A stretch of DNA of 42,114 nt from an uncultured Acidimicrobiales bacterium (GTDB taxonomy: Bacteria; Actinomycetota; Acidimicrobiia; Acidimicrobiales; SZUA-35). The position numbers were made by a program, and so were the translations under genes. Shown here one piece after another: positions 1-42,114 of the stretch. The notes under the pieces were generated by a model. It was given only the letters and a program-made list of their open reading frames with translations, searched no databases and was not told the origin of the DNA. Positions within the stretch are counted from its first letter, which is position 1. The number at the start of each line of letters is the position of its first letter. The stretch lies in contig CAKZXA010000055.1 in assembly GCA_937922045.1 (NCBI GenBank), forward strand, positions 1 through 42,114, given 5' to 3'.

Positions 1-54
1 GTGTCGTAGTGGCACCGAATCGCGCCAACTTCCGACTCAGGTCGCCGTCAGAGA

Positions 55-2649
<2,595 letters not shown>

Positions 2650-3129
2650 TCAGCGACCAGAATCAACGCGCACCGCCACCTTGGTCACCAATGCTGCCGA
2701 GGCTGCATCAGAGCGACCGCCCGCCGGCTTCTCAGCGCTGAAGACAGTGGCAAAGTTTTCGATGATCTGCTGTTCCATCCACTGCACCTGCGATGCCCAG
2801 GATCCGTCACTACACCCGATCATCAGAACCCCGTCCACCAACTCGATGGGCCTCGTCGTCGAGGCCAGGGCGGGGCCAACGATCTCGGACCAGCGTTGCT
2901 CCATCTGCGTGAGGACGGTGAGCGGCGGACCACCGAGGTTGCGGACAAAGCGCTCGACCGAGTCGCCCAACCGGCCAAACCCAGGAGCGGTAGGAACCTG
3001 GGCTGGTTCATGGGGTGCGGTGGGCTCTGGTTCGCTCAGCGGCTCCGTGGAAGCTTTCGCTCGACCAGGTCTAGCGACTCCAGCATCCGCCCTGTCGGTC
3101 TTGTCGGAGCGCTCGCCCGGCGATGTCAT
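2650..3129 (-). CDS. dciA: DciA-like DUF721 protein, predicted replicative helicase loader
   Basis: A DUF721-family protein of 159 residues. DciA proteins act with the replicative helicase DnaB in bacteria lacking DnaC/DnaI loaders. The first 50 or so residues are proline- and acid-rich and probably disordered. The conserved core runs from about residue 55, with the WSEIVGP motif near 85, a TRPIELVDGVLMI strand and the SWASQVQWMEQQI helix near 112. The position between recF and gyrB is the standard place of this gene in Actinobacteria. The start is ATG. The 187-bp gap upstream carries a regular row of DnaA-box-like sites, so its expression may respond to DnaA. The helicase-loader role is by family, not seen directly. 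Confidence 0.88.
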   Translation of the reverse strand: MTSPGERSDKTDRADAGVARPGRAKASTEPLSEPEPTAPHEPAQVPTAPGFGRLGDSVERFVRNLGGPPLTVLTQMEQRWSEIVGPALASTTRPIELVDGVLMIGCSDGSWASQVQWMEQQIIENFATVFSAEKPAGGRSDAASAALVTKVAVRVDSGR

Positions 3130-3205
3130 CGTGTGGCTTTCCGGCGTGCTTCACCGCGGTCAGCGAAGCCGCTGCTCGTTCGGAATCTCATCCTCGGTAA
3201 AACCG

Positions 3206-3249
3206 CTACCCACAGACTAACCCACAGGCAAATCCACAAGTTATACACA
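3206..3249. promoter_or_regulatory. Cluster of four DnaA-box-like sites upstream of dciA
   Basis: Four sites in the same orientation end in CACA: CTACCCACA (3206-3214), TAACCCACA (3218-3226), AAATCCACA (3230-3238) and TTATACACA (3241-3249). The last matches the TTWTNCACA DnaA consensus exactly; the others deviate at the first or fourth base. Start-to-start spacing is 12, 12 and 11 bp, so the sites lie on about the same side of the DNA. They sit in the recF-dciA gap, about 80-120 bp before the dciA start. Possible roles are DnaA feedback on dciA-gyrB or a secondary origin element. Confidence 0.65.
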
Positions 3250-3316
3250 GCTGGGGAAATCTTAGGGGTAACTGTCAGGTTCACGCTGTTCATATGCTGC
3301 TCACACGCTGCTCGCC

Positions 3317-4399
3317 CTACTCGCCCGCAACCGGATGTCCGGAGTCGTCGAATCGAAACAGCCGGTCAGGCACCGCCAACGCGGGTAGATCGGTTGCGCT
3401 TGTAATCACTGTTTGCCCTGGTGGGAGGTTAGTCAACAGGGCCCGGGCCCGGTCATCATCCAACTCGGAGAGAACGTCATCGAGGAGCAGAAGTGGCGGT
3501 TCACCCAGCACCGACGACACCATGCGATGTCCAGCCAGGCGAAGGGCCAAGGCCAGGGTTCGCTGCTCCCCCTGCGATGCCTCGGTTCGACTCGCCAAGC
3601 CATTCAGGGTGATGACCAGTTCGTCGCGGTGAGGTCCGACCGTACTCACCCCCCGCCGAACGTCACCATCGCGCGAGACCACCAGCGCCTCGGCCATGGA
3701 CGCCTCAGGCCACGAACGTTGATAAACCGCTCCGACGGGAACCTCCTCGCCAGCCAGGTGTTCATACGCTTCGGAAACCACCGGAAGAAGCTCATCGACG
3801 AGTTGTTCCCGACGTTTGGTCACGGCGTCGCCAGCAGCAGCCAGCTTGGCATCCCACACGTCGAGCGTCATCGCTGCTGCCTCATCCAAACGCCCATGGG
3901 ATTGGCGCAGGAGGGCATTGCGCTGCTTCAGCACCCGTTCGAGCTCCCGAAGGGCGGCGTCCACCGACGGATCGATGGCGACCAGTAGATCATCGAGATA
4001 CTCACGGCGAACCGACGGGCCCGCTTTCAACAAGGCCAAGTCGTCGGGAGCAAACACGGTCAACCGAAGCGCTCCCAACAAATCGCGGGTGCGTTTCAAC
4101 CGTTGACGATTCACCTGCGCTCGAGTTCGGCGCCGCCCGAGTTCGACCTCGATCAAAACCTCACGGTCGTCTCGGATGCCTTCGGCCCTAACCACCGCGA
4201 ACGCAGCCTCCCGACGCACCATGGAGTCTGTAGGAGCCCCGCGAAACGACTTGAGGGTGGCGAGCACGCCGAGCGCTTCGAGCAGGTTGGTCTTACCGAT
4301 GCCATTGGCTCCGACAATGGCGGTAAGACCAAGGTCAAGCGGCAGCTCAAGCTCTTCGTAGCTACGAAAATCAGTGAGCCAAAGTTTGGTTATCTGCAT
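3317..4399 (-). CDS. recF: DNA replication and repair protein RecF
   Basis: SMC-like ATPase that helps load RecA at single-strand gaps during recombinational repair. The 360-residue length is typical. Walker A is GANGIGKT at 31-38. Near the C-terminus are the ABC-type signature ASQGEQRTLALALRLAG and the Walker B region LLLLDDVLSELDD. The FRSY motif near residue 11 is typical of RecF N-termini. The start is ATG, 27 bp after the dnaN stop, so dnaN and recF probably share a transcript. Nothing is unusual in the protein. Confidence 0.97.
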   Translation of the reverse strand: MQITKLWLTDFRSYEELELPLDLGLTAIVGANGIGKTNLLEALGVLATLKSFRGAPTDSMVRREAAFAVVRAEGIRDDREVLIEVELGRRRTRAQVNRQRLKRTRDLLGALRLTVFAPDDLALLKAGPSVRREYLDDLLVAIDPSVDAALRELERVLKQRNALLRQSHGRLDEAAAMTLDVWDAKLAAAGDAVTKRREQLVDELLPVVSEAYEHLAGEEVPVGAVYQRSWPEASMAEALVVSRDGDVRRGVSTVGPHRDELVITLNGLASRTEASQGEQRTLALALRLAGHRMVSSVLGEPPLLLLDDVLSELDDDRARALLTNLPPGQTVITSATDLPALAVPDRLFRFDDSGHPVAGE

Positions 4400-4426
4400 G
4401 CACGTTCGCGGAGCCGCCAGCCGAAG

Positions 4427-5518
4427 CTAGGACACCCGCACCGGCATGATCAGATACAGGAAGGAGTCGCCTTCCATGCCGCGCAAAACCGCTGGTTTCA
4501 GCTCGTCGATGGTGTGAAGGGTGACCTCATCGCCCCCGGCAACATCGACGCCTTCCATCAGAAAATCAGGGTTGAAGGCAACGGTCAGGTCGGAGCCGTC
4601 GTAGGTCGCTTCCACGCTCTCCCGAGCGGTACCGACATCCTGAGTGACCGCCACCAGGTCGATCTTTCCATCCACAATCTCGAGACGGATCGGGGTGGAT
4701 TCACGGGCCAGAAGCTTCACCCGACGCAAGGCATCCATGAAGTCGCCCCGGTTGACCGTAAGCCTGTTGGTGTGACTGGCCGGGATCAGGCCAGCCACGT
4801 TCGGGAAGTCGCCTTCGATCAGGCGGGTGACGAGGCGAACATCGCCGACCACAAAGGAGGCGTCTCGCTCACCGAGCGAGAGCTCGACCTTGTCACCTTG
4901 GCCGAGAATGCGGTTCAGCTCACCCAACGCTCGGGAGGGGATCAGAACACTCTGACCTTCGGCGAGCAGACTCACACCGGTCACATCGCGCATGGCGAGC
5001 CGGAACGAATCGGTGGCGGCGAGACGTAGACCATCGGCCTCAGCACTGAGCAACACGCCGGTAAGGATCGGCCGAGACTCATCGGAGCTCGCGGCACCAA
5101 CCACCTGTTTTAGCGCTTCGGCCAGTTGCTCGGATGGCAGAGAAACCGAATCGGCTCCAACCTCGGACAAGGACGGGAACTCGTCGCCCGAGATCAATCG
5201 AATGCTGAACTCGCCCCGACCGGCACTGATCGTCAGCGACTCATCCTCGGCCTCAAACGAAACAGCTCCGGCCTGAACGGCCTTGACGATGTCGGTCGTG
5301 AGGCGGGCTGGCATCACGGCGACGCCGTCTTCGTCGCCGGCCACCGTGACCGTGATGGAAATCGTGAGGTCAAGATCGCTGCCGGTGAGTGTTAGCGAAT
5401 CGCCGACAAGCTGGGCTCGCACACCGGACAGTCCGGGCATACCGCCGCGGCCGCTGACGGCACGCCCGGCAATGCCGAGAGCATCGACGATGACATCGCG
5501 TTCACAACGAAACTTCAT
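4427..5518 (-). CDS. dnaN: DNA polymerase III beta subunit (sliding clamp)
   Basis: Processivity clamp of the replicative polymerase; two copies form a ring around DNA. The 363 residues match the three-domain fold: domain I starts with MKFRCERDVIVDALG, the middle domain includes the DESRPILTGVLLS segment, and the C-terminus ends in YLIMPVRVS, the usual clamp tail. The start is ATG. It lies between dnaA and recF on the minus strand. The upstream gap (5519-5909) contains candidate origin elements and a strong inverted repeat, so its promoter region doubles as replication DNA. Confidence 0.98.
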   Translation of the reverse strand: MKFRCERDVIVDALGIAGRAVSGRGGMPGLSGVRAQLVGDSLTLTGSDLDLTISITVTVAGDEDGVAVMPARLTTDIVKAVQAGAVSFEAEDESLTISAGRGEFSIRLISGDEFPSLSEVGADSVSLPSEQLAEALKQVVGAASSDESRPILTGVLLSAEADGLRLAATDSFRLAMRDVTGVSLLAEGQSVLIPSRALGELNRILGQGDKVELSLGERDASFVVGDVRLVTRLIEGDFPNVAGLIPASHTNRLTVNRGDFMDALRRVKLLARESTPIRLEIVDGKIDLVAVTQDVGTARESVEATYDGSDLTVAFNPDFLMEGVDVAGGDEVTLHTIDELKPAVLRGMEGDSFLYLIMPVRVS

Positions 5519-5596
5519 GATCTTTCAGGCTCCCTCGATCGGCCAGCAACCACACTGGCAATCGCACTAGCAATCGGACTATAGGCGATGACGAAC

Positions 5597-5628
5597 CGAG
5601 AACACTCGACGTGGTTCGAGTGTTCTCG
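5597..5628. repeat. 13-bp perfect inverted repeat upstream of dnaN
   Basis: Arms CGAGAACACTCGA (5597-5609) and TCGAGTGTTCTCG (5616-5628) are separated by six bases. It lies about 80-110 bp upstream of the dnaN start. There is no T-run next to it, so it looks more like an operator for a dimeric regulator or a cruciform-forming origin element than a simple terminator. Confidence 0.75.
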
Positions 5629-5710
5629 AACCGTTGGCCGATCGACGGTGGTGTCGATGGGGTGTGGTGGTTTGTCCTCAGGTCTAGTCACCGATTGTTT
5701 TCTTTCCAAT

Positions 5711-5743
5711 GATGTAAGTAGTAGTACTGTGGATTGTGGACGA
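5711..5743 (-). promoter_or_regulatory. DnaA box plus DnaA-trio-like unwinding element
   Basis: Read on the minus strand, the box CAATCCACA (5736-5728) is followed at once by G and then by TAC TAC TAC TTA CAT CAT. A DnaA box followed by repeated trinucleotides of this kind is the arrangement of the basal unwinding system, in which DnaA loads onto one strand. A second, weaker box (5735-5743) abuts the first, so two sites precede the trios. The stretch beyond is locally AT-rich. The match is by eye. Confidence 0.6.
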
Positions 5744-5909
5744 ATCCACGTTTTCCCTGGTCAGCGGTAGTTTCACTATCCCTAGGGGGTGTGACGTTGT
5801 CCCTATCTAACAGCGGTGTAATTAACGAGCCTGGGGATTGTGTGGTGTTCATCCCCAGATGCGGTCGTGAAGTTCACAGTCTTATCCGACCGTTTCGTGG
5901 GGCTGTCCA

Positions 5910-7394
5910 CTAGAGATCCCCACTCTGTGCTTGGTTACGCACAGTCTTTTCCAGAGCCATCACGTGGTTATAGATCTGCGAACGCTCTTTCATAAGGGCA
6001 GAAATTTTGTCGCAGGCGTGCATCACGGTGGTGTGATCGCGGCCGCCGAACTCGCGAGCGATGTGGGGGAAGCTCAGATCGGTGAGTTCCCGAGTGACGT
6101 ACATCGCCATCTGCCGAGCGATCACGAGGGGTCGACGCCGAGACTTGCCGATGAGTTCATCCATCGGGAAGCCGAACTGGTCGACGGTGGCGTCAAGGAT
6201 CATCTGCACCGTGATCGGGCGCGGCTGGCGGTCGGCGATGAAATCACGCAGCACCTGTTCGGCCAGAGCCTTGTTCATGGCTTGGCCGGTGAGGTTGGCG
6301 TAGGCGGTCACCTTGTTCAGGGCGCCCTCGAGCTCACGGATGTTGTTGGTGATGTTGGCGGCGATGAATTCGCTCACGTCGGCCGGTAAGTAGTAGCCAT
6401 CGCGCTCGGCCTTCTTTCCGAGGATGGCCATACGGGTTTCGATGTCGGGCGGTTGAATATCGACCAGGAGGCCCATCATGAACCGACTCTTCAGCCGCTC
6501 CTCCAGCGTGGGGATGGCGTCTGGCGGGCGATCCGAGGACAACACGATCTGACGGTTGGCGCCGTAGAGGTCATTGAAGGTGTGGAAGAGCTCCTCTTGG
6601 AGCCGGTCCTTGCCTTCGATGAACTGGATGTCATCGACCAGGAGCACATCGATCTGGCGATAGCGCCGCTTGAAGTCGTTGCCCGACGAGTTCTTGATCG
6701 AATCGACGAAGTCGTTGAGGAAGGTTTCGGTCGAAACGTAGAGAACCTTCTTTTGTGGCTCCAGGTCGTTGATGAAGTGCTGGATGGCACGCAGGATGTG
6801 GGTTTTTCCTAGGCCGGCGCTGCCGTAAATAAAGAGAGGGTTGTATGAACCACCTGGACGTTCTGCCACCGAGAGGGCGGCGGCGACGGCGAAACGATTC
6901 GAAGGGCCGGTCACGAAGTTCTTGAAGGTGTAGCGCGTGGCTGAGTTCAGACCGCCGGGAGCCACTGCTGGATCGAGTGAGCCCGTCCGGCCATTGTCGC
7001 CGACCGGTGATCCGCCACCGTTCATGGCCGGTTTGATCGAGGTTGCCGATGAGCTGCTCGTCGATTCGGCCGCGGCACCAGCTTCAGCAGCGCCAACCGC
7101 TCTGGATCCGGTGTCGCTCGTCGTCTCGTTTTCGCTGTCGAAAAGGGTGGGGACGGTGAGTTCGAATTCGACGTCGAGTTCTTGGCCGGCTGCTTCGTTC
7201 ACGGCGTCTTCGACGAGGGGACGGTAGCGACCGTCGAGCTTGTCTCGGATAAATCCGTTTGGCATGCCCAGAATGAGTCGTTCCGAGGTCAGCTCGACCG
7301 GGGCCAGCTGGGCGAAGGTACTTTGCCAGACACCATCGGAGACTTGACTACGAAGAAGATCGGCTGCGTTGGTCCAGACTTCTTCGGCGTTCAC
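5910..7394 (-). CDS. dnaA: Chromosomal replication initiator protein DnaA
   Basis: Origin-binding AAA+ initiator. The 494 residues show all four domains: helicase-contact domain I (about 1-82), a low-complexity serine/glycine/alanine linker (about 85-150), the AAA+ core with Walker A GSAGLGKT at 191-198 and Walker B LLVDDI at 251-256, and a C-terminal DNA-binding domain with the signature GGRDHTTVMHA near 450-460. The start is GTG, with a GAGGGA Shine-Dalgarno-like sequence just upstream. Origin-like DNA lies on both sides of the gene. Expect autoregulation through DnaA boxes in its upstream gap. Confidence 0.98.
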   Translation of the reverse strand: MNAEEVWTNAADLLRSQVSDGVWQSTFAQLAPVELTSERLILGMPNGFIRDKLDGRYRPLVEDAVNEAAGQELDVEFELTVPTLFDSENETTSDTGSRAVGAAEAGAAAESTSSSSATSIKPAMNGGGSPVGDNGRTGSLDPAVAPGGLNSATRYTFKNFVTGPSNRFAVAAALSVAERPGGSYNPLFIYGSAGLGKTHILRAIQHFINDLEPQKKVLYVSTETFLNDFVDSIKNSSGNDFKRRYRQIDVLLVDDIQFIEGKDRLQEELFHTFNDLYGANRQIVLSSDRPPDAIPTLEERLKSRFMMGLLVDIQPPDIETRMAILGKKAERDGYYLPADVSEFIAANITNNIRELEGALNKVTAYANLTGQAMNKALAEQVLRDFIADRQPRPITVQMILDATVDQFGFPMDELIGKSRRRPLVIARQMAMYVTRELTDLSFPHIAREFGGRDHTTVMHACDKISALMKERSQIYNHVMALEKTVRNQAQSGDL

Positions 7395-7690
7395 CTGAGC
7401 GAGTCCCTCGTAAGCAGCGAATAAGAGCCGACTCGAAGCCCGGAAAGCTGGGCGAGAGCTTGGAGAGAAGGCTGCGTATAAAGCTGTGTGTTTCGGTCGA
7501 ACATCAAGATCTGTGGGTTAGTTGTGGATAAGACAAAGAGGGCGAGAGACGAGTGTCTTCTCGACGCGTACTTTGTGTGTAGTCCGGCGTTGGATCATTG
7601 GTTGGGCGAATGCTTACTGCTCCCCACTCGTACAACTGGACGAGTGAAGAAATGGAGCACCGGTGAGTCTTCCAGCAAACCTTCTCCCCA

Positions 7691-7742
7691 TTTCCCACAG
7701 GGTTTTCCACAGAATCCCCAGGCTATCCCCAGAGTTGCCCCA
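7691..7742 (+). repeat. Row of DnaA-box-like CCCCA/CCACA repeats
   Basis: Successive nine-base sites TTTCCCACA (7691-7699), TTTTCCACA (7703-7711), AATCCCCA (ending 7720), CTATCCCCA (7723-7731) and GTTGCCCCA (ending 7742). Ends are spaced 12, 9, 11 and 11 bp. Only the second is a consensus DnaA box; the others could be low-affinity sites in a filament-supporting array. Confidence 0.5.
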
Positions 7743-7796
7743 GAGTCTCCTTCTATGTGGTCACTCGAGTTCAGTCGTCCGCACACCACATGACGA

Positions 7797-7832
7797 ATAA
7801 TTCCAGAAATGTAGTTACATCGATGGAATTAT
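7797..7832. repeat. AT-rich 36-bp near-palindrome
   Basis: Outer arms ATAATTCCA (7797-7805) and TGGAATTAT (7824-7832) enclose an inner pair ATGTA (7809-7813) and TACAT (7816-7820). Only two 3-bp internal stretches and the central 2 bp fail to pair. It stands out as AT-rich in GC-rich DNA, near DnaA-like sites, and could be an unwinding element or an operator. Confidence 0.65.
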
Positions 7833-8118
7833 GGATCAGTGGTGTGATAAAGTCATTGGGTTCGAGCTGTGGGTAAATGAACGCTAGCACGCTCTGTGCG
7901 AGTACCCCACCTGTGCTGTGGAAAAGCTCGTGGACACCCCTAGTCTGAAGACTGCAAGCGGCATCACCGTGGATTAGCACGGCAGTGTCGCCTACCGTTG
8001 ATGCGTCGTTATCGCCACCGGCAGAGAGATCTTCACGGTCCCTCTTCACGTCGGGAAGGGTCGAATCCGAAGCGCATCGAGTCAATGACTTCCTTTTTCC
8101 TGCTCGGGAGAGCTCGTC

Positions 8119-8253
8119 GTGAAACGTACATTTCAACCTAACAATCTCAAGAGGGCGCGCAAGCATGGCTTCCGCTCTCGCAAGGCCACCGCAGGCGGTC
8201 GTGCCGTACTGAAATCCCGTCGGGCCAAGGGTCGTCACCGCCTTAGTGCGTGA
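8119..8253 (+). CDS. rpmH: 50S ribosomal protein L34
   Basis: The 44-residue basic protein [17 protein letters not shown]...RLSA is a textbook L34 of the large ribosomal subunit. It is read from a GTG at 8119 with a purine-rich GGGAGAG just upstream, and stops at 8251-8253. The TGA overlaps the GTG start of rnpA (GTGA), so the two are translationally coupled. It is the first gene of the plus-strand rpmH-rnpA-yidD-yidC-khpB-rsmG group. Its promoter lies in the dnaA-rpmH gap, so expression may be tied to origin state. Confidence 0.97.
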
Positions 8254-8609
8254 TCACCTCGATTCGTAGCCGTCGCCTTTTTGGCGAGTTGCGAACCAAT
8301 GGTTCTCGAGTACGCAGCGGTGCGGTCCGCATGACCTACCTTCCACTGGTGACCTCTTCTGGCCCCCAAATAGCCTTTGCTTTGAGCAAGCGATTTGGGA
8401 ACGCGGTTGAGCGAAACCGGGGTCGACGACGTCTACGCTCAGCCTTTACCGAGGCTTGGGCCAACGATGCGATCGCGCGCCCGCAGCCAGGGGCCTTCCT
8501 GCTCACCGGCAACCGAGGCCTGCTTAGCTCCGCATACCCGGAGCTTGTCGCCGATGTTGCCCGATGTCTCAGCCAGTTGGCGAACGAGAATAAGGGCGGT
8601 CAGCGATGA
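8250..8609 (+). CDS. rnpA: Ribonuclease P protein component
   Basis: Protein cofactor of the RNase P ribozyme, which matures the 5' ends of tRNAs. The 119-residue product has the diagnostic RNR-type helix [16 protein letters not shown] and the preceding FALSKRFG strand. The GTG start overlaps the rpmH stop and the stop overlaps the ATG of yidD (ATGA), giving tight coupling on both sides. Length and order are normal for the family. Confidence 0.96.
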
Positions 8610-8920
8610 AGCGAGCCCTGCTGTGGTTGCTTGGCGCCTACCGCTATACAGCGCCGGTCCGTCGGCAACGTTGTCGGTATCTCCCAACCTGTTCAGCGTA
8701 TGCAACCGAGGCCATCGAGGTTCACGGCGCAGGTCGCGGCACCTGGCTGGCACTTCGCCGGATCGGTCGTTGCCATCCGTTTGGCTCGCATGGGTACGAC
8801 CCCGTCCCCTCGGCCAACGCCACCGGAAACACCACCATCGAACACACCGAAGAACGCACCGAAGAACGCACCGAAAAACGCACTGAAGAAAGCACGGCAG
8901 ACATAGCCCATGTTCTCTGA
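8606..8920 (+). CDS. yidD: Membrane protein insertion efficiency factor YidD
   Basis: Small membrane-associated protein encoded between rnpA and yidC in many bacteria, thought to assist YidC-dependent insertion. The 104 residues contain the family motif [19 protein letters not shown] and the [14 protein letters not shown] segment. The C-terminal 30 residues are extra to the family core and come mostly from a 12-bp tandem repeat giving TEER/TEKR units. The gene overlaps rnpA by 4 bp and yidC by 11 bp. Confidence 0.94.
8845..8892 (+). repeat. 12-bp tandem repeat in the yidD tail, four copies
   Basis: Copies at 8845-8856, 8857-8868, 8869-8880 and 8881-8892 of CACCGAAGAACG; the third copy has one change and the fourth has two. 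The unit is in frame and yields a charged T-E-E-R tail. Copy number could vary between strains without shifting the frame. Confidence 0.85.
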
Positions 8921-10127
8921 TATCTCTAACTATCTCCTCCGAGCGGTCAACCAGCTGCTCGCCTTCTTCTACTCCCTGCCGGTCGTGGGTGGTTCCTACG
9001 GCCTCGCCATCATTCTTCTGACGGTCGCCGTGATGGTGGCCTTGATGCCGCTCACCCTGAAGGCCACACGCTCAACCATCAAGATGACGCAGATGCAGCC
9101 CAAGCTGCGCGAGCTGCAAAAGAAGCATGCCGATGACAAGGCGACGCTAAACCAGGAGATGATGGCGCTCTACCAGAGCGAAGGCATCAACCCGGTCGGT
9201 GGCTGTCTGCCCATGCTCGCTCAGATGCCGGTATTCCTCATACTGTTCAACGTGTTGCGAGGTTTGGCTCGCCGCGAATCTGAGAAGCCCTACTTTGCCG
9301 CCGCGAACAAGGCGCACGAGTGGGCTGGCTTTCCCGTCATTGACGGCCAAACCTTTGATCCCGCCAACCTGGATCACGATTCGCAGCTCTACCAGGATCT
9401 CTCCAACGACACCTCGATGGACTTCCTCGGTGTGTTCGACCTCGGACGATCAGCTTCCGATGTGATCTCTGAGAGCATCCCGAACTCAATCCCCTATCTC
9501 ATCCTCATCCTCTTCGTCATCGGCTCCAGCTTCTATCAGCAGAAGCAGATTCAGGCTCGCCGCAGCGACGTGGCACAAGATCTAACCCAGCAGCAACGCA
9601 CCCAGCAGCAGCTGCTCAAAATTCTGCCCCTAATGTCTGGTATCTGGAGCTTTGCCTTTCCGGCTGGCTTGGTTCTCTACTGGGCGACCTCGAACCTGTT
9701 CCGTATCGGCCAGCAGTCCTACATCACCCGCTCGCTCTACAGCGGTGATGCGCCCGGCGCCCAGCTGGTGCGTCAACAGGTCGAAGATGCCGACAAGTCG
9801 AAGCTCGATGCGTCTGATTCGGCTACATCTACCGATGCAGCCGACGCGATCACGACGTCGGATAAGCCGTCGACGAACGGCTCGAGTAATGGCAGCGAAA
9901 AAGCGGGAAGGAAAGGCAAGAAGTCTGCTGGCAACAAGACGCCGAAGACAGCGGAAGATGATCGGCCAGACGTGCAGTCTGGTGGAAGCCGGGCGGCGGA
10001 ATGGCAACGACTGCGGGCTGAGCGGGCCCGCTCACAGCCAGACACCAAAACACGAACCGTGGAGAGCTCGAGCCGAGTCACTCCAAAAGGAACGAAGCCA
10101 ACGACGAAAAAGAAGAAGAAGCGCTGA
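8910..10127 (+). CDS. yidC: Membrane protein insertase YidC
   Basis: Insertase of the YidC/Oxa1/Alb3 family, acting alone or with SecYEG in the cytoplasmic membrane. The 405 residues start with a membrane segment ([20 protein letters not shown]), followed by a charged cytoplasmic hairpin rich in K and Q (near residues 55-85) and the [16 protein letters not shown] segment. Later membrane helices include [15 protein letters not shown] and the stretch around [16 protein letters not shown]. The tail from about 290 is charged and disordered and ends in KKKKKR, a type of basic tail that can contact ribosomes. It lies between yidD and khpB. Confidence 0.96.
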
Positions 10128-10188
10128 CCGCAAGCATGCCCTCAGCACCTTCGTCGACAGGGCTCAAATCGCAAAGAGGTAAGACACG

Positions 10189-11286
10189 TTGGAATGGGTA
10201 AAGACGACCGCGAAGACAATCCCCGAGGCCATTGACCTGGCACTCGACAATCTGGGTGTCGACGAGGCGGAAGCCGAAATCGAAATCATCGAGGAACCGA
10301 AGTCGGCACTGTTTGGTCTCCGGACCAAAGGTGTGGCTCGGGTAAAGGCTCGGGTAAAGCCGAAACCGATTCGACCCAAGCAAACCGGTGATCGCAAGAA
10401 CGGCCGGCGCCGAGGCCCGAACAACCGCAACGGCGGTGGTAGCGGCGGCGGAAAGCGCACGAGCAACAACCGCAACCAGCGCTCCACGTCGGGTGGCTCA
10501 GGCCAGAACGATCGGAACCAGGGTCGCAAGAAGGGCGGCCGCAACGGTGGCGAGTCGGGCAACGATACGCGCCGTGAGAACAATCGATCGAAGAAAACCA
10601 CTGCGGCCGCAGCGGGTACAGCGGCTGTCGCCGCTGGCGCCGCATCATCGGTCGACAAGGGTGGAGCCAAGAACGACGGCGGCGGTCGTCGAGGGCGCGG
10701 ACGTAATCGCAATGGCGGCGATCGCAACGACACAGGTCGAGGCAACGGCAAATCCAAAGCGACGAGATCGGCGGCGTCTAACGACACCACCCCAGAGAAG
10801 GAGACACCCGTGGAAGAGGTTGCTACCCACCTGAAAGGATTCCTGCGCGGCTTGACCGACGCATTCGGACTGGAGGGTGATGTAAGCATCGACGATTCCG
10901 AACCGAACGCGTTGATTGCTTCAGTCGATGGTCAGCATGGTCTGATGGTTGGACCCAAAGGTCGGACCCTCGATGCCATCCAGGAACTGGCGCGTATCTC
11001 TTCGCAGCGAACCGCTCCTTCCAGCATTCGCATCAAGGTCGATGTTGGTGGGTACCGGGCCAAGCGCAACGAGGCCCTTGCCGGGTTCGCCCAGCGGGCG
11101 GCCGACAAGGCTGTCGACAATGGTGCCGAGGTAGCTCTCGAGCCGATGACTCCTGCGGATCGCAAGGTCGTTCACGACGCTCTCACCGACGACAATCGAG
11201 TTGAGACTCGCTCGGTCGGGTCGGAACCGCGTCGCAAGGTTTTGGTCGTGCCGGTGGCTACTGACGCCGCCGACGAGGCCGAGTAG
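10189..11286 (+). CDS. khpB: KhpB/Jag RNA-binding protein with long RGN-rich linker
   Basis: RNA-binding protein (also called Jag or EloR), linked in other bacteria to cell elongation with KhpA. The Jag_N domain covers about 1-55. A KH domain contains GPKGRTLDAIQ, and a C-terminal R3H domain contains the DRKVVHDAL motif (R-x3-H). Between them, residues about 60-205 form a low-complexity linker rich in G, N, R and S, much longer than usual. The start is TTG at 10189, chosen for the GAGGTAAG ribosome site just upstream and the fit of MEWVKTTAKT to Jag_N. Confidence 0.93.
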   Translation: MEWVKTTAKTIPEAIDLALDNLGVDEAEAEIEIIEEPKSALFGLRTKGVARVKARVKPKPIRPKQTGDRKNGRRRGPNNRNGGGSGGGKRTSNNRNQRSTSGGSGQNDRNQGRKKGGRNGGESGNDTRRENNRSKKTTAAAAGTAAVAAGAASSVDKGGAKNDGGGRRGRGRNRNGGDRNDTGRGNGKSKATRSAASNDTTPEKETPVEEVATHLKGFLRGLTDAFGLEGDVSIDDSEPNALIASVDGQHGLMVGPKGRTLDAIQELARISSQRTAPSSIRIKVDVGGYRAKRNEALAGFAQRAADKAVDNGAEVALEPMTPADRKVVHDALTDDNRVETRSVGSEPRRKVLVVPVATDAADEAE

Positions 11287-11301
11287 CCAAACGGCACCAG
11301 C

Positions 11302-11976
11302 GTGCCGATCAAGCTTGAAGAAGTATTGGCTCGGGCCAAGTCCGTAGGATTCCTCGGACCTGGCCCGATCCGCGAACACATCGACCATGCTGAGGTCTTC
11401 GCTCAGGCGCTCAACGATCATGCAGCCAGCGACCGTGTATCCAGCGACCGTGTATCCAGCGACCGTGCACTGTCGGCTCGTGGGGCGTACCGCTTTGCCG
11501 ACATCGGCGCTGGAGGCGGTGTTCCCTCGCTTCCAATCCTGGTGGCAAATGACCAGTGGACCGCCGTACTCATGGACTCCTCGCAGAAGCGTTGTTCGTT
11601 TCTGGTTTGGGCCTCGACCGAGCTCGGTCTAGCCGACCGGGTTGAGGTGTGGTGTGGCCGTGTCGAGCAAATCGCTCACGATGACCGTGCTCGGTTCATG
11701 TTCGATGCGGTGATCGCTCGCGGGTTCGGCCCGCCGGCTTCCACCATCGAATGTGGGGTCGGTCTGTTGGTCGAAGGTGGCCGCTTGATTATCAGCGAAC
11801 CGCCGGGTCAGCGGCGCTGGCCAGCGGCAGAACTCGACACGGTGGGACTGGCGCAACGGAGCGAACCGGGTCGGGTTGACGGCGTGGCTGTGTTCGAACG
11901 AGTCGGACTTTTGGACCAGCACCTACCTCGCAACGCCAAGCAACAACGATCGCGACCACTGTTCACCCTCCCGTAG
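11302..11976 (+). CDS. rsmG: 16S rRNA (guanine-N7) methyltransferase RsmG
   Basis: SAM-dependent methyltransferase that modifies a guanine in the 530 loop of 16S rRNA. The 224-residue product has the SAM-binding motif ADIGAGGGVPSLPI near 66-80 and the DSSQKRCSFL segment of the family. The start is GTG at 11302, 15 bp after the khpB stop. A short tandem repeat encoding SDRVS units lies just before the SAM motif. It is followed by parA, as in many Gram-positive genomes. Confidence 0.95.
   Translation: MPIKLEEVLARAKSVGFLGPGPIREHIDHAEVFAQALNDHAASDRVSSDRVSSDRALSARGAYRFADIGAGGGVPSLPILVANDQWTAVLMDSSQKRCSFLVWASTELGLADRVEVWCGRVEQIAHDDRARFMFDAVIARGFGPPASTIECGVGLLVEGGRLIISEPPGQRRWPAAELDTVGLAQRSEPGRVDGVAVFERVGLLDQHLPRNAKQQRSRPLFTLP
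11426..11470 (+). repeat. 15-bp tandem repeat inside rsmG
   Basis: Two identical copies of CCAGCGACCGTGTAT (11426-11440 and 11441-11455) and a third with the last bases changed (11456-11470). It is in frame and adds SDRVS units in a loop before the SAM-binding motif. Confidence 0.85.
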
Positions 11977-12047
11977 AGGGCTCGGTGTACCGGCTACCCT
12001 CGGTTGGTAGGTTACACACACGCACTTCCGACCGAAGGAGTTGGGGA

Positions 12048-12869
12048 TTGTCCGGAACCGTAGTTTCAGAGGCGACTAACCCCAAGAGGGAATCCGATGG
12101 TGCGCGCCTGATGGCGGTCGCCAACCAGAAGGGCGGCGTCGGCAAGACGACGACGTGTGTCAACCTGGGCGCGGCTGCCGCCGAGATCGGGCACCGCGTC
12201 CTCATCGTTGATCTAGACCCGCAGGGTAATGCCAGCACAGGACTTGGCATCAACCCTCGCACCCTTGAATCGTCGATGTACGACGTGCTGCTCCACGATG
12301 TTCCGATGGATGATGCCATCGAGGCAGTGGCGGTACGAAACCTCTTTCTTGCGCCGGCCAACCTCAACTTGGCTGGAGCTGAGATCGAGTTGGTACCGGC
12401 GTTCTCTCGGGAGATGCGCCTGAAGAACGCGATCGCTAAAATTCGCGATGATTACGACCTGATTCTGATCGATTGCCCGCCATCGCTCGGCCTGCTGACG
12501 GTGAACGCTTTGGCCGCGGCGTCCGAAGTTCTGGTCCCGATCCAATGTGAGTACTACGCACTGGAGGGGCTCGGCCAGCTCTTGCGAAACGTTGAGCTGG
12601 TGCAGCGCAACCTGAACGCCGATCTGCATCTTTCGAACATCGTGCTCGTGATGTTCGATGCCCGCACCAACCTGGCTTCCCAGGTGGCGACCGAGGTACG
12701 AGAGCACTTTGGCGACCTGGTTTGCAACACGGTCATTCCGCGCACGGTGCGGCTTTCAGAGGCCCCGAGTTTCGGCCAACCGATCACCGTTTTCGACACG
12801 GCATCACGCGGCGCCCAGTCGTACCGCGACCTGGCGCTCGAGGTAGCCGGTGAGCCCAAGCGGAAGTGA
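12048..12869 (+). CDS. parA: Chromosome partitioning ATPase ParA (Soj)
   Basis: Deviant-Walker ATPase that moves ParB-parS complexes and so segregates chromosome origins. From the chosen start it has 273 residues with KGGVGKT at 28-34, the DLDPQGNASTGLG motif and the DLILIDCPPSLG Walker B region. The frame stays open up to a GTG at 11985, but the TTG at 12048 has a GAAGGAG ribosome site exactly seven bases upstream, so I choose it. The gene overlaps parB by 20 bp and follows rsmG. Confidence 0.95.
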   Translation: MSGTVVSEATNPKRESDGARLMAVANQKGGVGKTTTCVNLGAAAAEIGHRVLIVDLDPQGNASTGLGINPRTLESSMYDVLLHDVPMDDAIEAVAVRNLFLAPANLNLAGAEIELVPAFSREMRLKNAIAKIRDDYDLILIDCPPSLGLLTVNALAAASEVLVPIQCEYYALEGLGQLLRNVELVQRNLNADLHLSNIVLVMFDARTNLASQVATEVREHFGDLVCNTVIPRTVRLSEAPSFGQPITVFDTASRGAQSYRDLALEVAGEPKRK

Positions 12870-13878
12870 ATCCGAGGATCAAGGAGTCGGTCCGAGCCTG
12901 AGCGACCTGCTGTCGAATCGAACGGTGTCGTTGGAGACGTCTGCTCCGGTGGATGCTCCCGGCGATGCAGTGCCTGGGGAGAACTACCCGGGTAATCTGA
13001 CGGGCGACGGGTTACATCAGCGTGATTTGGCCGATCTGACGCCCTCAAATTATCCACATGGGGTTGTGGATAATTTGCCGATTGCGTCGATTCAGCCCAA
13101 TGAGTTCCAGCCGCGCTCAAGCTTTGATGAGGAATCTCTCGCCTCGCTGACCGAGTCTGTGCGCGCTCTTGGGGTCTTACAACCAATTCTGGTTCGCCCT
13201 CGCGGCGACCACGGCTACGAGCTGATCGCCGGGGAGCGGCGCTGGCGGGCTGCTCGCCGAGCCGGGCTTGAGACCGTGCCTGGCATCGTTCGGTCGATCG
13301 ATGATCAGCGCTCACTCGAAGAAGCCATCGTGGAGAATCTCCACCGGGCCGACCTCAACCCGATCGAAGAGGCCGCGGCCTACAACCAGCTCGTTGAAGA
13401 CTTCGCCTTGACCCAAGATGAGGTGGCCCGCCGCGTCGGCAAGTCTCGCTCGGCGGTAGCCAACACCATGCGATTGTCGCAACTGTCGGGAGCGATCCAA
13501 CGTCTCATCGTTGACGGGAGTTTAAGCGCGGGCCACGCCCGGGCGCTCCTGTCGATCGATGATCGCGGTCGTCAGCGGGAGCTGGCGTTGAAGGTGGTCG
13601 AAGATGGGTTATCGGTTCGCGAGGTCGAGGATCTGGCTCGGTCCGAAACGCAGGCTCGACGTCGGCCCAAGTCGTCAGCCAAGACGGGTGCGAATGCAGC
13701 TGGCGCGGCCCGGAAAAAATCGGTGGCCGCGCTTGAGATCGAACGACTCCTCGGCGATCGCTTTGATACACGCGTCGAGGTTCTTGAGAATTCTGGCACC
13801 GGGCGGATCGTCATCAACTTCGCCGACAACGACGACCTCGACCGCATCTTCCATTTGCTGAACGGTCTGGACTCCTAG
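12850..13878 (+). CDS. parB: Chromosome partitioning protein ParB (Spo0J)
   Basis: parS-binding CTP-dependent clamp. The product has 342 residues, with a long N-terminal region (1-75). The ParB/Srx core then starts at LPIASIQPNEFQPR, with the CTP-binding GERRWRAARRAG at 128-139 and ENLHRADLNPIEEA near 162. The helix-turn-helix LTQDEVARRVGKSRSAVAN lies around 190-210, and the C-terminal dimerisation segment ends in DRIFHLLNGL. The start is GTG, overlapping parA. The N-terminal linker is encoded by DNA holding two inverted DnaA boxes. Its probable target is the perfect parS 2 kb downstream. Confidence 0.96.
   Translation: MSPSGSESEDQGVGPSLSDLLSNRTVSLETSAPVDAPGDAVPGENYPGNLTGDGLHQRDLADLTPSNYPHGVVDNLPIASIQPNEFQPRSSFDEESLASLTESVRALGVLQPILVRPRGDHGYELIAGERRWRAARRAGLETVPGIVRSIDDQRSLEEAIVENLHRADLNPIEEAAAYNQLVEDFALTQDEVARRVGKSRSAVANTMRLSQLSGAIQRLIVDGSLSAGHARALLSIDDRGRQRELALKVVEDGLSVREVEDLARSETQARRRPKSSAKTGANAAGAARKKSVAALEIERLLGDRFDTRVEVLENSGTGRIVINFADNDDLDRIFHLLNGLDS
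13046..13077. promoter_or_regulatory. Inverted pair of consensus DnaA boxes inside parB
   Basis: TTATCCACA (13050-13058) and TGTGGATAA (13065-13073) face each other across six bases and sit in a perfect 13-bp inverted repeat (13046-13058 and 13065-13077). They encode ParB residues 66-76, SNYPHGVVDNL, in the variable linker before the conserved core, so protein conservation does not readily explain them. Confidence 0.8.
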
Positions 13879-13959
13879 CGCTCGCTCGGCACCCGGCGCG
13901 CCTCCCTATCCTCTGTTTCTGCGCATCTTCCTAGCCGTCGGTTTGACTCGTCGCTGTCG

Positions 13960-14628
13960 ATGGCAGAAGCTGTCGGAGTGAAGGTTTCAGAAGCAGTCCA
14001 GGAACGTATTTCGTGCCGAGCATTTCTCGATACACCGGTTGACGACGACCTACTCCGGTCGCTCGTTGAGCGGTCGGCTCGGGCACCATCAGGTGGAAAC
14101 GTGCAGCCGTGGAAGCTCTACGTGCTGCCGAGTAGCCGTATGCAAGACTTTCAGGAGTTCATTGCTGATCGCGAGATTGAGGCGCCTGGCTACGACATCT
14201 ACCCGGCGAACCTTTGGGAACCTCACCGCACCGCTCGTTACCAGCTGGGCGAGCAGATGTACGCCTTGCTCGATATTCCCCGCGAGGACAAGCCTGGTCG
14301 TATTGCCCGCATGATGGAGAACTACCGGTTCTTTGGAGCATCGGCCGCAGTCTTCATGTATCTGGACCGACGCCAGGGGCCGCCTCAGTGGTCGGACTGC
14401 GGCATGTATCTTCAGACGCTCATGTTGTTGGCGGAAGAAGCTGGCCTTGCAACCTGCCCGCAGGAGATCTGGAGCAACCGATCTCAGGCCGTGACCGATT
14501 TCGTCGGCGCTCCCGATGAGCTCATGCTGTTCTGCGGCATGGCCATCGGCTATAAGGACGAAGCGGCTGATATCAACAAGCTCAAGAGTGATCGGCTGGG
14601 TGTCGACGATTTCGCCGTCTTCCTCTAA
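13960..14628 (+). CDS. Nitroreductase family protein
   Basis: Flavin-dependent oxidoreductase of the nitroreductase fold, usually FMN-binding and NAD(P)H-using. The 222-residue sequence has the N-terminal phosphate-binding pattern SCRAF...ARAPSGGNVQPWKLYVL and the GLATCPQE and GMAIGYKDE segments typical of the family. The natural substrate cannot be inferred. It begins 81 bp after parB on the same strand and may be read through from the par operon or from its own promoter. The stop is at once followed by a phased ACCC repeat array. Confidence 0.9.
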   Translation: MAEAVGVKVSEAVQERISCRAFLDTPVDDDLLRSLVERSARAPSGGNVQPWKLYVLPSSRMQDFQEFIADREIEAPGYDIYPANLWEPHRTARYQLGEQMYALLDIPREDKPGRIARMMENYRFFGASAAVFMYLDRRQGPPQWSDCGMYLQTLMLLAEEAGLATCPQEIWSNRSQAVTDFVGAPDELMLFCGMAIGYKDEAADINKLKSDRLGVDDFAVFL

Positions 14629-14636
14629 GATCGATT

Positions 14637-14725
14637 ACCCCCACACAGATACAAAACATCCCCCAAGATCCACTGAATACCCCCGAATAGACCCATCTAT
14701 ACCCAGACATACCCATTTGATACCA
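14637..14725 (+). repeat. Phased ACCC repeat array A
   Basis: Exact ACCC cores start at 14637, 14679, 14691, 14701 and 14711, with degenerate copies at 14651, 14660, 14670 and 14722. Average spacing is about 10.6 bp, one helical turn. The better copies read TACCCA (14700, 14710). The array fills the gap between the converging nitroreductase and SCO6745-type genes, where no promoter is needed. Confidence 0.7.
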
Positions 14726-14736
14726 TCACTATGTGG

Positions 14737-15597
14737 TTAGGCTGGCAGGGTCGGTGGTGGCCATCGGTCGGGAACTGCGCCTGTTTCGACAAGGGTTTGG
14801 ACCAGAGGGGTCATGAAACCGATGAGCTGCTGCTGTTCGTCGGGTCCGAGGTGCTCCAGTGGGCCCGAGGCGAGCTGATCGGTACGAGTTTCGATCTGCC
14901 GTCGTAGCTCAGATCCATCCGCTGTGAGAACACCATCGGGCTCGACAAGGCCGCGAGTTGCGAGCCGCTGGTGGGCAGCATGCCAATCGTCGGTCGACCA
15001 TCCCCGGATCTTCTGAATGACCGATTGGCTGGCCACACCCTTACCAGCCAACAACACATGGCACTCAATGCCATCGATATGTTCAGCGAGCAACGCCATG
15101 GCGTGTCCGTCGCCCCGAAACTCACGCCACAACGTAGCCGCGTGCCAGAGTCGTTCGAGAGGCGGGTCAGGTGTTGGCAGCGCAGCGTGGGCGGCAAAGA
15201 GTGTCCGCCCAGCTGGCGACTGATTGGTGATGCTGGGCAGGGCGAGAGCGGCGGCCGCGGCTGCTTGTTGCTCGACAGCTCCTCCGGCGGCACCGAAAAC
15301 TCGGTGCAGGGCGGCGCCTACTGCGTCGTCCCGAACGGCAAGCACCTCGGATGGCTCAAGGATGTCCCAGGCGGCCGGAATCGCCTGTTCGACCAAACTC
15401 GGGGCGAAATTGTAGAAGGTGGCCACCACAGCACCGCTTCCGACCCGCCCCATCGGTGCGGAGCGGTAGGCGAGGTAGGCGTGCCAGTAGTGGTTGAGGC
15501 CGTGGTCGCGGAAGACCTTCATCTCTGGCGCGTAGTAGGTGAGGTTGTGAAAGACACTGAACAGGTGAGCGAGCTCTCGGATCGCAGGTCTGGCCAT
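14737..15597 (-). CDS. SCO6745-family protein
   Basis: The N-terminus HNLTYYAPEMKVFRDHGL...YLAYRSAPMGRVGSGAVVATFYNFAPSLV (here shown in two parts) matches the actinobacterial SCO6745-type family of about 280 residues. The family has no established biochemical role; some annotations describe a C-terminal winged-helix-like region, compatible with the helical segment from about residue 200 (DDWHAAHQRLATRGLVEPDG). The 286 residues are full length. The gene stands alone, bracketed by phased arrays A (downstream) and B (upstream). Array B lies about 90-205 bp before its start and might affect its expression. Confidence 0.8.
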   Translation of the reverse strand: MARPAIRELAHLFSVFHNLTYYAPEMKVFRDHGLNHYWHAYLAYRSAPMGRVGSGAVVATFYNFAPSLVEQAIPAAWDILEPSEVLAVRDDAVGAALHRVFGAAGGAVEQQAAAAAALALPSITNQSPAGRTLFAAHAALPTPDPPLERLWHAATLWREFRGDGHAMALLAEHIDGIECHVLLAGKGVASQSVIQKIRGWSTDDWHAAHQRLATRGLVEPDGVLTADGSELRRQIETRTDQLASGPLEHLGPDEQQQLIGFMTPLVQTLVETGAVPDRWPPPTLPA

Positions 15598-15689
15598 ACG
15601 TCAAGATATGCGACGGAGCCGAGGTGTGCCGCATCCACGTGTCTCTCTACCGGTGTGTCCCCAGTCCTAACCAGAAGAGCTCGAAATAT

Positions 15690-15803
15690 ACCCTGCTATA
15701 CCCATTTAGGACCCTTAGCTTACCCACTGTATACCCACTACATACCCACTTTGTACCCACTGTGTACCCCTCCTTATCCACTTCTTAGACCCTGCGACCC
15801 CCA
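15690..15803 (+). repeat. Phased ACCC repeat array B (best copy)
   Basis: ACCC cores start at 15690, 15700, 15711, 15722, 15733, 15744, 15755 and 15766: eight in a row at 10, 11, 11, 11, 11, 11 and 11 bp. A TATCCA variant follows at 15775, then ACCC at 15789 and 15797. The four central copies read TACCCACT. Bases between the cores vary, so the array conserves a motif and a phase rather than being a simple tandem duplication. Confidence 0.85.
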
Positions 15804-15892
15804 TTGCATGCGTTGTGGTGTCTATGGCAGAGCGGATGGCCAGCGTGGGTAGCCAGGTGGACGGAGAGTCTGAGAGATCTACTGCGTCACGG

Positions 15893-15908
15893 TGTTTCAC
15901 GTGAAACA
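15893..15908. promoter_or_regulatory. parS: parS centromere site for ParB
   Basis: TGTTTCACGTGAAACA, a perfect 16-bp palindrome identical to the bacterial parS consensus. It is the only such site I see in the window. It lies 2 kb downstream of parB, in the gap between arrays B and C. ParB would load here and spread, and ParA would move the complex. Confidence 0.97.
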
Positions 15909-16291
15909 ACGCATGGGGATCGTGTGAGACCAGCGTGTTGTGTCCACACGCTTTCCACACGCTCAGGTACGTTGCTGGGGGCCGGACACCGTCTGGCCTT
16001 CTCCAACGCTCTTGGACTGGCCCAGGCGAGGATTGGGTTGCGGATGGATCAGCTTCCGCCTAGCTCGCCTCCACCACGGGGAACCTCAGAGCCTGGCAGA
16101 GCCTGGCAGAGGCTGGCCAAGCCCTCGGCGGCAACTGTGACCCTGTGGTTGCATTCATTGGGCCTCTAGGGGCGTACAGCGGCGCCGTGCGGCTGGCTGA
16201 AATATCCCGGAGGTGGGCGCACATGGCGGGTCGGGTATCAGCGAACAGCGAAAAGGCAACAGCGAACAGGTAACAGAAGCCTTAAGTGGGG

Positions 16292-16366
16292 ATACCTAGG
16301 GGCAAATCGCAGGGCGGTTGGTTATGTTCGGGTGATCAGTGGGTCTCTATGGGTATGATTTGGGTA
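16292..16366 (-). repeat. Phased ACCC repeat array C (minus orientation)
   Basis: On the plus strand GGGT cores end at 16333, 16344, 16354 and 16365 (11, 10, 11 bp). Weaker copies end near 16292, 16303, 16315 and 16322. On the minus strand these read TACCCA-like, the reverse orientation to arrays A and B. The array abuts the 3' end of the small tandem-RHH-like gene. Confidence 0.65.
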
Positions 16367-16389
16367 AGCTAGGCCCGAGGTGGTTGCGC

Positions 16390-16926
16390 CTACTCTTCGT
16401 CTTCGAGGAGCTCGAGCGTGAGGAGAACCGCGACCGTCTCAGACCGGTTCCAGCCACGGGAATGACCAAGGCGCGTGATCTTGTCGAACTCACTATCGGA
16501 GATCGAGAGCCGGAGCCGTTCGCGGCCCTTCGAGACAAGTCGGCCACCGGTTCCGCCGTAAATTGAGTCGGCATACTTGCGGTAGGCGCGCATAACGACG
16601 TCGGCTGGATTGATTCCGGTTTCGTTCAAGGCCTCGGCGACGGGAAGCGGGATAGAAAGCTCGCGCCGCTTTCGGCTGATCGTGGCCGTTCCGGCCCTAC
16701 CGCTGGTGGCAGAGCTCGCTTCAGCGGCAGGTACTGCCTCGACCGACTGCGGTTTCGACGGTGGCGGGTTTGAATCGAGGCTGGCGACATCAGCGGTGGC
16801 TCGTTCGGGCTCTGGCTCGGGTGCCGCGCTACCGCGACGTCGACCAGTGCCACGGCTGCCCTTGTAATCAGAAGGATCGGCGATGGAGTTGAGGCCTCGG
16901 GCTTTTCCCAGCGTGCGCTCGCTCAT
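16390..16926 (-). CDS. Small ParA-partner protein, possible tandem ribbon-helix-helix DNA binder
   Basis: A 178-residue protein that I do not recognise as a named family. Residues 1-85 are low-complexity, rich in A, E, P and S. The C-terminal half looks like two similar strand-helix-helix units: RRELSIPLP plus helices at about 88-121, and ERLRLSISD plus helices at about 136-175. One chain could thus form a ribbon-helix-helix pseudo-dimer. The ATG start overlaps the ParA-like stop (ATGA), so the two are translationally coupled, as plasmid parA/parB-type pairs often are. This suggests a centromere-binding adaptor, with the phased arrays as candidate sites. The fold is inferred from pattern only. 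Confidence 0.65.
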   Translation of the reverse strand: MSERTLGKARGLNSIADPSDYKGSRGTGRRRGSAAPEPEPERATADVASLDSNPPPSKPQSVEAVPAAEASSATSGRAGTATISRKRRELSIPLPVAEALNETGINPADVVMRAYRKYADSIYGGTGGRLVSKGRERLRLSISDSEFDKITRLGHSRGWNRSETVAVLLTLELLEDEE

Positions 16927-17795
16927 TGGGCTGCTCCTTGGAGAAGACGGTCGGCGAGGGCGATGCGGTCGTCGACCTCGTCTGCTAGTTCGAAGAATTC
17001 ACGCGCCAACTCGCCTAAATTGGCGGGGATTTTGATCTTTCCACGAATTTGGTTGGTGATTGAGACGGTTGCGGCCCACTCGGCGTATTCGTGGAGGAAA
17101 AGGCCTGCCTTACGGCTGTCGTCGTAGGCTGCGCCTGCTTCCCTGATGATCGTCTGGAATGGATCGGCGACGCCGGCCAAGATGTCAGCGATATCTTTCT
17201 GGGCTTCAACCCGCTTACGGGGTGCACCAGCTGAAATCTTCATGAGGACCACGCCGAGGAGCAGGATGTCGGAATGCAGCTCCTCAAGCTCACTCGCCAA
17301 GACTCGTAGACCTTCTATATTGTCGACGCCAGCGCTGGTCGGTACCAGTAGGTACTTGCCGGTTTGCATGGCCATGTCGGCCAGGCGTGACGAGCCCGAT
17401 GGCGGAAGATCGAAAACAACCCGGTCGTAACGCCCTGAACTCATCAGTTTTTCGAAGGGCAAGGCGAACGCATCGGCTGGGTTTGCCGCTGTAACCAGGT
17501 GATTCGAGAGGGTCTTGGTGTGCCGCCCGGCGGCGACGATCTCGAGATTGTCACGGGCTCGCACGGTGGTGAGTTCGTCGCCGTACATGATGGCGTCCAT
17601 CAAGTGGCGTCCATCACCGTGCTGCATTGGGTCGAGCCCGACAACCTTCGTCGCCGACGCCTGCATGTCGAGATCAGCCAGGAGGATTCGCTTGCCCTCG
17701 CTGGCCCAGATGCCGGAGAGTTGCGTGGCGAGCGTGGTTTTGCAGCTCCCACCCTTGCCGATTCCTACCACCACTGAATCAGGGATCGTTCGCAT
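16923..17795 (-). CDS. Second ParA-type (MinD/ParA) ATPase
   Basis: P-loop ATPase of the ParA/MinD group, 290 residues from the chosen ATG. The deviant Walker A is KGGSCKTT at 14-21, keeping the signature lysine K14 and P-loop lysine K19 but with S-C where V/T-G is usual. LADLDMQASAT and RVVFDLPPSGSSR follow as the Walker A' and B regions. It is too divergent from the parA at 12048 to be a recent copy. In-frame TTG (17846) and ATG (17825) starts exist but lack ribosome sites and would put coding sequence inside array D. It is coupled to the downstream RHH-like gene. A partition-type role is inferred. Confidence 0.85.
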   Translation of the reverse strand: MRTIPDSVVVGIGKGGSCKTTLATQLSGIWASEGKRILLADLDMQASATKVVGLDPMQHGDGRHLMDAIMYGDELTTVRARDNLEIVAAGRHTKTLSNHLVTAANPADAFALPFEKLMSSGRYDRVVFDLPPSGSSRLADMAMQTGKYLLVPTSAGVDNIEGLRVLASELEELHSDILLLGVVLMKISAGAPRKRVEAQKDIADILAGVADPFQTIIREAGAAYDDSRKAGLFLHEYAEWAATVSITNQIRGKIKIPANLGELAREFFELADEVDDRIALADRLLQGAAQ

Positions 17796-17829
17796 GGCAA
17801 CCACTCTAGTCGACGAAGTGGGCATGATG

Positions 17830-17907
17830 GGGTCGAGAATGGTCAAAATGTGGGTAAGCCATGGTCCATAGTTGTGTGTTGTGGGTGTGATTGGGTATAT
17901 AAAGGGT
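17830..17907 (-). repeat. Phased ACCC repeat array D at the parA-like promoter
   Basis: GGGT or GGT cores on the plus strand end at 17833, 17843, 17855, 17865, 17886, 17896 and 17907, with a degenerate position near 17876, so steps are 10-12 bp. The motif reads TACCCA on the minus strand, as in array C. It covers the gap between the ParA-like gene and the divergent lipoprotein gene, so binding there could autoregulate both. Confidence 0.7.
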
Positions 17908-17946
17908 CGATGAGCGTTCAGACAACAACTGGACTACAAACGAGGT

Positions 17947-18786
17947 ATGAGCCGTCTCGCCTTCCTCCGTCTTCTCGTCCCGTTGCTCGCGGGAGCCTCG
18001 CTCATCTCGGCCTGCAGCGATAGTGAGGAGTCGTTGCCGGCCCCATCCGAGACCTCTCTATCTACGAACTCACTATCCACGAACTCGACCGCCGACGAGA
18101 CGTTGACCGACGATGATGTAGACGCCACCCCAACGACGACCGCGGCCGAAGTTACGACAACCGCGGGCGTCGATGCTTCGACCACCGGGTCCGTCGAGGA
18201 TGCCACCACCCTTCCCGGCGAAGACTTCCCCGGTTTCGTCGACAATGGTTCTGTGCTCTCCGTCGTAGGCGTGGCCCATGATGACGTGCTCAACGTTCGT
18301 TCCTTTCCCGGCCAGGATGGTCAGATCGTTAGCTCGGCCGCGCCGGATGAAGATGGTCTGATTGCGACCGGGCGGGGTCGATTGCTACCCAACTCCGTTT
18401 GGTATGAGGTGATACACAACGACGAGATCGGATGGGTCAGTGCATCGTTCGTTGCGTATACAGGTGTGACCCAGGACGTCACTGCAGAGTTTCTCAATGG
18501 TGAGCGGCCAGCCAAGGCGGAGACGATGCTGGCCTTGGGTGCGTTGGTGGCGCAGGGATTCAGCTCTGAAGATCCGCCGTCGCGCCAGGTGCAATCGGGC
18601 CCGGCCTCGGTGGGAGACCTCGGCGAGATCACCTACGATGTCATCGGTCTGGGCGACGATGCACTCACCGGCTACCGACTCCATGTTTTCGCCACACCTG
18701 ATGACAACGGTGAAACCTTCACCCTGAAGAGCATCGAGCAGACGATCCTGTGCACGCGCGGCGAAACGAACGGGATCTGCCGCTAG
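17947..18786 (+). CDS. SH3-domain lipoprotein
   Basis: Predicted lipoprotein of 279 residues. A signal peptide with two arginines ends in the lipobox LISAC, with C23 as the lipidated cysteine. Residues 25-95 are a Thr/Ser/Asp-rich linker. A bacterial SH3-like domain (about 103-170) shows VLNVRSFPGQDG and WYEVIHNDEIGWVSASFV, the pattern used in cell-wall-binding SH3b domains. The C-terminal part (about 180-279) is unassigned and has two cysteines near the end (CTRGETNGIC) that could form a disulfide. It is divergent from the ParA-like gene, with array D in the shared upstream region. Confidence 0.8.
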   Translation: MSRLAFLRLLVPLLAGASLISACSDSEESLPAPSETSLSTNSLSTNSTADETLTDDDVDATPTTTAAEVTTTAGVDASTTGSVEDATTLPGEDFPGFVDNGSVLSVVGVAHDDVLNVRSFPGQDGQIVSSAAPDEDGLIATGRGRLLPNSVWYEVIHNDEIGWVSASFVAYTGVTQDVTAEFLNGERPAKAETMLALGALVAQGFSSEDPPSRQVQSGPASVGDLGEITYDVIGLGDDALTGYRLHVFATPDDNGETFTLKSIEQTILCTRGETNGICR

Positions 18787-18801
18787 TTTGGATCGAGCTC
18801 G

Positions 18802-18978
18802 ATGGCCTGAGAGACGCAGGGGCAACTGGCCCGCGACCTGCTCGAGCGATTCGAAGACGTCGACTCAGCGACCCTTGCGTCCGACATCAGTTCGGGCCGT
18901 TTCATGGTTGAGGCTGCATCAGCGACCGCCGCCACCCGTATAGTGCGCGAACTTCAAGCCGTCTTGCTGTTTCGGTAA
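18802..18978 (+). pseudogene. Possible interrupted short coding remnant
   Basis: An ATG at 18802 is followed after one codon by TGA (18808-18810). The same frame then stays open for 55 codons to TAA (18976-18978). The reading (ETQGQLARDLLERFEDVDS...RELQAVLLFR) has the amphipathic, GC-biased look of real protein. No good start lies inside it apart from a late ATG. It may be a decayed small gene or chance. Confidence 0.25.
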
Positions 18979-19018
18979 AAAGCAAAACGCACCGGGAGTA
19001 TTCGTACCCGGTGCGTTT
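18977..19018 (-). terminator. Rho-independent terminator of trxA
   Basis: Inverted repeat AAACGCACCGGG (18985-18996) and CCCGGTGCGTTT (19007-19018) with a 10-base loop. On the minus strand it is followed by a T-rich TTTTGCTTTTT stretch, and it lies about 30 bp past the trxA stop. Confidence 0.85.
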
Positions 19019-19049
19019 AGGGAAAAGCTGGCGTGCAGCTGGGGGGAAA

Positions 19050-19370
19050 CTACAGGCCGAACTCTTCGATTAGCTGAGCCTTTGCCTTGGCGCCAACGAC
19101 GGTCTTGGTGACCTCGCCGCCTTCGAAGACCAGCATCGTAGGAATACTCATCACCTGGAAGCGTTGAGCAATCGAGGGGTTTTCATCGACGTTGAGCTTG
19201 GTGATCTTGACTCGACCCGCCTGCTCTTCGGCGATCTCTTCCAAGATGGGTCCGACCATCTTGCAAGGGCCACACCACTCGGCCCAGAAGTCGACGACGA
19301 CTGGCTCGGCGGATCCGTTGATGACCTCATCAAAGGTCGATTCGTTAAGAATGGTTACGTTTTCAGACAT
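19050..19370 (-). CDS. trxA: Thioredoxin
   Basis: General cytoplasmic disulfide reductase. The 106-residue protein has the active site WCGPC at 32-36 (C33 and C36), the preceding VVVDFWAE strand and the cis-proline segment MSIPTMLVF. Length and motifs are those of a classical single-domain thioredoxin. It lies 129 bp downstream of trxB on the same strand, and its 3' end carries a clear intrinsic terminator. It should be reduced by the adjacent TrxB. Confidence 0.97.
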   Translation of the reverse strand: MSENVTILNESTFDEVINGSAEPVVVDFWAEWCGPCKMVGPILEEIAEEQAGRVKITKLNVDENPSIAQRFQVMSIPTMLVFEGGEVTKTVVGAKAKAQLIEEFGL

Positions 19371-19499
19371 CCGTCATAGCTCCAGAATCGTCAGATGGAT
19401 AGTGGATGGGGGACATACAACATAACACCGTAAGTTTCTGCTGTATTCCCGCGAGCCAACCGGTAGTGGACCCGTCGCCCAACCCTAGCGGCATTGGGT

Positions 19500-20459
19500 T
19501 CAGCTGTGCTGCGCTTCGAGCCAGCGTTCGGCGTCGATGGCGGCGGCGCAGCCTGAACCGGCGGCGGTGATGGCCTGGCGATAGGTTTCGTCCTGCACAT
19601 CTCCGGAGGCGAAGACACCTTCGACGCTGGTGCGGGTTGAGGGCGCCTCGGTGATGAGGTAGCCGTTGTCCTTCATGGCGACCTGGCCCTTGAAGATGTC
19701 GGTGTTGGGGCGATGGCCGATGGCGACGAAGAGTCCGGTTACGTCGAGGTCGGATCGTTCACCCGTCTTGCGGTTCTCGATGACGAGACCTTCGAGTTTG
19801 TCGGCGCCCTTGAGCTCCTTGACCTCGGTATCCCAGATGAACTTGATCTTGGGATTGGCGAAGGCTCGTTCCTGCATGATCTTGGAAGCACGGAGCTCGT
19901 CACGCCGATGAACGATGGTGACGGTGGAGGCGAACTTGGTGAGGAAGGACGCCTCTTCGATGGCGGAGTCGCCGCCACCGACGACCACGATGTCGTGATC
20001 GCGGAAGAAGAAACCATCACAGGTGGCGCAGGTCGATACGCCATGACCGATCAGTTCGGTCTCGTTTTCAAGGTTGAGCATCAACGACTGGGCGCCGGTG
20101 GAGATGATGATCGACTTGGCTGTGTAGGTGGGTTCAGCCGCCTCCGGGTCACCGACCCACACCTTGAACGGTCGCTCGGAGAAATCGACGCGTGTGGCCT
20201 TGACCGTTTCGATCTTGGCGCCGAATCGGGCGGCCTGGCCTCGGAAGTTCATCATGAGTTCTGGCCCCATGATGCCGTCCTGGAATCCGGGGAAGTTCTC
20301 TACCTCGGTGGTCAGCATGAGCTGGCCTCCGGGCTGGTCGCTGGTTGACGACGGCTCACCTTCGAGTACCAAGGGTTGGAGCGAGGCGCGGGCGGTATAG
20401 ATGGCGGCGGTTAGACCGGCTGGGCCGCTGCCCAGAATGATGACCTCGTGAACAGACAT
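19500..20459 (-). CDS. trxB: Thioredoxin-disulfide reductase
   Basis: NADPH-dependent flavoenzyme that reduces thioredoxin. The 319 residues contain the FAD-binding GSGPAG at 10-15, the redox CATC pair (C144, C147) and the NADPH-binding VVVGGGDSAIEEA near 158-170. The C-terminal FAD motif GVFASGDVQDETYRQAITAAG is present. Length is normal for the low-molecular-weight type. trxB and trxA near the origin are common in Actinobacteria. Confidence 0.97.
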   Translation of the reverse strand: MSVHEVIILGSGPAGLTAAIYTARASLQPLVLEGEPSSTSDQPGGQLMLTTEVENFPGFQDGIMGPELMMNFRGQAARFGAKIETVKATRVDFSERPFKVWVGDPEAAEPTYTAKSIIISTGAQSLMLNLENETELIGHGVSTCATCDGFFFRDHDIVVVGGGDSAIEEASFLTKFASTVTIVHRRDELRASKIMQERAFANPKIKFIWDTEVKELKGADKLEGLVIENRKTGERSDLDVTGLFVAIGHRPNTDIFKGQVAMKDNGYLITEAPSTRTSVEGVFASGDVQDETYRQAITAAGSGCAAAIDAERWLEAQHS

Positions 20460-20534
20460 GACAAAGATCCTTCTCTACGACGGGCTTAAAGACGTGCCGA
20501 CAGGTTTAAGCGGCGAGGCGTCTCGGCCCGACGC

Positions 20535-20876
20535 CTATCTTGTTGAGCTTTCCTTCTTACGCCATAGAACGGCGCCAGCCAGTGCAAATATTCCCCCGAG
20601 GATGTAGTAGGCGAGCCAGGTTTCTCCAGGCTCGACAAAAGGGGCGTAGCCGGTGGCGATCACAAGGCCACGAACCAGGAGCACAAAGGCAACGACAGCC
20701 AAGATCATGCCGATGATTGCAAGCGCAATAACGTAAACGGCATAGCGCGAAGCGACGAGGGCGGGGCCGGTGGTTTTGTCACGTACCGTGCCCACATAGT
20801 GCACGATGGTGGAGGACGCCTTAGCCGGCCAGTCTTCGGTGTCGCTCGTCAACTCGGTCGGTTCGCCGGAAATCAC
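20535..20876 (-). CDS. Small membrane protein with two predicted helices or more
   Basis: A 113-residue protein of unassigned function. After a polar N-terminus (1-40) there is a long hydrophobic segment (about 45-72) and a second one (about 87-107) ending in the positive WRKKESS, so it is probably an inner-membrane protein with both ends in the cytoplasm. It has some resemblance in size to phage-holin-like proteins of actinobacterial genomes, but I would not call it a holin. It precedes trxB on the same strand (75-bp gap). Its GTG start lies within a perfect 12-bp inverted repeat. Confidence 0.65.
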   Translation of the reverse strand: MISGEPTELTSDTEDWPAKASSTIVHYVGTVRDKTTGPALVASRYAVYVIALAIIGMILAVVAFVLLVRGLVIATGYAPFVEPGETWLAYYILGGIFALAGAVLWRKKESSTR

Positions 20877-20905
20877 CCCTAGAGCCTACAGGCCCTAGGG
20901 GTGAT
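20871..20905. repeat. 12-bp inverted repeat at a start codon
   Basis: AATCACCCCTAG (20871-20882) and CTAGGGGTGATT (20894-20905) are perfect complements across 11 bases. The left arm includes the GTG start of the 113-residue membrane-protein gene. It could terminate transcripts from the secreted hydrolase gene upstream (minus strand) or mask the downstream start. Confidence 0.7.
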
Positions 20906-20978
20906 TGTCGGTCATGTCACGGTCGTACGCGGACTCGATCAGACAGTCGAGAGCATGTGGATTGCCCTTGATTCTGCG

Positions 20979-22352
20979 TTAGGGACAAGGTGTGGCCAGG
21001 GTGTGACCACCATCGTCGCTACGGGTGAAGGCGCAGCCGTAGTTCTCGGAGGCGACAACGGCCGGGTCGAGTACAACGTCACCTTCGGGACGCACGCCCG
21101 TTTCGGCCCAGGCGATCAGGTCGGACATGCCCTCGATCATCTCGCCGGAAGTGAAGCCGCAATGAGACACGCCGCGGATAGCCCGTTGCACGAGCAGGTC
21201 ACTTTTACCCTGATCGGCCGCGTCCTGTGCATAGGCCACCTCGTTGTGGAAGGGCACGAACAGGTCGCCGAGATTATGCAGCGTCAAGACCGGCATCTTC
21301 AGATCGCCAGTGACCTGTGGCGGGTTGGTCAGACCGCCTCGCTTGCGTCCTTGAGGATCGGCGCTCACTCGGGCGATGGAATCATTGAAGTTCGCCTCGT
21401 CGTCGCTGATGGCTGGATCGAGATCGAGCTGGTAGACGACGTCGTCGTTGGAGATGACAACGCCAGGGCTGCCACCAACCGTGCCGTCACCAGTTCCGAA
21501 CTCCCACAGGAAGTTACCGAGACCGGTTCCACTCGGGATGCTGTTCCAGTAGTTGAAGGCCTCGTCGAAGTTTGGCCGGTCGCCACCCGAACGGAGCTCC
21601 AGCAGCTGCTTGTATTGTTCGCCAGCAGAGGTCAGAGGAAGGTCGCCGAACAAGAACCAGCTCGCCGGGTCGGGATTCATACCCAGGGCATCCTTGATGG
21701 TGGGAACGGTTGCTTCGAGGTAGTCATCGGCAACGGGGAACGACGATGCTCCGAGGGCGAGCTGTTGCCCGCTGAGCGAGAGGTCGAGGAAGTAGTCGAA
21801 CAACTCGAAATCTCCGACGACACCACAGAGCGGCATGGCTCCCGAGTACGTCCTGCCGTAGGTTTCGGCCGAGACGGCGGCGATGTGGCCACCCATCGAG
21901 TAGCCAGCCACATATATATTGTCGGGCTTGCCGACGATGCCATTGAAGCGGCGGGACAGGGCGTGGGTGTCCTTGACGCCGGTGGCGACGTTGTAGCTGT
22001 TCTTCGAGTAGGTCGACGCGGCCCAGGCGTAGCCCTGGTCGAGCATCCAAGCTCGGTACCCGTCGGGGAATTCGCTCTCGTTGAAGAACAGTCGAGAGTC
22101 TTCACCCCGGTAGCCGTGGGTCCACATGATGAGGTCGCCGTTCCAATTCTCGGGGACCTCGATGCGGTACCCGGCGTTGGTGTGAACGCCCCAGTATTGA
22201 TCGGCTGGCGCCGCGTCTTCCAGCGCCTCGAAGGGCAAGCTGGTTTCGTCCACCCACCAATCGGGTTCGTCGGATTTGGCTGATGCTGGAGCGATTGGCG
22301 CAAGAAGCACGATCGCTATGAGCATCGAGACAAGAACTGCAGTCTTCTTCAT
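20979..22352 (-). CDS. Secreted alpha/beta-hydrolase
   Basis: Exported hydrolase of 457 residues from the chosen ATG. The frame is open to 22454, but ATG at 22352 has a GGGGGA ribosome site and starts a classical signal peptide (MKKTAVLVSMLIAIVLLAP...ASA), so I use it. The nucleophile motif GYSMGG is in the first half, with HGYRGEDSR upstream as a likely oxyanion-hole region. A late SHCGF could supply the catalytic histidine. Substrate is unknown; candidates are esters or polyesters in the medium. It has no clear operon partner. Confidence 0.75.
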   Translation of the reverse strand: MKKTAVLVSMLIAIVLLAPIAPASAKSDEPDWWVDETSLPFEALEDAAPADQYWGVHTNAGYRIEVPENWNGDLIMWTHGYRGEDSRLFFNESEFPDGYRAWMLDQGYAWAASTYSKNSYNVATGVKDTHALSRRFNGIVGKPDNIYVAGYSMGGHIAAVSAETYGRTYSGAMPLCGVVGDFELFDYFLDLSLSGQQLALGASSFPVADDYLEATVPTIKDALGMNPDPASWFLFGDLPLTSAGEQYKQLLELRSGGDRPNFDEAFNYWNSIPSGTGLGNFLWEFGTGDGTVGGSPGVVISNDDVVYQLDLDPAISDDEANFNDSIARVSADPQGRKRGGLTNPPQVTGDLKMPVLTLHNLGDLFVPFHNEVAYAQDAADQGKSDLLVQRAIRGVSHCGFTSGEMIEGMSDLIAWAETGVRPEGDVVLDPAVVASENYGCAFTRSDDGGHTLATPCP

Positions 22353-22434
22353 TGTTCCCCCGTCTGTTCGGCGGCGAGTCGGAAAGGTACCTAGCAATAG
22401 CCGCTGCGCCATGCTAGTAGAGGCAGAAGGAATC

Positions 22435-22527
22435 ATGCACTTCGAGGTTCGCAACGAGCTTCACCTTGAGGTTTGGCGTGCGATGCATGGTGAGATTCTT
22501 GTAATGAAGTACGGTGCGATCTTGTGA
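22435..22527 (+). CDS. Possible 30-residue leader peptide ORF
   Basis: A short frame starts at ATG 22435 with GAAGGAA just upstream and encodes 30 residues ending in KYGAIL. Its TGA (22525-22527) overlaps the GTG start (22524-22526) of the serine hydrolase gene. The arrangement suits translational coupling or a leader peptide, but the frame may be fortuitous. The sequence has no known motif. Confidence 0.35.
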   Translation: MHFEVRNELHLEVWRAMHGEILVMKYGAIL

Positions 22528-23591
22528 GTGAGATCGAATGGGCATCTATCGACACCTTGACGCCACTACCTGGCCAGCCGTCCGATGTGCCGTACCCGGA
22601 TGTTGAGTGGCCAACCGGTGAGCTGATCGACGTCGACGTCGATCGTTTGAACCGTGAACTCGACCAAGCCTTTGCCAGCGATGGCGAGTCCGAAGCGCTG
22701 GGCTTGTCGTTGTCGTTCGTCGCCGTTCAGGGCGGCCGGTTGGTGGCTGAACGCTACAGCCCTACGTCGGGGCCGGGTGTTGGGCTCATCTCGTGGTCGA
22801 TGGCGAAGTCTGTTACGCAGGCATTGGTCGGTGTTCTCGTCCGGGATGGCCGGATCGATCTTGGCCCTACAGGTCTGTGGAACGATGAGCGCTCTCAGAT
22901 CGAGTTGAACCACCTCCTCAGGATGCGATCGGGGCTTTCCTGGCGAGAAGAGTACGTCGACGATTCGGCGAGCGATGTGATCGAGATGCTGTTTGGTTCA
23001 GGCGCCGCCGACGTGGCCGGGTATGCCATCGATCAATCACCAGTGGCTCCGCCCGCAGAGCATTACCTCTATTCAAGTGGCACCTCAAACATCGTGGCCA
23101 AGATCCTTGGCGATGTTGTGGCCGACGGGTCAACCGATCCGGCTGAGCGTGAGTCGGCGATGCGCCGCTTCATGCACGATGAATTGTTTGGCCCGCTGGG
23201 CATGCGTTCTGCCGACCCTCGATTTGATGAGTCGGGGACGTTCGTCGCATCGAGCTACCTGTATGCAACAGCGCGTGACTTCGCTCGCTTCGGCTTGCTC
23301 TATCTGCGCGACGGGATCTGGGATGGTCAGCGGCTGTTGCCGGAGGGGTGGGTCGACCGGGCCCGCCTGGCTCAAGGCCCTGAGTTGGCCAGCATGGCCC
23401 ACCACGCCGAGCATTGGTGGGTGTATCCGTGTCCGAGGGGATCGTTCCGTGCTGCCGGCTACGAAGGCCAGGCGATTGTGGTCGTACCCGCCCTCGACCT
23501 GGTCGTGGTTCGGCTGGGCAAGACACCGGCGGTTGAGGGAACCGATCCGGTGTTCGACCATTTGGCCGAGGTCATTTCCTGCTTTTGCTAA
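22524..23591 (+). CDS. Serine hydrolase (class C beta-lactamase-like fold)
   Basis: A 355-residue member of the beta-lactamase/penicillin-binding-protein-like serine hydrolases. The nucleophile motif is SMAK at 92-95 (S92, K95), in the context LISWSMAKSVTQALVG. The second motif is around YLYSSGTSN (181-189). No signal peptide is seen, so it probably works in the cytoplasm as an esterase or amidase rather than as a resistance enzyme. The start is GTG, overlapping the stop of a small possible leader frame. The exact substrate is unknown. Confidence 0.85.
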   Translation: MSEIEWASIDTLTPLPGQPSDVPYPDVEWPTGELIDVDVDRLNRELDQAFASDGESEALGLSLSFVAVQGGRLVAERYSPTSGPGVGLISWSMAKSVTQALVGVLVRDGRIDLGPTGLWNDERSQIELNHLLRMRSGLSWREEYVDDSASDVIEMLFGSGAADVAGYAIDQSPVAPPAEHYLYSSGTSNIVAKILGDVVADGSTDPAERESAMRRFMHDELFGPLGMRSADPRFDESGTFVASSYLYATARDFARFGLLYLRDGIWDGQRLLPEGWVDRARLAQGPELASMAHHAEHWWVYPCPRGSFRAAGYEGQAIVVVPALDLVVVRLGKTPAVEGTDPVFDHLAEVISCFC

Positions 23592-23612
23592 CGCCGCCAA
23601 TCGTGCTGGCGG

Positions 23613-24203
23613 CTACCTGACCGTGTGCCGGCAGTGCGGTTCACTCCGAACCGCTTCGACCAAGGCCTCGGGGGCGTCGACTTGCAGTCTCGGCTTGGTC
23701 TCACCGATAAGACCCTCGCCCAGATAGAAGACGCGAGGGATGGCGCGCAACCGTTCCCGGTCGTCGATCCTGTGCCAGGTGGCGCGAAACTCGGCGGTTC
23801 GAGCCTCTGTGTGTTCGATCACGAGCTGTTGACGTTCAACCAGCCCCTCGACCAGAAGGCTTGGTTCGCTGGGGATCTCGGCCTGCTGCACTGCCTCGAT
23901 CATGCGGTCGAGCGCCTGTGCTGCCATGTCAGCTCGTTCACTATCGGTGGCATGAATTTCTTTGACGGCCATCGAGTTGGCTGCATTGATGATCTTCGAA
24001 TGAGCGGTGAAGATGATCCTGCAGAGGTCGGCGACATCCTCGGTATAGGCGTTTGGTTGGAGAGCAACCGTCGGTACTGGATTGCTTGATTCGTCGTCGG
24101 CGCTCGTGGTGCACGACGCTGACACGACGAGCACTATGGCCGCCGAGAAAAGCCAGCGTGTTCCACGCCATACTGGTTGGGTTGAGAGTGCTTGGCCGGT
24201 CAT
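23613..24203 (-). CDS. Predicted lipoprotein of unknown function
   Basis: A 196-residue protein with an N-terminal signal sequence and lipobox VSASC (C31). The mature part is mostly helical and charged, for example AQALDRMIEAVQQAEIPSEP and LVERQQLVIEHTEARTAEF, and suggests a helical bundle. It has two cysteines after the lipobox (CRII and PHCRH), which could pair outside the membrane. I recognise no family. It converges with the serine hydrolase gene, 21 bp apart. Confidence 0.6.
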   Translation of the reverse strand: MTGQALSTQPVWRGTRWLFSAAIVLVVSASCTTSADDESSNPVPTVALQPNAYTEDVADLCRIIFTAHSKIINAANSMAVKEIHATDSERADMAAQALDRMIEAVQQAEIPSEPSLLVEGLVERQQLVIEHTEARTAEFRATWHRIDDRERLRAIPRVFYLGEGLIGETKPRLQVDAPEALVEAVRSEPHCRHTVR

Positions 24204-24406
24204 GGCAGGCTCGCATTATTTCAGAACTAGATCATTTTTGCCGATGGACATAGCCGCCCTTCCCAACAGCTACCTCCTTGTACTAGCTTATGTCCTAGAA
24301 GTACACGATCTCCAGTGCCGGAGTACCACCTACCTCTTTTGATGCTGCCTCTTTGATCGGGTCGGTGGCATCACACAACACTCACCTTGGCGAGGGACTG
24401 TTATCC

Positions 24407-25663
24407 GTGGCGGCAACCACAAACCCCCCTGTTTTACGAGCGTTGCTCGGGCGATTTCCTAATGAATCTTCTGCGGTTGTAGTCGCTCAGCTCTTCTTGG
24501 CCCTGGGCTGGCTTCGAGCTGCGGTAGATCATGTTGTTGCCCCCGAATGGTGGAATGGACAGCAGGTTTTGGCCTTGCTCGATGACTCGGTCGAGTTGAC
24601 GAACCCGCTCTATTCGGTTTTTGCCGAGAGTGTCGTGCGGCCGCTCCCGGTGTTGGTGGCGGTGATTGTGGTGGTCGCCGAGTTGGTCATCGGTGTGATG
24701 CTGGTGTGCAACTATCGTTCAGGTCTCGCGGTCGGCATCGGGATGTTCCTGAACGCCAACTTCATATTGGCCGGAGTGGTGAACCCGTCGGTGTTTTACA
24801 TCCTGATGGGGTTGGTGGTTCTGTTTGCCCCCCTCGATCAGCAACTGACTCTCAAGCAAGCGACCTATCTGGCTCGGCGGGTGACACTGCTCAGCGGAGC
24901 AACCATCCTGCTGCTGGCGCCATTCATCACAACCTTTGCGCCAGCCGACGTGATCCTCGACCCGTCGCTGGTCACGATCACCTTCCTCGCCATCGTTGTG
25001 CTGGCGCTCTGGCATCTCGTGATCCGCCTCCGGAGCCGGGATGACGAGCCGATCGCCACGGTGGCTATCTCCGAGGAGCAGCAGCAGGAGGCGACGTCGT
25101 CAACCGTCACATCGCGGCATCGTATCGATGAACCGACGTTGGCCTTGGTTAGTGCGATGATGCGGCCCGAACCTCAAGGCTCTCCCGTTCGATCCTGGTC
25201 TTCGGAAGAGGGGGACGACGCCGTCATCGGCAACGGTTTCAGCATCATCGAACTCGAATCCGAATCAGACCTGTCCAACGGTTATGTCGCCGACGAGGCG
25301 AGCCCCGAAGAAGCCGACGATGACGGTCGGAGCGTCGGGCCCAACGATGAGAACGTCCACTGGTTCTCCGTGCGATGCCACTTCCGGGTTGATGACGCCC
25401 ACTATGAGGAGCGGATCACCATCTGGCGTTCCGACAGCTTCGAAGGGGCGATCGTCGAGGCCGAGGCTGAAGCCCGAGAGTATGCGGTGAGTACGGGAGG
25501 GCGCTACCTGGGCTCTTGCGACTGCTTCTCGGTTGGAGACATGGGGGTCGACGCTGAACCGGGGCGAGAGCTGTACTCGTTGGTTCGCGCCAGCGACCTA
25601 GGTCCGGCCGACTACTTGAAGGCCTTCTTCTTCACCGGCAACGAGCAATCAGCCTCGGTCTAG
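24407..25663 (+). CDS. DoxX/TQO-like membrane protein with extra C-terminal domain
   Basis: The first 200 residues hold several hydrophobic helices in a DoxX/DoxD-like pattern: LFLALGWLRAAVDH, AELVIGVMLVCNYRSGLAVGIGMFLNANFILAG and FYILMGLVVLFAPLDQQLT. A disordered acidic linker follows (about 215-325). A soluble C-terminal domain then begins at VHWFSVRCHFRVDD and includes EERITIWRSDSFEGAIVEAE and ELYSLVRASDLGP, resembling DUF4288-like domains. The GTG at 24407 has GAGGGA ten bases upstream and is preferred to a TTG at 24353. The fusion is unusual. Function is unknown; a redox or quinone-linked role is only suggested by DoxX kinship. Confidence 0.65.
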   Translation: MAATTNPPVLRALLGRFPNESSAVVVAQLFLALGWLRAAVDHVVAPEWWNGQQVLALLDDSVELTNPLYSVFAESVVRPLPVLVAVIVVVAELVIGVMLVCNYRSGLAVGIGMFLNANFILAGVVNPSVFYILMGLVVLFAPLDQQLTLKQATYLARRVTLLSGATILLLAPFITTFAPADVILDPSLVTITFLAIVVLALWHLVIRLRSRDDEPIATVAISEEQQQEATSSTVTSRHRIDEPTLALVSAMMRPEPQGSPVRSWSSEEGDDAVIGNGFSIIELESESDLSNGYVADEASPEEADDDGRSVGPNDENVHWFSVRCHFRVDDAHYEERITIWRSDSFEGAIVEAEAEAREYAVSTGGRYLGSCDCFSVGDMGVDAEPGRELYSLVRASDLGPADYLKAFFFTGNEQSASV

Positions 25664-25677
25664 GATCGCCTGGGTTG

Positions 25678-26970
25678 TCAGGCAACCGGCCCGAGTAGTG
25701 GAGGAGAGGCATTCAGTTCGGCGATGCTGAACCCGGCGACCCCCTTGTAGTTGGCGGCGAATGAGGCCCGTTCCTCGTAGGGCATCACGTCGTTGATGTC
25801 ATCAAAAACACCGCCGCTGCGCTCTTCCACGATCTGCAGTACGTGATCGGGCCCGGCGCTGCGGTTCCGCAACACCATGGCCGTTGTGGCGGGCAGGAGT
25901 TCAGCTTCATAGGCGTGTAAGGCGTCGATGGTTACCCCGTGGTCGCGTAGCGATCGACCGAGCACCCGGCTATCGACGATGGCTTGACTGGCGCCGTTTG
26001 ATCCAACCGGGTACATCACATGGGCGGCATCGCCGATGAGGCTGGTGCGCCCAACCGTCCACCGGTCGAGCGGATTGCGATCGACCATCGGATACTCATA
26101 GATAGTGTCGGTGGCCCTGATGAGCTCAGGCACGTTGAGCCAATCGAAACGCCACGATTCGAAAGCCGGAAGGAACTTGTCGGCCTCGACCCGTAGGTTC
26201 CAGTCGCCGCGGTGTTGGTCGTCGCTGGCCGACGGATCGAACCAGAGTTCGGCGATCCAGTTGGTTAACGCTCGCCCGGAATCATCCGGCGCCGTCAACG
26301 GGTAGGAGACAAACTTCTGCCGCGCATGCCCGCAGAGAACCATTGATGCTCCACCGCGAAAGGGTTGGGACAAGGTGGCGCCTCGCCACATGATCGGACC
26401 ACCCCAGATCGGCGGCCCCTCATCGGGAACCATCTGAGCCCGGATGGCGGAATGCAAGCCGTCGGCGCCGATAAGCAGAGCGCCTTCCACCGTTTCGCCG
26501 TCATCGAGGTGGAGTTCTACCCGGTCTTCGTGGTTGGTGAAGCCCCGAGCGCGACGGCCGGTCGAGATGCTGCTCGCGGAACCGGCATCGTCAGTACTGC
26601 TGGCGAGCCGTTCGCGTAGCGTTCGGTAGAGCAGCATTTGCAGCTCGCCGCGATGCAGCGAGTACTGAGGCCAGGCGTAACCAGCGTCGAGGCCCCGTGG
26701 CTCAGTCCAAATTTCGTCGCCGAACTTGGTGAAGAAACCGTACTCCTTTGTGGCCATGCCAATGGTGGGAAGGGCATCGCCAAGGCCGAGGTCGATGAGT
26801 TCTCGCACTGCGTTGGGCTGCAGGTTGATCCCGACACCGAGCGGTTTCAGTTCTGCGGTCGACTCGAAGACATGAACCGGCAGCCGAAGCTGATGGCAGG
26901 TGAGGGCCATGGTCAGCCCGGCGATGCCACCGCCGGCGATGAGGATTGGACGCTGAGGTTCGCTAGCCAC
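25678..26970 (-). CDS. FAD-dependent monooxygenase
   Basis: A 430-residue flavoprotein of the aromatic-hydroxylase (PHBH/PhzS-like) group. It has the N-terminal GGGIAGLTMA dinucleotide motif near residue 13, the middle ALLIGADGLHSAIR motif, and the GDAAHVMYPVGSNGASQAI FAD-ribityl motif. Such enzymes hydroxylate aromatic or cyclic substrates using NAD(P)H and oxygen. It sits 17 bp after the stop of the upstream acyl-CoA synthetase gene on the same strand, so the two probably form an operon in aromatic or acyl-CoA metabolism. The start is GTG. Confidence 0.9.
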   Translation of the reverse strand: MASEPQRPILIAGGGIAGLTMALTCHQLRLPVHVFESTAELKPLGVGINLQPNAVRELIDLGLGDALPTIGMATKEYGFFTKFGDEIWTEPRGLDAGYAWPQYSLHRGELQMLLYRTLRERLASSTDDAGSASSISTGRRARGFTNHEDRVELHLDDGETVEGALLIGADGLHSAIRAQMVPDEGPPIWGGPIMWRGATLSQPFRGGASMVLCGHARQKFVSYPLTAPDDSGRALTNWIAELWFDPSASDDQHRGDWNLRVEADKFLPAFESWRFDWLNVPELIRATDTIYEYPMVDRNPLDRWTVGRTSLIGDAAHVMYPVGSNGASQAIVDSRVLGRSLRDHGVTIDALHAYEAELLPATTAMVLRNRSAGPDHVLQIVEERSGGVFDDINDVMPYEERASFAANYKGVAGFSIAELNASPPLLGPVA

Positions 26971-26987
26971 AACCGAAGCGTAGTCGT

Positions 26988-28691
26988 CTAGCGTTCGAGC
27001 ATTTGTCGAGCCCAGACGTAGTCGGGCTTGCCGTTGGGTTTACGCTGCAACTCGTCGACCAGCATCACCTGCTTCGGTGCCTTGTAGCCAGCGAGATGTT
27101 GTTTGGCGAACTCGATCAGGTCGCCGCTGGCCAGCGACGCTGCTGGATCGACCGCAACGACAGCGGTCACCCGCTGGCCCCAACGTTCGTCGGCGATACC
27201 GACCGCTGAAGCATCGTGAACGTGGGGATGCAGCTTGAGCGCTTCTTCTACTTCTTCCGGAAAGACTTTTTCACCGCCGGTGTTGATGCAGTTGGAACCC
27301 CGTCCTAAAAGGATGATTGAGCCGTCGGCCTCGACGGTGGCCATGTCTCCGGCCAGGCACCAACGTTTGCCGCCGATCACCCGCCAGGTTCGAGCCGATT
27401 TCTCTGGATCTCCGTAGTAGCCAAGGGGAAGTGGGCCACCGACGGCGACGTGGCCGACATTACCTGAGCCTGCCACCACGGGCTGATCATTGTCGTCGAA
27501 CACCTGAGCCACATCGCTTAGGGCGAACCGGGCGGTGGTGGCTTCAACGTGTCGAGTCGTGACCTTCGAGGCGATACCAGCACCTTCGCTGGAGCCGAGC
27601 AGGTCGGCCATGATGGCATCGAGGTGGCGGAGCAGGCCTTCCTTCACTTCAGCACTCCACATCACACCGGAGGAGGCGATGCGTTTGACCGAGGAACCGT
27701 TGTAAGGGGAGCCGCTTTTGGCCGCCGCATCGAGTTCGTCGAGCATGGGCCGAGCGAAGGCGTCGCCCACGATCGACATGATGGTGACCCCCTCGGCGTC
27801 GACGGTGCGCCACATCTCTGCCGCATCGAACGATTTCGATTCCAGGGTGACGATGGTGCCTGCGTTGGTCAAGGTTTGGAGGGCGATCAGGCCCGATGTT
27901 CCGTGCATGAGCGGCGCGGCGGCGAGCTGAATCGTCGTGCCTTCCATTTTCCGCAGGGCTCGCCCGGTCTCGATGAAGTCAGGAGCGTTGTCGGGAACGG
28001 TGAGACCGTGCAGATCGTAGGTGCGGTACATGAGCCCGAGGATGGAAGAGTGGGGCCACATCACGCCCTTCGGATGCCCGGTGGTGCCGCCGGTGAACAG
28101 GATCCACAGGTCGTTGGCACTTCGCTCGATAGGGGGTGCTGGCTCATTGGTCGCGACCAACGTTTCGTAGTCGACGGCCCAAGGTCTCGTTTCGCCCCCC
28201 ACCTGCACCATCAGCTTGCATCGGTTGACGAGTGAATCGGCGATCGGTTCAAGTTCGTCGGCGACGGTAGCGTCGAACACGATGGCGCCAGCGTCGGCAT
28301 TGTCGAGCAATGCGTCGAGCTCAGCGGTTCGGTAGCGATAGTTGATGTTGAACGGCGCCGCCCGTTGTTTGAACAGAGCGAACTGCGTCTCGGTGTACTC
28401 GTTGCTGTTGTAGAGGCAGATGCCGACGTTTTCGCCCGGCTCGATGCCTGCGCTGGCGAAGGCGGATGCCAATCGGGCGGCCCGGTCTTCGAACGCTGAC
28501 CACGTTCGCCTGCCACTCGCCCCGATGAGGGCGATCTGATCGGGGAACGTCTCGGCGTTGAGTTCCCAGATTGTGGCGAAGTTTGCGGCGTGCCTGTCGA
28601 CCAACGTCAGTCCGTCCTTTGTTTGTGCGCACGAGCTTCCGCTCATCTGCCTCTGTTTCTGCCTCTGTTTCTGCCTCTGTTTCTGGTCCAT
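26988..28691 (-). CDS. Acyl-CoA synthetase (AMP-forming)
   Basis: Adenylate-forming enzyme that activates a carboxylic acid to its CoA thioester. The 567-residue frame has the P-loop-type motif TGGTTGHPKGV, the LLGSSEGAG motif, GDMATVEADG and the C-terminal RKPNGKPDY with the catalytic lysine. The chain length of its substrate is not clear. The N-terminus is a QKQRQ repeat made by a 12-bp tandem repeat; ATG at 28646 (MSGSS) is an alternative start that would remove it. It is followed by the FAD monooxygenase gene. Confidence 0.9.
   Translation of the reverse strand: MDQKQRQKQRQKQRQMSGSSCAQTKDGLTLVDRHAANFATIWELNAETFPDQIALIGASGRRTWSAFEDRAARLASAFASAGIEPGENVGICLYNSNEYTETQFALFKQRAAPFNINYRYRTAELDALLDNADAGAIVFDATVADELEPIADSLVNRCKLMVQVGGETRPWAVDYETLVATNEPAPPIERSANDLWILFTGGTTGHPKGVMWPHSSILGLMYRTYDLHGLTVPDNAPDFIETGRALRKMEGTTIQLAAAPLMHGTSGLIALQTLTNAGTIVTLESKSFDAAEMWRTVDAEGVTIMSIVGDAFARPMLDELDAAAKSGSPYNGSSVKRIASSGVMWSAEVKEGLLRHLDAIMADLLGSSEGAGIASKVTTRHVEATTARFALSDVAQVFDDNDQPVVAGSGNVGHVAVGGPLPLGYYGDPEKSARTWRVIGGKRWCLAGDMATVEADGSIILLGRGSNCINTGGEKVFPEEVEEALKLHPHVHDASAVGIADERWGQRVTAVVAVDPAASLASGDLIEFAKQHLAGYKAPKQVMLVDELQRKPNGKPDYVWARQMLER
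28649..28684. repeat. 12-bp tandem repeat at the acyl-CoA synthetase start
   Basis: Three identical copies of GCCTCTGTTTCT (28649-28660, 28661-28672, 28673-28684). On the minus strand each copy carries AGAGGCAG, which resembles a ribosome-binding site, just before the alternative ATG at 28646. Confidence 0.85.
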
Positions 28692-28872
28692 GGTGAGCCA
28701 CCGGTCACCAATACGTCAATTTGGCGACGGACCCGACCGCCAAGGGCACGAACGCTAGAATCTCTACCAATCAAAGACAAGAATCGACAAGATACAACTT
28801 CGCTAGGCGTCGGCGCTAGGTGTCGGGCTGGCGAAGTTGGTCGATTTCAGGCGTGAATTAGGGGTTTGTGGT

Positions 28873-29361
28873 ATGGGAATGCGAAAGTTTTTGGCCGCGG
28901 GTGCAGTAGCTGCTGCGGTCGCCGGGTTTGGCCTGGTCAGTGCACCAGCCTTTGCTCAAGAGCAAGACACGATGGTTCAGATCCCGCTTACCGAGGTCTA
29001 CCAGACTGGTGATGCCGGATCGACGGTGGCACTCGGCCAGACAGCGGTCGACGGCAACCTCGTTGGTCGCTCGTGTTCGGTTACGGCCACGATCAGCAAC
29101 AATGATTCGCTTCATCCGGGCAACACACTCGTGGTGACAAGCGGCGGCGCATCGGTCCAGATCAGCGGCATAGAAGACGCCGTTGGGTCTTCCACCCTCA
29201 GCGGTGGCACGATCGTTCTCGGCGACAGCATCTCGGCTTCGGTCGTTCTGGGTGCCGACGGTGCGACGAGCATCGGGTCGAGATTGAGCGTGGCCTGCAC
29301 GGCGCTTCCCGATACCGAGCCTCCTGTTGCTACCCCTGGCAATCCTTCCTACACGGGCTAG
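28873..29361 (+). CDS. Secreted protein of unknown function
   Basis: A 162-residue exported protein. The frame opens earlier, but ATG at 28873 has AGGGG eight bases upstream and begins a signal peptide (MGMRKFLAAGAVAAAVAG) with a likely cut after APAFA. The mature part looks beta-rich with repeated short Ser/Thr/Gly strands and two cysteines (RSCSVTA and SVACTAL) that could form a disulfide, as in an Ig-like or cell-surface domain. The C-terminus TPGNPSYTG lacks a clear sorting signal. It lies just upstream of the L,D-transpeptidase gene. Confidence 0.65.
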   Translation: MGMRKFLAAGAVAAAVAGFGLVSAPAFAQEQDTMVQIPLTEVYQTGDAGSTVALGQTAVDGNLVGRSCSVTATISNNDSLHPGNTLVVTSGGASVQISGIEDAVGSSTLSGGTIVLGDSISASVVLGADGATSIGSRLSVACTALPDTEPPVATPGNPSYTG

Positions 29362-29368
29362 TTCCCGC

Positions 29369-30151
29369 TTGGGGCGGTCCGCTAGAGGTTGGGCTGCGAC
29401 ACTCGCTTTTGTGATGCTCGCCACCGCTGCATGTTCAGCGGTGGCGGGGCCAAGCTTGGGCTCGGAATCACAATCGCTTCAAGGCGCTGAATCTGGAGCT
29501 GGTTCATTATCGGACCAGGCTCGAGCGCGTTTGGAGCCACAGTTTTCCGTGGTTGCCCAGGTGCTCGGCGATCGGATTGCGGTTCGATCTGGTCCCGACG
29601 ACGCAGACCCAGCACGCGAACTTGCGAACCCGACCCCCGGCGGATCGCCGCTTGTCTTTCTGGTGGTTGAGGGCTCGGCGGCTGGCACCTCCGACATGAT
29701 CGAGGTCTACCTTCCGGTCAAGCCGAACGGAAGCACGGGCTGGGTTCGTCGGGTAGACGTGGTGTTGTCAGATAATCCGTACCGCGTCGAGGTGGATCGG
29801 GCTGCCTACGAGCTTCGTGTCTACAAACGCAACGTGTTGTGGATCGAAACGAAGGTCGCATTGGGGACCGGTGCAACGCCTACACCGGTCGGACGCTTCT
29901 ACGTGCTGGAACTCTTGGAGCCGACGGATCCAGGAGGCCTGTACGGGCCTTTCGCCTTCGGACTCTCGGGCTTCAGTGAGGTGTTGGAACGGTATGAGGA
30001 TGCCGACGAGGCAATCATCGGCATTCATGGCACCAACGAGCCAGAGGCTTTAGGTAGCGATGTGAGCCACGGCTGTGTGCGAATCGACAACAAGGTGATC
30101 AAGGAGCTGGCCGACAAGCTTCCGCTCGGAACCCCGGTCGTCATCACCTAG
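29369..30151 (+). CDS. L,D-transpeptidase (YkuD domain) lipoprotein or exported protein
   Basis: Cell-wall crosslinking enzyme of the YkuD family, 260 residues from the chosen TTG. The catalytic motif is SHGCVRIDN, with HGTNEPEALG upstream; the cysteine is the nucleophile. The N-terminus has two arginines and a hydrophobic stretch ending in LATAAC, which may be a lipobox. The preceding domain contains VLGDRIAVRSGPD and looks SH3-like. A TTG at 29327 would extend it into the upstream gene. It follows the secreted-protein gene by 7 bp and overlaps the MFS gene tail by 4 bp in convergent orientation. Confidence 0.9.
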   Translation: MGRSARGWAATLAFVMLATAACSAVAGPSLGSESQSLQGAESGAGSLSDQARARLEPQFSVVAQVLGDRIAVRSGPDDADPARELANPTPGGSPLVFLVVEGSAAGTSDMIEVYLPVKPNGSTGWVRRVDVVLSDNPYRVEVDRAAYELRVYKRNVLWIETKVALGTGATPTPVGRFYVLELLEPTDPGGLYGPFAFGLSGFSEVLERYEDADEAIIGIHGTNEPEALGSDVSHGCVRIDNKVIKELADKLPLGTPVVIT

Positions 30152-31491
30152 CGAGCGTTCGCCAGCTCTTTAGCTGCATCGATACGGCTGGAGTTGAGGT
30201 TGGGAAGGGCGTAGGCGAAGAGCGCGAGCCCGAGGATACCACCGACGAAAAAGGGCAGCCGAAGCGACCACTCGCGGCCCAGCGCCGGCTCGGCCACGGC
30301 AACGAGCAAGCCGCCGACCAGCGAACCGATCGGCATCATGCCCCAGCCGAAGAAGCGGTACACCGAATTGACTCTGCCCAGTAGGTGGTCGGGAATCAAC
30401 GACTGGCGAAGTGAGACGGTGATGACATTCCAGACGGTTCCAAACCCGGTCGTCACCGCTCCGAACAACCAGAAGATCCAGAAGGACGAGGTGAGGCCTG
30501 ACGCGCCCAGGCCGACGCCGATCACGATGATGGAAACAAACAGCGTGCGACTTTGACCGAGCGCTCCGATCACCCTGCCGGCGACGACGGATCCGATGAT
30601 GCCACCCACCGCAGCTCCGGTGCCGAGCAGGCCGAAAGCCGTAGCGTCGAGCTCGAGGATTTCTTGGGCGAACAGGACGTAGGTTGCGGCCGACATCATC
30701 CACGTACCGTTCAGAACCCCCAGGGCGATCGCCATGGGTCGGAAGAGGTCGTGGCCCCATAGCCAGGCCACACCTTCCTTGAGGTCGTCGAGGAAGGACG
30801 GGGCCTGATCCCCAACCTCTGCTCGATCTTTGGGCTCGAACCGGCCTGTGATGGTGAACACGAGGGCGGCGGCAAGAGCGAAGCTCACCGCATCGATCAC
30901 GAACGGCAGGGCGAAGGCCAGGGCGATGAGGATGCCAGCCAGTGGGGGACCAACGAAGGAGTTCATCGTCATCTCGGCCCCCCACAGTCGGCCGTTGGCC
31001 TTTTCCAGCTGATCGGTTTTCACTACCGCTGGCATCAAGGTTTGGGCTGCGTTGTCTCGGAAAACTTCGGCCGTTCCAAGGAGCGCAGCCGAGACGTAGA
31101 TGAGCACGAGTATGAGCGTGGCCGAAGGCGGTGGTACCGCGTTGGCGTCGGCGATCTGTTGGGGCGACGACAGGTCGCTCTGGATGGCGAGAACACCGGC
31201 GGCCACCGCAAGGGTTACGGCAAAGCGGCCGACGTCCATCCATACGATGAGGCGCTTCCGGTCGACCCGATCGGTGATCACTCCGGCTGGCAGGGTGAAC
31301 AGTAACCACGGCAACCGCGTGATGACGGCGACAGCGGCGATATGGAGAGGGTTGCGGGTGACGGCCGAGGCCAACCAGGGGTAAGCGACCATAGCGATGC
31401 CATCGCCCAGGTTGGAAACAACCGATGCGATCCACAACTTCCAATAGTTCAGGCCGAAGCCGCCGGTGCGTATCGAGGCCACTTCAGGCAA
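30148..31491 (-). CDS. MFS transporter, EntS-like group
   Basis: Major facilitator superfamily exporter of 447 residues with about twelve hydrophobic segments. It has the typical first-half loop VITDRVDRKRLIVWMDVGR and a matching loop in the second half. The overall layout is that of the MFS_3 (enterobactin-exporter-like) group, but siderophore export is not supported by any neighbouring gene. The substrate is unknown. Its stop overlaps the L,D-transpeptidase stop region by 4 bp. Confidence 0.88.
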   Translation of the reverse strand: MPEVASIRTGGFGLNYWKLWIASVVSNLGDGIAMVAYPWLASAVTRNPLHIAAVAVITRLPWLLFTLPAGVITDRVDRKRLIVWMDVGRFAVTLAVAAGVLAIQSDLSSPQQIADANAVPPPSATLILVLIYVSAALLGTAEVFRDNAAQTLMPAVVKTDQLEKANGRLWGAEMTMNSFVGPPLAGILIALAFALPFVIDAVSFALAAALVFTITGRFEPKDRAEVGDQAPSFLDDLKEGVAWLWGHDLFRPMAIALGVLNGTWMMSAATYVLFAQEILELDATAFGLLGTGAAVGGIIGSVVAGRVIGALGQSRTLFVSIIVIGVGLGASGLTSSFWIFWLFGAVTTGFGTVWNVITVSLRQSLIPDHLLGRVNSVYRFFGWGMMPIGSLVGGLLVAVAEPALGREWSLRLPFFVGGILGLALFAYALPNLNSSRIDAAKELANAR

Positions 31492-31527
31492 GGCTAGGGG
31501 GTTGTGGGTTTGTTGAGCTCTCGCGTT

Positions 31528-32157
31528 TTAGGCGGGAGCGTCGGCGTAGCGCAGATAGGGCTTGACTTCTTCCACGTTGGAAAGCTTGGTCCTTGCTTCT
31601 TCGGTCGACATGGTAGGCGGCACGATCACCCGGTCGCCGGGGCGCCAATCGGCTGGCGTGGCGACGGGGTGGGCGTCGGTGGCCTGAAGGGCATCGACGA
31701 CGCGAATGATCTCGTCGAAGTTTCGGCCAACCGACTTCGGGTAGGTGAGAATGGTGCGGACCTTGTTGGCCGGATCGATGAAGAAGACCGAGCGCACGGT
31801 TGAGGTGTCGCCCTCACCGGGGTGAATCATGTCGTACAACGCCGACACGGCCTTGTCGGGGTCGGCCACGATCGGAAAGGCTAGGGCGCTTCCGGTTACC
31901 TCGCCAATGTCGGGGGCCCACGCATGATGATCCTCGACCGAGTCGACAGAGAGGGCGATGAGCTTGACGCCTCGGCTAGAGAAATCACTGTTCAGGCCGG
32001 ATGCCCGACCGAGTTCGGTGGTGCAGACAGGCGTGAAGTCGGCTGGGTGGCTGAAAAACACGACCCAGGAATCACCCTTCCAATCGTGAAAGCTGATGTC
32101 TCCGTCAGTGGTGGGGGCTTGAAAATCGGGGGCGGTGTCGCCTAGTCGCAACGTCAT
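31528..32157 (-). CDS. 1-Cys peroxiredoxin (Prx6 type)
   Basis: Thiol peroxidase of 209 residues. The active-site motif SHPADFTPVCTTELG holds the peroxidatic C45, and no other cysteine occurs in the chain, so it is a 1-Cys enzyme needing an external reductant. The Prx6-like C-terminal extension includes DWRPGDRVIVPP. Thioredoxin and thioredoxin reductase are encoded elsewhere in the window and may be relevant, but there is no direct link. The start is ATG. Confidence 0.95.
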   Translation of the reverse strand: MTLRLGDTAPDFQAPTTDGDISFHDWKGDSWVVFFSHPADFTPVCTTELGRASGLNSDFSSRGVKLIALSVDSVEDHHAWAPDIGEVTGSALAFPIVADPDKAVSALYDMIHPGEGDTSTVRSVFFIDPANKVRTILTYPKSVGRNFDEIIRVVDALQATDAHPVATPADWRPGDRVIVPPTMSTEEARTKLSNVEEVKPYLRYADAPA

Positions 32158-32237
32158 GTTGGTTCTCCGAAAGGTGAGTGGAATCGGCTAGATCGCCACT
32201 GTAGGTACCAGCGTGATGACCGCACTAGAGGCAAAGG

Positions 32238-32681
32238 TCACGCCGAAGGACGGAAGCGAAGGACGCCGGTGGCGCCGTGCTCGCGTTGTCGAGCCTCAGG
32301 TACCGAATGAAACACGGCTTCGACGGCTTGCCCGATCGTCACCGATTCTGGATCGCATTCGACGATGTTGGTCATGATGCGGGGCCCTTCGTCTAGCTCG
32401 ACGTAGGCCACGATGTAGGGCAAGATCTCGCCCCACGATCCACGGTTGCGTCGGACCACCGTGTAGGAATACACCGCGCCCCGGCCCGAGGCGTCAAACC
32501 ATTCGATCTGATCTCGCCCAGCGCCACAGTTTGGGCAGTGGTGTCGGGGATACCAGATCACATACGCGCAGGCCGTGCAGCGGGGCAGGTGAAGACGATC
32601 GTCGTTGAGGGCATCCCAGAACGGCTCGCTATCGAGGGTGGGGTAGGCGGCGTTGGTTGGGAGGTTGGACTCGGTTGGCAT
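32238..32681 (-). CDS. DUF35 Zn-ribbon/OB-fold protein
   Basis: A 147-residue acyl-CoA-binding partner-type protein. The N-terminal zinc ribbon has cysteines C35, C38, C49 and C52 in the CTAC and CPNC pairs. An OB fold follows with YSYTVVRRNRGSWGEILPYIVAYVELDEG (here named by its ends, YSYTVV to ELDEG). Such proteins pair with thiolase-like enzymes and with lipid-transfer-type aldolases. The gene begins 12 bp after the stop of the thiolase-like gene, so the two very probably form a complex. Confidence 0.9.
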   Translation of the reverse strand: MPTESNLPTNAAYPTLDSEPFWDALNDDRLHLPRCTACAYVIWYPRHHCPNCGAGRDQIEWFDASGRGAVYSYTVVRRNRGSWGEILPYIVAYVELDEGPRIMTNIVECDPESVTIGQAVEAVFHSVPEARQREHGATGVLRFRPSA

Positions 32682-32693
32682 AGGGGTCGCTTC

Positions 32694-33863
32694 CTAGTCG
32701 TCGCGGCCAAGAATGAGTGTTGCCGAGCCCATGCGGGTGGCGAGGCTGCCGCCGGTGCCGTGGGCCAGGGCAAGTTTGCAGTCGGGCACCTGCACCGCGG
32801 GATGGGCTTCACCTCGGAGTTGGCGCACCGCCTCGACCACCTTGGTCATGCCGCCCCGGTTGGCCGGGTGGTTATTGCACAGCCCGCCGCCATCGGTGTT
32901 GAAGGGCAAGATGCCGTTGGGCGATTGCAGCGCCCCGTCGGACACGAACCCGCCCCCCTGGCCTTTGGGGCAAAAGCCCAGATCCTCGATCGTCATCAGC
33001 ACCGTGATGGTGAAGCTGTCGTAGATCGAGACATAGTCGATGTCGGTGGGGGAGACCCCAGCTTCAGCGAAAGCGGCCGGACCCGAGATCACGGCTCCCG
33101 TGTGGGTGAGGTCGATACGGCCGCCCGAGGTGTGCTTGATGCCAACACCGGTGCCCAACACGGGGATGGTGTGGCGATCGAGCGAGGCCGCGATCTCGGG
33201 CGACACCACCACGAGTGCACCGCCCCCGTCGGTGATGACACAGGCGTCGAGCCGGTGCAACGGATCGGCGATCACCGGCGATTCCAGCACCTCATCGATG
33301 GTGACCATCGTGGGTAGGAAGGCGTTGGGGTTGTGCTGGGCGTGGGTTGAGGCGGCCACCTTGATCTCGGCCAGCTGGGCGCTGGTTGTTCCGAACTCAT
33401 ACATGTGGCGTTGAGCGGCCAGGGCGTAGCCGTTGATGATGTTGAGACCGAACAAGTTCTCGAAGTCTGATTCAGGCGCATCGCTCCGGGCGCTGGCGCC
33501 GGGGCCTGCGCCACCGGTTCGGGGCTTGCCAGCCAGGGTGATCAGGGCAACAGAGCAGCGGCCGGCTGCGATCGCTTCAGCCGCGTGCTGGACGTGGACC
33601 AGATAGGAAGATCCCCCGGTTTCGGTTGAGTCGATGTAGCGGCAGTTGAGGCCGAGATACTCGGCCATCGATAAGCCGCCGAAACCAGGGGCATCTCCGG
33701 CGCAGAAAAAGCCGTCGACGTCGGCAAAGGTCAGCCCGGCGTCCGCCAGGGCTCCCGCCGCCACTTCAGCATGGATTTGGGCGACCGTATGATCGGGCAA
33801 CGTGCGACCGGGGTGTTCAAACACTCCCGCGATGTGGGCATGAGGGCTCATAGCGGGCCTCAT
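32694..33863 (-). CDS. Thiolase-like (SCP2/lipid-transfer type) protein
   Basis: Thiolase-fold protein of 389 residues. Around the place of the usual catalytic cysteine the sequence reads STETGGSSYLVHVQHA, with serines and no cysteine. The C-terminal segment keeps NTDGGGLCNNHPANRGG and EAVRQLRGEA, so the late His and Cys positions may be altered or retained. This pattern matches Ltp-type proteins that pair with DUF35 partners in steroid side-chain metabolism, more than classical thiolases. It precedes the DUF35 gene and is probably co-transcribed. Confidence 0.85.
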   Translation of the reverse strand: MRPAMSPHAHIAGVFEHPGRTLPDHTVAQIHAEVAAGALADAGLTFADVDGFFCAGDAPGFGGLSMAEYLGLNCRYIDSTETGGSSYLVHVQHAAEAIAAGRCSVALITLAGKPRTGGAGPGASARSDAPESDFENLFGLNIINGYALAAQRHMYEFGTTSAQLAEIKVAASTHAQHNPNAFLPTMVTIDEVLESPVIADPLHRLDACVITDGGGALVVVSPEIAASLDRHTIPVLGTGVGIKHTSGGRIDLTHTGAVISGPAAFAEAGVSPTDIDYVSIYDSFTITVLMTIEDLGFCPKGQGGGFVSDGALQSPNGILPFNTDGGGLCNNHPANRGGMTKVVEAVRQLRGEAHPAVQVPDCKLALAHGTGGSLATRMGSATLILGRDD

Positions 33864-33901
33864 GCTAGCGGCGGCCCGGGCGAGGGTCTAGTTGGCCACG
33901 C

Positions 33902-35320
33902 CTACACGCGGCGACGAACGCCGGTGAGGTACTTCAGGAAATCGAACCAGAAGGCGCCGCCATAGGAAACGGCGGCCGCGGTAACCGCCATGCCAAGCAG
34001 CTGCTGCCAGCCGGTAATGCCTTCGAGGCCGCGCCACGACCAGTTTGATGACAACACCGGTATGCCTTGATCATCCAAGGAGCGCAAGGTGTCGAGCTGT
34101 TCGCTCACGTCCGAGGCGGCCGCCGTGCAGTCGCCGGCAATCTCGCCGCCGGCACCGCAAGCCTTCGTTACCGTCGAGTCGGCGAAGGCGGTGAGCACGC
34201 TGCGAGCCTCGGCATCGTGGACGAGGGCCTCGGTAAGACCGATGGCGTTGACGTTGAACCCGATAGCCATGGCCAACCCGAACCCGGCGAGCACCCAGCG
34301 CACATTGCGGCGGTAGGTGAGCGAGAGGCGGTCCATCTGTCCGTCGAACCAGGCACCGACTTCGTCGATGAACCCGTCGGTGTTCTCGGCATGTTCCACG
34401 CCAGCGGTGGCCAGGTAGTCGCCCAGCGGGGTGCCCTGCCATTCCATTGCCAGGTTCTCGATCATGGCCACCGAATCAACGCCAACCGGCCCGCCAGCAT
34501 CGTTGACGGGGGCTCGCTCTGTCGCGATCTGCCAGATGGCCGAGCCGAAGGCTTTGCCGTCGAGCCAGAACACCTTCGTCCGCAGCCCGGGACGCCGCAC
34601 GTAGTCGAGGCCGCCGATGGAGGCTGAGCCGAGCAGGGCCGCGGCCCTGGCGGCCGCATTCACGAACCGTCCCGATGCTGTTGTCTTGGCGAGGAGTTTG
34701 AGTTGGGCTTCGAGCGGCTGGGTGATCAGCCACTGACCCAAGGCGGTGGCATCGGGTGGTGGACCGACGGGCACAATGCCATACCGGTCGCGATAGTAGT
34801 GAGGTGCTAGTTCGGCCCGCACCGTAGTCGACTGCAACGGGGGGTAGACATCGGCGATATCGAGGCCGCCGACGGCCCGATAGATCTTGATGGCCAGCTG
34901 AAGGAGGCTTTCGTCGTCGGCTGTTTCCAACAGGGCACGAAACTGGAGCCGTTTCCCGGTTTTGAATTCGTCGAGTACCGCCTTGACGTCGGGCTTGGTT
35001 GCCCTGTCGTTTCGTACCTTTGAGAGCCAATCGACGAGGGCGACCCGGTCGACGGCGGAGAGAATGTCGTCGTGGACGCGAGGTCGAAAGTCGAGGCCGC
35101 CGAGCCATGACGGCAGGATGGCTTTGAAAATGAAGAGGAAGCCGGTGTCGGGTTTCAGCTCGGTCGAATCGGTCAGCAGGCCGGTCAGCGTGGCCCACAG
35201 CGTTTTGGCCCGCGTGTTGAGCGTGCGTGAGACGATCTCGTTGAGGCCATCGGCGATTGTGGCCAACACGAAAAAGACGACGACGAGCCCGATGCCGACC
35301 TCAAGATAGGTGCTGTTCAT
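33902..35320 (-). CDS. Large membrane-anchored protein of unknown function
   Basis: A 472-residue protein with one hydrophobic segment at the start (VGIGLVVVFFVLATIAD, about 7-25), a long soluble part, one segment around 350-372 (VRWVLAGFGLAMAIGFNVNAIG) and a last one near 438-460. The soluble middle has no motif I recognise. Two cysteines in the loop before the last segment (KACGAGG and GDCTAA) suggest an external disulfide. It is the sort of conserved hypothetical protein known from Actinobacteria. The start is ATG, 27 bp after the stop of the next gene upstream on the same strand. Confidence 0.65.
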   Translation of the reverse strand: MNSTYLEVGIGLVVVFFVLATIADGLNEIVSRTLNTRAKTLWATLTGLLTDSTELKPDTGFLFIFKAILPSWLGGLDFRPRVHDDILSAVDRVALVDWLSKVRNDRATKPDVKAVLDEFKTGKRLQFRALLETADDESLLQLAIKIYRAVGGLDIADVYPPLQSTTVRAELAPHYYRDRYGIVPVGPPPDATALGQWLITQPLEAQLKLLAKTTASGRFVNAAARAAALLGSASIGGLDYVRRPGLRTKVFWLDGKAFGSAIWQIATERAPVNDAGGPVGVDSVAMIENLAMEWQGTPLGDYLATAGVEHAENTDGFIDEVGAWFDGQMDRLSLTYRRNVRWVLAGFGLAMAIGFNVNAIGLTEALVHDAEARSVLTAFADSTVTKACGAGGEIAGDCTAAASDVSEQLDTLRSLDDQGIPVLSSNWSWRGLEGITGWQQLLGMAVTAAAVSYGGAFWFDFLKYLTGVRRRV

Positions 35321-35347
35321 TGTCAGACATCCTTACACAGGCGGAGG

Positions 35348-35962
35348 CTAGGTGCTCGGCAAACGGGCTGGCTGGCCGTCCCATTCATCGAGTGGGGCAC
35401 AGTGCCACGCCCAACCGTCGAGACGAGGCCGGCCTGGTAGTGCGATCCGACCATTGGCGTAGCGCAACGCCGTCCAGGGATCACCGTCGAGCTCGTCGAT
35501 CCAGGGGAAGAGGCGATGAAGCGTGGCGGCGGCGAGGCGATCGGGTGGGTTGAACTCGGCGGCGATCCCGCAGGCGGCATCGTAGGTGTGGATCAGCATT
35601 TCATCGCAAGCCATTGCGGCGAAGCCGGAGGCGTCGGCCAACCCCATTGGATGAAAGCCCCGCTCTGTTGGCGGTGAAGCCTCGACGACGGCGGCCAACA
35701 CCGAGGCGTAGGTCTGCAAGGTGTCGAGTAGTTCCGAAGCCGGCCGATCGGTCTTGACCCGGTGCTCCACCGTTGAAAGGTTGCTGCCTCCGGCCGCAAG
35801 GTCGATCGCATACCAAAGGTTGCCTTCGGCCATATGCCCGACGACCTCGGCCACGCTGATGTCGAGATCTGGTATCGACCTGGCCCAGTCGGCGTCGACG
35901 TGCTGACCCAAGAACCCAACGCAGGCCGAGGCTGTCTCCTGAACCTGAAGGGGGGTAGTCAT
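35348..35962 (-). CDS. Maleylpyruvate isomerase/DinB-like family protein
   Basis: A 204-residue protein of the mycothiol-dependent maleylpyruvate isomerase N-terminal (DinB-like four-helix) group. The core shows ISVAEVVGHMAEGNLWYAIDL near residue 35 and CDEMLIHTYDAACG near 125, where the histidines would bind metal. The frame runs on to 36085, but the MTTPLQVQETASACVGFLG start fits the family and keeps the divergent promoter free. True substrate is unknown. The start lies 36 bp from the divergent hydrolase gene, so both may be leaderless. Confidence 0.75.
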   Translation of the reverse strand: MTTPLQVQETASACVGFLGQHVDADWARSIPDLDISVAEVVGHMAEGNLWYAIDLAAGGSNLSTVEHRVKTDRPASELLDTLQTYASVLAAVVEASPPTERGFHPMGLADASGFAAMACDEMLIHTYDAACGIAAEFNPPDRLAAATLHRLFPWIDELDGDPWTALRYANGRIALPGRPRLDGWAWHCAPLDEWDGQPARLPST

Positions 35963-35998
35963 GTGAAAAGCGTAGTGCCGACCAACTAGCATCCGTCC

Positions 35999-36700
35999 AT
36001 GACGACCTATGTGTTGTGCCATGGTGCCTGGGGTGGATCGTACGGGTTTCGCAAACTCCGACCGTTGCTTTGGTCGGCGGGACACGAGGTGTTCACCCCG
36101 AGTCTCACCGGCATCGGTGAACGTTCACATCTGACCGGGCCGACGGTCGGGCTCGAACTTCACGTGAGAGATCTGGTCAACGCCATCACCTATGAGGACA
36201 TCGCCGACCTTGTGCTGCTCGGCTTCTCCTACGGCGGCATGGTTGCGACCGGCGCCCTCGACCAGATCGGCGACAGGGTTCGCCACCTTGTCTTTCTCGA
36301 TGCGCTCGTGCCACAGGATGGTCAGAGCGCGATGGAGTTGGTCGGTGGCAGCGAACCGCCAGCAGGCGTGGGCGGACCCGATTGGCAGCTGCCCGCGCTA
36401 CCTCGCCAACTCGACACGCCTGAAGCAACAGCCTGGTCTGACGCACGACGGGTGGCCCAACCGCTGCGGACCTTTACCGAGCCGGTTCGATTGTTGACGC
36501 CGTTGGAAGACTGGCCGTTCAGCCTCACCTATATAAAGGCCACGGCCGATCCGGGTGAGGCGTCCGACTCGGCCTTCTGGCAGGCGGGTCGCCACGCTGA
36601 GACATCGCCGCGTTGGGCCTACCACGAAATTGAGTCGAACCACATGGTGCCCTTTAGCCATGCCTCGGACCTGGCCAAGATTCTCCTTGGTTTGGCCTGA
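35999..36700 (+). CDS. Alpha/beta-hydrolase (EstC-like)
   Basis: A compact 233-residue alpha/beta-hydrolase without signal peptide. It has the oxyanion-hole segment LCHGAWGG (about 6-13), the nucleophile motif GFSYGG (around 75-80), and a C-terminal SNHMVPFSH that supplies the catalytic histidine. Proteins of this type act as esterases on small aromatic or aliphatic esters. The gene is divergent from the maleylpyruvate-isomerase-like gene and followed by a strong hairpin. Confidence 0.88.
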   Translation: MTTYVLCHGAWGGSYGFRKLRPLLWSAGHEVFTPSLTGIGERSHLTGPTVGLELHVRDLVNAITYEDIADLVLLGFSYGGMVATGALDQIGDRVRHLVFLDALVPQDGQSAMELVGGSEPPAGVGGPDWQLPALPRQLDTPEATAWSDARRVAQPLRTFTEPVRLLTPLEDWPFSLTYIKATADPGEASDSAFWQAGRHAETSPRWAYHEIESNHMVPFSHASDLAKILLGLA

Positions 36701-36701
36701 A

Positions 36702-36733
36702 AGCCGGTGCTGGGGGTAACTCCAGCACCGGCT
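36702..36733 (+). terminator. Hairpin terminator after the hydrolase gene
   Basis: Perfect arms AGCCGGTGCTGG (36702-36713) and CCAGCACCGGCT (36722-36733) with an eight-base loop, starting two bases after the TGA stop. There is no clear T-run, so termination may be weak or the hairpin may protect the mRNA end. Confidence 0.6.
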
Positions 36734-36749
36734 GGCCTACCATCACCCC

Positions 36750-38186
36750 ATGCTCGACGATTTTCTTGACCGCCGCGGTATTGGCGGCGTTGCCTTGACG
36801 GTCATTGTCGGCCTGGTGTTTCTTGCCGTGCTGATTTTCGCCATCCTCCCCAGGCTGACGGGCTCGGGATCAGACGGGGCGACGGCGAGCGAAACAAGCG
36901 CTGGAAACTCGGTTGCCACCCGGGCCGAAGTAATCGAGGAGCCCGAACCGTTCAAGAGTTCGCTCGGCTACGCCTCGAACTTGGCCATGATGAGAGCAGC
37001 CTCTGTCCGCAATACCAATCATGACGACAGCTCGGCTCGTGACACGAGGTCTGATCAGCTGGTCCTCGAAGATCACTACGGGCCGCGAGCAGACTATCTC
37101 ACCGAACCTGGTGGGAACCCAGAGCTGTCCTTTCCGATCGCTGAGGGCGGCCAGTTCCGAGCGGGGTGTGAGTTTTCTCACTTCGGCTACGACGATCCTT
37201 TACTGTTCCCCGGTCGTCCTGGAGCGTCGCATCTCCACATGTTCTTCGGCAATACCGACGTCAACGCGTTCAGCACCTTTGACACCTTGCTCAACTCTGG
37301 TTCGAGTACATGCAACGGTCAGGAACTCAATCGCACTGGCTACTGGGTGCCAGCGATGTTTGATGCCGAGGGCAACGTTCGTATCCCGGAACGGATCGTC
37401 GTCTACTACAAGGGTGAGGGCGACTCCCGCGGCTCATCGATTCCGTTCCCCGACGGGGCCGCTCTGATCGCCACCGAAAACATCAATGAGCTACCTGCGA
37501 CCGAAGGTGGCGGAACCGAGAAGTTCAGCTTTGTTTGTAGCGACAACTTCTCGACCGAGTCCGATGATGGAGGACAGAGCATCCCGGTTTGTGACGGGTC
37601 CGTCTTTGAAGGAACAGCGCAAGCCGAGACCTCCCGCACGGTGTTGGAGATGAACGTGAAGTTCCCCCAGTGTTGGAACGGGGAGGACCCATCGGATTGG
37701 ACCAACGTCCGTCCACCCGAGGGCCCGTGGTACGTGAGCCGATGTGGTGACGAGTTCTCGCAAAACCTGCCAAACGTTGAGTACTTCGTGAACTATGTGG
37801 TGGAAGTGGGGGAGACCACCGAGGGCTGGTTCTTGTCCTCCGATGTTGATCCCACCTCCTTTGGCGTGAGTAAAGCAAGCGGCGGCTCCACCGTTCACGG
37901 TGACTGGTGGGGAGGCTGGAACGCCGAGGTTGCCCAGATGTGGATCGACAACTGCGTCAACTTCATCGCCGATGAGCCGAGCGGGTGTGGCTTCGGCTAC
38001 CTGACCGACGGCGGCCCTGATGGCGCTGCTCCCGTTGAAGGACCAGCGCTGCTTCTGCGACCTCAGTATGAGGGTCCGCAGAAGGTTCCGGCTGAAGACC
38101 TCTTTGAAGAGCTCTGCGCGGGAAGCGACCGCGACTACGCCAAGCCGGAAGACGCAGCGTATTGCGTCCCCGACGAGGGGTACTAG
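36750..38186 (+). CDS. DUF1996 protein with N-terminal membrane anchor
   Basis: A 478-residue protein with one hydrophobic helix at about 10-33 (GVALTVIVGLVFLAVLIFAI), then a low-complexity stretch, then a DUF1996 domain with GASHLHMFFGNTDVNAFSTF and the NRTGYWVPAMFD motif. DUF1996 proteins are common as exported or anchored proteins in fungi and Actinobacteria and have no proven activity; several His and Cys residues suggest a surface role. The last 27 bp including the stop are duplicated directly downstream, in frame. It probably lacks a Shine-Dalgarno sequence. Confidence 0.85.
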   Translation: MLDDFLDRRGIGGVALTVIVGLVFLAVLIFAILPRLTGSGSDGATASETSAGNSVATRAEVIEEPEPFKSSLGYASNLAMMRAASVRNTNHDDSSARDTRSDQLVLEDHYGPRADYLTEPGGNPELSFPIAEGGQFRAGCEFSHFGYDDPLLFPGRPGASHLHMFFGNTDVNAFSTFDTLLNSGSSTCNGQELNRTGYWVPAMFDAEGNVRIPERIVVYYKGEGDSRGSSIPFPDGAALIATENINELPATEGGGTEKFSFVCSDNFSTESDDGGQSIPVCDGSVFEGTAQAETSRTVLEMNVKFPQCWNGEDPSDWTNVRPPEGPWYVSRCGDEFSQNLPNVEYFVNYVVEVGETTEGWFLSSDVDPTSFGVSKASGGSTVHGDWWGGWNAEVAQMWIDNCVNFIADEPSGCGFGYLTDGGPDGAAPVEGPALLLRPQYEGPQKVPAEDLFEELCAGSDRDYAKPEDAAYCVPDEGY

Positions 38187-38216
38187 GGTTATTGCGTCCC
38201 CGACGAGGGGTACTAG
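38160..38216 (+). repeat. Tandem duplication of the DUF1996 gene end
   Basis: TATTGCGTCCCCGACGAGGG continues to TACTAG (38160-38186), and the same 27 bases recur at 38190-38216. The 30-bp period keeps the frame, so readthrough of the first TAG would add GYCVPDEGY and meet a second TAG. Confidence 0.95.
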
Positions 38217-38260
38217 AACGCTCGGACCTGGGCCTCGGGCGCCAGCTCCCTACGTGGGTC

Positions 38261-39427
38261 TCAGGCCACGGCTGAGACGAAGACGGCGACATCGCGGCCG
38301 ATGGCGTCTCCAGATTTGCCGGCCGCGCCACAGCCCCCGACGGCCGCAGTTACGTGGTTGGTGACGGACTCAACGATAGGAAGACCGTTGGTGGTGTAGG
38401 TGACCACACACGGTTTGTGAGCGGCCAACGCCACCTCATAGCCGGGCAGAACGTCGGCCGCGACGCGAGCCAAAACTGTGGCCTCGTTGATTGAACCTCC
38501 GTCTGCGAACCAATTCCTGATATCGGCTGACGGGTTCTCTGAACCAGCGCTGATCGTTGGCAACGCATCGCCTCCGATCTTCAGATAGTGGCGGCCGTCG
38601 GGGAACTGCACCGGCGGAACCCAGTAGACCCCATCGACTGCGGCGAGATTGAGGTCATTCATGATCAGGACCGGCAGTTCGCCGTGGTCAGGCGGGCTGT
38701 GATTGGGAGCGCCGGGCTCGGCTCGAGGCGTGAGCTCCAGCAGGGCCACGGTGCGCAGCCGCCGCTCCAAAGGCAGATCGACCCCGACCAGTTCGGCGCC
38801 GTAGGCTCCGGTGGCCAAGACAACGTGATCAGCGGAAATTCGGGTTCCGTCGGCCGCGGTGACGGCGACACCTCCGCCGATTGGATCGACACCGACCACC
38901 GAGCTCGACACCACACGGCCACCGGCCTGCGCCACCAAAACCAGCTGTGCTTGCACCATGCGACGAGGGTTGACGAACCCGGCAGGCGAACGTTCGTAGA
39001 CGATGCCGACGTCATAGTTGGAAGGCACACGCAAGGCGGTGTTGGCCGCCAGCCAGGCGGCATCGACCAGCTCCACATCAGCGCCCTGATCTCGTCCGAT
39101 CGCGTGGTTCGACTCGGCGGTCGCGGTCATGAACACCAGTGGGCGCTCGGTGTAAAACCCGATGCCCGAGCGCTCCTCGATCGATCGGTACTGCTCGATC
39201 GAGCGGCGGGCGGCATCGGCCCAGTAGGTCGAGCGGTCGGTGATCCGGGTGATCCGCCCCTCGTCGTAGTGCGAAGCCAGGGGCCCGGTGGCTCCGTCAT
39301 AGGAACCGGCAAGCGAGTCGGGATCTGGTTCGGGCGAGGCAAACACGGTCACCCGATGCCCGGCTTCGGCGAGATATTTCGCCGCCGCGGAACCGATGAG
39401 CCCAGCCCCGACCACGATCACGTCCAT
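38261..39427 (-). CDS. FAD-dependent oxidoreductase (DAO family)
   Basis: A 388-residue flavoenzyme of the D-amino-acid-oxidase-like group (glycine oxidase/sarcosine oxidase-like). The N-terminal MDVIVVGAGLIGSAAAKYL holds the FAD-binding motif. SADHVVLATGAYG lies mid-protein, and the C-terminal part ends with TNHVTAAVGGCGAAGKSGDA. The frame runs on upstream to 39541, but that would overlap the GGDEF gene; ATG at 39427 gives a normal protein. The start lies 19 bp past the stop of the GGDEF gene, so they may be co-transcribed. Substrate is unknown. Confidence 0.85.
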   Translation of the reverse strand: MDVIVVGAGLIGSAAAKYLAEAGHRVTVFASPEPDPDSLAGSYDGATGPLASHYDEGRITRITDRSTYWADAARRSIEQYRSIEERSGIGFYTERPLVFMTATAESNHAIGRDQGADVELVDAAWLAANTALRVPSNYDVGIVYERSPAGFVNPRRMVQAQLVLVAQAGGRVVSSSVVGVDPIGGGVAVTAADGTRISADHVVLATGAYGAELVGVDLPLERRLRTVALLELTPRAEPGAPNHSPPDHGELPVLIMNDLNLAAVDGVYWVPPVQFPDGRHYLKIGGDALPTISAGSENPSADIRNWFADGGSINEATVLARVAADVLPGYEVALAAHKPCVVTYTTNGLPIVESVTNHVTAAVGGCGAAGKSGDAIGRDVAVFVSAVA

Positions 39428-39446
39428 CAACAACGCTAGCTCACCG

Positions 39447-41045
39447 CTATCGCCGTGGCGAACGGGCTGCGTCCTCGCGGTGGGGTTGATCGTGAACGTC
39501 ATCAGCCGGTGGCGCGCCGCGCCGTTGCTGTTTTCGTTCATACATCATGTGGTCGGCTCGGGAGACGAGTGTTTCGGCGTCATCATCGGGCTTGGATCTT
39601 GCATACCCAACCGAGACGCCGACGTCGAGTGGCTGATCAAATCTTGCTGAGGCAAGATTGGCCGCGATTTCGATCCGTTGAGCGAAGCGGAGAGCATCGT
39701 CGTCTGAAAGGTCGCCTACCGCTACCACGAGGAACTCATCACCCCCAAGTCGTCCGAGCGCATCACCGGGGCGTAGGAGCTCGTTGACGGCGGCAGCGAC
39801 TGTTTGCAACACTTCATCACCAAGTCGATGGCCGAAGGAGTCATTGATCGATTTGAAGTCGTCGAGGTCGAGGAAGAGGACTGAACATTTGGTCCGACCC
39901 TGGTCGAGGTGGCTTTCCAGAAACTCGTCGATGCCGAGTCGGTTGTACACCCCGGTGAGAGGATCTCGGCGATTCTGCTCCGCCAGTTCTAGCTGGTGGG
40001 ACCGGAGCCGCGTAACATCATCGAGGGTGATGAGCAGCCCAAACGGTGTGCCACCTTCGTCGAGAGGACGGAGGTGGAGTTCGCCGAAGCAACAGGCCCC
40101 TTTGCCGAGAAGGGTGATGGGTAGATCTATATCGACCCGCTGATCCATCGATTTGTTGAGAGCTCGTTTGACCTCTTCCCTATCCTCTGCACATTCGAGG
40201 AGTCCGTCGGCCCCGGCGCTGCCGGGAATCCCCGTGAGTGCAAGCCATCGATCGTTCCAAAGGGCAGCATTTCCGTCGGCGTCGAGATGGAGCACACCGG
40301 TTGGTAAGGCCTGACGAAGACTGTCGAGCAGCGTCTCGCGTCTTTGTAGAGCGGCCTGGGCCTCGATCTCGGGGGTGATGTCGACGATCTCGACGATGAC
40401 GCATTCCTTGTCTGGATCGTTGAGGTGGTTGGTGTCGGTTTCTTCGCACCAGATCCATTGCCCGGCCTTGGTCTTGAAGCGAGAGCGAACGCGGTAGCTC
40501 GTGCCCGGTTTTTCTAGCAGCGCAGCCCAGCCGATGATGCCAGCCTCATGATCGTCGGGGTGGATGTAGTCGAGCGCGGACATGCCCACCACCTCATCGG
40601 CGGTCCAACCAAACATGCGCTCGAAGGTTTCCGACACGGTGATAACCTCGCCGCTGACGTTCAGCGACATGACCGATTGTCTGGGGGGAAGTTCGGCGAT
40701 GAGGGCGTCGTTGGCCTTCAACGGCGTGGCGGTAACGACGCCCAGAAAACACCCATCTGATTCTTTGAGGTCGAACACATCGAGCCGACAGTCAGCGTCT
40801 TCATCCTCGAACCGGATAGTTGCTGTGCCCACCCCGGTACGACGCGCCCACTCATAGGCCACCACCGCATTGCCCTGACTGGCTGGCATGAGTCGTTCAA
40901 GCGGGCTGGTCATCTCGATTTCGGTCGCTGGTGACGATCGGATGTGGTCGGGTAGGGAGATCACCTTTGAACCACTGGCGTCGAAGGCAAAGACGCGCGC
41001 CCCCTCGGTGTGAAGCAGCTGGGTGAGATGAGTAGAGAACTCCAT
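39447..41045 (-). CDS. PAS-GGDEF diguanylate cyclase
   Basis: Predicted c-di-GMP-producing sensor of 532 residues from ATG 41045 (a GTG at 41084 is a longer alternative). A first sensory region (1-130) is followed by a PAS domain with ERMFGWTADEVVGMSALDYIHPDD and a PAC-type tail (WCEETDTN). Another PAS-like part comes next (TGVLHLDADGNAALWNDRW). The GGDEF domain then starts at DPLTGVYNRLG and has the intact active-site motif LGGDEF and NDSFGHRLGDEVL. There is no membrane helix, so it is likely a cytoplasmic sensor. No c-di-GMP receptor or EAL gene is nearby in the window. Confidence 0.92.
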   Translation of the reverse strand: MEFSTHLTQLLHTEGARVFAFDASGSKVISLPDHIRSSPATEIEMTSPLERLMPASQGNAVVAYEWARRTGVGTATIRFEDEDADCRLDVFDLKESDGCFLGVVTATPLKANDALIAELPPRQSVMSLNVSGEVITVSETFERMFGWTADEVVGMSALDYIHPDDHEAGIIGWAALLEKPGTSYRVRSRFKTKAGQWIWCEETDTNHLNDPDKECVIVEIVDITPEIEAQAALQRRETLLDSLRQALPTGVLHLDADGNAALWNDRWLALTGIPGSAGADGLLECAEDREEVKRALNKSMDQRVDIDLPITLLGKGACCFGELHLRPLDEGGTPFGLLITLDDVTRLRSHQLELAEQNRRDPLTGVYNRLGIDEFLESHLDQGRTKCSVLFLDLDDFKSINDSFGHRLGDEVLQTVAAAVNELLRPGDALGRLGGDEFLVVAVGDLSDDDALRFAQRIEIAANLASARFDQPLDVGVSVGYARSKPDDDAETLVSRADHMMYERKQQRRGAPPADDVHDQPHREDAARSPRR

Positions 41046-41122
41046 CGCATGAGTATCGGCAGGCCTGGTTCTTTGGTGAAGCACTAATCCGAGACGGAAA
41101 ACCGATCGTCATGGGTGTGCTA

Positions 41123-41932
41123 TCAGCCGCCGATGGGAGAAGCAGCCATCGCCCCGCCGTCGAGGGTGAACACCGAGCCCGAGGCATAGCCGGCTTCGGT
41201 CGAGGCGAGCCATGCCACCAGCCCGGCCACATCTTCGGGTCGGCCCAAACGTCCGACCGGATGGCCAGCCACCGCTGTGGCCCGGGCCTCATCCGGGTTG
41301 TCGGCCAGGTCGAAGGCCGCGTCGGCCAGAGCTGTCGACACCCATCCAGGAGCGACGGTGACACAACGGATTCCGTCGCGGCCGTGGTCGATAGCCACCG
41401 CTCTGGTCAGCGCCTGCACCGCACCCTTTGAGGCGTTGTACACCGCCATGCCGTGGTCGGCGTGGGTTGCTGCGGTCGAACCGATGTTGATGATGACGCC
41501 GCCATCCCCATCCCGCATTGCCCGCACCGCGGCCCGGGTGCCGTTGAACACGCCCCGCACGTTCACGTTCATCACGAGGTCGTAGTCGGCATCGGTGGTG
41601 TCGGCGATCGATTTCTCCACCTGCACGCCAGCGTTGTTGATCAACACATCGAGCTGACCATAGCGTTCGATCACATCGGCTACCACCGAGTCGACCTCGG
41701 CCGATGACGACACATCGCATTGTCGCCACTCAGCGCCGTCCACCGAGCATTCGCTTCGGCTCAAGGCAACGATGAGGTCGCCGTCGTTGACGAAGCGCTC
41801 CGCGATTGCCTGGCCAATTCCTGACGAGGCCCCGGTCACAATGACCACTCGGCCCACACCCTGCCCGGCCTGGGTCTGGGTCTGGGTCTTGGTCTCGATG
41901 TCGGTCTCCATGGCGCCAATCGTACTGTCCAT
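41123..41932 (-). CDS. Short-chain dehydrogenase/reductase
   Basis: NAD(P)-dependent SDR of 269 residues. The cofactor motif TGASSGIG is at 33-40, NNAG follows mid-chain, and the catalytic YNASK with preceding serine (NIGSTAATHADHGMAVYNASK) is present. The C-terminal GSVFTLDGGAMAA is typical of classical SDRs. The N-terminus carries extra KTQTQTQ repeats; ATG at 41911 (METDIETK) is an alternative start. Substrate is unknown. The gene is divergent from the sulfatase-like gene. Confidence 0.92.
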   Translation of the reverse strand: MDSTIGAMETDIETKTQTQTQAGQGVGRVVIVTGASSGIGQAIAERFVNDGDLIVALSRSECSVDGAEWRQCDVSSSAEVDSVVADVIERYGQLDVLINNAGVQVEKSIADTTDADYDLVMNVNVRGVFNGTRAAVRAMRDGDGGVIINIGSTAATHADHGMAVYNASKGAVQALTRAVAIDHGRDGIRCVTVAPGWVSTALADAAFDLADNPDEARATAVAGHPVGRLGRPEDVAGLVAWLASTEAGYASGSVFTLDGGAMAASPIGG

Positions 41933-41973
41933 TGCAACCTTGAACCGATGTTCAATCAGCGATAGCGTTGGGT

Positions 41974-42114
41974 ATGAACCAGCCGAACATCCTCTTCATC
42001 ATGGCCGATCAGCTGGCCCCCCATTTCACTGCTACCTACGGTCACCCTCTCATCAAGACCCCCAACCTCGACGCTCTGGCTGAACGAGGCGCACGATTCG
42101 ACGCCACCTACGCT
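41974..42114 (+). CDS. Sulfatase-family protein, N-terminal fragment (cut by window edge)
   Basis: The first 47 codons, MNQPNILFIMADQLAPHF onward, match the start of choline-sulfatase-like alkaline-phosphatase-superfamily enzymes. NILFIMADQ carries the first metal-binding aspartate, and the TPNLDALAERG motif follows. The catalytic Cys/Ser motif (C/S-x-P-x-R) lies beyond the window, so activity cannot be judged. The start is ATG at 41974, divergent from the SDR gene. Confidence 0.85.
   Translation, partial: MNQPNILFIMADQLAPHFTATYGHPLIKTPNLDALAERGARFDATYA

Follow-up and report, generated by a model that had tools for sequence, protein, structure and literature searches.

A probable second partition system with helically phased ACCC arrays beside parS in an uncultured Acidimicrobiales bacterium

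In the current analysis we have identified what is probably a second, chromosomal type-I RHH partition system located at the origin beside parS, with helically phased ACCC arrays as its centromere, in a window of 42,114 nucleotides from an uncultured Acidimicrobiales bacterium. A probability of about 0.75 is assigned to this reading, in which DNA binding and partition are inferred. Type-I RHH partition systems are otherwise familiar from plasmids. The earlier note on this DNA had hypothesised an origin-linked accessory partition system with the arrays as its centromere, and the proposal gains support from the co-occurrence of genes and arrays in relatives and from the scan of the organism's own genome; binding of ACCC by the RHH protein is inferred, and the arrays are only presumed to be its docking sites. 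The term accessory may understate the system, as the chromosomal ParB of the clade carrying it is devoid of the usual ParA-activating motif. The features referred to are as follows.

7395-8120, no strand: likely oriC, the region upstream of dnaA, with 15 sites within 2 mismatches of the DnaA box, 4 of them within 1
11985-12869, plus strand: chromosomal parA (Pfam AAA_31, 1.4e-63)
12850-13878, plus strand: chromosomal parB of HTH type (Pfam ParB_N, HTH_ParB, ParB_C)
12889-12912, plus strand: ParB N-terminal peptide GPSLSDLL, in place of GLG[KR]GLxxLI
14637-14725, plus strand: array A of ACCC cores, 4 exact cores forming a chain at 14679-14714
15690-15803, plus strand: array B, ten ACCC cores, eight of them consecutive at 10-11 bp
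15894-15907, no strand: parS, a perfect 14-mer located between the mirrored arrays and the sole perfect parS in the assembly
16292-16366, minus strand: array C of ACCC cores, exact chain at 16330-16365
16390-16926, minus strand: tandem-RHH protein of 178 aa, presumed centromere-binding (from orthologues, alignment, AlphaFold2 model and fold matches)
16396-16674 and 16879-16905, minus strand: the tandem RHH and the N-terminal helix of that protein
16923-17795, minus strand: ParA2, a deviant Walker ATPase (KGGSCKT) of 290 aa from ATG 17795
17830-17907, minus strand: array D of ACCC cores, preceding the ParA2 gene and presumed to act as both operator and centromere

ACCC arrays at the window locus

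The arrays are situated about 6.5-10 kb from the likely oriC, dnaA itself occupying 5910-7394. Exact ACCC cores are found on the plus strand in array A (14637, 14679, 14691, 14701, 14711) and array B (15690, 15700, 15711, 15722, 15733, 15744, 15755, 15766, 15789, 15797), and on the minus strand in array C (16330, 16341, 16351, 16362) and array D (17830, 17852, 17883, 17893, 17904), and the opposite orientation is absent from all four spans. This listing confirms the places and strands that the earlier note had given for four arrays mirrored around a gap with a perfect parS. The stretch 16292-16329 of array C has no exact core, and the gaps between the five exact cores of array A hold, by eye, only variants such as ATCC. 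The sequence TTATCCACT at 15774 is in register with array B as a degenerate unit, its ATCC following the core at 15766 by 10 bp. The intergenic location claimed for all the arrays depends, in the case of array D, on the start of the ParA2 gene, and the array lies wholly upstream only if the gene begins at ATG 17795 and not at the mechanically assigned TTG 17846; orthologues share M-R/H-T/S-I-P/A, which favours the former.

The longest chains with steps of 10-12 bp comprise 8 cores in array B, 4 each in A and C and 3 in D. When the window was simulated 300 times with a first-order Markov model, chains of at least three cores occurred 0.05 times per simulated window and the longest had three, none reaching four; the earlier note had called the row of eight cores too regular to be chance. 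In the assembly of 4,878,135 bases the pattern ACCC-6..8-ACCC-6..8-ACCC has 22 matches, 11 in the array region and 11 elsewhere, and the reversed control pattern has 11 matches in total. The genome-wide excess of phased triplets is therefore confined to this region; similar arrays at unrelated places, an observation that would have refuted the proposal, are not seen in this whole-assembly scan. The three matches to the TACCC version of the triplet pattern all fall within array B. A promoter scan of 15590-18000 gave one match, with 0.7 expected by chance, and none at array D.

The ParA2 and RHH proteins and their relatives

The ParA2 and RHH genes share an overlap of 4 nt, and arrays C and D flank the operon. 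ParA2 is assigned to Pfam AAA_31 (5.3e-19, computed on a longer frame of 307 aa), and KGGSCKT is invariant in 14 ParA2 sequences, the window protein being 76-86% identical to the 13 orthologues among them. The alignment covers 14 of the 16 genomes bearing the pair, the two others (L090, L092) having been left out since start finding was crude there. In the RHH protein, a linker of variable length, predicted to be disordered, joins a conserved N-terminal peptide to a predicted tandem RHH. Its AlphaFold2 model has a tandem RHH with block means of pLDDT of 87-97 and a linker of low confidence. A chain of the F-plasmid TraY complex (F-relaxosome), which has the tandem RHH fold, is the best fold match (Z 9.8, rmsd 2.8, 93 residues); single-chain Arc gives Z 6.2, and the best Foldseek E-value is only 0.003. 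A ParA-like ATPase coupled to a tandem-RHH-like protein, as first suggested from the letters alone, agrees with the Pfam assignment and the model.

The RHH domain is hardly recognised by sequence libraries. Pfam has no match for the 178-aa protein of the window, and only one of the 16 family members matches RHH_1 (E 0.027). A sequence search of the PDB with the RHH alignment returned only NikR (E 0.7), and one with the distant relative of L101 returned nothing of that sort.

Orthologues of the RHH protein have been identified in 16 of 61 relatives. The pair is encoded in 16 of the 39 family genomes, in four genera forming one clade (support 0.43); it adjoins dnaA, parA and parB in the window and is near parB in most relatives. 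Within the four genera, all 16 genomes in which parB was found carry the pair. Two genomes of the same genus (G003, G004) yielded neither parB nor the pair and are counted on neither side, and two others (G440, G441) were scanned for the pair only. Across the class, three of 395 genomes gave a match, namely that of the organism itself, that of a family member and one with a contig bearing a relaxase.

The system is probably derived from an actinobacterial plasmid. Plasmid cousins of ParA2 are actinobacterial ParA proteins with about 30-33% identity at best, and downstream of several of their genes lies one that encodes a linker-plus-RHH-like protein. Outside the family, the closest RHH relative is located on a contig with a TrwC relaxase. 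The RHH protein itself has no match at E 1 among 72,556 plasmid records, and none of the 41 pattern matches of its alignment in viral_contigs is a relative. A general phase test on 17 plasmid cousins gave p-values of 0.05 or less in 4 only, pAL1 being the strongest, and pooling their counts reveals no peaks at 10.5 bp. In pAL1 a GCGC array is evident, many of its steps measuring 10-11 bp.

Phase, polarity and alternative explanations

Pairs of ACCC on the same strand in the 15 other pair-bearing genomes (16 locus pieces, 44.6 kb) peak every 10.5 bp, with 46 and 49 pairs at 10 and 11 bp, 53 at 21 bp, 38 and 26 at 31 and 32 bp and 34 at 42 bp, about 3-4 being expected per distance. The distances are flat in 39 pairless loci of 38 genomes (501 kb; G034 contributes two loci). 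On-phase to off-phase counts are 246:13 in these pair-bearing genomes against 165:157 in the pairless loci, and DNA flanking the pair-bearing loci (247 kb) gives 71:75; which distances counted as on-phase and off-phase was decided only once all distances had been tabulated. Of the 20 locus pieces, which include the window, 13 have ACCC as the first of 136 tetramer classes in phase excess. Empty slots do not interrupt the phase, which can be followed out to 120-200 bp, and 55% of 42 empty slots hold a one-mismatch ACCC against a background of 10%. The expected co-occurrence of phased cores with the gene pair holds by counts in 13 of the 16 genomes, and in a fourteenth (G009) near parS, and is not evident in two (G015, G031), which have the pair without clear phasing. 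Its converse, the absence of phased cores from pairless relatives, holds in the 39 pairless loci but for one isolated three-core chain (L064).

In 12 loci, 205 sites fall outside and 24 inside marked genes (10.6 versus 1.2 per kb), non-coding here meaning outside the genes marked and not outside every possible gene; three genomes (G006, G008, G010) have 18 in-phase sites within the pair genes. The cores are mostly directed towards parS from both sides in 14 loci, with 42 on the plus and 12 on the minus strand to the left of parS and 45 and 174, respectively, to the right. Clusters of at least three ACCC are of plus polarity in 6 of 6 cases on the left and minus in 28 of 34 on the right, the remaining six showing the other polarity (Fisher 0.0002; 0.014 without the window and L102, in which a 46-bp GGGT-bearing repeat at the contig end inflates the right-hand count). 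One of the 14 loci (L037) has only a parS-like site with 2 mismatches, and G015 and G031 were excluded. Base frequencies around the ACCC core reveal no palindrome.

The chromosomal ParB also differs between the groups. The full motif GLG[KR]GLxxLI, for which the regular expression also accepted S at the K/R position, is absent from all 16 pair-bearing genomes but present in 33 of the 38 pairless ones (p 1e-9). The tie between pair and motif loss is not strict, since five pairless genomes are likewise without the full motif and one pair-bearing genome (G031) has a related peptide, LSKGLSDLL, that keeps the lysine. The arginine of the Myxococcus ParA-activating motif is, according to the part of the source available, needed for ATPase stimulation and segregation (R13A, PMC12462528). 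A parS with at most 1 mismatch is downstream of parB in all 15 pair-bearing genomes having one beside parB (perfect sites only were sought in G006, G007 and G009); of the 14 pairless family loci with such a site, 13 have it upstream of parA. No well-covered column of the chromosomal ParA separates the groups (16 and 26 sequences) at 85%. As the 16 pair-bearing genomes form one clade, a single event may account for the pair, the arrays, the place of parS and the change in ParB; the p-values treat relatives as independent.

The alternative that survives best, unlikely as it is, takes the RHH protein as only an autoregulator with the arrays as operators, ParA2 and RHH serving something other than chromosome partition, such as positioning of other cargo. 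RHH proteins are often repressors, ParA relatives position other cargo too, and one array directly precedes parA2. The arrays, however, span kilobases and flank parS, with one upstream of parA in L036, their polarity is organised around parS, and the sites far exceed the need of an operator.

The pair could also be the remnant of a partition module, brought in by an element that integrated close to oriC and serving no purpose on the chromosome, as the plasmid cousins and the relaxase-bearing contig might suggest. This is very improbable in view of the conservation observed: ParA2 is 74-86% identical to the window copy across four genera, against 65-89% for chromosomal ParA at the same loci, the RHH protein has 34 invariant columns among 16 sequences, including ARGLNSIA at 9-16, and no genome of these genera with a parB is without the pair.

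The earlier note's main alternative, that the cores are degenerate DnaA boxes forming low-affinity arrays for a DnaA filament, finds slightly less support still. The consensus of the DnaA box is TTATNCACA-like. Steps of 11 bp in array B, TTATCCACT at 15774, TTACCCACA at 17849 and 8 sites within 2 mismatches of the box in the 792 bases of 15598-16389 are compatible with it. Base frequencies, slot variants and box counts nevertheless fail to match the arrays to that consensus: the slots vary around ACCC and not around the box, sites with at most 1 mismatch number none in A and C and one each in B and D, and the region upstream of dnaA is richer in box-like sites (15 in 726 bases). The pairless loci, moreover, lack phased arrays, and DnaA arrays are disfavoured. 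Least credible is that the arrays act by way of DNA shape or, with GGGT on the opposite strand, as G-quadruplexes and not by way of the RHH protein, for in spite of closely spaced three-G tracts the phase crosses empty slots as in one-face recognition of duplex DNA, and the arrays accompany the gene pair.

Proposed mechanism, related systems and significance

In a partition system of the kind preferred here, the tandem RHH would be a pseudo-dimer with two different strands, binding each asymmetric ACCC one way. With all units on one face of the helix, neighbours could touch and build a polar nucleoprotein rod, from which N-terminal peptides on long tethers may stimulate nucleoid-bound ParA2-ATP and so move or anchor the origin region. 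The array before parA2 would autoregulate the operon. ParB presumably still loads at parS between the arrays, but may drive ParA poorly alone, and the RHH/ParA2 machine might supply or share the motor function.

A tentative extension is a handover of the motor, in which ParB was kept at parS but lost its ParA-activating peptide, the N-terminus of the imported tandem-RHH protein activates ParA2 and perhaps chromosomal ParA, and ParB with two converging polar RHH rods forms one composite centromere with built-in symmetry. The conserved N-terminus of the RHH protein, LGKARGLNSIA in the window genome, is similar to GLGKGLGSLI, the ParB motif found in relatives without the pair. The lysine retained by G031 makes this extension less likely.

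The system shares features with several known ones. Canonical chromosomal ParABS occupies the same locus, and the window keeps parA, parB and parS; its ParB, however, is without the usual activating motif and its parS is downstream of parB. The canonical partner has ParB_N and HTH_ParB, whereas the 178-aa protein has no Pfam match and parB is a separate gene.

Plasmid partition of type Ib (ParF/ParG/parH of TP228, delta/omega of pSM19035, pCXC100) is described, in the part of the review available, as a ParA-type ATPase with a small partner having a flexible N-terminal ParA-stimulating tail and a C-terminal RHH, and a centromere of short-repeat arrays upstream of the operon (PMC5016525). Short-repeat arrays adjoin the operon in the window too, and relatives have phased repeats in the corresponding region. 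The type Ib members known are plasmid-borne by habit, whereas the window system is chromosomal, beside oriC, parS, dnaA, parA and parB, with the tandem RHH in one chain and mirrored arrays, phased at 10.5 bp, at several places. ParB of pCXC100 is said to have spaced ACCA words as its binding sites.

SegAB of Sulfolobales is likewise a chromosomal ParA-like and RHH pair, its sites lying ahead of segA and in clusters around the locus; it is archaeal, and the SegB site, as far as the excerpts describe it, is a 13-bp palindrome, scattered and mostly within genes (PMC12284271, PMC9178275), whereas the ACCC core is asymmetric and its phased arrays share a single locus with parA, parB and parS. ParMRC of R1 and pSK41 has RHH proteins on tandem repeats at the operon promoter in a helical assembly, by the available section of the review (PMC5016525), with the actin-like ParM as motor in contrast to the AAA_31/ParA-like protein here. 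TraY of the F plasmid is, in the accessible portion of its description, a single-chain RHH pseudo-dimer forming a train of three on DNA (PMC12117103), and is a conjugation accessory protein without ParA partner.

According to the available part of a 2026 paper, bacterial chromosomes have no partition type other than HTH-ParB (PMC13245405). An RHH system conserved in four genera, close to oriC and next to parS, would to our knowledge be the first exception. The clade bearing the pair, with its ParB lacking the usual ParA-activating motif, offers a natural experiment, and two questions become testable, namely whether the segregation motor of a chromosome can be shared or exchanged, and in what way an RHH protein recognises a centromere that is polar and helically phased.

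Gene organisation and arrays of the origin region

The window (contig C55) belongs to an assembly of 4.88 Mb in 128 contigs and is an origin region, with the following features.

5910-7394, minus strand, dnaA
7395-8120, DnaA-box cluster
11985-12869, parA
12850-13878, parB
12889-12912, ParB N-terminal peptide without the canonical ParA-activating motif
14637-14725, plus strand, array A of ACCC cores
15690-15803, plus strand, array B
15894-15907, perfect parS
16292-16366, minus strand, array C
17830-17907, minus strand, array D

The interval from parB to a thioredoxin-reductase gene contains genes for a nitroreductase and an SCO6745-family protein, the four arrays, the perfect parS and a minus-strand operon of parA2 and rhh, which encode a ParA-type ATPase (ParA2) and a 178-residue protein with a predicted tandem ribbon-helix-helix (RHH) domain. 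The SCO6745-family gene (14737-15597) separates array A from array B, and no match above 60 bits to it was seen in the fetched loci L028-L082. At 13050-13073, within parB, two perfect DnaA boxes (TTATCCACA) stand 15 bp apart and face opposite ways. The mechanical start of ParA2 at 17846 is, judged from sequence, probably wrong; the start favoured by its orthologues corresponds to ATG 17795, which would place array D 34 bases or more in front of it.

The arrays are real and conserved. ACCC chains at steps of 10-12 bp have 8 members in B, 4 each in A and C and 3 in D, and the longest chain in 300 simulations is 3, which bears out the view of the earlier note that the eight running cores of array B are too regular for chance. 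The same pattern at many unrelated places would have counted against the proposed role of the arrays; of 22 phased triplets in the whole genome 11 are in the array region, and the other 11 equal the number in a reversed-pattern control. The TACCC triplet occurs three times in this genome, every time in array B.

Phased arrays in related genomes

Same-strand ACCC pairs in 16 locus pieces from 15 other genomes with the parA2-rhh pair peak at 10-11, 21, 31-32, 42 and 52-53 bp, and no such peaks are present in 39 loci (501,439 bases, 38 genomes) lacking the pair. The best period is 10.5 bp for distances of 8-60 bp and 10.7 bp further out, with a weaker signal persisting at 120-200 bp. Distances in and out of this register, in sets chosen after the full distance table, number 246:13 in pair-bearing regions, as against 165:157 in pairless loci and 71:75 in DNA flanking the pair-bearing ones. 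When 136 tetramer classes are ranked with no core picked in advance, ACCC comes first in 13 of 20 locus pieces (counting the window), second in 4 and third in 1; it is thirtieth in L102, which contains a repeat, and 109th in L042. A simple count criterion is met by 13 pair-bearing genomes, and G009 adds arrays near parS. The expected co-occurrence of phased cores with the pair is thus upheld for most relatives but not for all: G015 and G031 have the pair with no phased ACCC arrays shown, and the pairless locus L064 has one isolated three-core chain. The top tetramer of G015 is ACCA (5 on phase, 0 off), perhaps a shifted core.

Where two cores are 21-22 bp apart, the slot skipped between them contains a one-mismatch core in 55% of cases (n=42) against a background of 10%. 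In 12 loci, 205 of 229 in-phase sites lie outside marked genes. In-phase ACCC is also found inside the pair genes of L038 (5), L039 (8) and L040 (5), within rhh in the latter two, so that the array may extend in part into coding sequence. A TACCC-like pattern has 3 matches in the 15 other pair-bearing genomes, all adjoining parB or the pair on the same contig, and 6 in 19 pairless family genomes, none on contigs where parB was found. Two pairless genomes have TACCC triplets with 11-bp spacing (G012, contigs C108 and C242; G026, C157) on contigs other than that of parB, and these resemble each other. Two contig ends, L102 at ~6060-6280 and L032 at ~17790-17948 (G009), carry a 46-bp tandem repeat rich in GGGT, which may be an array that expanded and interrupted the assembly.

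With every locus oriented with parB forward, in-phase ACCC in 14 loci is on the plus strand at 42 of 54 sites left of parS and on the minus strand at 174 of 219 to its right, mostly directed at parS from either side; for clusters of at least three the counts are 6/6 and 28/34. The mirrored layout described in the earlier note therefore recurs, with exceptions; the change of polarity sometimes lies to the right of parS (L105, L035, L103). Pair-bearing assemblies have one perfect parS (11/16) or none (5/16). If parS sites beside parB that deviate at no more than one position are considered, the site lies downstream of parB in all 15 pair-bearing genomes with one (perfect sites only were searched in three); 13 of 14 such pairless family loci have it upstream of parA, L058 being the exception.

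The ParA2-RHH pair and its plasmid relatives

ParA2 matches Pfam AAA_31 and shares 76-86% identity with 13 orthologues. The RHH protein has no match in Pfam or NCBIfam. Across 16 genomes its length is 171-373 residues, the variation arising from the middle part; 12 positions among the N-terminal 18 do not vary at all, and the C-terminal region is also conserved. AlphaFold2 predicts a helix of low confidence at residues 8-16, followed by two units of strand-helix-helix type at 85-123 and 135-177 (pLDDT block means 87-97), in agreement with the tandem-RHH guess of the earlier note. Among solved structures the F relaxosome matches best with its chains E-G (top Z 9.8, with an rmsd of 2.8 across 93 residues), taken for TraY because PMC12117103 describes three TraY copies; there TraY is a monomer with RHH-dimer fold, bound to DNA as a train of three. 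DndE (7.2), AvtR (6.8) and single-chain Arc (6.2) follow, and the best Foldseek E-value is 0.003. The two unequal strands of a tandem RHH would make a polar DNA site natural. Binding of the arrays by the RHH protein is very probable on computational grounds.

The rhh gene is present in 16 of 61 relatives, 16 of 39 family genomes and 4 of 11 genera, and, across the class, in 3 of 395 genomes (this one, a family member and a contig also coding a TrwC relaxase). The named relatives are MAGs, mostly Acidimicrobiales (15 loci). A tree built from ParA+ParB of 42 genomes places the 16 pair-bearing ones together in a single group (support 0.43); most simply, the pair would have been acquired once and later retained.

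Plasmid relatives of ParA2 (210 records at E 1e-8) are mostly actinobacterial and all below 60% identity, the best listed at ~30-33%. In several of 18 plasmid stretches inspected the next gene encodes a protein in which an N-terminal peptide and a linker precede an RHH-like end, and in some (L108, L109, L113, L122) this end looks doubled by eye; L108 matches Pfam RHH_1 at 1.2e-5. The remaining next genes are shorter or have none of these features. Plasmid pAL1 (L106) has a phased GCGC array (~1950-2455) upstream of parA with many 10-11 bp steps, likely a centromere of similar design with a different core; most other plasmid stretches do not show the 10.5-bp phase. A plasmid origin of the system is likely, not proven.

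The altered ParB and the proposed role of the system

The motif GLG[KR]GLxxLI at the ParB N-terminus is found in 33 of 38 pairless versus 0 of 16 pair-bearing genomes (any frame, 750 bases before the ParB core), and the RHH N-terminus resembles it by eye. An L..LL peptide replaces it in 14 of the 16, 13 of these without K/R at the usual position by eye; G031 retains a lysine (LSKGLSDLL). For M. xanthus R13A, PMC12462528 reports moderately lower ParA binding, ATPase stimulation almost abolished and segregation unsupported. A takeover from ParB is unlikely on present computational evidence. In the tree as drawn, the five pairless exceptions, with only GI[GH]SLIP left, stand beside the group of genomes that have the pair, so that decay of the motif may predate arrival of the pair. 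A genus beside this group (G021, G029, G033, G036; L049, L054, L057, L060), without the pair, has the shortened motif GIHSLIP; perfect parS is absent from these four assemblies, and its partition system looks altered as well.

No published account of such a system was found in a literature search that left most subscription journals outside its coverage. HTH-ParB is said in PMC13245405 to be the only partition type on bacterial chromosomes, and the nearest chromosomal analogue found is the archaeal SegAB (PMC12284271). The arrays and the ParA2-RHH pair may be read, with a probability of about three in four and from computation alone, as a system that partitions or positions the origin.
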